Shown here: in pieces, positions 1-39,694 of the stretch | How the letters are laid out: the number at the start of each line of letters is the position of its first letter | How positions within the stretch are numbered: the first letter of the stretch is position 1 | Program-made: the position numbers and the translations under genes | NCBI GenBank assembly: GCA_029865605.1 | Contig: JAOUGE010000001.1 | Coordinates: forward strand, 83,840 to 123,533 | DNA from: Candidatus Berkelbacteria bacterium | GTDB lineage: Bacteria; Patescibacteriota; UBA1384; DTJR01 | Reading direction: 5' to 3' | Length of the DNA stretch: 39,694 nucleotides | The notes under the pieces: model-generated | Databases searched by the model: none | Told to the model about the DNA's origin: nothing | The model's input: the letters and a program-made list of their open reading frames with translations, nothing else

Positions 1-1032
1 AATGAGTATATCATTTACTCGACTCATTTCAGGGACTCTGGAAGCAAGCGGGCGATTTTTGAATCGTTTAAACGAAAGAATTCGACTTTAAAAAGATGGC
101 GGCTGCCCGGGCTTTTTAAGGAAATCCTTTGGACATTCCCCGTTAATTGGCTTTCCCTTATGGGGATAAAAGCGGATGTTCATTTCTCGACAAGTATTTT
201 CGAAGTTGGTGCTGGTTTTAAACTTCCTCAAGTCTTAGTTATTTATGATATGACGACTTTTCTTTTTCCTCAACAACGCGGCGAGAAGATTTCAGAATCT
301 TTGAATAAAAGGACGGCAAGAGTTTGCCGAACTGCCTGTAAAATAATCTGCATTTCCAAATCAACAAAGCGGGATTTGTATCGCTTTGTGAATTTGCCCG
401 AATCTAAAGCAGTCGCCATTTATCCTGGTTTAACTGGTTTTAAAAAAACCGCTCGAGTCTTGCCTAGTAATCTGAAGAGCGGCGAGTATGTTTTGTCAGT
501 TGGTACGATAGAGCCGAGAAAAAATCTTGAAGGTCTTTTTGCCGCCTTTGCTTTATTGGATGAAAAAATAAAGAAAAGCTTTCCGCTCACTATCGTCGGA
601 GGCAAAGGTTGGAGGGATGCCAAGATTTACGAGAAAGCTAAACCGCTCGAAGAAAAGGGGCATTTAAAATTTCTCGGTTTTGTCTCTGATGAAACATTGG
701 CCAAACTATATAAGGAAACAGCCGTTTTTGTTTTTACTTCGCTTTATGAGGGGTTTGGTTTCCCAGCTGTTGAAGCGATGAGCTTTGGCCGTCCGGTTAT
801 TTGTTCGAATATTTCCTCTTTACCGGAGGCGGGAGGCGAAGCGGCTTTATTAGTTAACCCGAAATCACCTGATTCAATCGCCCGCGCAATCCAAAAGGTG
901 TTAACTGAAGAAAAATTGCGTAACAAAATGGCGAAACTATCTCTCGCCCAAGCAAAAAAATTTGATTGGGATAAAACAGCCCGACAGGTTCTCGAAATTC
1001 TTAAAAGCTGTGCTCGAAAGGAGGCGGCTTGA
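1..1032 (+). CDS. Glycosyltransferase family 1 (GT-B), 5'-truncated by window edge
   Basis: Frame is open from base 1 with no stop before the listed Met at 160. Motifs VGTIEPRKNLEGL, FLGFVSDETLAKLY and SLYEGFGFPAVEAMSFGRPVICSN are typical of GT1/GT4 enzymes. Confidence 0.9.
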   Translation, partial: NEYIIYSTHFRDSGSKRAIFESFKRKNSTLKRWRLPGLFKEILWTFPVNWLSLMGIKADVHFSTSIFEVGAGFKLPQVLVIYDMTTFLFPQQRGEKISESLNKRTARVCRTACKIICISKSTKRDLYRFVNLPESKAVAIYPGLTGFKKTARVLPSNLKSGEYVLSVGTIEPRKNLEGLFAAFALLDEKIKKSFPLTIVGGKGWRDAKIYEKAKPLEEKGHLKFLGFVSDETLAKLYKETAVFVFTSLYEGFGFPAVEAMSFGRPVICSNISSLPEAGGEAALLVNPKSPDSIARAIQKVLTEEKLRNKMAKLSLAQAKKFDWDKTARQVLEILKSCARKEAA

Positions 1033-3407
1033 GGTCAAAAAGCTTTTGGCTTTATCTTGGCGCAATACTCATTTTATTTGCTTCAAGGCTGATTTCCATG
1101 AGCCGCGCGCTTGATTTTTTTGATGCTCCGGAATACCTCTGGCGCACGGCTGAACCGACCTTGGTTGGCGCGATGTCCACTGGCCACCCGCCTTTTCATC
1201 CCCTTTATCTTTTCTTCTCATTTATTTTTTATCGGTTTTTCCATTTCGATCTACAGATGGCCACGGTCTTGCCGGCTGTGATTTTTGGAAGCTTAAGCAT
1301 AATCGTTGTTTTTCTTCTTGTTCGCCGGCTTTTTGGACAAGGGATCGCCTGGCTGGTGGCCATCTTCTATGCCCTTATTCCTTTCGTTTTTATCTCGCAA
1401 ATCACGATTTTAATTGATCCGGTCGAGCATTTTTTCTATTTTTTAAGTTTGCTTTTTCTGGTTTTTACTTTAGAGCGCAGGAAAGGGGAGTACTGGTGGG
1501 CGCTTTTAGGCGGGCTGGCTTTGGGTTTAGCCGCCTTTGCTCATACCCAGGTCGCTTTTTGGCTGACTGGGCACCTGTCGGTTTTGGTTTTGAAAAATAA
1601 AGATTGGTCAGCAAAAAATTTAAAGAGGTTGCTGGTCAAGGTAATTCTTTTTTCGCTAGCCGGTTCGGTTTTTGTTTTTCTTTATCTTGAACTTCTCGTT
1701 TACGCTAGTTCGTACGACTACACAGCTGCCCTTCGTTCCTTACTTCTTGGTAACGCCGGAGAAAAAGAAGCGATTGGTCCAATTGAAGCAGTTCGGCGTA
1801 TCTTAACTGTTTCGACCGGCATTGTTTCGATTTTTGGTTTCTTAGGTTTAGTCGTCTTGGGTATAAAAAAGAAATGGCGGGAGTTGCTCGCTCTTTTAAT
1901 TTGGTTTTTGCCTTCGACCTATTTAGCAAGTCGTTATATTTATGAAAATCTGCATGGGAGGGCAATGATAATTGGACTTGTCCCCCTTCTTATTTTGGCG
2001 GCTTACTTTCTCTTATCACTGAAATTCTGGTGGCGGATAGCTGCTCTCGCTGTCCTGGTAATTCAGCTTTTGGCAATTACTACTCCGGCGGTTTGGCTTT
2101 ATCGTTTTCGCTTACCGCAAAATCAGGCCTTAGCCGCGGTTCGTTCCGCGGCCGCTTCTGGGGGGGTCTTTGTTTCTTCAAATATCAGCCGGACCTGGAA
2201 CGGATATAATGGTGAATTCATTTCTTTTGGCGATGTTGGCAGCGGCTCAGGGCAAGTCGAAAAAGAAGCCCTGAAGGCACTGGAGAACGGCAAAGGGGTC
2301 TTTATTTCCGGCGACGCGATTCGCTTGCCCTTTAGGCGATATGACGGCCATTTTTTTGATATTCGTTCGGTTCAAACCTGCGAATCCGCTAGCCACCCGA
2401 CACTGCTTTCCGGTGTTTTTCAGAAGATGGCCTTTGTGCTCGACCAAGCCTCGCCTTATCTTGGCCAAACGGTTTATCGGGTTTTTGACGATCGCAGCGG
2501 AGATTATTTATCCTCCGTCAGCAATAATCTTGCTCAAAGCAAGATTATTTTTGGTCGGGTCCAATCCGCAGGTATGCCGGTTTCGGTTTTGACGGTGAAT
2601 GATTATGCCGACAGGCACGGTATAACTGTACGAGAAGACATTACGCGATTTGACGCGTTTTTTTATCTTTACCGATTAATTAAAGGAGCAGGTCAACTGG
2701 TTGATTGGACTTTTACGGACAAAAATGGAATGTTTTTTCTCCCCTTCGACAATAATGCCCCAAAGCTTGTGCTTGCTTCCTCAGCGATCAATACAAAAAG
2801 CAGTGATCTAAACGGCAGCTTCCCGGAGCAGTCGGAGACGCAAATCAACGGCCAGTTGGTTCAGAGCTTTGATAATCTTTCTGAGTTGAAAAATAAGCTG
2901 GGCATGGTCAACGGATCTTATTACGTTATCGCCCAGAAAATAAATGCTGCCGATAAGTTTGATCTCTACAGTTTTAGTTACGAGCTTCCCAAAACCGAAA
3001 TCTTAGAGGCGGAAAATATGAGCGGGGAAATTGGCGGTGCGAGAAAAGATAAATCGGCTTCGGGAGGCAAAATTAGAACCAACACGGTTAAAGACGAAGC
3101 GGGTTATTTAATCAGCGGCCCCTATGCCGATTTGCCGGCCGGTAAATATCAGCTTGATTTTGTTTTGCGCGCTAAATCAGAGTTCAATCCCGAAGCGTTG
3201 CTGGATTTTGATGTCTTTAGCGAGAGTGGTGGCCGAACTTATCAGTCGAAAACTGTCGCTGCTAAAGATCTCAAAGAAAACGATTTTACAAATATTACCC
3301 TGCAGCTTGATCTGGCCCAGAGTGCTTCAAATCTCGAGTTTCGCCTTAAAACACCAGGCGGAGTCTCTGTGGATATTGATTATTTGCGACTGAAGAGAAA
3401 TCCTTAG
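1029..3407 (+). CDS. Multi-TM PMT-like glycosyltransferase (GT39/ArnT-like) with C-terminal extracytoplasmic domain
   Basis: 792 aa, N-terminal half with many TM segments (GHPPFHPLYLFFSFIFYRFF, loop typical of PMT/GT39). TTG start overlaps the upstream stop (TTGA). Confidence 0.7.
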   Translation: MRSKSFWLYLGAILILFASRLISMSRALDFFDAPEYLWRTAEPTLVGAMSTGHPPFHPLYLFFSFIFYRFFHFDLQMATVLPAVIFGSLSIIVVFLLVRRLFGQGIAWLVAIFYALIPFVFISQITILIDPVEHFFYFLSLLFLVFTLERRKGEYWWALLGGLALGLAAFAHTQVAFWLTGHLSVLVLKNKDWSAKNLKRLLVKVILFSLAGSVFVFLYLELLVYASSYDYTAALRSLLLGNAGEKEAIGPIEAVRRILTVSTGIVSIFGFLGLVVLGIKKKWRELLALLIWFLPSTYLASRYIYENLHGRAMIIGLVPLLILAAYFLLSLKFWWRIAALAVLVIQLLAITTPAVWLYRFRLPQNQALAAVRSAAASGGVFVSSNISRTWNGYNGEFISFGDVGSGSGQVEKEALKALENGKGVFISGDAIRLPFRRYDGHFFDIRSVQTCESASHPTLLSGVFQKMAFVLDQASPYLGQTVYRVFDDRSGDYLSSVSNNLAQSKIIFGRVQSAGMPVSVLTVNDYADRHGITVREDITRFDAFFYLYRLIKGAGQLVDWTFTDKNGMFFLPFDNNAPKLVLASSAINTKSSDLNGSFPEQSETQINGQLVQSFDNLSELKNKLGMVNGSYYVIAQKINAADKFDLYSFSYELPKTEILEAENMSGEIGGARKDKSASGGKIRTNTVKDEAGYLISGPYADLPAGKYQLDFVLRAKSEFNPEALLDFDVFSESGGRTYQSKTVAAKDLKENDFTNITLQLDLAQSASNLEFRLKTPGGVSVDIDYLRLKRNP

Positions 3408-3417
3408 TTTAGCTAGC

Positions 3418-4542
3418 TCATTCCGATGAGCTGGCAATCATGTCTTTATAGGTGTAAAATGCTAATTTCTTGCGGAATTGGGGCTGGCCGTTTGCGTCAA
3501 CCTTTACCTCGATTAATCCCCAGTGGGTATTGTCGAGGTCAGTATAACCACTTGGGCCCGGATCATCGAATAAAGTGTAAACAAAAAAACCTTTGATTGA
3601 TACTGCCTTGGGAAGATTGGAAATAAAATTTTTTATAAAGTCGGCTTGAGGCCTTTCCCCCTTAAGAGACCCTTTATCGGCGTTTGATTCAATAATCCAG
3701 ATTGGCTTGCCGATTTTACTGAGCTCTGCCGCTAAATCAATACTTTTACCATCTCCAATATCTCTTTTGGTGATATCAGTTCCGTCTGTCGAATAAAATG
3801 CCCAGCCGAGAATATCGAAATCAACCCCATCGGCTTGCAAGCGGTTGATGACGTCATACAAAATCCAATGGCCGCTTAGAACGATTTTGATCTTGGGAGC
3901 GCTGTTTCTGATTCCTTTAGACATCCCTTTAACCCAGCCCAGCGTTGCCTTGTAGCGATCGACTGAATACTTAATATCGTAATCGCCATCATTAAATGTT
4001 TCGCCTTTAAAGTCTGGATCAGACGGCTTGACAATCGTTCCGCTCACCTCGTTGGCGGTTTGAATATATTTTACCTTGCCTTTATATCTTTTAGCGGCAT
4101 AGCTGCCGAGCTCGAAACCGGCCCTCTCATAATTGAAACCTTCTATTTTTAAACTGTTAATAATATCGCCGTCGATAATAAGACAAATATCTTTACCGTT
4201 TTGGCTAAGCTGATTAATAAAATCGTCATTTGCCTGTTCATCAAAAGTGAATTTTAGGGGATTGAGTTGGACCGTTCGCTCGAGATTAACGCGAACAGTG
4301 TTGACCCCCAGTTCATTAATATAGCCGATCTGTCTTGCGCCGATTGAGGGGCTATAACCATCTACTTGATACATTGCGTCGCTTACCCCCCAAACAAAAC
4401 CTACACTCTCATCCTCCTTATCTTCATTTTCGCTTGAAGGTGGGGGAGTGTGGGTAGCTCTTTTCCTAATAAGATAGCCTAAGCCGCAACCGAGGGTTAT
4501 CCCTACCCCAATTATTAATAGAGCAATAACTATTTTCTTCAA
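3418..4542 (-). CDS. Membrane-anchored TIM-barrel glycoside hydrolase-like protein
   Basis: N-terminal TM anchor; GVNTVRVNLERTV, IQTANEVSG and PIWIIESNAD fit clan GH-A-like catalytic segments. Confidence 0.6.
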   Translation of the reverse strand: MKKIVIALLIIGVGITLGCGLGYLIRKRATHTPPPSSENEDKEDESVGFVWGVSDAMYQVDGYSPSIGARQIGYINELGVNTVRVNLERTVQLNPLKFTFDEQANDDFINQLSQNGKDICLIIDGDIINSLKIEGFNYERAGFELGSYAAKRYKGKVKYIQTANEVSGTIVKPSDPDFKGETFNDGDYDIKYSVDRYKATLGWVKGMSKGIRNSAPKIKIVLSGHWILYDVINRLQADGVDFDILGWAFYSTDGTDITKRDIGDGKSIDLAAELSKIGKPIWIIESNADKGSLKGERPQADFIKNFISNLPKAVSIKGFFVYTLFDDPGPSGYTDLDNTHWGLIEVKVDANGQPQFRKKLAFYTYKDMIASSSE

Positions 4543-4685
4543 ATTTTCTTCACCTCCTTAACTAGCACATTGCCTTAAATTTTTTAAACTCTGTTTCAAA
4601 ATTATACCTTATTGCCGCGCTGAACTTAATAGAGTATAGGTTTTCAAATCTGTACAAATTGCACAAGAAGCTGTAAATTCTGCCT

Positions 4686-5813
4686 ATGGCAAGAAATATG
4701 ACTTTGATTGTTATCCCAACTTATAACGAGAGAGAAAACCTCACCCGGCTTTTATCGGCAATCAAAAAACAAAACATCGGCGCTGATGTTTTAGTGGTTG
4801 ATGATAATTCGCCTGACGGAACAGGTAAGATTGCCCGAAAGATTTCCCAAAAAGAAAAACGGGTTGGTGTTTTGCACCGCAAGAAAAAAGAGGGTTTAGG
4901 CAAAGCTTATGTAGCCGGTTTTAAATGGGGGATGAAGAAGGGGTATGAGAAGTTGATTTCGATGGATGCCGATTTTTCCCATCCGGTCGAGGCATTGAGG
5001 AGGATGATTAAGCTTTGCTCGGCTGATACGGTTGTGACCGGTTCAAGATACGTCAAGGGTGGAAAAATCGTCGGCTGGTCGTGGGATAGATATGTAAACA
5101 GCTCCACGGCAAACCTTATCACCCGGCTTCTTCTTTCCATCAAGACAAAAGATGCAACCGCCGGTTTTAAATGCTATCCTGTCGAGTTCTTTGAAAAGAT
5201 CAGTCTAGATAAAATTCGCGCCTCGGGCTACGCCTTTCAGGTTGAGATGATTATGCTAGCCCAGGATAATGGATTTAAATCTGTTGAAACACCGATAACT
5301 TTCGTTGATCGCAAAGCGGGAGAGTCGAAAATCCAAGGGGAGCTGGTAAAAAGCGCCAAACTCGTCTTTTCCTTGGCGGCAGAGAGAGAGGCAACTAGGC
5401 AATTTGTAAAATTCTGCATTGTCGGGGCGATAAATACTCTAGTTGACTGGCTTTTTTTCTTTTTGGCTAGGACATCTTTGACCGCGGCTTTAGGAACAAG
5501 AAATCTGCAGACATTAAAACAGATCGCCAAGGCGATTTCTTTTATTATTTCCGCGACATCGAGTTACATTATGAACCGGAAATGGACTTTCCGCTCGACA
5601 AATCCAAGAGTGGCGAGAGAGCTTATCCAGTTTTTTATCGTTGCAACTGGCGGTTTGATTATTAACTCGCTTGTTTTTTATTTAATAACTGCTCAAGTAG
5701 GCTGGCGTGATATCTTCGGGCTCGTCATCGCAACAGCCGCTGCAACCCTGTGGAATTTTGTTCTCAATAAAAAGTGGACCTTCAAAAACAGAACTCGCTT
5801 GACGCTTGAATAG
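4686..5813 (+). CDS. GT2 dolichyl-phosphate mannosyltransferase-like domain fused to GtrA-like membrane domain
   Basis: IVIPTYNERENL and VVDDNSPDGTG (GT2/DPM1-like); C-terminal FVKFCIVGAINTLVDW...NFVLNKKWTFK (GtrA). Confidence 0.9.
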   Translation: MARNMTLIVIPTYNERENLTRLLSAIKKQNIGADVLVVDDNSPDGTGKIARKISQKEKRVGVLHRKKKEGLGKAYVAGFKWGMKKGYEKLISMDADFSHPVEALRRMIKLCSADTVVTGSRYVKGGKIVGWSWDRYVNSSTANLITRLLLSIKTKDATAGFKCYPVEFFEKISLDKIRASGYAFQVEMIMLAQDNGFKSVETPITFVDRKAGESKIQGELVKSAKLVFSLAAEREATRQFVKFCIVGAINTLVDWLFFFLARTSLTAALGTRNLQTLKQIAKAISFIISATSSYIMNRKWTFRSTNPRVARELIQFFIVATGGLIINSLVFYLITAQVGWRDIFGLVIATAAATLWNFVLNKKWTFKNRTRLTLE

Positions 5814-5864
5814 AGCAGGGCTATATTTAAACTAAGTACATTGACGTTGATGTGGATTTGCTTG

Positions 5865-6709
5865 CCCTGTTAGAGTGTTCTAACGGGGACGAGGAGGTGG
5901 TCGCTCCGCGAAGGATAACCCCTCCATGGATCACGAGCCTCTGATAGCCGTGGCACTGTGGCGAGACGTAAGTGGGTCGCCCCACTAAGGGGCTGAACTG
6001 TCACTGACGTTTCTGGTGGCGGGGTGGTGTCGGAAGGGTGGCGGCCCGTCACTTGGGCCGCCACCCCGATCGAGCTAGTCTCGCATGGGAAGGAGGGGTG
6101 AGGACCTATGCGAAGACTTCTAGCGTGCGTCGAGCAGCAGAAGGCGAACCGAACGACGGCTGTGGCGTTCTCCGCCGACACGTCCTGAAGCGGTCGAGGA
6201 CAACCTGGCGCGCCCCTCTCCCGCGTGGACTGGGGGCGCGCCGCGCAATCATCGCTACTTTCCTGCCGTACCTCTCGCTGTGGCTATTGTCGACCCCCCG
6301 ACGAGCGCCTAGCTGCGGTGAGGGGCAGTACCCTGCCCGACTCTTGCCCCAGAGTCGGGCAGGGTACGATCATCTTTGGCCAGCCGGGGCGGTCATGGGG
6401 TTGGTCTGGCGGTGAGGTCGGAGCGCTCCCGCCATTGGCGGGAGCGCCGCACTCATTTATGGCCAGCACAGCAGGGCCGGGCACCAGCGCCAGAGAGCGC
6501 GGAGCAAAGCAGGACCGCAAGGCGGACGGGATTCCCGAACGGGGCCCTTGTCCGCCGCTCTTATCCCATATCATCCGCAGTCATCTTACATCTGGTCCTG
6601 TGGCACGCCCAATCCCTTGGGGCGAGCGCTGCAGGACATCCTCCCCGGTCAGCCATCGGCTGACCGTCACGGGCCCAACCCTATCGGTTGGGCCTCGTTG
6701 TTTTAGTTG
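5865..6709 (+). ncRNA. Candidate large structured non-coding RNA in a GC-rich island
   Basis: No consistent ORF. Perfect or near-perfect hairpins at 5865-5888, 6036-6066 (12 bp), 6207-6242 (10 bp), 6328-6367 (17 bp), 6423-6447 (11 bp), 6646-6666 (9 bp) and 6672-6694 (9 bp, followed by a T-rich tract). Confidence 0.55.
6672..6709 (+). terminator. Possible intrinsic terminator at the 3' end of the GC-rich island
   Basis: GGCCCAACC-CTATC-GGTTGGGCC followed by TCGTTGTTTTAGTT. Confidence 0.5.
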
Positions 6710-6774
6710 AAATTACAAGAAAAAACCGGCTTCTCGCCGATTCTCTATCTTGTTTTTAACTTACAAATAACAGG

Positions 6775-7161
6775 CTACTGTCTGTACTCGCACCCTTCTT
6801 TGGTTTCGAGACATCTCCAAAACTTGATCACTTGGGCCAAGTCAAGGGCGTTTAGAATACTCGTGTCCGTTCCAGCTTCGCTGACTAAGTCGTAATCTTT
6901 ATTGTTTTCCCTCCAATGAGCGATCAGCCCGTTGATGTCTAGAACATTAACTATTCCGTCATCGGTAGTATCGCCTTTAATTCTCGGCTCGGCCGGCACC
7001 GGCGGAAAATCAGCTGATGCAGTCTCCGGCGCTGGCGGGACGGGCGGCGAGGAGACATCGGCGGTTGGCTGATTTGACCAGACCAAGAAACTCAAAATAG
7101 CTATTAGAGCTACTACTACAAAAGTTGAAGCAAGGGTTATGAAAAAGGTCTTGATATTCAT
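6775..7161 (-). CDS. Membrane-anchored protein with dockerin-like repeats
   Basis: Start MNIKTFF, TM segment, Pro-rich linker, then GDTTDDGIVNVLDINGLIAHW and TDTSILNALDLAQVIKFW (dockerin-like calcium-binding pattern). Confidence 0.6.
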   Translation of the reverse strand: MNIKTFFITLASTFVVVALIAILSFLVWSNQPTADVSSPPVPPAPETASADFPPVPAEPRIKGDTTDDGIVNVLDINGLIAHWRENNKDYDLVSEAGTDTSILNALDLAQVIKFWRCLETKEGCEYRQ

Positions 7162-7168
7162 CTTCAGC

Positions 7169-7987
7169 TTAAATTTTACCCCGCGCGATCTTAAAGTAAA
7201 GACTGACGCCACCTTCGGTTGGCAAAGAATAGGCCTTTATATTTATTGGCCTGCCACAATCACCCAGGTGGATCTGAACATCTCTCTGCTGCGGAATATC
7301 GTAAGCTTCCAGTTCAAGATATGTCTTGAGAAAATTCTTGACTACAGACGTCGGTAAGCTAGTTATTTTTTCTCTTGGTCTTGAGTGAAAAATATCAACT
7401 ATTTCGCCTTGGCCTAGCGAGAAGTGAATATTATCGATGTCATTGATTATGACATGTTTTATAATTGTTCCCAGGATTCTTCCCTCGCCGTTTTCTTTTA
7501 GTCTGATTTGGGTGGGTAAAATCGCATCAAGTTTTTTTGAGGAAGCTTGAGTTTCTAAGCGGGCGATTTCCAGCATTCTCTCCAAGATTTTCTTTTTTAT
7601 TTTGTCTTTCTCGACTCGGGCCATAATCGAGAGTGGCTTAAAGACAAAGGGAGATTTCTTGGGGGCGGTTTTGTCTGGCAATACCGTTTCTGCTTTTCCT
7701 CTCATAAGCTTAAAGCGGAGTTCTTTTGCTGGCCGAAATTTAATCTGGCTTTGTTCAACCAAGAGCCGTGGCGCCTTTGTCCCAATGGATTTTATGGTAT
7801 GGCTCTTCATTGTAATAAGGTAAAACGAGCCGAAATCACCGATTATGACCCGCTTTCTTGTTTTAAGATTTTTGGCAAGCAATTCTTCAAATTCCTCAAG
7901 CACCTCATTTGTTTTTTTAATCGAAAGATCGACCAGCGGTGAAACTTTTTTGGCGATTTGGTCTTTATTGGTAAAACTTCTGCTCAT
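7169..7987 (-). CDS. HU/IHF-like DNA-binding domain fused to GspE/PilB-like N-domain lacking an ATPase domain
   Basis: N-term TNKDQIAKKVSPLVDLSIKKTNEVLEEFEELLAKNLKTRKRVIIGDFGSF resembles HU/IHF. C-term IIKHVIINDIDNIHFSLGQGEIVDIFHSRP...LKTYLELEAYDIPQQRDVQIHLGDCGRPINIKAYSLPTEGGVSLYFKI aligns by eye with the T2SSE/PilB segment ASDIHIEP...DGRI...DIRVSTLPTxxGExVVxRI. Confidence 0.6.
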   Translation of the reverse strand: MSRSFTNKDQIAKKVSPLVDLSIKKTNEVLEEFEELLAKNLKTRKRVIIGDFGSFYLITMKSHTIKSIGTKAPRLLVEQSQIKFRPAKELRFKLMRGKAETVLPDKTAPKKSPFVFKPLSIMARVEKDKIKKKILERMLEIARLETQASSKKLDAILPTQIRLKENGEGRILGTIIKHVIINDIDNIHFSLGQGEIVDIFHSRPREKITSLPTSVVKNFLKTYLELEAYDIPQQRDVQIHLGDCGRPINIKAYSLPTEGGVSLYFKIARGKI

Positions 7988-8014
7988 AAGAGTGCAAATT
8001 AGGATTTGTATCTA

Positions 8015-8023
8015 TTATAGCAT
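8015..8023 (-). promoter_or_regulatory. Extended -10 promoter (TGCTATAAT on minus strand) upstream of the HU-like gene
   Basis: Minus-strand TGCTATAAT just upstream of the 7987 start; no convincing -35 at 17 nt. Confidence 0.4.
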
Positions 8024-8223
8024 TATCTATTTTCTCTATCTTATCAAGTAGATACGTTTTGACTTTTTGGCTGTCTTTGTGTCATAAATAAAATGCGTTA
8101 GGTAGTATGCTTTCCCTTTATTTTTTTAGGATTGGCCGTATCATCCCTTGCTTCGCCACACTCCCTGTGGCTTCGCAAGCCTAAGGGGTTTAGAATTTAG
8201 GATTTCCAACCGGAGGTTAGCCT

Positions 8224-9654
8224 GTGGCTTTATATCGCAAATATCGACCCAAGGTTTTTTCTGAGGTTGTCGGTCAGGATCACGTTGTTTCAACCTTAGA
8301 AAAAGCCCTCAAGGCGGGCCGCATTGCCCATGCCTATCTTTTTTGCGGGCCGCGCGGCGTGGGCAAAACGACCGTAGCTCGGCTTTTGGCCAAGGCGGTA
8401 AATTGTCTTGATAAAAATCCGCCTTGCGGCAAATGTAAAAACTGCGAGGATATTGCCTTGGGCAGGTTTATTGACCTTATAGAAATAGATGCCGCCTCAA
8501 ACCGTGGCATAGATGAAATAAGGGATTTACGCGAAAAGATTAAATTTGCTCCCAGCGTCGGCCGCAAGAAAGTTTATATTATTGATGAAGTTCATATGTT
8601 AACCCGCGAAGCTTTTAACGCTCTTCTAAAAACCCTTGAGGAACCTCCGGCACACAGCATTTTTGTTTTTGCCACAACTGAGGTGAATAAGCTTCCCGAA
8701 ACTGTTATCTCGCGCTGCCAAAGGTTTGATTTTCGCTTGGGCGATGAGGCACTAGTCTCCAACAATATTAAAAAGATTGCTAACTCCGAAGGGATAAAAC
8801 TGGATGAAGAAATTCTAAGCTTAGTTGCCAAATCAAGCGGCGGCTCCTATCGCGACTCCTTATCAATGTTTGATCAGCTTTTGCCCCATTTAAGCTCGGG
8901 AAAAACCGATCTGAAGCAGGCTTCAAAAATCCTCAATTTAAGTGGCCTGGATGAAGCTTTGCACTTCGTTGGTCTTTTGAAGTCAGCGGATATTCCTGCG
9001 GTCATCGGGTATATCGACGAATTAAGCATGAAGGGGACCGATTTCGAGCAATTTACCGGAGCGCTGGTGCGGCTTTTTCGCGCCGAGCTGATTGAAGCGG
9101 TTATAAGCGGCTTAGAATGCAGCTGGCTGAGATTTGCCCTCGAGCGCCTGATTGAAGCGGTTTCCCGGAGCAAAGTATCGCCGATTGGTTCACTGCCTTT
9201 GGAATTAGCGGCAATTGACATCTGCCAGAACTCGAGCAACAATCAACCTAAAGCAGGGCGATCGGATGAGGGCGGAGCCCAGAGCGAGGCACTAAGGGAG
9301 TTGGATTCGATCAAAAAACCGGCTGGCAATCCTGGACCTATCGCCTCGCCTCAGATAGCTCTTTCTCCTGAAGGGCGATTGGCGATAGTTGAAGCGGTGC
9401 GCAGCAAAAACAAGCCCTTAGGGGCACTTTTGGCCGCTGCCGCTTGGAGGGTAGAAGAAGGAAAAATTGTCTTGACGGTGGAATACAAGCTTTACCAAAA
9501 CAAGATAATGAGCAAAGATAATTTAAAGTTAGTTTCGGAGGAAGCGGAAAAGGTATTGGGAAAAACAGTTTTGTTCGGTTGTGTGGTGGAGAAAGTTTCT
9601 GAAGGATTGAGCGCAGATATGGTTGGGGAAATAGAAGATGTCTTTGGCGGTTAA
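8224..9654 (+). CDS. dnaX: DNA polymerase III subunit gamma/tau
   Basis: ALYRKYRPKVFSEVVGQDHVVSTLEKAL, GPRGVGKTTVARLLAK, Cys-rich zinc module CLDKNPPCGKCKNC, IIDEVHMLTREAFNALLKTLEEPP; GTG start. Confidence 0.97.
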   Translation: MALYRKYRPKVFSEVVGQDHVVSTLEKALKAGRIAHAYLFCGPRGVGKTTVARLLAKAVNCLDKNPPCGKCKNCEDIALGRFIDLIEIDAASNRGIDEIRDLREKIKFAPSVGRKKVYIIDEVHMLTREAFNALLKTLEEPPAHSIFVFATTEVNKLPETVISRCQRFDFRLGDEALVSNNIKKIANSEGIKLDEEILSLVAKSSGGSYRDSLSMFDQLLPHLSSGKTDLKQASKILNLSGLDEALHFVGLLKSADIPAVIGYIDELSMKGTDFEQFTGALVRLFRAELIEAVISGLECSWLRFALERLIEAVSRSKVSPIGSLPLELAAIDICQNSSNNQPKAGRSDEGGAQSEALRELDSIKKPAGNPGPIASPQIALSPEGRLAIVEAVRSKNKPLGALLAAAAWRVEEGKIVLTVEYKLYQNKIMSKDNLKLVSEEAEKVLGKTVLFGCVVEKVSEGLSADMVGEIEDVFGG

Positions 9655-9663
9655 GAAATAACA

Positions 9664-11031
9664 ATGGCAGAAGAAACAAATCCGGGTAAATTACCCCCTC
9701 AAAATATTGAAGCCGAGGCGTCGGTCTTGGGCTCGGTTTTAATAGATAAAGACGCGATTTTTAAAGTCGCCGATGTTTTAAAAAAGGACGATTTTTATCG
9801 AGATGACCATCAAAAGATTTATAGCGGAATGCTCGGGCTTTTTGAGAAGCGCTCCCCGATTGATTTAGTTACCCTGACAGATGAGCTTAAAAAGGAAAGA
9901 AAGCTTGCTTCGGCGGGGGGAGCAACTTATCTAACCCACTTGGCGAACTCGGTTGTCAGCTCGGCCCATATTGTCAAACACGCCGAGATTGTGGCTCAGA
10001 AGGCAACCTTGAGGCGCTTAATTTCCGCCGCGACTCAAATTATCGAGGAAAGCTATCAGGAAAGAGAAGATATTCCGGTAATTATTGACCGATCGGAGCA
10101 GGTTTTGTTTTCTGTCTCCCAAAGGATGGCTGAACAGTCCTTCGTTGAGATAAAGGATGTTCTGGTTGATACTTTTGACCGGATAAATGAGCTTCATGAG
10201 AACAAAGGCAAACTGCGCGGCGTTCCGTCGGGTTTTCGCGAGATGGATAATCTTTTAGCTGGTTTTCAGAGATCGGATTTGATCATCATTGCTGGCAGGC
10301 CTTCGATGGGGAAGACCTCTTTGGCTCTTAACATCGCCTGCCATGTTGCTGTAAGAGAGAAAATACCGGTAGCACTTTTTTCTCTTGAGATGAGCCGTGA
10401 CCAGCTGGTTGACGGGCTTTTGACTATTGAAGCCGGCATTGACTCTTGGAGGCTTAGAACAGGTAATTTGCGCGAGGATGACTTTTCCAAATTAAACTAC
10501 GCGATGGGGGTTTTATCCGAGGCGCCGATTTTTATTGATGACAGCCCGATGCTCTCGGCCCTAGAAATAAGATCTAAAGCCCGGCGCCTTCAAGCAGAGC
10601 ATAAGATTGGTCTTGTTGTTGTTGACTATCTTCAGCTAATGGAGTCGAGGACACGGGGGAACGAACTTAATCGGGTTCAGGAAGTCTCTGATATTTCGAG
10701 GGGATTAAAGGCTCTATCCAGGGAACTAAGCGTTCCCGTTATTGCCCTCTCCCAGCTTTCACGTGCCGTTGAAGCCAGACATCCCAAGATTCCCCAATTG
10801 GCCGATTTGAGAGAATCGGGGTCAATCGAGCAGGATGCCGATGTGGTTATGTTTATTTATCGAGAAGATTACTATAATCCCGAGACCGATAAAAAAGGAA
10901 TTGCCCAGATTTTGGTTAAAAAGCACCGCAACGGCCCGACGGGGGAAATTGAACTTTATTTCCACCCCGAGTTTAGAAGGTTTGCTAGTTTGGAGAAGAA
11001 GAGGGAAGAAGGTGGACCGGACGGCTCTTGA
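9664..11031 (+). CDS. dnaB: Replicative DNA helicase
   Basis: LPPQNIEAEASVLGSVLIDKDAI, IIAGRPSMGKTSLALNIA, VVDYLQLM, LRESGSIEQDADVVMFIYRE. Confidence 0.98.
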   Translation: MAEETNPGKLPPQNIEAEASVLGSVLIDKDAIFKVADVLKKDDFYRDDHQKIYSGMLGLFEKRSPIDLVTLTDELKKERKLASAGGATYLTHLANSVVSSAHIVKHAEIVAQKATLRRLISAATQIIEESYQEREDIPVIIDRSEQVLFSVSQRMAEQSFVEIKDVLVDTFDRINELHENKGKLRGVPSGFREMDNLLAGFQRSDLIIIAGRPSMGKTSLALNIACHVAVREKIPVALFSLEMSRDQLVDGLLTIEAGIDSWRLRTGNLREDDFSKLNYAMGVLSEAPIFIDDSPMLSALEIRSKARRLQAEHKIGLVVVDYLQLMESRTRGNELNRVQEVSDISRGLKALSRELSVPVIALSQLSRAVEARHPKIPQLADLRESGSIEQDADVVMFIYREDYYNPETDKKGIAQILVKKHRNGPTGEIELYFHPEFRRFASLEKKREEGGPDGS

Positions 11032-11164
11032 CACGAAGATACGCTTGAATTATTCGCGGGTTCCACCCCCGCGAAGCCCAGCGGGAAAGCTTGCTCTTTC
11101 TCGGCTCGCTTCGCCTGCGAACGGTCTTCTTAGCCAAGAGCCTCCGATCAATATGGAAAAACAG

Positions 11165-11400
11165 GAGAAACAAAAGAGCGCATGGTGTTGAGTAATCGGC
11201 AATACATAATTTGATATATGTACCGCTCTCACATGCGCTCTTTTCGTGGCCAAGACAAGAGTGCGTTCCTACGGCGCATACCTGGGTTACGCCATAAGAT
11301 TGGGTGTCCTGACCGTCTGTGTAACAGATATAAAAGTACGGCGGGCTCATGTCTTAGTCAAGAAGCTATTGAGTACATTTCCCTCCTTCTTAACCAGACG
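11165..11400 (-). ncRNA. Candidate standalone structured transcript (ncRNA or short-ORF mRNA)
   Basis: Minus-strand promoter TTGACA-N18-TACTAT (11430-11435 / 11406-11411). It ends in a long rod hairpin with 13-bp outer arms (AAAAGAGCGCATG / CATGCGCTCTTTT, 11172-11244) and a U-rich tail. Confidence 0.4.
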
Positions 11401-11405
11401 TCTTA

Positions 11406-11435
11406 ATAGTATCACATGTTATATAAGTTTGTCAA
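11406..11435 (-). promoter_or_regulatory. Sigma70-like promoter TTGACA-N18-TACTAT
   Basis: Exact -35 and near-consensus -10 on the minus strand in the dnaB-murJ intergenic region. Confidence 0.5.
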
Positions 11436-11598
11436 GACCCCAGGCCTCGTTCCCCGAGGCAAATCCTAAATTCTAAAACCTAAATTATAAAGAATACAGG
11501 TTTGGAGCTACCCCGGGCTTCAAAGTTGAATCCCCAAATTATATATTGTGACCATCAATGCTCTTAATTTTTGAATTGTTTTTTGTTACGATGATTTT

Positions 11599-13152
11599 AT
11601 GTTTAGCGCTTTAAAAGGCTTTTTTGTTAAGGAAAATTCGGTTAAAGGCGCAAGCGTCATTTTAATAGTGACTCTTGCTGTATCTAATGTATTAGGTGTA
11701 ATTAGGGACCACTTTTTAGCCCAAAAGATCCCAACAGATCGCCTCGATGTCTATTTTGCTTCTTTCAGATTGCCTGATCTGATTTTTAATGTTCTGATCT
11801 TGGGTTCTGTTGCTGCTGCTTTTGTTCCTGTTTACTCCGCTACTTTGAAGAAAGAAGGACAGGAAAGAGCCACGCGGCTGGCTCGCGCGGCTCTGACTAC
11901 AGCTCTTATTGCTGTAGCGTCTTCTTTGATCGTCTTATTTTTTCTTATGCCCTATTTAATGAGGTATTTGGTACCTGATTTTAATGAGTTTAAACGTCAA
12001 GAAACTGTCGAGCTCGCTCGCTGGTTGCTCTTATCCCCGTTTTTCTTTACTATTTCCTATTTTATAGGGGGTGTGCTTAATTCCCATAAGCGATTTTTGG
12101 TTTATTCAATCGCACCCTTAATTTATAATCTGGCGATTATTTTAGCCGTTCTCCTTTTCGCTGATGGATTCGGAGTAAAGGGAGTGGCGATTGGTGTGAT
12201 TGTGGGCGCGTTTTTGCATATGTTTATTCAGCTTCTGGCCTCGGCGAAACTCGGCTTTACCTTCTTGCCGGTGTTTGACTTTAAAGATAGTGGAGTCAGG
12301 AAAATTATCAGGCTAATGGTTCCCCGGGCAATTGGCTTGGGGGCAAATCAAATATTACTTCTGGCTTTTACTGTATTAGCTTCAGCTATTCCTGGTGGAA
12401 TTGCACTTTATACCTTTGCTGACAATATCCAGACTGTCCCTTCGGTTATTTTTGGCACCTCGTTTGCAACAGCCGTTTTCCCCACTTTGGCCGGCTTATC
12501 CCTTTCCATGAAAGGCGAAAAGGAGCAGTTTGAACGGTTTTTTCTAAAGGCAACTCGGGCTATCTTATTTTTCAGTATTCCTTCTATGGCAGTCTTGATT
12601 TTGCTTCGCGCTCAAATCGTCAGGCTTATTTTAGGGTATGGCTTTTTCGGTTGGTCTGATACCAGAGTGGCCTCTGCTGCCCTTGGATTCTTTGCTTTAA
12701 GCCTGGTTGCCCAAAGTCTCATCCCGCTTTTGGCAAGGAGTTTCTATGCTATGCACGACACTAAAACACCAATGACGGCCAGTATTGTTTCGATTGTTGT
12801 GAGCATCGTTTTGGGTTATTTCTTCTCTAGAAGTACCTCCGAGCTGGGGATAGGGGGGCTGGCCTTGGCCTTTTCTATCGGTAGCTGGCTGAACTTTTTT
12901 ATCTTGGGCTATTTATTCCAGAAAAGAGTTTCCCCGGATTACGCTGAAGCGGCTGATTTTCTGGTTAAAGTCGTAATCATAACTCTGCTGGCTTCAGTTG
13001 TTGCTCAGCTGGCGAAAGACTGGATTGGTGAAGTATACGGATTAGAAAGAGTAAGATATGTCTTGCTGCAGACCGGGGTTGCGCTTGTTTCGGGAGCAAT
13101 TGTTTATCTGGGCGGGTCTTGGCTTTTTAGAATCAGAGAAATTAAGTCCTAA
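11599..13152 (+). CDS. murJ: Lipid II flippase MurJ (MviN)
   Basis: 517 aa MATE-like protein: SNVLGVIRDHFLAQKI, DVYFASFRLPDLIFN, LIPLLARSFYAMHDTKTP. Confidence 0.93.
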   Translation: MFSALKGFFVKENSVKGASVILIVTLAVSNVLGVIRDHFLAQKIPTDRLDVYFASFRLPDLIFNVLILGSVAAAFVPVYSATLKKEGQERATRLARAALTTALIAVASSLIVLFFLMPYLMRYLVPDFNEFKRQETVELARWLLLSPFFFTISYFIGGVLNSHKRFLVYSIAPLIYNLAIILAVLLFADGFGVKGVAIGVIVGAFLHMFIQLLASAKLGFTFLPVFDFKDSGVRKIIRLMVPRAIGLGANQILLLAFTVLASAIPGGIALYTFADNIQTVPSVIFGTSFATAVFPTLAGLSLSMKGEKEQFERFFLKATRAILFFSIPSMAVLILLRAQIVRLILGYGFFGWSDTRVASAALGFFALSLVAQSLIPLLARSFYAMHDTKTPMTASIVSIVVSIVLGYFFSRSTSELGIGGLALAFSIGSWLNFFILGYLFQKRVSPDYAEAADFLVKVVIITLLASVVAQLAKDWIGEVYGLERVRYVLLQTGVALVSGAIVYLGGSWLFRIREIKS

Positions 13153-13154
13153 TA

Positions 13155-13754
13155 ATGGCTAAGCGACTTGACCCAAATCTTGAGTTCTATCGAGAGCTCG
13201 ATAGCTCTCATCGGAAAAAGAGCTTTTGTAGTTGCACGACTCTGGGCATTTTCTTCCTGGTAGTATTAATTATCCTTGAGCTTTCTCTGTTTCTGCTGGC
13301 GAGAGGGTTTAGGTCCTCCCCCAATTTAGATCAGCCGGCCTTGGCTCCGGATCTGCCCCAGCAGCTTTCAACCGTTGAGCTTGAAGATGGTTATTTCCGG
13401 CTGGTGATAAGCGAGGGGAGCCTTTGTTCTAGCTTAGCCCAAGTGAAAGGGTTCAGGAATCTCTCCTGCCAGATTTCCGATGAAGGGCTGGTAGTCGCCG
13501 GCAAATTCGGCTTTGTCTTCCCCTCCAACTCTCGGCTGGTTTTAAACCCGAGAATTGACAAGGGAAGATTAGCGTTTGATTTAGCAAGCTTCTCGATTGG
13601 CAAAATCAGCCTGCCAAGCGGTTGGGCCTTAGGGTTGTCAATGGCTGTGGAAGAAGCTATTTATAAAAATGCGCCGGATCTGGATAAAGCCGAGGTTGAA
13701 GAAATCGAAGTCACGGACGGAATCGTGGCCGTTAAAATGAAGAAAGCGGTTTAG
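13155..13754 (+). CDS. Single-TM hypothetical protein
   Basis: 199 aa ORF 2 nt after murJ; one TM helix (LGIFFLVVLIILELSLFLLA) and extracytoplasmic domain. Confidence 0.75.
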   Translation: MAKRLDPNLEFYRELDSSHRKKSFCSCTTLGIFFLVVLIILELSLFLLARGFRSSPNLDQPALAPDLPQQLSTVELEDGYFRLVISEGSLCSSLAQVKGFRNLSCQISDEGLVVAGKFGFVFPSNSRLVLNPRIDKGRLAFDLASFSIGKISLPSGWALGLSMAVEEAIYKNAPDLDKAEVEEIEVTDGIVAVKMKKAV

Positions 13755-13775
13755 CCAGCGCCTGGCAAAGCAACT

Positions 13776-15668
13776 ATGACTGAAAACATTCGCAATTTTT
13801 GCATCATATCTCACATTGATCATGGGAAGTCGACTTTAGCCGACAGGTTTTTGGAATTGACCAAAACTGTAGAGAAAAGAAAAATGCATGATCAGATTTT
13901 GGATTCGATGGATTTAGAGAGAGAAAAGGGAATTACGATTAAGCTCCAACCCGTCCGCATGCTATGGCATGCGGACGTGAATAACGAATCTAGAATTAGG
14001 AATAATGGAGTTAAAGATTCTGATTCATCATTCGTAATTCATAATTCTAAATTCTCAAATTCAGAATTGTTTATTCTGAATTTGATTGACACCCCCGGCC
14101 ATGTTGATTTTTCTTATGAGGTTTCCCGCTCCCTCGCTGCGGTTGAGGGTGCGATTTTATTAGTTGACGCGACTCAAGGCGTTCAGGCTCAAACCCTGGC
14201 TAACTTGGAACTGGCTAGGCACTCGGGTTTGACAATTATTCCCGTTGTTAACAAAATTGACCTGCCCGAAGCTAATCCGGATGAAGTGGCTCTGGAGATT
14301 TCCGAAATTTTAAACGTTCCCATCGAAGATGTTTTATTTGTTTCGGCTAAGACTGGTGAGGGAGTAAACGGCTTGATAGGGGAAGTTATAAAGAGGATTC
14401 CTCCGCCCAGGCCTGGTACTCACCCTTACCCTAGAGCTTTAGTTTTCGACTCATTCTATGACGACTACAGAGGAGTGGTTGTCTATGTCAGGGTTTTTGA
14501 CGGAAAGATCAAGAGGGGAGATAAAATATTTTTCTTCCAGCAGAACAAACAATCTTGTGCAAGCGAGGTCGGCACAGTTGAGCTGGGACTTAAAGCCCAG
14601 GAAGAAATAGGGGCGGGCGAGATAGGGTATATCGTCACTGCCTTAAAAGATGTCTCCGAGGCGCGGGTAGGAGAGACGGTCACGACGCTGAATAATGAAG
14701 AACGAATTAAGAATAATGGAAAAATTCATAATGGCCCCCCTATCCCCAGCTACGCTGGCCTGCCATCATTCGCGATTCATGGCTCAACTTTCGTGCCACT
14801 ACCAGGCTATGGAGAGCCAAACCCTTTTGTTTTTGCTGAGCTTTATACCTCGGGCAAGGAATACGGTCGCCTGCGCGAAGCGCTTTTCAAACTCAAGCTA
14901 TCTGATTCATCAATTACTTTTGTTCCGACCACTTCCTCGGCTTTCGGCTTTGGCTTTAAATGCGGTTTCCTCGGCCTTTTGCACCTTGAAGTGGTTAAGG
15001 AGAGGCTTGAGCGTGAGCATAACTTGGACTTAATCGTTACCACCCCGACGGTGGATTATAAAGTAAAAGAAGGAAGATATGAAGAGCCCTGGGCAAAAGT
15101 GGAGTTGATTTTACCCCAGAAATACCTGGGTCGGGTGATTGAGCTAATGGAATCGAGAAGGGGATTGCAGAGAAACATCAAGCACCTTGAGACGAAGATC
15201 CTAGTTGAATACGAAATGCCTCTGTCTGAAGTAATTATTGATTTTTACGATCAAGTAAAATCCTTAACCCAGGGCTATGGTTCTCTCAATTACGAAATTA
15301 TTGGTTATCGAGAAAGCGATCTTGTCCAACTTGATTTTTTAATTGCTGGGGAAAAGATTGAGGCCTTCTCAAGGCTCGTATATCGGCCAAGCAGCCAAAG
15401 CATTGCTAAAAATATGGTTGGGAGAATGAAACAAGTCATCCCCCGCCAAGCTTTTGAGGTAAAGATCCAGGCGACGATAGGAACACGAATAGTTGCCTCG
15501 GAGAGGTTGGCGCCTTTTAGGAAAGACGTGACTGAAAAACTCTACGGTGGTGATGTTACTCGAAAAAAGAAATTATTAGAAAAACAGAAGAAAGGCAAGA
15601 AGAAAATGGCTCAAATAGGCAAAGTTTCCGTGCCGACCGATGTTTTTATTAAACTGCTAAGGTACTAG
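13776..15668 (+). CDS. lepA: Elongation factor 4 (LepA) with two in-frame insertions
   Basis: NFCIISHIDHGKSTLADR, DTPGHVDFSYEVSRSLAAVEGA, KIDLPEANPDEV, SSAFGFGFKCGFLGLLHLEV, KMAQIGKVSVP. Extra residues lie before DTPGH and after VGETVTTL. Confidence 0.97.
   Translation: MTENIRNFCIISHIDHGKSTLADRFLELTKTVEKRKMHDQILDSMDLEREKGITIKLQPVRMLWHADVNNESRIRNNGVKDSDSSFVIHNSKFSNSELFILNLIDTPGHVDFSYEVSRSLAAVEGAILLVDATQGVQAQTLANLELARHSGLTIIPVVNKIDLPEANPDEVALEISEILNVPIEDVLFVSAKTGEGVNGLIGEVIKRIPPPRPGTHPYPRALVFDSFYDDYRGVVVYVRVFDGKIKRGDKIFFFQQNKQSCASEVGTVELGLKAQEEIGAGEIGYIVTALKDVSEARVGETVTTLNNEERIKNNGKIHNGPPIPSYAGLPSFAIHGSTFVPLPGYGEPNPFVFAELYTSGKEYGRLREALFKLKLSDSSITFVPTTSSAFGFGFKCGFLGLLHLEVVKERLEREHNLDLIVTTPTVDYKVKEGRYEEPWAKVELILPQKYLGRVIELMESRRGLQRNIKHLETKILVEYEMPLSEVIIDFYDQVKSLTQGYGSLNYEIIGYRESDLVQLDFLIAGEKIEAFSRLVYRPSSQSIAKNMVGRMKQVIPRQAFEVKIQATIGTRIVASERLAPFRKDVTEKLYGGDVTRKKKLLEKQKKGKKKMAQIGKVSVPTDVFIKLLRY
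13952..14084 (+). repeat. Palindromic in-frame insert in lepA (three consecutive hairpins)
   Basis: CGTCCGCATGC-TATG-GCATGCGGACG (13952-13977); imperfect IR GAATCTAGAATTAGGAATAATGGA / TCATTCGTAATTCATAATTCTAAATTC (~13985-14055); CAAATTCAGAAT-TGTTT-ATTCTGAATTTG (14056-14084). Confidence 0.7.
14689..14800 (+). repeat. Second, more degenerate in-frame insert in lepA
   Basis: GAACGAATTAAGAATAATGGA ... CCATCATTCGCGATTCATGG partial inverted repeat; roughly 27 aa longer here than E. coli LepA by recalled alignment. Confidence 0.5.
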
Positions 15669-15676
15669 ATGAGAGA

Positions 15677-15701
15677 GGGGCGGCTCGTCGAGAGCCGCCC
15701 C
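15677..15701. terminator. GC-rich hairpin between convergent lepA and a GC-rich gene
   Basis: GGGGCGGCTC-GTCGA-GAGCCGCCCC, 10-bp perfect stem; no strong U-tract on either side. Confidence 0.4.
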
Positions 15702-15722
15702 GGTGCTTGCCGCTTGGAGCGG

Positions 15723-16148
15723 CTAGTTGCGGAGGTCGAAGATGAAGAAGGTCCCCTCCGCCTTTCCGGTGATGCTCTCCCGGTCGAGCATGAGGAACGG
15801 TCCTCTCTGGCGGGCCGCTTTGATGGCAATCCTGAGGATCTTCAGGGCTTCGTCGTCGCTGACATCGTCTGGGTGAAGCAGGCGCGGCTCTGCCTGTCTG
15901 TTGAAGCGTGCCCGCTCCTTGACGAGGGCGCAAACCCTCAGGGGGCGGCGGCGGGTATCGACGATCTCCACGCCGAGGTCCTTCGCCACAGCAGCCGTGA
16001 TCTCCGCCCTCTCCTTCCGTGATGGCTTCCAGCCGGGGAAGCGGCCGATGTATGCGGCCGTGACTTGTCGGACTACCCTCCGGAAATCAGGGTGGTTCTT
16101 GATATACCCGAACAGCTTCCTCGATACCCTTTCCGCAAGGCATTGCAT
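15723..16148 (-). CDS. Hypothetical protein in GC-rich island
   Basis: 141 aa from ATG at 16148 (MQCLAERVSRKLFGYIKN...) preceded by AAGGAGG; upstream ORF extension is probably not translated. Confidence 0.65.
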   Translation of the reverse strand: MQCLAERVSRKLFGYIKNHPDFRRVVRQVTAAYIGRFPGWKPSRKERAEITAAVAKDLGVEIVDTRRRPLRVCALVKERARFNRQAEPRLLHPDDVSDDEALKILRIAIKAARQRGPFLMLDRESITGKAEGTFFIFDLRN

Positions 16149-16245
16149 CGGCCATTCCTCCTTGGCATTTCCCTGAGACCCGGGTTTAAAACTCGGTCGC
16201 AAGGTTATTCCAAACTATCACTTGAGATCAAAGAAATCAATATCT

Positions 16246-17805
16246 TTACTCAAACTCTTCCCTTTTTTCTCTGGTAAAAGAGAGCCAGGCTTCAAAGACT
16301 CCAATAATCGATTTAAAAGGCGCCTCAATAATAAAATCCCAAAAAAACAAGGTCACATTATATTGCGACCACCTATCAGACAGGTATTTGCCGATCACCA
16401 CAAAAGGAAGCAGAACGAAACTCAAAACCCCACTTATCAAGCTATCCTCGGTTGTTTTAACCTCGAGTTCACGGGCGGTATTTCTAATTCTGAAAGTGAG
16501 GAAGCTGACGAACGAGATAAAAAGGAAGAAGAGGATAATGCTGATGACATTAAACTTGAGGGCTAATAATCCCCAAACAACAAGACTGATTATTGCCAGC
16601 GACAATAATATGTAAATAAGATTAAAAAGAAAGTAAGTTTTCCCCTTTTCCGTCTTGAGGGTAAGCAACTTGCGGGTTGGCAGTTCTCCTTTGACGATGA
16701 TGTCCTCGAGGATATTGATTATCGTTTTAGTGTTATCAAGTTTAGGTAGCTTTATGAAAAGACCGGAAATAATCATAAGCAGCGGTGGTAAGGTAATATT
16801 TGTAACCAGAGCGGTATAGTTGACCTGGCCTAAATATCTTGCCTCATAGGGAAGTTCAAGGATTAGGGCGAGAATGATTTTAGTTAGAAGAATAAAAAAC
16901 ACCCCTCGGACGATCGAACGGACGACCCTCTTTCGGATTTGTTTGTTGCGCGAGCTTATAACGAGAGTAGCTTTGTCTCTGACTATCTTGGGGCTTTCCA
17001 GCTGTTCAGGGCGACTCCCCCCGCTTTTGAGAATGATATCCCAAAGCACCATCAGTGGGGGAATATTTCTTTTAATATATTTGAAGATTTCTGAGTTTGC
17101 GCCCCGGGCAATCTCATTTTCCATCTCTTTAAAAATCGCATCGTAGCTTCCGCTTAGATATTTTGCCTCTTCTTTGTTGATTTCCGGCCAAAACTTTAGG
17201 TAATTTTTAAGTAGAACATATGTCATTTGGTCGTTGTCGGCTTTGAAAAGCAACCTATAGGTTGATATTTGGATTTGGATTTTCAGGGTCTTTCTGGGGA
17301 TTTCTTTCTCGTCTATCTTAATATTTTTTTCAAGTATTTCTTCAACAAATTTAGCATATTCAATCTTTTCTTTGGCCGGAGAGAGGAATTCTTCAATTTC
17401 ACAGCTTAAAAGCCCTAGAATCGTTTCCGATATTTTTCCTTGAGGTTGGCGAGACTTGATATGGTCCTTGATAAAACTGTATTTTCGTATTATTTGATCA
17501 ATTTCTTCTTCGAATCTGGTTGGAAGAGTGTCGTTTTTAAAGTATTGAGCCCAAACTAGTTCGTGAAGAAGTTTTTTGGCTAGCCCCGGCTCTTTAAGAG
17601 CAGTCCTCCTTTTTAGAATTCTTTTAATCGCGTTTTTTAGGAAAAGGTGCTCGTCTTGATATTCGAGAACGTTTCTCAATTTTTCGTAATAAAAGGCAGC
17701 CCTGGAGAGCGATTCATTTACTTTTATTTTTGCTTCATAAGGGTCGGTTTCTAACCGGCTTTTTGATTTTAACTCTTCGATTGTTTTGGTTAAGGCCTGA
17801 TGCAT
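16246..17805 (-). CDS. Large hypothetical membrane protein
   Basis: 519 aa; soluble helical N-terminal half, then several TM helices in the C-terminal half. Confidence 0.85.
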   Translation of the reverse strand: MHQALTKTIEELKSKSRLETDPYEAKIKVNESLSRAAFYYEKLRNVLEYQDEHLFLKNAIKRILKRRTALKEPGLAKKLLHELVWAQYFKNDTLPTRFEEEIDQIIRKYSFIKDHIKSRQPQGKISETILGLLSCEIEEFLSPAKEKIEYAKFVEEILEKNIKIDEKEIPRKTLKIQIQISTYRLLFKADNDQMTYVLLKNYLKFWPEINKEEAKYLSGSYDAIFKEMENEIARGANSEIFKYIKRNIPPLMVLWDIILKSGGSRPEQLESPKIVRDKATLVISSRNKQIRKRVVRSIVRGVFFILLTKIILALILELPYEARYLGQVNYTALVTNITLPPLLMIISGLFIKLPKLDNTKTIINILEDIIVKGELPTRKLLTLKTEKGKTYFLFNLIYILLSLAIISLVVWGLLALKFNVISIILFFLFISFVSFLTFRIRNTARELEVKTTEDSLISGVLSFVLLPFVVIGKYLSDRWSQYNVTLFFWDFIIEAPFKSIIGVFEAWLSFTREKREEFE

Positions 17806-17869
17806 GGAGATATTGTATCATTCAAGTTAAAAGTGAAAAGGGTAAGGCGAAAGGTGATATCATTAATGC

Positions 17870-18442
17870 ATGTTTTTTTTAATACTTTTAGATCTATTCT
17901 GGGCTGGGGCAGCGCTTTGGGTTGATATTCCCAAACTTATGCAGATTCCCGTTTGGTCGTGGCTGTTAGTTGTCATTTGTCCGATTTATCCCTTTCTTCT
18001 TGCTCTTATTTGGATTCAGATTAAAAGTGGAAAGCAGGCCAATTCTTATTTGCTAGCCTTTGGAGCAATCGGCTCAGCCGTTTTCGGTCCCCTGGCTTTG
18101 ATTTTTTATCCGGCGCTAATCGTTGAAAGAGGCTGGGGATGGAATGAATTCGGGCAGATTTTCTGGGTTTCGTTTTATTCTACTCAGGGCTGGTATCTAA
18201 TCGCCAAGCGTAAATTTGAACTCATACCAGTACTTGTTGCCGGTGTTTATTTTCTGATTAAGATATTTTTCGACTATAAAACTAAGACTATGAGCTATCT
18301 TGACTTCGCTGATCTCTCTTATGCGAAGCAGAATCTTATCCTTGCTGTTGCTCTTATTTCTTTGTCTTTAGCTCTTTTGTTTGCGATGAGGTCAAAGCTT
18401 CTTCGACTTTGTCGAAACCGGCGTCAAGGGCGGTCCGGATAA
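17870..18442 (+). CDS. Hypothetical multi-TM membrane protein
   Basis: 190 aa with repeated hydrophobic helices; 3' end overlaps the convergent gene. Confidence 0.6.
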   Translation: MFFLILLDLFWAGAALWVDIPKLMQIPVWSWLLVVICPIYPFLLALIWIQIKSGKQANSYLLAFGAIGSAVFGPLALIFYPALIVERGWGWNEFGQIFWVSFYSTQGWYLIAKRKFELIPVLVAGVYFLIKIFFDYKTKTMSYLDFADLSYAKQNLILAVALISLSLALLFAMRSKLLRLCRNRRQGRSG

Positions 18443-18716
18443 CCTTTGCTTCTTCGGCAGTGATCTTTTTACCCTTTTCGTAACTGGCGACAATCTTGTC
18501 AACGACCAGATTGTATTTCTCCTTGGTGACTTTCCCGCCCTGGGCTAATTCCTTGGCGATCTTGTCTTTCATCTCACCGGCAAACTTGGCAATGTCTTTT
18601 CTTGTTTCCTTACCCGATTTAGGGGCAAGCAAAATTCCTGCGACCACGCCGGCAACGGCAGCAATTGTTCCGGCGATTGCCGCGCCTTTCAAAGCGCTTT
18701 TTGTTGAATCTTTCAT
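18354..18716 (-). CDS. YtxH-like protein
   Basis: GAAIAGTIAAVAGVVAGILLAPKSGKETRKDIAKFAGEMKDKI matches the YtxH pattern (Gly-rich TM followed by LLAPKSGKETR). Confidence 0.85.
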   Translation of the reverse strand: MKDSTKSALKGAAIAGTIAAVAGVVAGILLAPKSGKETRKDIAKFAGEMKDKIAKELAQGGKVTKEKYNLVVDKIVASYEKGKKITAEEAKVIRTALDAGFDKVEEALTSSQTKELKTKK

Positions 18717-18793
18717 GGGGCTTATTTTAATCCTTTTTATTATTACGACCTAGTTTTAAAAATATCACTCCTTGATCTTTTGTCAAAAGGGGT

Positions 18794-19690
18794 TTAAGGT
18801 AGGATTTTTTTATCTAGCTTTAACTTGGCAAAATTCGCGGCGCCGACAATGCCGATCTCATCGGGCCCGGAAGACGCTTCAAGAACATAAGGTCTTTCTT
18901 TGAAAGCAAAAATATTATTTTGGTCGGACTCGTGCATAAACTCAAAGATTAAATCGGCTGATTTGCTGATTTTACCGGCCAAAATCACCCGCGTTACCCC
19001 CAGTATATTGACTAGGTTCGCGATGCCTACGCCAAGTGCTTCCGACATTTCATAAACAATATCGCGGGCTTTTTTATCGCCTTCTCTGGCCAGCTCAAAT
19101 ATCTGCTTGGCCGAAAGCTTTTTTCCGTATTTTTCTTCCGCCTCTTTTTCGATTGCTCTACCGCCGGCATAGGCCTGAAGGCAACCTTTTTGACCGCAAC
19201 TGCATTCGCGCCCGCCCGCCATGATTTTCATATGGCCGACCTCGCCGGCGAGGTTCAGCTCATATGGCATTTTACCGTTTATCGTGAATGCTCCGCCCAC
19301 TCCAGTCCCGATCGTTAAAAGAGCGACATTTTCTTTCTTTATTTCCGGCCGAAGCTCCAGCTCGCCCAAAAGGGCCATATCGGCATCGTTGCCAAAGAAT
19401 ATCGGGAGTGGGGATTTTTCCTTAAGCTCTTCGAGATCGTATTTAAGGTTGGCGACATGGAGGTTTTCTTGGCTTTTATAATCGTAGAGTCCCGGTAGGC
19501 CAACGCCGACGGCAGTTATTTTATGGTGAGCACCGATAATTTTTAAAGTTTTTAAAACGATTTCGTTAAATTTTGCCGCCGTGGTTGGCGTCGGAGGATC
19601 GAGCGTCTCAAAAACTCGGTTTTTTTCGTCAACAACACCGGCTTTTATTGTTGCTGTCCCAACATCAATACCGACAAATTCTTGCCCCAT
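18794..19690 (-). CDS. ROK family sugar kinase (glucokinase-like)
   Basis: FVGIDVGTATIKAGVVD, FFGNDADMALLGE, GTGVGGAFTINGK, GHMKIMAGGRECSCGQKGCLQAYAGG (ROK zinc motif). Confidence 0.92.
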   Translation of the reverse strand: MGQEFVGIDVGTATIKAGVVDEKNRVFETLDPPTPTTAAKFNEIVLKTLKIIGAHHKITAVGVGLPGLYDYKSQENLHVANLKYDLEELKEKSPLPIFFGNDADMALLGELELRPEIKKENVALLTIGTGVGGAFTINGKMPYELNLAGEVGHMKIMAGGRECSCGQKGCLQAYAGGRAIEKEAEEKYGKKLSAKQIFELAREGDKKARDIVYEMSEALGVGIANLVNILGVTRVILAGKISKSADLIFEFMHESDQNNIFAFKERPYVLEASSGPDEIGIVGAANFAKLKLDKKILP

Positions 19691-19726
19691 AAAACTATAA
19701 TACCATGATAGAACGAGGCGGTGCAG

Positions 19727-20107
19727 TTACTCTTCGGAACCAGTGCCTTTTGGCAAGAGCTTAACTACGACCTTAAACTTCCTTTGTACCCCGTTTGAGT
19801 CCTCGATCTGATCGGTTTTGTTCTTTTGATAATATTCAACTAGTTCGGCAGACAAAATCTCGTGCAAGGTCTTAATTTCTTCCTTGTTAGCCTTGATATT
19901 TTCATTTACCTTTTTATTTTCCGGCTCTTCCAAAATTTTTTCTTTGATTCGGCGGCGCTTGGCCAGAGTCTCTTTAGTTTCTTTGGCGGCGACAACGTAT
20001 TCCTCGTCGTTTTCTAGGGCCGACTTCAAGAGTTCTTTCGAAACTTTGTTCTCCTCTTCGAGTTCGTCAATCATCTTCATTCGGTTTTTGATCGTCGAAA
20101 TCTCCAT
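19727..20107 (-). CDS. Small coiled-coil hypothetical protein
   Basis: MEISTIKNRMKMIDELEEENKVSKELL...; ATG at 20107 preferred over the longer ORF that extends into the GC-rich island. Confidence 0.65.
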   Translation of the reverse strand: MEISTIKNRMKMIDELEEENKVSKELLKSALENDEEYVVAAKETKETLAKRRRIKEKILEEPENKKVNENIKANKEEIKTLHEILSAELVEYYQKNKTDQIEDSNGVQRKFKVVVKLLPKGTGSEE

Positions 20108-20159
20108 TATATTAAGAATTATTTTAAAAAGCAGGTAAATTATAGCATAAAAGGCCGAA

Positions 20160-20180
20160 GGGGAACCCGATGGGTTCCCC
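20160..20180 (-). terminator. Hairpin downstream of the pentein-like gene
   Basis: GGGGAACCC-ATC-GGGTTCCCC on the minus strand followed by TTCGGCCTTTTATG. Confidence 0.5.
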
Positions 20181-20202
20181 GTAGCGGTGTTGCCTGTGGC
20201 TC

Positions 20203-21099
20203 CTAATGCTCGCACAGCTCTCGCGGAAGCTCCGTCACAAGGCAGTGAATTCCTGCGAAAACGAACGCGGGATAGCACTCTAAGGGGATGTCGGTGGTTA
20301 CGACCCGATCTTCTCCGACGATCCCGGCGAGAAGCTCCTCTACGTCATCTCCGGACGTGGCCAGTATCTTGCCATTTGGCAGTTGGCAGACACCGACCGA
20401 AAACGGGACAGCGAGTCGGCGCGGTGTGTGGACGGCGATACTCAAGTGCTCGCATCTGCGCCGAATCTCGTCTGCCGACTCCGCAGGGCTGATCGGCGCT
20501 GATTGTGTACCCGAGTGGTACTGCGGGTCGACTACAAGGTGTAGGTTGCCCTTGCTGTCTTCCACCAGCCCAGCTGTCCTGTCGAGGTGATCGTTGAGCG
20601 ACAGCCCCTCGGGGCTGCGACAGATCGGGTTGGGTAAGGGTTGAGTCTTGATCCCTGACTCGATGAGGATCATTGCGTCGGCAGCCGAGTCGATGAACTC
20701 CCCGTTTTCGTAACCGATGGTGTGGCTGACTAGGGCGGTTTTCGCCCGGCTAAGCACAGCCCCGCCTTCCCCAAGTCGCGATGTAGCTAACCGGGTGTTC
20801 CCGATCCGTTGGTCCTTCTGGGGGAATAGCCGTGAGTTGAACAGCGCGAGCCCGGGAAATGCGACTCCCAGGTCTCTCGGGAAGGCGCGGGACTCCACTG
20901 AGTTCCTTAGGACGATCGAGGCCTGGCAAAGGTTGACCACCTCTTTCAGGCCGGGATCATCTTCGTACCAGCTGAGGTTGATGACGGAGAACTCCATTCC
21001 GGCGCGTGCAATTGAACGGGCCACCGAGAGGTATTCTGCCCGGAGCCTCTCTCCAGTTCTCCCTTGCGTGTCTTTCGCGGGTTCGAAGGAGGAGGTCAT
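20203..21099 (-). CDS. Pentein-superfamily (agmatine deiminase/amidinotransferase-like) enzyme, GC-rich island
   Basis: ESRAFPRDLGVAF resembles SWxRDxGP; NDHLDRTAGLVEDSKG resembles the GHxD catalytic segment; FVFAGIHCLVTELPRE resembles the C-terminal GxIHCxT cysteine motif. Confidence 0.5.
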   Translation of the reverse strand: MTSSFEPAKDTQGRTGERLRAEYLSVARSIARAGMEFSVINLSWYEDDPGLKEVVNLCQASIVLRNSVESRAFPRDLGVAFPGLALFNSRLFPQKDQRIGNTRLATSRLGEGGAVLSRAKTALVSHTIGYENGEFIDSAADAMILIESGIKTQPLPNPICRSPEGLSLNDHLDRTAGLVEDSKGNLHLVVDPQYHSGTQSAPISPAESADEIRRRCEHLSIAVHTPRRLAVPFSVGVCQLPNGKILATSGDDVEELLAGIVGEDRVVTTDIPLECYPAFVFAGIHCLVTELPRELCEH

Positions 21100-21180
21100 A
21101 CTGCCCCATAGGTGCCCAGGGTGCGCTTTCTCTGAAGCGAAAGCGCGGTTCTCCCAGAACGACTGTCGAGTGAGACATTC

Positions 21181-21209
21181 GGATTATCCCTCGCTTTCGC
21201 AGATGTCAA
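21181..21209 (-). promoter_or_regulatory. Promoter for the pentein-like gene: TTGACA-N17-TAATCC
   Basis: Minus-strand TTGACA (21204-21209), 17-nt spacer, TAATCC (21181-21186). Confidence 0.45.
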
Positions 21210-21295
21210 GGCAACTGCCCTTTTGGGCAGGATAAAAATGCTATCAGGAAAATTCTATAAATCAAGCTCGAGGACGTATCTTGGAACAATAGGAC

Positions 21296-21901
21296 CTATT
21301 GGTCTTTCATCTCGTATTCTGGCTGCTCCTGGAAGTCAAAAGGTTTGTCGGGCTCGGCCTTCTCTTTTTCTTCCTCGACTAAATCAATCAATCTTTTAAC
21401 TAAGTTCTTGGGGTCGGAGTCGTAGACGATTTTGGCATTGGGACGGTGTAGTTTCTCAACAAGTGCTTCAACCTCGTCTGCTACGCCACCCGTTCCAGTT
21501 AAAACGCCAATCGGTTTATGGTCTTCAAAGGCAATTGTAAATTCATTTAGGGTTCCGATTCTGCCGCAAGTGATTATCACCGCGTCGGAGCTCCTGGTTA
21601 AAAGCAGGTTTCTACCCGAGTACCCAAATCCGGTGAAGATGATTATATCAAGACTTTCCGTTGGAAGTCTGTATTTTTTAACATGTTCAATTTCAGAAGA
21701 GGCGGGGGAAAGCCCGATTGAAAATCCCCCCTCTTCTTTGGCTCCGGTGGTTGCCCACACTGGCGCGCCGGTGGTGGCTCCGGTTATTAATACTCCGTTT
21801 TGTCTGATGATTTCCCTGCCTATCTCTTCAGTCCTTTCCTTTGCGTCTGGGCTGCAGTGGCCGGTTTCGGCCGCGCCGGAGACACAGATTTTGTATTTCA
21901 T
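21296..21901 (-). CDS. LOG/SLOG-family nucleotide-binding protein (lysine decarboxylase-like annotation)
   Basis: ICVSGAAETGHCSPDAKERTEEIGREIIRQNGVLITGATTGAP and CGRIGTLNEFTIAFEDHKPIGVL (degenerate PGGxGTxxE). Confidence 0.75.
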   Translation of the reverse strand: MKYKICVSGAAETGHCSPDAKERTEEIGREIIRQNGVLITGATTGAPVWATTGAKEEGGFSIGLSPASSEIEHVKKYRLPTESLDIIIFTGFGYSGRNLLLTRSSDAVIITCGRIGTLNEFTIAFEDHKPIGVLTGTGGVADEVEALVEKLHRPNAKIVYDSDPKNLVKRLIDLVEEEKEKAEPDKPFDFQEQPEYEMKDQ

Positions 21902-21913
21902 CTGATCCTTTCT

Positions 21914-22612
21914 TTACTCAAAACTTGCATCTTGATCTTGGCTTGTTGCTTGGCCGATTATTTGCAGGGCGTGGCTTGTGCCGAGTCTTATTGCCCCGGC
22001 CTCAAGCATTACTTTGGCTTGCTCTAAGGTTTCAATTCCTCCAGAGGCCTTGATTTTAACCTCGTCTGCTACCGCCTCTTTCATAATCCTGATATCCTCA
22101 ACGGTTGGGGGTCGCGGACCATAGCCGGTTGAAGTTTTGACAAACTCCGCCCCGGCCTCCTTTGCCGCGATACACGATTGGCGCAATTCCTCTTCGCTCA
22201 AAAAGCCTATTTCCATAATTACTTTTAACCCTATGGGCTTAATCGCTTCGGCAATGCGGGAAACCTCTTCTTTTACGAAGCTAAAATTGCCTTCTTTGGC
22301 TGTGCCGATATTTTGAACCATATCAATTTCAGTTGCGCCGTCTCCGATCGCGGTTTTGGCCTCGTTTATTTTCTCTTCTGTCGTTGTGAACCCAAAGGGG
22401 AAACCAACAACACAAATTATTACTGTTTTGGCCTCGCCGAGCGCCTCCTTGGCAGTTTTTACCCGATAGGGCGTAACGCAAACCGAATGAAAGCCATATT
22501 GGACCGCTTCCTGACAGAGCTTTTTGATATCCTCTGTCGTCGCATCGGCTTTGACATTGGTGTGGTCGATATATTTAACAACAGTTTGAGCGGTAATTTC
22601 TTCAGTTATCAT
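21914..22612 (-). CDS. deoC: Deoxyribose-phosphate aldolase
   Basis: YIDHTNVKADATTEDIKKLC, VCVTPYRVKTAKEAL, VVGFPFGFTTTEEKINEAKTAI, FVKTSTGYGPRPPTVEDI. Confidence 0.95.
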   Translation of the reverse strand: MITEEITAQTVVKYIDHTNVKADATTEDIKKLCQEAVQYGFHSVCVTPYRVKTAKEALGEAKTVIICVVGFPFGFTTTEEKINEAKTAIGDGATEIDMVQNIGTAKEGNFSFVKEEVSRIAEAIKPIGLKVIMEIGFLSEEELRQSCIAAKEAGAEFVKTSTGYGPRPPTVEDIRIMKEAVADEVKIKASGGIETLEQAKVMLEAGAIRLGTSHALQIIGQATSQDQDASFE

Positions 22613-22669
22613 AAGTTCAATCCTATGTTCCTATAGTACTTTAATCGCTGATTCAGTTCAATCGGAAAT

Positions 22670-23275
22670 TTATGAGTTTGTGCCGCAGCCGCTGTCAGTG
22701 CTTGCCAAGGGGCTACCAATTTCTTCCTCATAAGCCTGGATAGTAGCCACATTTTTATTCTCAGTTGTTGAAAGATCCGACTCTGAAAAGCCGGAATCAA
22801 CCTTATACCAGCTCTTTGTTGCAAAATAGCATTGCAAGTCTTTGTGGACGAATTCGCGGCCGTGTCGAGCGTAGATTTCGTTGCGGGCAACTTTTAGCTG
22901 CCATGGAGTGAGGCCCATTATTTCGGACTTGGCAATTATCCTGGTATTTGAATCGGCAATGATGTAATCCTCCGAGGATGCGCTGGCGCTAATCGTGGCG
23001 CTGACGGTGATCGTGGCGCTAGCGCTTGCGGTCACCGAGCTGACAGGCGTGACGGTACTTGTTGCGGCAGGAGAAGTGGTTGAGGTTCCCTTATTTTTTA
23101 TTAGATACCACCAAGCTAAGTACCCGCCGGCGGCAAGGATAATTACGGCAAGAACTACTATAATAATGACCAGTCCCGCTCCCTTTCCTTTACCTTGTCC
23201 AGCATTTTGTGCCGGCGGGGCATTATTTGGTACAGGTGCGCTTTGTTCGCTAGGTGCTATTTTTTCTTCTTCCAT
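22670..23275 (-). CDS. TM-anchored YARHG-domain protein
   Basis: Start MEEEKIAPSEQ after GGAGGG; TM segment; LTPWQLKVARNEIYARHGREFVHKDLQCYFATKSWY is the YARHG signature. Confidence 0.85.
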   Translation of the reverse strand: MEEEKIAPSEQSAPVPNNAPPAQNAGQGKGKGAGLVIIIVVLAVIILAAGGYLAWWYLIKNKGTSTTSPAATSTVTPVSSVTASASATITVSATISASASSEDYIIADSNTRIIAKSEIMGLTPWQLKVARNEIYARHGREFVHKDLQCYFATKSWYKVDSGFSESDLSTTENKNVATIQAYEEEIGSPLASTDSGCGTNS

Positions 23276-23284
23276 TTTTCCCTC

Positions 23285-23402
23285 CGTTCCGTGAATTGCG
23301 CTCCTCGACGGAAGCAATTCCGGAAGTCCCGTCACTATACCCGATGCGGAACACGGCTGAATAAGCAGTCGTGGAGCAATCGAGCTATAAGCGATGGGAC
23401 AT
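23285..23402. promoter_or_regulatory. Candidate structured RNA element / 5' leader of the YARHG gene
   Basis: TTCCG-t-GAATTGC...GCAATTC-CGGAA bulged stem; GTCCCGTC...GATGGGAC; CACGGCTG-aataag-CAGTCGTG. Confidence 0.4.
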
Positions 23403-23442
23403 TAAATTAATCCTCTATCATATTATACTCCAAATAATATGC

Positions 23443-23469
23443 AAAAACCCCGCGTGGCGCGGGGTTTTT
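23443..23469. terminator. Bidirectional intrinsic terminator
   Basis: AAAAACCCCGCG-TGG-CGCGGGGTTTTT, perfect 12-bp stem. Confidence 0.9.
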
Positions 23470-23486
23470 GCTTTAAGGGGGGTGAG

Positions 23487-23888
23487 TTAGCTGGCGTTTG
23501 TGTTTTCAGTTGTCTGATTCAGGCAGTTGCTCATTCCTCTACCGAATCTACCAAAGCCTCTTCCACCAATTTTATCCATCGCAGCTGGCCTTGAGTTGTG
23601 CCAGTCGCGAACTTGGTTAGCTTCATCTTCGGTGATCGTCCCATTCTCAACAACCGTTTTTAGTTTCTCCTCCATCATTTCTTTCATTCTTTGCTGTCTC
23701 GTCTCTTGAATATAGTTTTGGAGTTTGTCGGCTGTTTCTTGGTTAATGATGCCGTCGTCAACCGCCCCTTCAATAGCTGACTTGGGTTGGGTTGTCTCGG
23801 CATTGTCAGCCTTGGCGTAGTTGTAGCCTATCAGTCCGACTGCTGTGGCAACCGTGGCGAGAAACAAGGCAATTGCGGTTTTATTCAT
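23487..23888 (-). CDS. Secreted small protein with two DUF2680-like repeats
   Basis: Signal peptide-like N-terminus; repeats AVDDGIINQETADKLQNYIQ and VVENGTITEDEANQVRDW. Confidence 0.65.
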   Translation of the reverse strand: MNKTAIALFLATVATAVGLIGYNYAKADNAETTQPKSAIEGAVDDGIINQETADKLQNYIQETRQQRMKEMMEEKLKTVVENGTITEDEANQVRDWHNSRPAAMDKIGGRGFGRFGRGMSNCLNQTTENTNAS

Positions 23889-23954
23889 TTTTTATCTCCT
23901 TTATCTTATTCGACCTTTTGGCGCGCTCGACAATTATTACAGTTGTCAAGTTTT

Positions 23955-23997
23955 TTTCGTACATCGTCTCTCGTACTTTTATTCTTTATGTACGAAA
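23955..23997. promoter_or_regulatory. Candidate operator between divergent genes
   Basis: TTTCGTACAT (23955-23964) and ATGTACGAAA (23988-23997), perfect 10-bp inverted arms, with a third CGTAC at 23972-23976. Confidence 0.4.
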
Positions 23998-24054
23998 GAA
24001 GGGATAACAATGTAGTAATAAATGAATCGAATGTAAAAGCTATTAAAGCAGTTC

Positions 24055-25701
24055 ATGTTTTATTTGGGTTATTTAAAAGCTGAGCTTACCCGCCGGCTAG
24101 GCAAAACCGTTTCAATCTCGCTTGGTCTAGCCATTGCCAGCCTCATCATCATTGTTATTATTTCGGTTTCGCAGGCCCTTTCGTCTGCCCAAGAAACAGT
24201 TCTCAACCCGCTCAAAAATGTTGGCACTGATATTATGGTTTCAAGATCTGTCAACGCCGAAAATATGCGTGATCTGGACGAAGCCACCCGCGCAGAATTT
24301 CAAAGTGAAAATAGGGTTAGTACCGATTTATCAAAATTAGGTGATCCGGGGCAGAGCTTTACCAATGATATTTTTCTGCCCGGAGAATTTTTGACGTTTG
24401 ACCAGAATGTTACTGAAAAACTCGATAAAAACCTGGTGGCAAAATACGCCCCCGCCCTCATTTTAAATGTTACTCATCAAGAAGGGACAATTCCAAACAT
24501 CGTTGCTGAAGTTCAAACTGGAGGCGAGGAGATTGAGATGAGGCGCGAAATTGAGCCGATGACTCCAGAAGAACAGGCGGCGGTGGATGCGGCAAGGACG
24601 AAAGCGCAGCAGGAGCTTCAGGAAAAGGGCATAGACCCAAAGTCCGAGGAGGGAAGAAACTATATTCGACAGGCAACAGAAGCTGCTATGCCGGAGAGAT
24701 TTAAGAACCAGACTTTTAAATTTACTAATCCGTCTAGAACATACCGGCAGAACATAGGGGCCATCTCGACTGACATTAAAACCACCACTATGACTGTTGG
24801 TGGTGTAGATGTTGGAAAAGGCGACATTGGTTTGATTTTATCAAGCCAAATCGTCGAAGGTTCAAATTTTAATGGAGGGGACCAGATTATTGTTAATAAA
24901 TCATATGCTAGCAAGAACAATATTAAGGTCGGCGATAAATTCAAGCTAGCCCAAAAAGAATGCACGGTTGTCGGCTTAGTTGAGCCAAAACTTTATTCAA
25001 ATATGGCTGATCTCTATCTGCCGCTTGGTGAACTTCAGAAATTAGCTGGCAAAGAGAACCGGATCAATTTGATCTTAGTCAAGTCAACTGAAGCCAAGTC
25101 AGTCTCCGAGACCAGCCAAGCTTTATCCGGGCTTTTTGCCGGCGCTCAAGTCAGCGACGCTCAAGAGACGGCCAAGCAGGTATCGGGGAGCTTGATTTCT
25201 GCAGCCAACTTAACTAGTCGCTTTATCTTAACTGCTAGTGCTGTTGTTGTTCTGGCTGCCTTTATTATCGTCAGCCTGCTAACGGTCTCTTCAATAAATA
25301 AAAGGACTCGCGAAATTGGCACCCTCAAAGCAATTGGGTGGAGTAATCTGGAGGTAACAAGGCAAATTGCTCTTGAGAATTTGTCTCTTGGGATCATCGG
25401 CGCCCTGGTCGGTATCGGATTGGGGGTTTTAATAATATTTTTGCTAAATAGATTTGGCCTTTCTTTATCGGCCAGTATTGCTAAAAGCGGATTGCAAGGC
25501 ATGATGGGAAGGTTTAGACCAGGGTCAGAGGGGGTAGAGGACAGTATATCGGCTCTAGTCGAGCTCAAAATTGCCTATAATTATTTAATCCTTCTTTTGG
25601 GTGCAGCGGTAGCGATTTTGGGCGCGACGGTTTCCGGGCTTATCGCTGCGCTCAAAGTATCTAATTTGAAGCCTCAAATAGCGCTAAGAAATGTGGAGTA
25701 A
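24055..25701 (+). CDS. MacB/FtsX-like ABC transporter permease
   Basis: N-terminal TM and periplasmic MacB-PCD-like domain; INKRTREIGTLKAIGWSNLEVTRQIALENLSLG (FtsX core). Confidence 0.88.
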   Translation: MFYLGYLKAELTRRLGKTVSISLGLAIASLIIIVIISVSQALSSAQETVLNPLKNVGTDIMVSRSVNAENMRDLDEATRAEFQSENRVSTDLSKLGDPGQSFTNDIFLPGEFLTFDQNVTEKLDKNLVAKYAPALILNVTHQEGTIPNIVAEVQTGGEEIEMRREIEPMTPEEQAAVDAARTKAQQELQEKGIDPKSEEGRNYIRQATEAAMPERFKNQTFKFTNPSRTYRQNIGAISTDIKTTTMTVGGVDVGKGDIGLILSSQIVEGSNFNGGDQIIVNKSYASKNNIKVGDKFKLAQKECTVVGLVEPKLYSNMADLYLPLGELQKLAGKENRINLILVKSTEAKSVSETSQALSGLFAGAQVSDAQETAKQVSGSLISAANLTSRFILTASAVVVLAAFIIVSLLTVSSINKRTREIGTLKAIGWSNLEVTRQIALENLSLGIIGALVGIGLGVLIIFLLNRFGLSLSASIAKSGLQGMMGRFRPGSEGVEDSISALVELKIAYNYLILLLGAAVAILGATVSGLIAALKVSNLKPQIALRNVE

Positions 25702-25703
25702 GG

Positions 25704-26414
25704 ATGAAATTAATAGAATTTAAGAAAGTTGTAAAAACCTTCAAGCAGGGTACAAAGGCTATCAACGCTGTTGGTGGAATTAGCTTTACAATTGACAAGG
25801 GAGATTTTGTTGCCATCATAGGTCCTTCTGGAAGCGGCAAGAGCACTATTTTGCAGCTTTTGGGAGGGCTTGATCGGCCGACAGAAGGTGAGATTGAGAT
25901 TGAGGGTAAAAACATCGCCAAAATGTCCGAAGGGAGATTGACACGGTTAAGGCGCAATTCAATCGGCTTTATTTTTCAGAATTTTAACCTGATTCCCACC
26001 TTGACTGCCCTTCAGAATGTTGAAGCTGGAATGGCCAACCGCTCTACAGTTGCCGCCAAAAGAGCTAGATCGCTTCTTCATCAGCTTGGTTTGGGTGAGC
26101 GAATGAATCATTTGCCAAGCTTGCTCTCTGGCGGTGAGCAGCAAAGAGTGGCGATTGCTCGCTCGCTTGTTCACGAGCCAAAAATACTTTTGGCCGATGA
26201 GCCAACAGGCAATTTGGACAGCCGAACCGGGCAGGAAATTTTGCGGGTTATGGCACATCTTAACGAGAAAATGGGTCAGACGATTATCGTGGTAACCCAC
26301 TCGGATTACATCAGCAACTATGCGACAAGGATTTTGCACGTCAGGGACGGAAAAATATTAAGCGATGGAGCTCTTAAAATAAGAAACAAGGATGTGCTTG
26401 AGAAAGCAGTTTGA
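25704..26414 (+). CDS. ABC transporter ATP-binding protein (LolD/MacB type)
   Basis: IGPSGSGKSTILQLLGGLDRPTEGEI, LSGGEQQRVAIARSLVHEPKILLADEPTGNLDS. Confidence 0.97.
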   Translation: MKLIEFKKVVKTFKQGTKAINAVGGISFTIDKGDFVAIIGPSGSGKSTILQLLGGLDRPTEGEIEIEGKNIAKMSEGRLTRLRRNSIGFIFQNFNLIPTLTALQNVEAGMANRSTVAAKRARSLLHQLGLGERMNHLPSLLSGGEQQRVAIARSLVHEPKILLADEPTGNLDSRTGQEILRVMAHLNEKMGQTIIVVTHSDYISNYATRILHVRDGKILSDGALKIRNKDVLEKAV

Positions 26415-26435
26415 TCTTGTCTTTCGGTCTGTTTT

Positions 26436-27152
26436 TTATCTTGGCATCAGCCGTGGCGGCGGGCAGTAACTACCCTGGCAAAATCCTCGCCTTGGTATTT
26501 CATCGGTGATGCCGATGGCCTCGATGGTGCTGTCGTTTCTTGGGCCAATTACACTTACGATCGCGCCGGATTTTAAATCCGCCCCTGTCTTGGTATCGTC
26601 GTTTATTTTAACCGTCCAAGTCTTGCCTGTGGGATCGTCCATCATAATATTTCCTTCTTCAACTTTGGTTATCTTACCAATCGTTACTAGCCCTCTTCTG
26701 CCAGGGAGAAATCTGCCTTGTCGCTCATAAATCCGGCGAGCAGCAGTTCTGTTGGCAATATATTCATTTATTCCGGATGCTTCGGCAACAAAATACCCAC
26801 CCGCAAGCGAGACGACAATGATTATGACCAAAACATAAGGTTTTCGGTATAAAGTAGATATTTTTTTTGAAAGAAGATATACCCCGACGACGACCAAGAC
26901 AAAAACTACAATCAGTTCCCACGGGAGACCCAGAAAAGATCTTAAATAGTGATATGGAGTGGCCCGCGGCAGAGGAGGAAGAGCGTTAAAATTGGCTATT
27001 ATATAAACTATTGCCCCGAGAAGAAAGACAGAAACGATCCAGCCGGCCATAACCAATAATTCCTTGGTGATATCAACTCCCAAGAACTGCCAGTAGGGTT
27101 TTGGCTTTCTGGTTTCGATTCCTTTTTTGATTTTGTCTTCTAATTCACCCAT
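26436..27152 (-). CDS. Multi-TM protein with C-terminal OB-like domain; candidate anti-sigma partner
   Basis: Overlaps the 3' end of the sigma factor gene; soluble N-terminus, TM helices, then GKITKVEEGNIMMDDPTGKTWTVKINDDTKTGADLKSGAIVSVIGPRND. Confidence 0.55.
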   Translation of the reverse strand: MGELEDKIKKGIETRKPKPYWQFLGVDITKELLVMAGWIVSVFLLGAIVYIIANFNALPPLPRATPYHYLRSFLGLPWELIVVFVLVVVGVYLLSKKISTLYRKPYVLVIIIVVSLAGGYFVAEASGINEYIANRTAARRIYERQGRFLPGRRGLVTIGKITKVEEGNIMMDDPTGKTWTVKINDDTKTGADLKSGAIVSVIGPRNDSTIEAIGITDEIPRRGFCQGSYCPPPRLMPR

Positions 27153-27687
27153 ATTTTTTGATTATTTTCTTGAGTTTTTCTCGCGAACGTTTTATTGTCG
27201 GCCCAACCGAATTGACGGAGATCTCTAGAATGTCGGCGATTTCAAGGTAGGACTTTTCTTCAAAATAGGTAAGCTCAAGAATTTCTCTATCTCTGGGGTT
27301 TAGCTTGAGTAGGCTATCTCTTACCATTTTTGCGTTTTCTTTTTCTAAAATTTTACTTAAGGCGGGGCTATCGTCGATTAGCTTGTTTTTTATCTCGTCA
27401 GAGAATTCTACTTGGCGGTAACGGTAATGTTTCTTGATGTAGTTAACCGCCTCGTTATGGGCGATTCGGTAAAGCCACGACGAAAACTTAAGCTTTGGGT
27501 TAAAAGAGGCAATATTGACATAAGCTTTAATAAACGCTTCTTGGGTGATGTCTTCAGAATCAGGCCAATTGCCCGTCAGACGGGCGATATAAGCGCGGAT
27601 TTTTTGGGCGTATTTGCCAACTAATGGATCGAAATATTTCTTGTTCCGTACAGTTAGCCTGGCCAGCTCCTCGTCGGAATAATCCAT
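27145..27687 (-). CDS. ECF-type sigma-70 family RNA polymerase sigma factor
   Basis: NWPDSEDITQEAFIKAYVNIASFNPKLKFSSWLYRIAHNEAVNYIKK and LNPRDREILELTYFEEKSYLEIADILEISVNSVGPTIKRSREKLKK. Confidence 0.95.
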   Translation of the reverse strand: MDYSDEELARLTVRNKKYFDPLVGKYAQKIRAYIARLTGNWPDSEDITQEAFIKAYVNIASFNPKLKFSSWLYRIAHNEAVNYIKKHYRYRQVEFSDEIKNKLIDDSPALSKILEKENAKMVRDSLLKLNPRDREILELTYFEEKSYLEIADILEISVNSVGPTIKRSREKLKKIIKKYG

Positions 27688-27744
27688 GTCCTATATAATA
27701 CAAAAAAACCTTGATAATAGTACTATCTCCCGACTGTGATTGCG

Positions 27745-27945
27745 TCAATTCGAGATTGAATTAGTGACTGTCGGGCAGGGTTGGGGAGAGGGGGAGACAT
27801 ATTCCTCGGGTTCATCGTTGACATATTCGTCAGCTGGCAAGCTGGTACTTGATTTTGGATTTAAAATTTTATAAGCGCCAATTGTCGCTACGAGGATAAT
27901 AATAAAAAGCGTGGGGATCGTGATATAGAAGACTTTTTTATTCAT
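27745..27945 (-). CDS. Short single-TM hypothetical protein
   Basis: MNKKVFYITIPTLFIIILVATIGAYK... then Pro/Ser-rich tail. Confidence 0.45.
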   Translation of the reverse strand: MNKKVFYITIPTLFIIILVATIGAYKILNPKSSTSLPADEYVNDEPEEYVSPSPQPCPTVTNSISN

Positions 27946-28048
27946 AACTACAAACCAGACGATCAATCCTTTCGTCTTTTTTATTATACAGGAAAAGTTG
28001 CCGCTGAAGGCGAGCAGTCATTGGGAGAAGTGTTGTATAATTATATAA

Positions 28049-28858
28049 ATGATTAAAAGAGCAAATAAAATTGACCTCATAATATTGTTGCTTTGGCCAA
28101 TAATTGCGTCAGCCATATCCTTGGTGTATGAGCCGGGGGCTTTAGTTTCAGTGATTTTATATCTGTTTCTACCGAGTCTTTACTTATCAATTAGATATCC
28201 TAGATTTATTAAAATGGCTCTTCTTTTTTCTGCAATCTCAAGTATTCCAACAATGATAGTAATCGACTACATCGCTCAAACTACCAATGCGTGGTTAATG
28301 TATCCAAATTCTGTTTTTCCTTTTAAACTATTCTCTATTGTAACAATAGAAGTTGTTCTGTGGGCTTTCTTTTCTCTGTACCTTATTGTTATTTTTTATG
28401 AAGCTTTTGTTAATGAGCATATAGCCAAAAAATTATGGAAGCCGCAGATTAAATACTATTTATGGATAGTTATAAGTGTTTTTATATTTTTTCTATTTAT
28501 AAAATATCTAACACCAGAGTTACTAAATATACCTTATTATTACTTGGCTTGGGGAACAGTATTATTGCTTATTCCATTTATTATTCAAGCATTTAAATTT
28601 CCGGAAACCACAGCAAAGATAGTCATAACGGGCTTGTACTTTTTTTATCTGCATTTTATCTATGAGATCGTTGCTATGAAGTTGGGCTGGTGGACTTTTC
28701 CAGGTACTGAATTTATTGGCTGGGTAGAGATAGTCCAGATTAGATTTCCCGTCGAGGAGCTGATTTTTTGGTTCATCTTTCTAGCTCTCGGCTCATTAAC
28801 ATATTTCGAATACTTTTTTGACAATGAAGCAAAGTTTGAAAAAAATGGTGCAAAATAG
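28049..28858 (+). CDS. Lycopene-cyclase-domain-like multi-TM protein
   Basis: 269 aa with multiple TMs and motif VQIRFPVEELIFWFIFLALGSLTYFEYFFD resembling the PxEE motif of CrtYc/d-type lycopene cyclase domains. Confidence 0.5.
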   Translation: MIKRANKIDLIILLLWPIIASAISLVYEPGALVSVILYLFLPSLYLSIRYPRFIKMALLFSAISSIPTMIVIDYIAQTTNAWLMYPNSVFPFKLFSIVTIEVVLWAFFSLYLIVIFYEAFVNEHIAKKLWKPQIKYYLWIVISVFIFFLFIKYLTPELLNIPYYYLAWGTVLLLIPFIIQAFKFPETTAKIVITGLYFFYLHFIYEIVAMKLGWWTFPGTEFIGWVEIVQIRFPVEELIFWFIFLALGSLTYFEYFFDNEAKFEKNGAK

Positions 28859-28911
28859 GGGATCGGCCACGCGTAAAATCTTGGTAGATTTTATATTTAG
28901 AATTTATCAAT

Positions 28912-29580
28912 CTATGAATCAAAATTCGCGATGTATGAAAAGTTACACTTGCACGGTATGCTCTTGCAAGCATGGCAGCCATTTTTAAAACTTCTCTCGA
29001 GTTCCTTTTCGACATCAAACTCGAGTGAATTAGCCAGCCCAAACATGGTGGAAACCCAATCCGCCAATTCATCTTTTATAGCCGTAAATTGTGTGCTCTT
29101 ATGCTCTCCTAAATAAATCGATATAGTTTCGCCCACCTCTCCTGTTTCTTCTGCCAGATGAATTCCCGCATCAATTTTAGTCCTTAGTTTGGCCGGATAA
29201 ATCTTATTAAACATATGTTGAAATTCGCTTATATTGGCCGGTCGATTATCGCTTTTTACATTTAACTTCTTGCGCTTCCTTGGGCTAATTATTTTACACT
29301 GGCAGGGGCTTTTCCCGCAGTATGAACAGCGATTGGGAAATCTCTTCCATACCTTATTTTCTAAATCAATATGCAAGCGGTTAGCAATCGCAACCATCCA
29401 ACAAAAGGCAATAATTAAATTTATTTCAATTTTCCTTTTATCGTTCTTCCTAATCCCTTTCAGCGCTCGCATTGTAAAGCGGTTTTGATTCGCCACTAGG
29501 TCAGGCACCGAGAAATGACGGTCGTCGGACAGACCGTATACTTCATATATATTTTTTTGGAAATCCCGCAATTTTATCAT
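28912..29580 (-). CDS. MazG-like NTP pyrophosphohydrolase-type protein with two Cys clusters
   Basis: AEETGEVGETISIYLGEHK...IKDELADWVSTMFGLAN is MazG-like (EExxE...DExxD). CSYCGKSPCQC and CHACKSIPCKC are repeated metal-site-like motifs. Confidence 0.65.
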   Translation of the reverse strand: MIKLRDFQKNIYEVYGLSDDRHFSVPDLVANQNRFTMRALKGIRKNDKRKIEINLIIAFCWMVAIANRLHIDLENKVWKRFPNRCSYCGKSPCQCKIISPRKRKKLNVKSDNRPANISEFQHMFNKIYPAKLRTKIDAGIHLAEETGEVGETISIYLGEHKSTQFTAIKDELADWVSTMFGLANSLEFDVEKELERSFKNGCHACKSIPCKCNFSYIANFDS

Positions 29581-29762
29581 ATCTAGCAGTTTTATGACTA
29601 GTAGATGCCGCTCCTACTGTTAAAAACGACCCGCATCGCAAATGTAACAAAAAGCAAATAAAAAACCAGCTCGCTCCAAAAAACAAAAACTCCCACCGCA
29701 AGGGGGAACTTTTTGTTCTGGAGGTGCTTATCTTCCGTTATTATAACATTGCTTGAGGATAA

Positions 29763-29832
29763 TGAATATTGGAGATTGTTGAAGCCGAAATTGGAATTTG
29801 CGCTCTAATACCTGAGTGGTTGCCAATATTCA
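29763..29832. other. 70-bp element with perfect 10-bp terminal inverted repeats
   Basis: TGAATATTGG (29763-29772) / CCAATATTCA (29823-29832). Confidence 0.35.
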
Positions 29833-29892
29833 CAGCCTTTCCCTTTCGTCATAATTGCAATGACTCTTCAGTATGCTTGTTGCATAGAGGGC

Positions 29893-29923
29893 GGGGCAAA
29901 TCACGTTCGCTGTGAGATGCCCC
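29893..29923. terminator. Hairpin downstream of the cupin gene
   Basis: GGGGCA-aa-TCAC-gttcgct-GTGA-ga-TGCCCC. Confidence 0.4.
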
Positions 29924-29930
29924 GGTAGGG

Positions 29931-30275
29931 CTAGCCCTCGGGGTGATGCGTGTCGGTCTGGTGTAGTTCGGGGTGGTCGTAGGCGACAATCACCTGGTAG
30001 ACGCCTTCGCCGTGATGAACGACGCCTGGCGGAATCAGGATTGCCGTTCCTTGTGCCACCTCGTGTCGTACTCCATCCAGCCAGATAGCCCCGCTTCCGT
30101 CGAGGACATAGTACGTCTCAGTCATCGCCCTGTGGAAGTGAGGCTTCGCGTCAGAGATGGTCGTACGATGCAGACCGAGACACGCCTCGTCCTTGGCGGT
30201 GAAGAAGCGCTCGCTTTGACCGCAAGGACAGGGCTCAACGTGGTCAGGCTCCCGCCTGACGATTGCCTGGGCCAT
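29931..30275 (-). CDS. Cupin-domain protein (GC-rich island)
   Basis: PHFHRAMTETYYVLDGSGAIWLDGVRHEVAQGTAILIPPGVVHHGEG is a cupin double motif; ATG at 30275 after GAAGGAGGTG. Confidence 0.85.
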   Translation of the reverse strand: MAQAIVRREPDHVEPCPCGQSERFFTAKDEACLGLHRTTISDAKPHFHRAMTETYYVLDGSGAIWLDGVRHEVAQGTAILIPPGVVHHGEGVYQVIVAYDHPELHQTDTHHPEG

Positions 30276-30303
30276 TCCCAATCACCTCCTTCTCCCAGGA
30301 ATC

Positions 30304-30332
30304 ACTAAATTTTAGCCTTTTTGCTTACAAAA
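30304..30332 (-). promoter_or_regulatory. Promoter of the cupin gene (TTGATT-N17-TAAAAT)
   Basis: Minus-strand TTGATTTTTGTAAGCAAAAAGGCTAAAAT upstream of the SD; boundaries approximate. Confidence 0.55.
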
Positions 30333-30352
30333 ATCAAGGTAATCTAGCTTTT

Positions 30353-30377
30353 AAAAAAAATCGCCTCAATTGGCGAT
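30353..30377 (-). terminator. Intrinsic terminator of the tRNA-Lys transcript
   Basis: Minus strand ATCGCC-AATTGA-GGCGAT followed by a T-run. Confidence 0.85.
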
Positions 30378-30420
30378 AATCTTGAATCATAAAATTATAA
30401 ATCAACAACTGGGTTCAGGT

Positions 30421-30495
30421 TGGAGGGCCATGTGGGGATCGAACCCACGACACGGGGCTTAAAAGGCCCCTGCTCTACCACTGAGCTAATGGCCC
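30421..30495 (-). tRNA. tRNA-Lys (anticodon UUU), CCA encoded
   Basis: Reverse complement GGGCCAT-TA-GCTC-AGTGGTA-GAGC-A-GGGGC-CTTTTAA-GCCCC-GTGTC-GTGGG-TTCGATC-CCCAC-ATGGCCC-T-CCA folds as a complete cloverleaf. Confidence 0.97.
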
Positions 30496-30571
30496 AAGAC
30501 TGGCCCAAAACTAGATTAAATCTTACCATAACTTCCCAACGAACTCAATCCTTGCTATTCTATTATTTGCT

Positions 30572-31777
30572 ATGAAAAAAACGCTATTAGTTTTTCTTTT
30601 GATTTATGTCATATCGTTATTTGCTCCTGGTGTATCCTTAGCAGCGGAAAAGAAGCAGATCTACAAATTCTGGTCTAAATACTGCCCCCACTGCAAAGAC
30701 GAGAATGCCTTTTTAGATAAACTGCAAAAGCAGCGGAGCGATATCGAAATTTTGAGCTATGAAGTTACCTCCGACAAAGGTGCCGCCGATCTTTTCAAGA
30801 GATTTTCCGACCATTGCGGTAATACCGACTATTCCGTGCCGGCTTTATATATCGGCACAAAGCATATTATCGGCTTTAAAGATGAGATAACAACCGGGAA
30901 GTTGATTGAGCAAACGCTGGATTCCTACACTCTTGAGAATTATCCCGATCCGCTCAAACATCTTGACGATAAAAATCTGTCTCAAACCAGCGACGGGCAA
31001 GGTCTGTCCCAGTGCGAAAGTGCCGGAGCAACTGACAGCGGGCGTGCCAAGCTCCCGTTTTTAGGCGAGGTGGAGCTAAAATCAGTATCTTTGCCGCTTT
31101 TAACGCTTGTTTTAGGCACAGTTGACGGGTTTAACCCCTGCGCCCTTTGGGCCTTAATCGCCCTTTTAACCCTTCTTATCTCGATGGGTTCTAGAAAACG
31201 AGTCTTTCTAGTCGGTGGAATTTTTCTAATCTCCTCATGGCTCATTTACTATGTTTTCCTTATGGCGTGGGTGAGCGTCTTTCATTTTATAAAAATTGAT
31301 TTGGCCGTTAGAATAATTGTCGGGGTTTTGGGGATTTTAGCCGGCTGGCAGTTAATTAAGAGCTATCAAAAGGAAACACAGGAGTGCAAGGTTTCATCTG
31401 GCAAGAGGCAGGTGACAAAGATGATAAACTATCTGGCAAACGCCAAATTTATCCCGATTCTTATATTCGGAGCAGTCGCCCTTGCGTTTGCCGTAAACTT
31501 GATTGAGTTTATGTGTTCGGTCAACCTGCCGGTTGTTTTTACTAAGGTTCTGGCCTTAAACAACCTTCCAAAATGGCAATATATGAGCTATCTTGCCGCT
31601 TACAATACGCTCTATATGTTAGATGATATCGTGGTCTTTATTTTGGCCTTAATCTCGCTTCGGGCTTTCACCGGTTTTGGCGCAAAATATTCCCGCTATA
31701 CAAAACTAATCGGGGCGATTGTGATAATAATCGTCGCCTTACTGCTAATCTTTGCCCCGCAGGCGTTAACGATCTAG
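30572..31777 (+). CDS. Thioredoxin-like domain fused to CcdA/DsbD-like transmembrane domain
   Basis: Signal peptide; FWSKYCPHCKDENAFLDKL (CPHC); TM region with GTVDGFNPCALWALIALLTLLISMGSRKR. Confidence 0.8.
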   Translation: MKKTLLVFLLIYVISLFAPGVSLAAEKKQIYKFWSKYCPHCKDENAFLDKLQKQRSDIEILSYEVTSDKGAADLFKRFSDHCGNTDYSVPALYIGTKHIIGFKDEITTGKLIEQTLDSYTLENYPDPLKHLDDKNLSQTSDGQGLSQCESAGATDSGRAKLPFLGEVELKSVSLPLLTLVLGTVDGFNPCALWALIALLTLLISMGSRKRVFLVGGIFLISSWLIYYVFLMAWVSVFHFIKIDLAVRIIVGVLGILAGWQLIKSYQKETQECKVSSGKRQVTKMINYLANAKFIPILIFGAVALAFAVNLIEFMCSVNLPVVFTKVLALNNLPKWQYMSYLAAYNTLYMLDDIVVFILALISLRAFTGFGAKYSRYTKLIGAIVIIIVALLLIFAPQALTI

Positions 31778-32250
31778 TGATTTCTACGTCTTGAGGTCAC
31801 GAAAACGATCAAAATAACTGGGGCAATAAGCCAGAAGGTATAGTAGTCTTTGAGGAAATGAACTAATTTTGTTTGAGAAATTATTGTGACTTGGGTAGCC
31901 TCCGGCAGGTAAGAGAAGACGGTTGCCGAAATCAAAACGCCGGTAATAAATGAATAGGCCAGAAGTTCGATCGGGGCAAGGGCGGTGTCACGCCCGATTC
32001 CAATGTCGGCTTTTGCGGCAACGAGGGCAACGATTAATAAAAAGACGACGATTTTAATCGTCGCTGGCGAAGCATCAGCGGCAATCCAAGTATTGGCAAC
32101 CGTTTTTTTGCCTTCAAAAAAAGCTTGAAGCTTGTCCGACCAAGTTGAGACAATAACCATTCCCAAATAACAGGAAAGCAGCGCTGCCATAATTTTCTCG
32201 CGCTGCATCATAAAGCCGTAGAGCACGGTTATGGCGACAAATATTCCCAA
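31774..32250 (-). CDS. Hypothetical multi-TM protein; start uncertain
   Basis: 158 aa hydrophobic ORF convergent with the Trx-CcdA gene (4-nt overlap). Confidence 0.6.
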   Translation of the reverse strand: MGIFVAITVLYGFMMQREKIMAALLSCYLGMVIVSTWSDKLQAFFEGKKTVANTWIAADASPATIKIVVFLLIVALVAAKADIGIGRDTALAPIELLAYSFITGVLISATVFSYLPEATQVTIISQTKLVHFLKDYYTFWLIAPVILIVFVTSRRRNH

Positions 32251-32378
32251 AAATAAATCCCAAGTCGGAACAGTCGACGCTAGCGTTATGCGCCCTCCTT
32301 TGTTTACTCTATTATAGCAAATTTATATAATATCAACACTAACTTTTTCAATTTACTTGATCTAATTGAGAACAGTAT

Positions 32379-33875
32379 CTATCTCCCGCGTCCGGTCTTT
32401 TTGATAGTTCGAGCGATTTTAGAGAAATTGATTTCTTCGGTGAGTTTTGGCGAGCGCAAGCGCCAGTTAGTCAGTTTTATTTTACCGGGCTTATTGTAGC
32501 GGCGGTTATCAGCGATTATATCTCGCAAAGATATCGATGCGATCCAGGCAGCACAAGAAAAAACAAGCTCAATCACATCCCACCCATCAGCCTTATTTTT
32601 ACGGATTTTGGCTTCCTCTTCCGTTTTATAGATTTGTTTGAGGAAAATCATTCGCCGACTTGATTTTAGCTTTTTCCACCAGACGTGAATGCTTGGCAAA
32701 TCATGATTTGAACAAAGCGCCACGCAGAATCCGGGATACCTAGTGACCCAGCGGTATTTTAATCTTCTATCCCATTGAGGGCAGCGGACTCCCGGGATGT
32801 GGTGCTGCCCAAGTGGAATATCGATTTCTCTTTTATTGATATATCCAACATCTTCAGCAATAAATATGACCTCGGGTAATTCCTTTTTAAGCCTTAGAAA
32901 AAGCCGATGCTTTAAGGCCGGAATATGTTTGCCTTTTTTGGTTTTACTGTCGATTAGGTAATATTTCCAGATTAAGGCGAGGGTGTGATCCAGCCGTATC
33001 ACTTGGGCGAATTGGGAAATATGTTGAACTGAAAGAATGAAATAGTTAATTGTCTTATCCGGTTCCTCTTTGAATTTATAAACGCTCTGACCCCATTCTT
33101 GGGGACCGAATGGATCTTTCGGGTTGTTACAGCCGGAAATATACTTGGGGCTGCCATCCGGGTTGAGATAAAAAAGCTGCTGATTTGCCCAAACCTCGGC
33201 GCTGTCGGGAACCGGATAGATCGGCTTGTCAAAAGAAAGATAAACTCTCTTTTCGCGGGCGTATTTAAGCAGATCGAGCCACTGTTTTTTTAAAATGTCT
33301 TGGGTAAAGAGAATGAATTTTACTTCATCTAAAAGTTCGGGATTTGCTTTTAATATTGCCTTTGGCTCGGCTTTTTGAAACCGCTTTGGCCATCTTATCC
33401 AGTTCCTTTCGAACTTTTTCTCGAGCGCCTTGAAAACGGCGTAGGCGAGTATCTCCCTTGGGTATTTGAAGGGGTCGGGGTTAGCGGAGGGCTTATAAAC
33501 CGCTCTTAGTGCCTCGAGCTTGAAACTGTATAGTTTTTTATATTTAACAGAATCGCTTGGCTCGGATTGAGCTTTGCTTGCTCTTTTCTTTTTAAGCCCC
33601 TCAAGGGACTCGTTTGAGGGCAGGTCATTTACCCAAAGATGAATTGGATTAAAAGAAAAAATGCTTATCCCCATATAGGGGGAGGGGTTTAATCCAGTGT
33701 CTTGAATGGGCGTAAACTGAAGCACCCTGAAGCCGGCTTGGGCGGCTTTGTCGACTATTTGGTAGAGGTCGCCAATATCGCCGCCACCGAACGGGTTGTT
33801 TTTGGAATTTAAATAGAGAGGGCTGTGGAGGTCAAGACAAGCGACTTTTTCATTTTCGAGAGTTTCCCTTGGCAT
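32379..33875 (-). CDS. malQ: 4-alpha-glucanotransferase (GH77)
   Basis: LQFTPIQDTGLNPSPYMGISIFSFNPIHL, FIAEDVGYINKR, CSNHDLPSIHVWW; conserved MalQ segments. Confidence 0.85.
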   Translation of the reverse strand: MPRETLENEKVACLDLHSPLYLNSKNNPFGGGDIGDLYQIVDKAAQAGFRVLQFTPIQDTGLNPSPYMGISIFSFNPIHLWVNDLPSNESLEGLKKKRASKAQSEPSDSVKYKKLYSFKLEALRAVYKPSANPDPFKYPREILAYAVFKALEKKFERNWIRWPKRFQKAEPKAILKANPELLDEVKFILFTQDILKKQWLDLLKYAREKRVYLSFDKPIYPVPDSAEVWANQQLFYLNPDGSPKYISGCNNPKDPFGPQEWGQSVYKFKEEPDKTINYFILSVQHISQFAQVIRLDHTLALIWKYYLIDSKTKKGKHIPALKHRLFLRLKKELPEVIFIAEDVGYINKREIDIPLGQHHIPGVRCPQWDRRLKYRWVTRYPGFCVALCSNHDLPSIHVWWKKLKSSRRMIFLKQIYKTEEEAKIRKNKADGWDVIELVFSCAAWIASISLRDIIADNRRYNKPGKIKLTNWRLRSPKLTEEINFSKIARTIKKTGRGR

Positions 33876-33935
33876 TTTCCACCCCGCTTTTAGTTTCTAA
33901 GGTAGAAATACCAGATTTAGTCTCTTGAGGCAAAT

Positions 33936-34580
33936 TTACCGCCACCAGCGCTTTTTTTCGGTTTCGAGCTCTTTAAGCTTTCCCCAAAGCTCCTTTTGCT
34001 CTCGGCTTATTTTTTTGGGCATTTTGATCCTTACTCCCAAAATCAGATCACCCCTTTGCCCCCTGCGCGCTTCTCGTCCCTTGCCTCTGAATCTAAATTG
34101 AGTGCCGTCTTGAGTTCCGGCGGGAATTTCAAAATCGATTTTTTCTCCGCCGACATTTAACTCGAGATGATCTCCCAGAACGGCTTGGACGGGAGAAATT
34201 TCCACTTCTGCCTGAACAGTCGAAAAAGCTTGGGAAAAAAGATCGCCGAAGATATCACCTAGACCCCCGAGGCCTCCGAAATTATATTCAAAACCTCTAC
34301 CACCGAGGTCGCTAAAGTCGAAACCGTAGCTTCCCGATCTAGCGTCTCCAAAACCTCCCGCTCCAGCGCTGGAAAAACCTGCCGAGCCGAAGGTATCGTA
34401 CTGTTGGCGTTTTTGGGGATCGGAAAGAATTTGGTATGCTTCGTTAATCTCTTTGAATTTTTCTCCATCGCCGCCGCCACGGTCTGGATGGCATTGCAAA
34501 GCCAGCTTTCGGTAAGCTTTTTTAATCTCGTCTTGGGAGGCGCCTTTGGAGACGCCTAAAACATCGTAATAGTCTTTCAT
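33936..34580 (-). CDS. dnaJ: Short DnaJ-family co-chaperone lacking the Cys-rich zinc-finger domain
   Basis: [52 protein letters not shown] (J domain, HPD), G/F-rich region, C-terminal beta domain; no CxxCxGxG repeats. Confidence 0.88.
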
Positions 34581-34595
34581 AGGTTAGTCACCAAT

Positions 34596-34624
34596 ATTTT
34601 ACAGATAAAATATCTGTATGTAAA
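34596..34624 (-). promoter_or_regulatory. dnaJ promoter TTTACA-N17-TAAAAT
   Basis: Minus strand -35 at 34619-34624 and -10 at 34596-34601. Confidence 0.55.
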
Positions 34625-34636
34625 GAGAACTTTACA
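34619..34636. promoter_or_regulatory. Chaperone operator candidate, copy 1 (dnaJ)
   Basis: TGTAAAG-AGAA-CTTTACA, perfect 7-bp inverted arms overlapping the dnaJ -35. Confidence 0.6.
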
Positions 34637-35327
34637 ATGACTGGTTTAGAATATTGCCTGGAGTGGCGGGCGAAGCTGTTGGTGCACTCGAGGTTGCATC
34701 AACCTGCTGGGAAGCAATTATCTGACCGCCGGAATCAACTAGATCAATCTTCCAAGAGCTTTCCTGGAGACCGATTGTGGTTCGCACCGCTAAAGATGCG
34801 TTCTGTCCGGTCGTCCCGGCAGCTAAGAAAGTAGTATAAGCGCTAAAGTAAGTTGTGGTGGGGAGCTGCTTGGTAGTTATACAGGCAATTTCCCCTTCGT
34901 AATCTTTGCGGACGGCAAAAAATCTCTTTCTTTCACCCCGGATTTGGTCAAAATAGACAATCCAATACCAATCTTTCAGCTTTTCTTCTGGTGAAGTGAA
35001 GAAAAAGTATTGGTTGGCTTGAGCAATATTTTCTGAACCGAATTCAATCAGGGCGGAGCAAAATTGGGCCTGATTTTTCAACGGGCTGTTGGCAATTTGC
35101 TTGGCCGTTTCATAATTTTTTTTGAAGGTTTCTTCCAGTTGCGATTGATCGGCGGCGGTTTGGGTGGTTCCGGTGCCAAGCTGGGCCGTTGCTGATCCTG
35201 TTGCGCCAGTTGCGCCGGGGGTTGTACCGGTTTGGCCGGTTGGGGTGGTGGTTTGCGGTTTCGGCGTGCAACCCGACAATGCAATAGCCGTAAGAATACT
35301 AAAAGCTAAGACCAAATATTTCCTCAT
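34632..35327 (-). CDS. Putative lipoprotein
   Basis: MRKYLVLAFSILTAIALSGCTPKPQ is a lipobox signal; Thr/Gly/Ala-rich linker. Confidence 0.8.
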   Translation of the reverse strand: MRKYLVLAFSILTAIALSGCTPKPQTTTPTGQTGTTPGATGATGSATAQLGTGTTQTAADQSQLEETFKKNYETAKQIANSPLKNQAQFCSALIEFGSENIAQANQYFFFTSPEEKLKDWYWIVYFDQIRGERKRFFAVRKDYEGEIACITTKQLPTTTYFSAYTTFLAAGTTGQNASLAVRTTIGLQESSWKIDLVDSGGQIIASQQVDATSSAPTASPATPGNILNQSL

Positions 35328-35352
35328 AGTTCTATTTTAGCATTTTTGGATT

Positions 35353-35426
35353 AAAAAGCCCCGCTTCCTGCCTTCAATCCCGCCAGCGGCGGGAAAAAGC
35401 GGCAAAGGCAGGAAGCGGGGCTTTTT
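35353..35426. terminator. Large bidirectional terminator with nested hairpin
   Basis: Perfect 22-bp stem AAAAAGCCCCGCTTCCTGCCTT / AAGGCAGGAAGCGGGGCTTTTT with an inner CCCGCC-AGC-GGCGGG stem. Confidence 0.9.
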
Positions 35427-35437
35427 CTTACGAGAGA

Positions 35438-37321
35438 TTATTTTTTATCTTGATCGGCCTTTTTTTCGTCAGTCTTTGGCTCTTCGGTTTTCTCGTCTTT
35501 CTTGGCTTCTTCTTTGGAACTTGCGCTATAAAGCTCGGAGCCGACTTTTTGGATTATCTCGGACAGCTCCTCGCCGGCTTTCTTTATCTTCTCGGTGTCG
35601 TCAGATTTGAGTGCTTCTTTAGCGGCGTCGATTTTTTCAGTGACGGCTTTGCCGGTTTCGAGCTTCACCTTGTCGCCAGCATCTTTAAGCGCTTTCTCGG
35701 ATGAGTAGATTAGGGTTTCAAGAGCATTTCTGGACTCAACTGCCTCGCGCTTCTTCTTGTCTTCCTCGGCGTGGGCCTCAGCTTCTTTTTGCATCTTTTC
35801 TACCTCTTCTTTGGAAAGGCCGGAAGAAGCCGTGATGGTAATTTTTTGTTCTTTGCTGGTGGCTTTATCTTTGGCTTTGACGTTTAGAATGCCGTTAGCA
35901 TCAATGTCAAAACTTACTTCGATTTGAGGCACACCGCGGGGAGCCGGTGGAATTCCATCCAGAATAAATCTTCCTAGAGTTCTATTATCAGCGGCCATTT
36001 CCCGTTCGCCCTGCAGAACGTGGATTTCAACCTGTGGCTGATTGTCAGCCGCAGTTGAGAAAGTCTGCGATTTTGAGGTTGGGATAGTAGTATTGCGCTC
36101 AATTAGTCTTGTCATAACCGAGCCGAGCGTTTCAATTCCCAAAGACAGGGGGGTAACGTCAAGCAGTAGAAGGTCTTTAACCTCGCCGCCCAAAACTCCG
36201 GCTTGAATTGCCGCTCCGAGTGCGACTGCTTCGTCCGGATTAACGCCCTTTGACGGCTCACGGCCAAAGATTTCCTTAACTTTGTCTTGGATTGCTGGCA
36301 TTCTAGTCATTCCTCCGACGAGAATAACTTCATCTATGTCGGAGGCCGAAACACTGGCGTCTTTTATCGCTTCTTTACAGGGCTTTTCGACACGCTTTAT
36401 TAGATCATCAACCAGCGAGAGCATTTTTGGCCTGGTCAAAGGCATTACTAAATGCTTCGGCCCTGACTGGTCGGCGGTGATAAAGGGCAAGTTGATTTCG
36501 GTCTCCTGTTTGGTTGTCAGCTCAACCTTGGCCTTTTCGGCTGCTTCTTTGGCTCTTTGTAGAGCTGAATTATCGCTTGATAGATCGATTCCCTGCTCTT
36601 TTTTGAACTCTCCAACAATATAGTCCATAATGGCCTGGTCGAAGTCGTCTCCGCCGAGGTGAGTGTCGCCGTTGGTAGATTTGACTTCGAACACGCCATC
36701 GCCAATTTCTAAGATTGTGATGTCAAACGTTCCACCACCCAGGTCAAAGACGGCAACCTTGCCTTCTTTTTTCTTGTCTAGCCCGTAAGCCAGTGCGGCG
36801 GCGGTTGGTTCGTTGATGATTCTCTCCACTTCGAAACCGGCAATCTTTCCGGCATCCTTGGTTGCTTGGCGCTGGGAGTCATTAAAGTAAGCCGGAGTAG
36901 TAATAACCGCTTTTTCGATCTTTTCGCCGATATAGTCCTCGGCGTCCTTTTTGATTTTTTGCAAAATGAAAGCGGAAATTTCCTGCGGAGTATAAGTCTT
37001 ACCGCCCATCTCCACTTCAACTGATTCGTTTTTGCCCTCAACTATTTTGAAGGGCATAAGTTTTTTGTCCTTTTGGACCTCTTCATCAGAGAACCGACGG
37101 CCGATTAGCCTCTTGACGGAGAAAACAGTATTCTCCGGATTTGTAACAGCTTGGCGTTTGGCAAGCTGGCCGACTAGACGCTCTTTTGATTTAGTCGTGG
37201 CGACAATTGATGGAACAATATAGCCACCCTCGGCAGAGGGGACAACTTTCGGTTTCCCGCCCTCAATTATTGCCCCGACCGAGTTGGTAGTACCGAGGTC
37301 AATCCCTAATATCTTACCCAT
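35438..37321 (-). CDS. dnaK: Molecular chaperone DnaK (Hsp70)
   Basis: [85 protein letters not shown]. Confidence 0.99.
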
Positions 37322-37354
37322 TCTTTCTCCTTATATTTTTTATTTTGCAAAATA

Positions 37355-37383
37355 ATTGTAAAGTATGCTTTACATTTTGTCAA
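37355..37383 (-). promoter_or_regulatory. dnaK promoter TTGACA-N17-TACAAT
   Basis: Minus strand -35 at 37378-37383 and -10 at 37355-37360. Confidence 0.85.
37357..37374. promoter_or_regulatory. Chaperone operator candidate, copy 2 (dnaK)
   Basis: TGTAAAG-TATG-CTTTACA on the plus strand, overlapping the -10 and spacer of the dnaK promoter. Confidence 0.65.
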
Positions 37384-37421
37384 GCCCCAGCCAAATATAA
37401 GTTACCCTCTTTAAAACCCAA

Positions 37422-37442
37422 AAGACGCCTTGGGGGCGTCTT
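37422..37442 (-). terminator. Terminator of the four-gene GC-rich operon
   Basis: Minus strand AAGACGCC-CCCAA-GGCGTCTT followed by TTGGGTTTT. Confidence 0.6.
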
Positions 37443-37501
37443 GGGGTAAGTCTCGGGGGTTCGAGCGGGGTAAAACCACGTCGGGACTAGGGGCGTGTTT
37501 A

Positions 37502-37861
37502 TCACACGCCGGGGATTGAGAGCTGGGCGGCGGTGGGGAGAGTGTCCAGCTGCTCGAGCGGTATGTCGACTCCGGCCTTGGCTGCCAGCTTCTGGAGATG
37601 TGCAAGAAGGGCGTGTCCCATCTTGCGGTTTGGGTCTGAAGGGTCCGGGTGGGCAGGGATGATTCGGCACAGCCGCTGTGCCGTTCCTCTGACCCATCCA
37701 TCCCCCTTGTCGTTGTTGAGCGGCTCGCACTTGCAGAGATCCCAGGCAACGTCGCCGTGAGACCGCAGCATCTCCTGCTCCAGTAGCTCGACCCAAGAGG
37801 CGGCCTGCAATGCGAGTTCGTCTAGCAGCCACCCTAGCGAGTGCTTCGGCCAGGTGCTCAT
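37502..37861 (-). CDS. Hypothetical protein (GC-rich operon gene 4)
   Basis: MSTWPKHSLGWLLDELALQAASWVELLEQEML...; ATG 4 nt after the stop of the upstream gene, with GAGGAGGG SD. Confidence 0.65.
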   Translation of the reverse strand: MSTWPKHSLGWLLDELALQAASWVELLEQEMLRSHGDVAWDLCKCEPLNNDKGDGWVRGTAQRLCRIIPAHPDPSDPNRKMGHALLAHLQKLAAKAGVDIPLEQLDTLPTAAQLSIPGV

Positions 37862-37865
37862 TCCC

Positions 37866-38609
37866 TTAGCCCTCCTCTTCATCGGGGACGATGAGCTGTG
37901 TGACTGTGCCGGGTGTCGGTCCATCCTCGGCGAATGGGTCGTCACTGTCTGCGGGGCTGATGAGCCCGAGCTTGATCAGCTCGCCGACGATCTGCTCTGC
38001 TGCAGCAGTTGGGTTCTCGACGGTGAGCTGTTGGGCGGTGTAGTCGACGAGCTGGTCTTGGTCGGCACCGGCCTCGGCTAGCTCTTCGAGATAGGTCGCG
38101 ATGGTCTCGTCGAGCTCTCTGTCGTCGCCCACTTCTGCGAGTAGCTCGTCGAGCGCAGTTACCAGCGGGTCCTTGCTGCACAGTATATGCTTGATCGTCT
38201 CGAGTGCCTCGACTGCGGAGATGGTGAGGGGGAAGCCACCGTACCTGATATGGAGGCGCGAGTGGTTTCCGGGGAGGACCTCGTTGACGACCAGCCAGTA
38301 GGTCCGCCCGACGGTGGAGCGCTCGTAGCCCCTGATTGCCTCTGCGAGTTTCGCCTCGGGGCAGTTGTGGTGCTCGCAGCGATCAGCGGAGATACCGAGC
38401 GATTCCACCGCGCGGGTTAGCTGACTGACTGTCTCCAAAGCTTGCTTGCCAGGGCGTTCTACGGTCTTCTCGCCCATGAGGTAGAGAACAGAGTCTTCGT
38501 CTTGCTGATCCTTGCCGGGGACGAGTAGGATGATTCGTATGTCATCCTCGCCAGCGAGAAGCTTATCAAGCTCTCGTTGCACGTCGGAGAACTCTAGGCA
38601 GAAGACCAC
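37866..38609 (-). CDS. Acidic hypothetical protein (GC-rich operon gene 3)
   Basis: 247 aa; GTG start 8 nt after AAGGAGGT. Confidence 0.65.
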   Translation of the reverse strand: MVFCLEFSDVQRELDKLLAGEDDIRIILLVPGKDQQDEDSVLYLMGEKTVERPGKQALETVSQLTRAVESLGISADRCEHHNCPEAKLAEAIRGYERSTVGRTYWLVVNEVLPGNHSRLHIRYGGFPLTISAVEALETIKHILCSKDPLVTALDELLAEVGDDRELDETIATYLEELAEAGADQDQLVDYTAQQLTVENPTAAAEQIVGELIKLGLISPADSDDPFAEDGPTPGTVTQLIVPDEEEG

Positions 38610-38637
38610 TTTGCCCTACCTCCTTCTTGGTGTGGGT

Positions 38638-39093
38638 TCAGTAGCGGACGAGCTCCGGTTCCTCGACGGTCTGCTGGATGCCGGGGCCGGGACGGAAACG
38701 GAGGTGCTGGCCGGCGCGCGGCATTTGGCCGTTGACCTTGAAGCCAGGCGGGATGAAGAGAAGGAAGTGCCCCGCTCTGACCCTTCTCACACCCTCGTCT
38801 TCTGCCTGCGCCGGTTGGATGCAGCCATAGAGAGCCGTGTTCCGACCGGCGAAGTGGCTCTCCGCACATACCTTGCAGATCTTGCGCCGGTCTCCCGGCT
38901 TCGCCGGGTCAGTTGGGTCGTCGGCGAAGCAGCCATCTGTTGCTCCGCACTTGGCGCAGATGATCGTACCGCCCCTGTGAAGTCTGCCTTCGCAGGCGGC
39001 GCAGAGGTTACCCTTCCCGGGGTTAGCGGAGAACATCATGTAACCCAATGGTACTTCGCAGTGGCAGTGGGTGCACTGTCTCGCCTTTCTCAT
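38638..39093 (-). CDS. Multi-zinc-ribbon-like hypothetical protein (GC-rich operon gene 2)
   Basis: MRKARQCTHCHCEVPLGY...LCAACEGRL...IICAKCGATDGC...KICKVCAESH; ATG after AAAGGAGGTCAACTG. Confidence 0.7.
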   Translation of the reverse strand: MRKARQCTHCHCEVPLGYMMFSANPGKGNLCAACEGRLHRGGTIICAKCGATDGCFADDPTDPAKPGDRRKICKVCAESHFAGRNTALYGCIQPAQAEDEGVRRVRAGHFLLFIPPGFKVNGQMPRAGQHLRFRPGPGIQQTVEEPELVRY

Positions 39094-39493
39094 CAGTTGA
39101 CCTCCTTTCGGGGCGTGGTCTGAAGCGCTTGGGACGGCCGGAGGCCGTCCTGGTCGGGTTGGGAGGACAGGGGCCTCGATCTCTGGGGTGCCGGGGGTCT
39201 TCAAACCAAGCGTTGCGTTCGTCGATTTGCTGGATGAGGCGGGTAATCTCGTCAGGACCGCCAAAGACGCCTGTGAATCCGCCGCAGACCCCTCGGTAGA
39301 GAAGACAGGTGTAGATACCCTGCCAGGGTCGCGTTCGTCGAAGCCACAACCTTGAATCGTTGAGCGTGTGGGAGCCGATATCATACTTCCACGGGTTGGT
39401 GGCGACGTAGATCTCGCCCCGGTACTCGATCAGCGCGGGCGTATCGTGGGAGAGATCGGACAGCCGGCGGATTGCTTTGGGGGCGATCTCCAT
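39023..39493 (-). CDS. Hypothetical protein (GC-rich operon gene 1)
   Basis: MEIAPKAIRRLSDLSHDTPALIEYRGEIYVATNPWKYDIG...; ATG after AAAGGAGGTGGCGA. The 3' end overlaps gene 2 by 71 nt, so the C-terminus is less certain. Confidence 0.55.
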   Translation of the reverse strand: MEIAPKAIRRLSDLSHDTPALIEYRGEIYVATNPWKYDIGSHTLNDSRLWLRRTRPWQGIYTCLLYRGVCGGFTGVFGGPDEITRLIQQIDERNAWFEDPRHPRDRGPCPPNPTRTASGRPKRFRPRPERRSTDEKGETVHPLPLRSTIGLHDVLR

Positions 39494-39607
39494 TCGCCAC
39501 CTCCTTTCAAGGTGCAGTGTCGTCGCTTTACAGAGTTGAGCAAAGAGTAGAACAAACTTGAAACGAATTCAAGCTAGAGACTGGAGACTATAGGCCGGAG
39601 GGTGACA

Positions 39608-39694
39608 TTATTCCAAATGCTCTGTTTCTGTCTGTTTAAGAACTTTTTGTTTGAGAGGGGGAAGTTTATCGAGGTCATCAATCAATTCTCGGGC
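39608..39694 (-). CDS. C-terminal fragment of a CDS running off the window end
   Basis: Minus-strand frame from the window edge reads ARELIDDLDKLPPLKQKVLKQTETEHLE* with TAA at 39608-39610; codon usage matches the resident genes. Not in the supplied ORF track. Confidence 0.55.
   Translation of the reverse strand, partial: ARELIDDLDKLPPLKQKVLKQTETEHLE

What the first reader, a model, noticed from the sequence alone, without database searches (positions are those of the whole stretch)
5865..6709. ~845-nt GC-rich, hairpin-dense island with no credible CDS: candidate large structured RNA
Seen directly: this island is far more GC-rich than its neighbours, has only mutually overlapping high-GC ORFs in several frames, and carries at least seven strong hairpins. 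These include GGGTGGCGGCCC/GGGCCGCCACCC (12 bp) and GTACCCTGCCCGACTCT/AGAGTCGGGCAGGGTAC (17 bp, 6-nt loop). The 5' edge is a 10-bp stem (CCCTGTTAGA-GTGT-TCTAACGGGG, with a G-U pair) leading into GACGAGGAGG..., and the 3' edge is a hairpin plus T-rich tract, consistent with a plus-strand RNA. I could not match it to rRNA, RNase P RNA, tmRNA or SRP RNA. Inference: it may be a large ornate RNA in the size range of OLE, ROOL or GOLLD, but of unknown class.
Basis: partly seen in the sequence, partly recalled or inferred. Interest (0 to 1): 0.78.

Follow-up and report, generated by a model that had tools for sequence, protein, structure and literature searches.

The report
Hairpin-array noncoding RNA beside HU gene
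A roughly 850-base stretch of a tiny, uncultivated bacterium's genome does not code for protein but appears to be its own transcript, a string of about eleven RNA hairpins, and look-alike units sit at the same place, next to a gene for a DNA-packaging (HU-type) protein, in the two held sister genera, so it is a good candidate for an undescribed RNA family.

Summary
Window 5865-6709 is about 64% GC (genome 45%), has no coding signal in any frame, folds 9 SD better than dinucleotide shuffles, and has 10 perfect hairpins of 9 bp or more (shuffles: mean 1.0, maximum 4). A sigma-70-like promoter (5799-5827) and a terminator (6671-6695) frame it on the + strand. No Rfam family matches. It is single-copy, and BLAST finds no relative in 55 genomes of its class or 380 of its phylum. 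Synteny does. In sister genus G003 the spot beside the same dockerin/HU gene pair holds a ~960-nt noncoding hairpin array with its own promoter and terminator. It shares an exact 15-mer with the window (E ~0.0015) placed directly after a matching hairpin, and the recurring unit "hairpin + GC(A/C)NTCAT(C/T)" (four copies in each). Sister genus G002 has a noncoding unit there too, and another downstream of dnaE, but their sequence homology is unproven. I read this as a family-restricted, fast-evolving hairpin-array ncRNA. Its most likely role is to present hairpins to a structure-specific binding protein, perhaps the adjacent HU-domain protein (works like E. coli naRNA4; inference only). It is not OLE, ROOL or GOLLD.

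The parts
5799..5827 (+). sigma-70-like promoter TTGACG-17-TATATT (overlaps the 3' end of the upstream glycosyltransferase gene)
   Evidence: counterparts at the syntenic loci
5835..6705 (+). proposed noncoding RNA gene (ends inferred from promoter and terminator)
5865..5888 (+). 5' hairpin, 10 bp
6036..6066 (+). hairpin, 12-13 bp
6081..6113 (+). hairpin, 9 bp, with purine-rich loop AAGGAGGGGTGAGGA
6206..6253 (+). module 1: 10-12 bp hairpin plus GCAATCATC
6242..6256 (+). 15-mer CGCGCAATCATCGCT identical in the G003 counterpart
6328..6374 (+). module 2: 17-bp hairpin plus ACGATCATC
6423..6457 (+). module 3: 11-12 bp hairpin plus GCACTCATT
6521..6585 (+). module 4: 10-bp hairpin, spacer of about 20 nt, GCAGTCATC
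6595..6637 (+). hairpin, 10 bp
6646..6666 (+). penultimate hairpin, 9 bp
6671..6705 (+). terminator hairpin and T-rich tail
6775..7212 (-). small gene with weak dockerin match, convergent with the RNA; constant neighbour in three genera
7169..7987 (-). HU-domain protein gene; constant neighbour

Best explanation
The island is the gene of a free-standing noncoding RNA of about 860-880 nt, transcribed on the + strand from about 5835 to about 6705. It is built as a string of about eleven strong hairpins. Its 3' half carries four repeats of a module: a 10-17 bp hairpin followed within a few nucleotides (about 20 in the fourth copy) by the unpaired motif GC(A/C)NTCAT(C/T). A penultimate hairpin and an intrinsic terminator close it. 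It belongs to a family-restricted, fast-evolving RNA locus linked to the HU-dockerin gene pair: hairpin number, module and position persist while almost all sequence turns over. Most likely mechanism (inference): the RNA presents repeated hairpins plus a short single-stranded tag to a structure-specific RNA-binding protein, the best candidate being the HU-domain protein encoded next door, so it would work like the HU-chaperoned nucleoid RNA naRNA4 of E. coli. Shown by computation: noncoding, structured, promoter/terminator framing, syntenic counterparts, shared 15-mer and module with G003. Inferred: transcription, protein partner, function. I put the RNA-gene part at about 0.65 and the HU-partner part at about 0.2.
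For: No coding signal in any frame. Fold z = -9.2; 10 hairpins of 9 bp or more against a shuffle mean of 1.0. Promoter 5799-5827 and terminator 6671-6695 on the same strand. The G003 counterpart (L241 1366-399, minus strand) is noncoding, fold z = -9.1, 11 hairpins of 9 bp or more, promoter TTGACA-16-TAGTAT and terminator on the same strand. It lies beside the same dockerin-HU pair; the two G003 contigs concerned overlap by 17 nt and the dockerin frame reads across. Exact 15-mer CGCGCAATCATCGCT shared by window 6242-6256 and G003, expected 0.0015 by chance; longest antisense word 11; in both it directly follows a GC-rich hairpin of different sequence. TCAT follows 4 of 14 G003 hairpins against 26 of 1215 other GC-rich, non-T-tailed hairpin flanks in these genomes, about 2e-4 by binomial. 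The motif occurs on the RNA strand only: 4 against 0 on the other strand. G002 has a noncoding element with a perfect TTGACA-16-TATAAT promoter beside the same dockerin and a second one, fold z = -7.25, downstream of dnaE. The gene on the far side of the RNA differs in all three genomes while the HU-dockerin side is constant.
Against: No transcript data exist here. Only one pair (window-G003) has significant sequence sharing; window-G002 and G003-G002 do not, and the G002 unit next to dockerin is weakly structured (z = -2.6, two hairpins of 9 bp or more). The module was first seen in the window after the fact; only its recurrence in G003 is an independent test. The minus strand folds nearly as well (z = -8.4), as expected of perfect hairpins. 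A DNA search and the module model find nothing convincing outside the family. Nothing links the RNA physically to HU, and the HU structure prediction failed (mean pLDDT 31).
Confidence: 0.55

Rival explanations
1. The array is a terminator array or transcription insulator between convergent genes: the hairpins stop read-through from both sides and the RNA itself has no role.
For: In three of four cases (window, G003, G002 dnaE side) the array lies between convergent genes; several hairpins score as terminators.
Against: Most hairpins lack a U-tract; the TCAT tag is not a feature of terminators here (3 of 86 T-rich tails); 600-960 nt is far more than termination needs; the units carry their own promoters.
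Confidence: 0.15
2. A DNA-level palindrome array or relic of a mobile element (REP/attC-like), in which the hairpins matter as DNA (recombination, protein binding) and transcription is incidental.
For: Perfect hairpins fold about as well on both strands; the genome contains many inserted GC-rich cassettes; the gene border is an insertion hot spot.
Against: No second copy in the genome; hairpins share no sequence with each other; the tag motif is on one strand only; promoter and terminator agree with that strand.
Confidence: 0.15
3. Decayed protein-coding cassette of the kind common in this genome.
For: Similar GC content and promoter/terminator framing to coding cassettes nearby; a coding cassette sits after the same upstream gene in G002.
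Against: No residual codon periodicity or codon usage in any frame; hairpin density far above that of any coding cassette.
Confidence: 0.05
4. Assembly chimera or contaminating sequence.
For: Abrupt change in GC.
Against: Matching unit at the same locus in an independent genome.
Confidence: 0.02

Closest known systems
naRNA4 / REP325 of Escherichia coli (HU-chaperoned nucleoid-associated RNA)
   Same: Noncoding RNA rich in hairpins; here the conserved neighbour gene encodes an HU-domain protein.
   Different: naRNA4 derives from a repetitive extragenic palindrome; this island is single-copy with hairpins of unrelated sequence; no binding data here; the adjacent HU protein is a larger fusion.
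OLE, ROOL and GOLLD large bacterial RNAs
   Same: Large bacterial noncoding RNAs (GOLLD often over 800 nt, PMC12286853), strong predicted structure.
   Different: No Rfam match; apparent beads-on-a-string array; sequence not conserved between genera; not shown to be near tRNA arrays or in a prophage.
Arrays of intrinsic terminators
   Same: GC-rich hairpins in series between convergent genes, a genuine terminator at the end.
   Different: Most hairpins lack U-tracts and carry a GC(A/C)NTCAT(C/T) tag instead; own promoter.

Membership tests
OLE / ROOL / GOLLD / raiA / HEARO and other Rfam large RNAs | Match to the family covariance model | tested here: not met
   cmscan at gathering score on the window and at E<=5 on 5700-6900 found none of them
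RNase P RNA | Match to bacterial RNase P model | tested here: not met
   No match in the island; the genome's RNase P RNA is on another contig
naRNA4-like HU-associated RNA | Transcribed hairpin-bearing noncoding RNA | tested here: inconclusive
   Hairpins and promoter/terminator framing present; transcription not observed
naRNA4-like HU-associated RNA | Encoded by repeated palindromes of one REP family | tested here: not met
   Single copy; hairpins unrelated in sequence
naRNA4-like HU-associated RNA | Binds HU | not testable with these tools
   Only genetic linkage to an HU-domain gene
Intrinsic terminator array | Each hairpin followed by a U-tract | tested here: not met
   Typical T-rich tails are confined to the last hairpin of the window and G003 units, apart from weak mid-array matches
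Protein-coding GC-rich cassette | Codon-position bias and an open frame with ribosome-binding site | tested here: not met

The most novel reading that the evidence does not exclude
A family-specific class of large, sequence-hypervariable hairpin-array RNAs that is genetically linked to an HU-domain protein plus a membrane-anchored dockerin-like protein and acts with them to organise or tether DNA: an RNA whose conserved trait is its array of hairpins rather than its sequence.
Probability: 0.15. Interest if true: 0.85.

Novelty: new variant of a known kind. Interest (0 to 1): 0.58.

Why it matters
If true, it adds an undescribed large noncoding RNA to a group of genome-reduced bacteria in which 850 noncoding bases are costly, and it is a case in which synteny and architecture, not sequence similarity, reveal an RNA family. 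Its constant neighbour, an HU-domain protein gene, makes a concrete and testable link to nucleoid-associated RNAs, for which naRNA4 of E. coli is the example found in the papers searched here.

Tried and rejected
Protein coding: rejected (PHROGs finds nothing for three of the island's ORFs; relatives of those ORFs sought in viral contigs, and of one of them in genome contigs, none found). Known RNA family: no Rfam match at gathering score or E<1; RNase P RNA is elsewhere in the genome. BLAST homologs in class, phylum, phages, plasmids: none; the three E 0.003-0.009 hits (L042-L044) lie in unrelated contexts. A 24-base pattern of the 5' stem in viral contigs: no match. nhmmer of the island against all DNA fetched by then: none. 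The idea that TCAT is simply this lineage's terminator tail: rejected, 3 of 86 T-rich tails and chance level in other hairpin flanks. Module model hits outside the family: the strongest phylum-wide ones were inspected and are isolated hairpins in unrelated contexts, one of them apparently on the antisense side of an RNase P RNA (the last from memory of the sequence); the class-wide ones (best E 0.06) were not inspected. MAFFT alignment of three candidates: not usable, anchors misaligned. AlphaFold of the HU protein from one sequence: unusable. A genome-contig scan with dnaX found no close relative, so the organism could not be named from it.

Full report
1. The observation. The island at 5865-6709 is about 64% GC in a genome of about 45% GC. 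It folds 9.2 standard deviations below dinucleotide shuffles on the + strand and 8.4 on the - strand. It has 10 perfect hairpins of 9 bp or more, where shuffles have on average 1.0 and at most 4. Among 156 GC-rich islands scored in pieces of the same genome and of sister genus G002 it has the highest density of such hairpins, 8.9 per kb, next 4.8.

2. It is not a gene for a protein. The same genome is full of other GC-rich cassettes that are protein-coding, with clear codon-position bias (spread 0.21-0.36), while this island has none (0.04). A codon-usage model trained on those cassettes scores about zero or below over nearly the whole island. The ORFs in it overlap on both strands, and the longest + strand ORF (6225-6710) runs through the terminator. 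Three of these ORFs have no PHROGs match, and no relatives of them were found.

3. It looks like its own transcription unit. TTGACG-17-TATATT lies at 5799-5827 and a hairpin plus T-rich tail at 6671-6705, both on the + strand. Promoter scans of this kind are weak evidence alone (5 found, 2.0 expected here); what counts is that the same framing recurs at the syntenic loci below.

4. Relatives. Sequence searches find nothing: not in 55 genomes of the class, 380 of the phylum, phages or plasmids, nor in Rfam. I therefore fetched nearly all of the window's genome (G000) and of sister genus G002, and a quarter of sister genus G003, and scanned for GC-rich noncoding stretches without using the island's sequence. 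The one G003 hit that resembles the window (1025 nt, 9 hairpins, 60% GC) turned out to begin directly beside the dockerin gene, the same neighbour as in the window. The HU gene is on another G003 contig, but the two contig ends overlap by 17 nt and the dockerin reading frame continues across, so the order is HU-dockerin-[island]-dnaE.

5. The G003 unit has the same anatomy. On the strand converging on dockerin it has TTGACA-16-TAGTAT (L241 1384-1357) and a terminator GGGCCGGAC..GTCCGGCCC GAGCTTTTTT (440-416); RNA length about 960 nt, fold z = -9.1, 11 hairpins of 9 bp or more.

6. Sequence link. The longest word shared by the two units on the RNA strand is CGCGCAATCATCGCT, 15 nt, expected 0.0015 times by chance; the antisense control gives 11. 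It sits directly after a GC-rich hairpin in both, and those hairpins differ in sequence while staying paired (GGCGCGCCCC/GGGGCGCGCC against GCGCGCCGAA/TTCGGCGCGC). The pattern (A/G)C(A/G)NTCAT(C/T) had already been noticed four times in the window, against 0-2 in 5000 shuffles (post hoc). In G003 four of its 14 hairpins are followed by TCAT(C/T). Elsewhere in these genomes TCAT follows 26 of 1215 GC-rich hairpin flanks without T-rich tails and 3 of 86 with them. By the binomial that is about 2e-4 for G003 alone. The motif is on the RNA strand only (4 against 0). This strand asymmetry is the best argument that the functional molecule is RNA and that the + strand is right.

7. Sister genus G002 is less clear. 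Beside the same HU-dockerin pair (L128 9459-10809) it has a noncoding 575-nt unit (8718-9292) with a perfect TTGACA-16-TATAAT promoter and a hairpin plus T-tract at its end, but it folds only moderately (z = -2.6) and has one module-like hairpin (GAAACGGCGC..GCGCCGTTTC TGCACTAATCAC). A second noncoding unit (L128 about 770-1625, z = -7.25) lies after dnaE, which is the other neighbour of the G003 unit, with three genes between the two. It has a hairpin followed by CGCCATCATC (weak module-model hit, E = 1.7). No shared word between G002 and the other two is significant. I treat G002 as probable by position, unproven by sequence.

8. A covariance model of the module (8 instances; these instances define it, so its perfect pairing is not independent evidence) found only G000 and G003 convincingly in the class. 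In 380 genomes of the phylum it found a few isolated hairpins in unrelated contexts. The RNA thus appears confined to this family, of which three genomes are held.

9. Mechanism. Most of the sequence is free to change while hairpin number, module and place persist. That is what one expects if the RNA is read by a protein that recognises hairpins rather than sequence. The constant neighbour encodes a protein with an N-terminal HU domain (Pfam PF00216, E = 1e-11) and an unassigned C-terminal part, followed by a small protein with a hydrophobic N-terminus and a weak dockerin match. HU binds structured RNA in E. coli, and HU-chaperoned naRNA4, encoded in REP325, takes part in nucleoid condensation (PMC6907758). 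The proposal that the island RNA works with the adjacent HU protein is therefore natural but rests on linkage alone.

10. Rivals. In three of four cases the array lies between convergent genes, as a terminator array or insulator would; yet most hairpin tails lack U-tracts, the TCAT tag is not a terminator feature here, and the units carry promoters. A DNA-level palindrome element is possible, but there is no second copy in G000 and the tag is strand-specific. Decay of a coding cassette is unlikely, because no codon periodicity remains and hairpins would have to arise in it. Assembly error is unlikely, given the syntenic counterpart.

11. Verdict. Observation confirmed; interpretation partly supported. 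New variant of a known kind (large bacterial noncoding RNA), function inferred only.

Noticed in passing
Own genome, outside the window: e.g. L068 11526-11720 and 11731-11950, L235 4165-4380, L070 5616, L086 7933; also L290-L295: At least 12 loci in the window's genome carry a GC-rich element of about 100-180 nt, nearly all directly after a tRNA gene. It holds an inverted copy of that tRNA's T-arm, a conserved core GAGGCGGGGTC..hairpin with AGCA loop..GTGACC, and a direct copy of the tRNA's 3' end. The core pattern occurs in 10 of 55 genomes of the class (control pattern 0), and its hairpin shows strong compensatory change: 97.5% of cells paired, 10 of 14 pairs changed on both sides, covariation score 0.76 against 0.20 in shuffles. 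Rfam found only tRNAs in L068, L065, L086. It looks like a tRNA-customised mini-element or tRNA-tail mimic and deserves its own study.
   Followed up: partly
window 15723-16202, 20203-21099, 29931-30275, 37400-39493 (all - strand): GC-rich (57-61%) protein-coding cassettes embedded in a 45% GC genome, several with a strong Shine-Dalgarno site and their own terminator. Most encode proteins without a Pfam or PHROGs family; one is a cupin. Many more such GC-rich islands are scattered through the genome.
   Followed up: partly
L006 2760-3700 (sister genus G002): Downstream of the same glycosyltransferase-GtrA gene that precedes the island in the window, G002 carries a different GC-rich cassette, of two short coding genes: this gene border looks like an insertion hot spot.
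   Followed up: partly
L102 about 101-825 (G002) and L065 about 13540-13900 (own genome): Further GC-rich stretches without coding signal that end in, or contain, strong hairpins; they lack the TCAT module and were not studied.
   Followed up: no
window 7169-7987 (-) and 6775-7212 (-): HU-domain protein with an unassigned C-terminal half, overlapping a small gene for a protein with a hydrophobic N-terminus and a weak dockerin match; the pair is conserved in the three held genera of the family. By eye the C-terminal half recalls the N-terminal domain of type IV pilus/secretion ATPases; Pfam does not support this.
   Followed up: partly

Follow-up and report, generated by a model that had tools for sequence, protein, structure and literature searches.

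A palindrome shared by the dnaK and dnaJ promoters of Candidatus Berkelbacteria, the probable operator of an HTH-Hsp20 heat-shock repressor

The stretch of Candidatus Berkelbacteria DNA analyzed here (39,694 nucleotides, hereafter the window) carries an 18-bp palindrome upstream of both dnaK and dnaJ, which raises the question of whether a shared operator co-regulates the two genes and, if so, which protein would bind it.

The palindrome and the layout of the dnaK-dnaJ region

The sequence TGTAAAG-AGAA-CTTTACA occupies positions 34619–34636 upstream of dnaJ, and TGTAAAG-TATG-CTTTACA occupies positions 37357–37374 upstream of dnaK. As a preliminary description of this DNA had claimed, the arms of both copies are perfect and agree in every base, and the four central positions differ throughout. 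The dnaJ promoter (34596–34624, minus strand) was read from the sequence as a −35 hexamer TTTACA (34624–34619), a 17-bp spacer and a −10 hexamer TAAAAT (34601–34596), the −35 hexamer being part of the operator, again in agreement with the earlier reading. The dnaK promoter (37355–37383, minus strand), likewise read from the sequence, consists of TTGACA (−35, 37383–37378), a 17-bp spacer and TACAAT (−10, 37360–37355); here most of the operator lies inside the spacer, and the final four operator bases are also the beginning of the −10 element. The same dnaJ site was present in 8 relatives, and 36 separate instances of the dnaK site were counted in the class.

Downstream of these promoters, dnaJ (33936–34580, minus strand) encodes 214 amino acids with Pfam matches to the DnaJ domain and its C-terminal domain (PF00226, PF01556) and no zinc-finger match in the Pfam search, and dnaK (35438–37321, minus strand) encodes 627 amino acids matching NF001413/TIGR02350 above the cut-off. 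The separation of the two genes by another gene and a strong terminator was also seen: a 231-aa ORF for a probable lipoprotein (34632–35327, minus strand), with no family above the cut-off in a family profile search, shares the 5 bp at its 3′ end with the dnaJ operator, and a hairpin with a 20-bp stem and flanking A/T tracts (35353–35426) lies between dnaK and this ORF. Directly upstream of dnaK, at the contig end, the G+C content of positions 37500–39500 rises to ~61% compared to ~45% around them, and the ORFs in this stretch had no Pfam matches; it is possibly foreign DNA or a mis-assembly.

A single perfect 7-bp palindrome is uninformative here because the window contains 12 of them with a 4-nt loop. 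The TGTAAAG arm alone recurs, and a recurring arm appeared in none of 60 Markov-1 simulated windows, which puts the pair well outside chance expectation. The preliminary description had also proposed a further regulatory site, ACAGATA-AAA-TATCTGT, which is indeed present in the dnaJ promoter spacer (34601–34617). No further copy with fewer than 2 mismatches was found genome-wide, with the reversed control scoring equally often, and the sequence was missing from the dnaJ promoters of the 8 relatives that keep the TGTAAAG site. Because it is unique, unconserved and one of 11 perfect 7-bp palindromes with a 3-nt loop in the window alone, we rejected it as an operator and judged it a chance occurrence.

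Operator copies and the HTH-Hsp20 fusion across the genome and the class

A genome-wide scan, which had been suggested for both palindromes, placed the TGTAAAG site at five heat-shock-type loci. The host genome (G000; 794 kb, 92% complete) contains three perfect and two one-mismatch copies of TGTAAAG-N4-CTTTACA, and the degenerate pattern TGTMAAGNNNNCTTKACA gave 5 matches compared to 0 for its reversed control. These copies precede dnaJ, dnaK, groES-groEL, a clpP gene located downstream of the trigger factor gene, and a gene on contig 12. Both one-mismatch copies, at groES-groEL and clpP, change CTTTACA to CTTGACA, an arm that is also a consensus −35 hexamer. A two-mismatch copy at C6:46069 was taken as chance; there is no plausible gene downstream of it, and its surroundings look like rRNA. 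A dedicated heat-shock sigma factor was rejected as a candidate: the genome yielded just two sigma70-type factors, a 370-aa ORF and an ECF-size one of 181 aa with sigma70 region 2, the latter within the window (27145–27687). A heat-shock sigma factor may nevertheless be a further input.

The third perfect copy lies 8 bp upstream of an ORF outside the window (G000:C12:70067-70798) that encodes, in one open frame of 243 amino acids, an XRE-type helix-turn-helix domain (HTH_3, residues 9–62) and an HSP20 domain (residues 131–229). In the Pfam search HTH_3 scored 48.9 bits (cut-off 23) and PF00011 80.4 bits (cut-off 20.8), and the HTH_3/HTH_31/HTH_19 and HSP20 families were the only matches. In a separate sequence comparison the HTH matched CylR2 at E=1.8e-9. 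The layout is a CylR2-like XRE HTH (~1–68), a flexible linker (~70–122) and an Hsp20/alpha-crystallin domain (~125–230). An AlphaFold model built from a 29-sequence alignment had pLDDT >90 over most of the HTH and crystallin domain and <50 in the linker, confidently predicting an HTH and a crystallin fold joined by a disordered linker, and the best PDB fold matches of the crystallin domain were small heat-shock proteins. A search for a co-conserved HTH regulator gene ended at this fusion, with the operator at its own promoter; of the small, dimeric HTH regulator that had been foreseen, the HTH stood, and the simple small protein gave way to an HTH-Hsp20 fusion. No description of such a regulator, or of Berkelbacteria heat-shock control, was found in the open-access literature, and as far as that literature goes it is previously undescribed.

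We then considered a class set of 55 genomes from 25 families, the named relatives being mostly Candidatus Berkelbacteria. The fusion was uninterrupted in ~41 of the 55 genomes and in most families, and trimmed or cut forms were present in three more. In all 29 loci fetched by protein search the site lay directly upstream of the fusion, with 13–14 of 14 arm letters. The pattern TGTMAAGNNNNCTTKACA matched in 49 of the 55 genomes, with one match for the reversed control. Among 149 distinct class sites, 130 stand before fusion, chaperone or protease genes (fusion 37, dnaK 36, groES/EL 24, clpP 11, dnaJ 9, clpB/C-type ATPase 7, grpE 4, hsp20 1, ftsH 1), and the others before genes for a metallophosphoesterase (4), an ABC ATPase (4), nusA (2), a CopG-like protein (1) or nothing recognizable (8). 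The metallophosphoesterase, ABC ATPase and nusA targets have no evident heat-shock role, which counts against a pure heat-shock regulon. Examples, restricted to some families, are an ABC-transporter ATPase gene (L080, L095, L158) and a calcineurin-like phosphoesterase gene (L086, L155, L160) behind the operator. Over 140 sites the arms were nearly invariant and the center was free, an invariance that is partly due to selection, since only sites with at least 13 of the 14 arm letters were taken. Footprinting in sister genomes, another check suggested at the outset, showed the motif conserved at both the dnaK (36 cases) and dnaJ (9) promoters. Co-regulation of dnaK and dnaJ by a shared operator, as originally claimed, is strongly supported by the conserved motif, the conserved targets and the matching regulator.

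Sites and regulator also occurred together: all 44 regulator-bearing genomes had sites, and 6 of 11 genomes lacking the regulator had none (Fisher p=1.6e-5, a value that, like the other class p-values, ignores kinship and overstates independence). The five genomes with one or two sites and no detected regulator (G019, G003, G031, G052 and G053) are drafts, 71–95% complete, and at 95% for G019 a gap is not certain. In G019 (L107, L108) and G003 (L059, L124) the operator stands at clpP/clpC or dnaK/dnaJ with no detectable HTH-Hsp20 gene, pointing either to an assembly gap or to another regulator. Beyond the class set, at least 25 of 80 loci kept from the named-genome matches listed have both domains in one ORF, and the lineage-named fusion loci among the matches listed belong to Berkelbacteria, WS2 or unclassified Patescibacteria; the fusion may occur outside the class.

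Proposed mechanism and its alternatives

Taken together, these results make it quite probable that an autoregulated HTH-Hsp20 heat-shock repressor, found throughout Candidatus Berkelbacteria, has the palindrome as its operator and would sense unfolded protein through its chaperone domain. The operator, its targets, its co-occurrence with the regulator and the absence of HrcA and CIRCE described below come from sequence, and the specificity of the HTH from association; DNA binding, repression, the heat response and the unfolded-protein signal we infer. A dimer of the fusion would sit on TGTAAAG-N4-CTTTACA, covering either the spacer together with the beginning of the −10 element or else the −35 element, and would block RNA polymerase. 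From what is known of the two families, repression would be expected of an HTH_3 dimer bound to an 18-bp palindrome that overlaps promoter elements, and binding of unfolded protein and exchange of subunits would be expected of a crystallin domain. Under heat stress, the crystallin domain would bind unfolded protein or oligomerize, and either event would pull the repressor off the DNA, inducing dnaK, dnaJ, groESL, clpP, clpB/C, grpE and the regulator itself, until newly made regulator restored repression after the unfolded protein had been cleared.

The fusion gene appeared to hold a second start. Nearly every fusion has a methionine at the boundary between linker and Hsp20 domain (here, residue 87), and 3–10 nt upstream of it lies a Shine-Dalgarno sequence, for example AAAGGAGG; internal in-frame ATG codons of this kind were found in L005:3068-3799 and its relatives L013–L040. 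A Shine-Dalgarno match of at least 6 nt preceded the boundary methionine in 26 of 30 genes, compared to 1 of 137 other internal methionines, and synonymous codon resampling that left the amino acids unchanged gave 7.5 such matches on average and 16 at most. In L027 the boundary methionine is residue 112 with a 7-nt match; the internal start of this genome is weaker (AAGGGAG, a 4-nt match). Because the conserved internal start codon lies behind a strong Shine-Dalgarno sequence, we predict a free Hsp20, and the gene probably gives two products, the repressor and this Hsp20. The first start codon had a Shine-Dalgarno match of at least 5 nt in only 2 of 36 fusions and lay no more than 13 nt from the operator in 19 of 36, that is, often ~6 nt behind the −10 element, so that many full-length messages look nearly leaderless.

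A fuller version of the proposal, which we hold with belief and doubt in equal measure, is a one-protein proteostasis sensor: the crystallin domain of the repressor itself would capture unfolded protein and free the heat-shock promoters, the same gene would yield free Hsp20 from the conserved internal start and a full-length protein from an often nearly leaderless message, and the system would have replaced HrcA/CIRCE at the base of Berkelbacteria through fusion of a widespread CylR2-like autoregulator to Hsp20 and spread of its operator to chaperone and protease genes.

The strongest alternative, which we consider unlikely though deserving of serious weight, keeps the same regulator and operator and denies the crystallin domain its role as sensor: a plain repressor would be inactivated by thermal unfolding of the HTH, by ATP-dependent proteolysis, or by titration by DnaK or GroEL in the manner of HspR or HrcA, with Hsp20 joined to it only for co-expression. 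Two natural variants, in G009 (L051:1608-2060) and G026 (L144:1944-2375), speak for it, having kept the HTH, the linker and the last strands and lost most of the crystallin domain, so that the chaperone domain is not indispensable; the operator is absent upstream of the G026 gene. These variants warn that, at least there, signals other than client binding may suffice. The internal start could moreover give a free Hsp20 without any role for the fusion, and the presence of clpP and clpB/C among the targets would allow proteolytic feedback. However, wherever the uninterrupted fusion has been maintained across the class the crystallin domain is intact nearly always, and standalone Hsp20 genes exist, making fusion for co-expression alone unnecessary.

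That a different, unfused protein binds the palindrome, with the fusion gene merely another target of its regulon, is improbable. A second HTH of the same family in G030 and a few other genomes, and the five genomes with sites and no fusion, would agree with it, but the fusion is the only member of its HTH family found in G000, G002, G004, G005, G013 and G036. Also against it, and the strongest, independent evidence for the main reading that the HTH of the fusion recognizes the site, are 54 unfused relatives of this HTH (L203–L256), chosen by protein similarity alone from Firmicutes, Chloroflexi, Paceibacterota and others: for 43 of them the palindrome lay no more than 320 bp upstream of the relative's gene, whereas it occurred in 0.2% of shuffled stretches and in 16 of 598 control stretches. 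Because unfused relatives carry it upstream of their own genes, the operator is best assigned to this CylR2-like HTH, and the unfused CylR2-like XRE proteins with TGTAAAG-N4-CTTTACA would make up an autoregulatory module that is widespread and keeps a single operator. Such unfused regulators often stand beside a small membrane-protein-like ORF. The operator specificity is thus an old property of the CylR2-like HTH family and points to domain capture, in which an autoregulatory HTH gene was joined to hsp20 and the operator then spread to heat-shock genes, the order of these steps being deduced.

Slightly less probable again is activation in place of repression. The site touches the −35 element at dnaJ and also at groES and clpP of this genome, as the sites of some activators do. 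The operator overlapped recognizable promoter elements at 110 of 140 class sites, 17 of them with this −35 geometry (7 of the 9 dnaJ sites among them). At 93 of the 140, however, it covers the spacer and the first four −10 bases of an otherwise good TTGACA promoter, a geometry shared by 31 of the 36 dnaK sites, the fusion gene and most groES genes of the class, and a protein bound there would exclude polymerase; both geometries fit repression by polymerase exclusion. A mere A/T-rich promoter element or a chance repeat would explain the overlap with −35 or −10 hexamers, but the symmetric 7-bp arms (near-invariance partly reflecting selection) around a variable center speak against it, and it is already refuted by enrichment limited to one class and to heat-shock genes and by the palindrome at unfused relatives.

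Relation to known heat-shock systems

HrcA and its operator CIRCE were rejected as the system behind the palindrome, both being absent from the class. HrcA (PF01628) was found in none of the 55 class genomes compared to 57 of 64 others in the phylum, with control genomes as expected (p about 1e-26, with independence overstated as the genomes are related). CIRCE, whose consensus is TTAGCACTC-N9-GAGTGCTAA (PMC7464140), was matched at no more than 2 mismatches in none of the 55 class genomes and in 47 of the 64 others. Conversely, the exact TGTAAAG palindrome was present in 31 of 36 class genomes compared to 6 of 344 other phylum genomes. This contrast between class and phylum counts as one event or a few, and it appears that the HTH-Hsp20 regulator took over the job of HrcA in Berkelbacteria. 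Both systems place an inverted-repeat operator at the dnaK and groES promoters under a presumed repressor controlled by chaperone supply; the DNA-binding protein and operator are unrelated, and the fusion carries its own chaperone domain.

With HspR, whose HAIR operator is CTTGAGT-N7-ACTCAAG (PMC7464140), the fusion would share autoregulated repression of dnaK-type operons through an inverted repeat. In contrast to HspR, its DNA-binding domain matches HTH_3 (XRE) and not the MerR type, all five loci carry TGTAAAG-N4-CTTTACA or its one-mismatch form and not HAIR, and the chaperone is covalently joined where HspR has a separate partner. Small XRE regulators of the CylR2/PbsX type (PDB 1utx, 9k3w) share the HTH family, by sequence, and the same operator, but at the loci examined the unfused proteins are of ~66 aa, stand beside membrane-protein-like ORFs and away from heat-shock genes, and have no chaperone joined to them. 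The gamma-proteobacterial small heat-shock protein IbpA, which represses the mRNA that encodes it (PMC10474464), is likewise at once a sensor and a regulator controlling its own production, whereas it acts on translation by binding mRNA and the fusion is proposed to act on transcription through its joined DNA-binding domain. By an HTH_3 domain above the cut-off and the palindrome at its own promoter the fusion belongs with the CylR2-like XRE regulators, and by its alpha-crystallin domain (PF00011) with Hsp20. On this sequence-based comparison it would work like the HrcA or HspR systems and belong to neither, as a repressor of the chaperone-linked type.

To our knowledge, the known heat-shock repressors HrcA, HspR and CtsR are each controlled by a chaperone or protease that is a different protein, and a regulator and chaperone in one polypeptide would be an unusual feature among chaperone-linked heat-shock repressors. 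The parts are small and well defined, making the mechanism accessible to tests in vitro or in E. coli that require no culture of the organism itself. For the uncultured Berkelbacteria, the system would clearly exemplify how, in an entire class, one regulatory system has taken the place of another.
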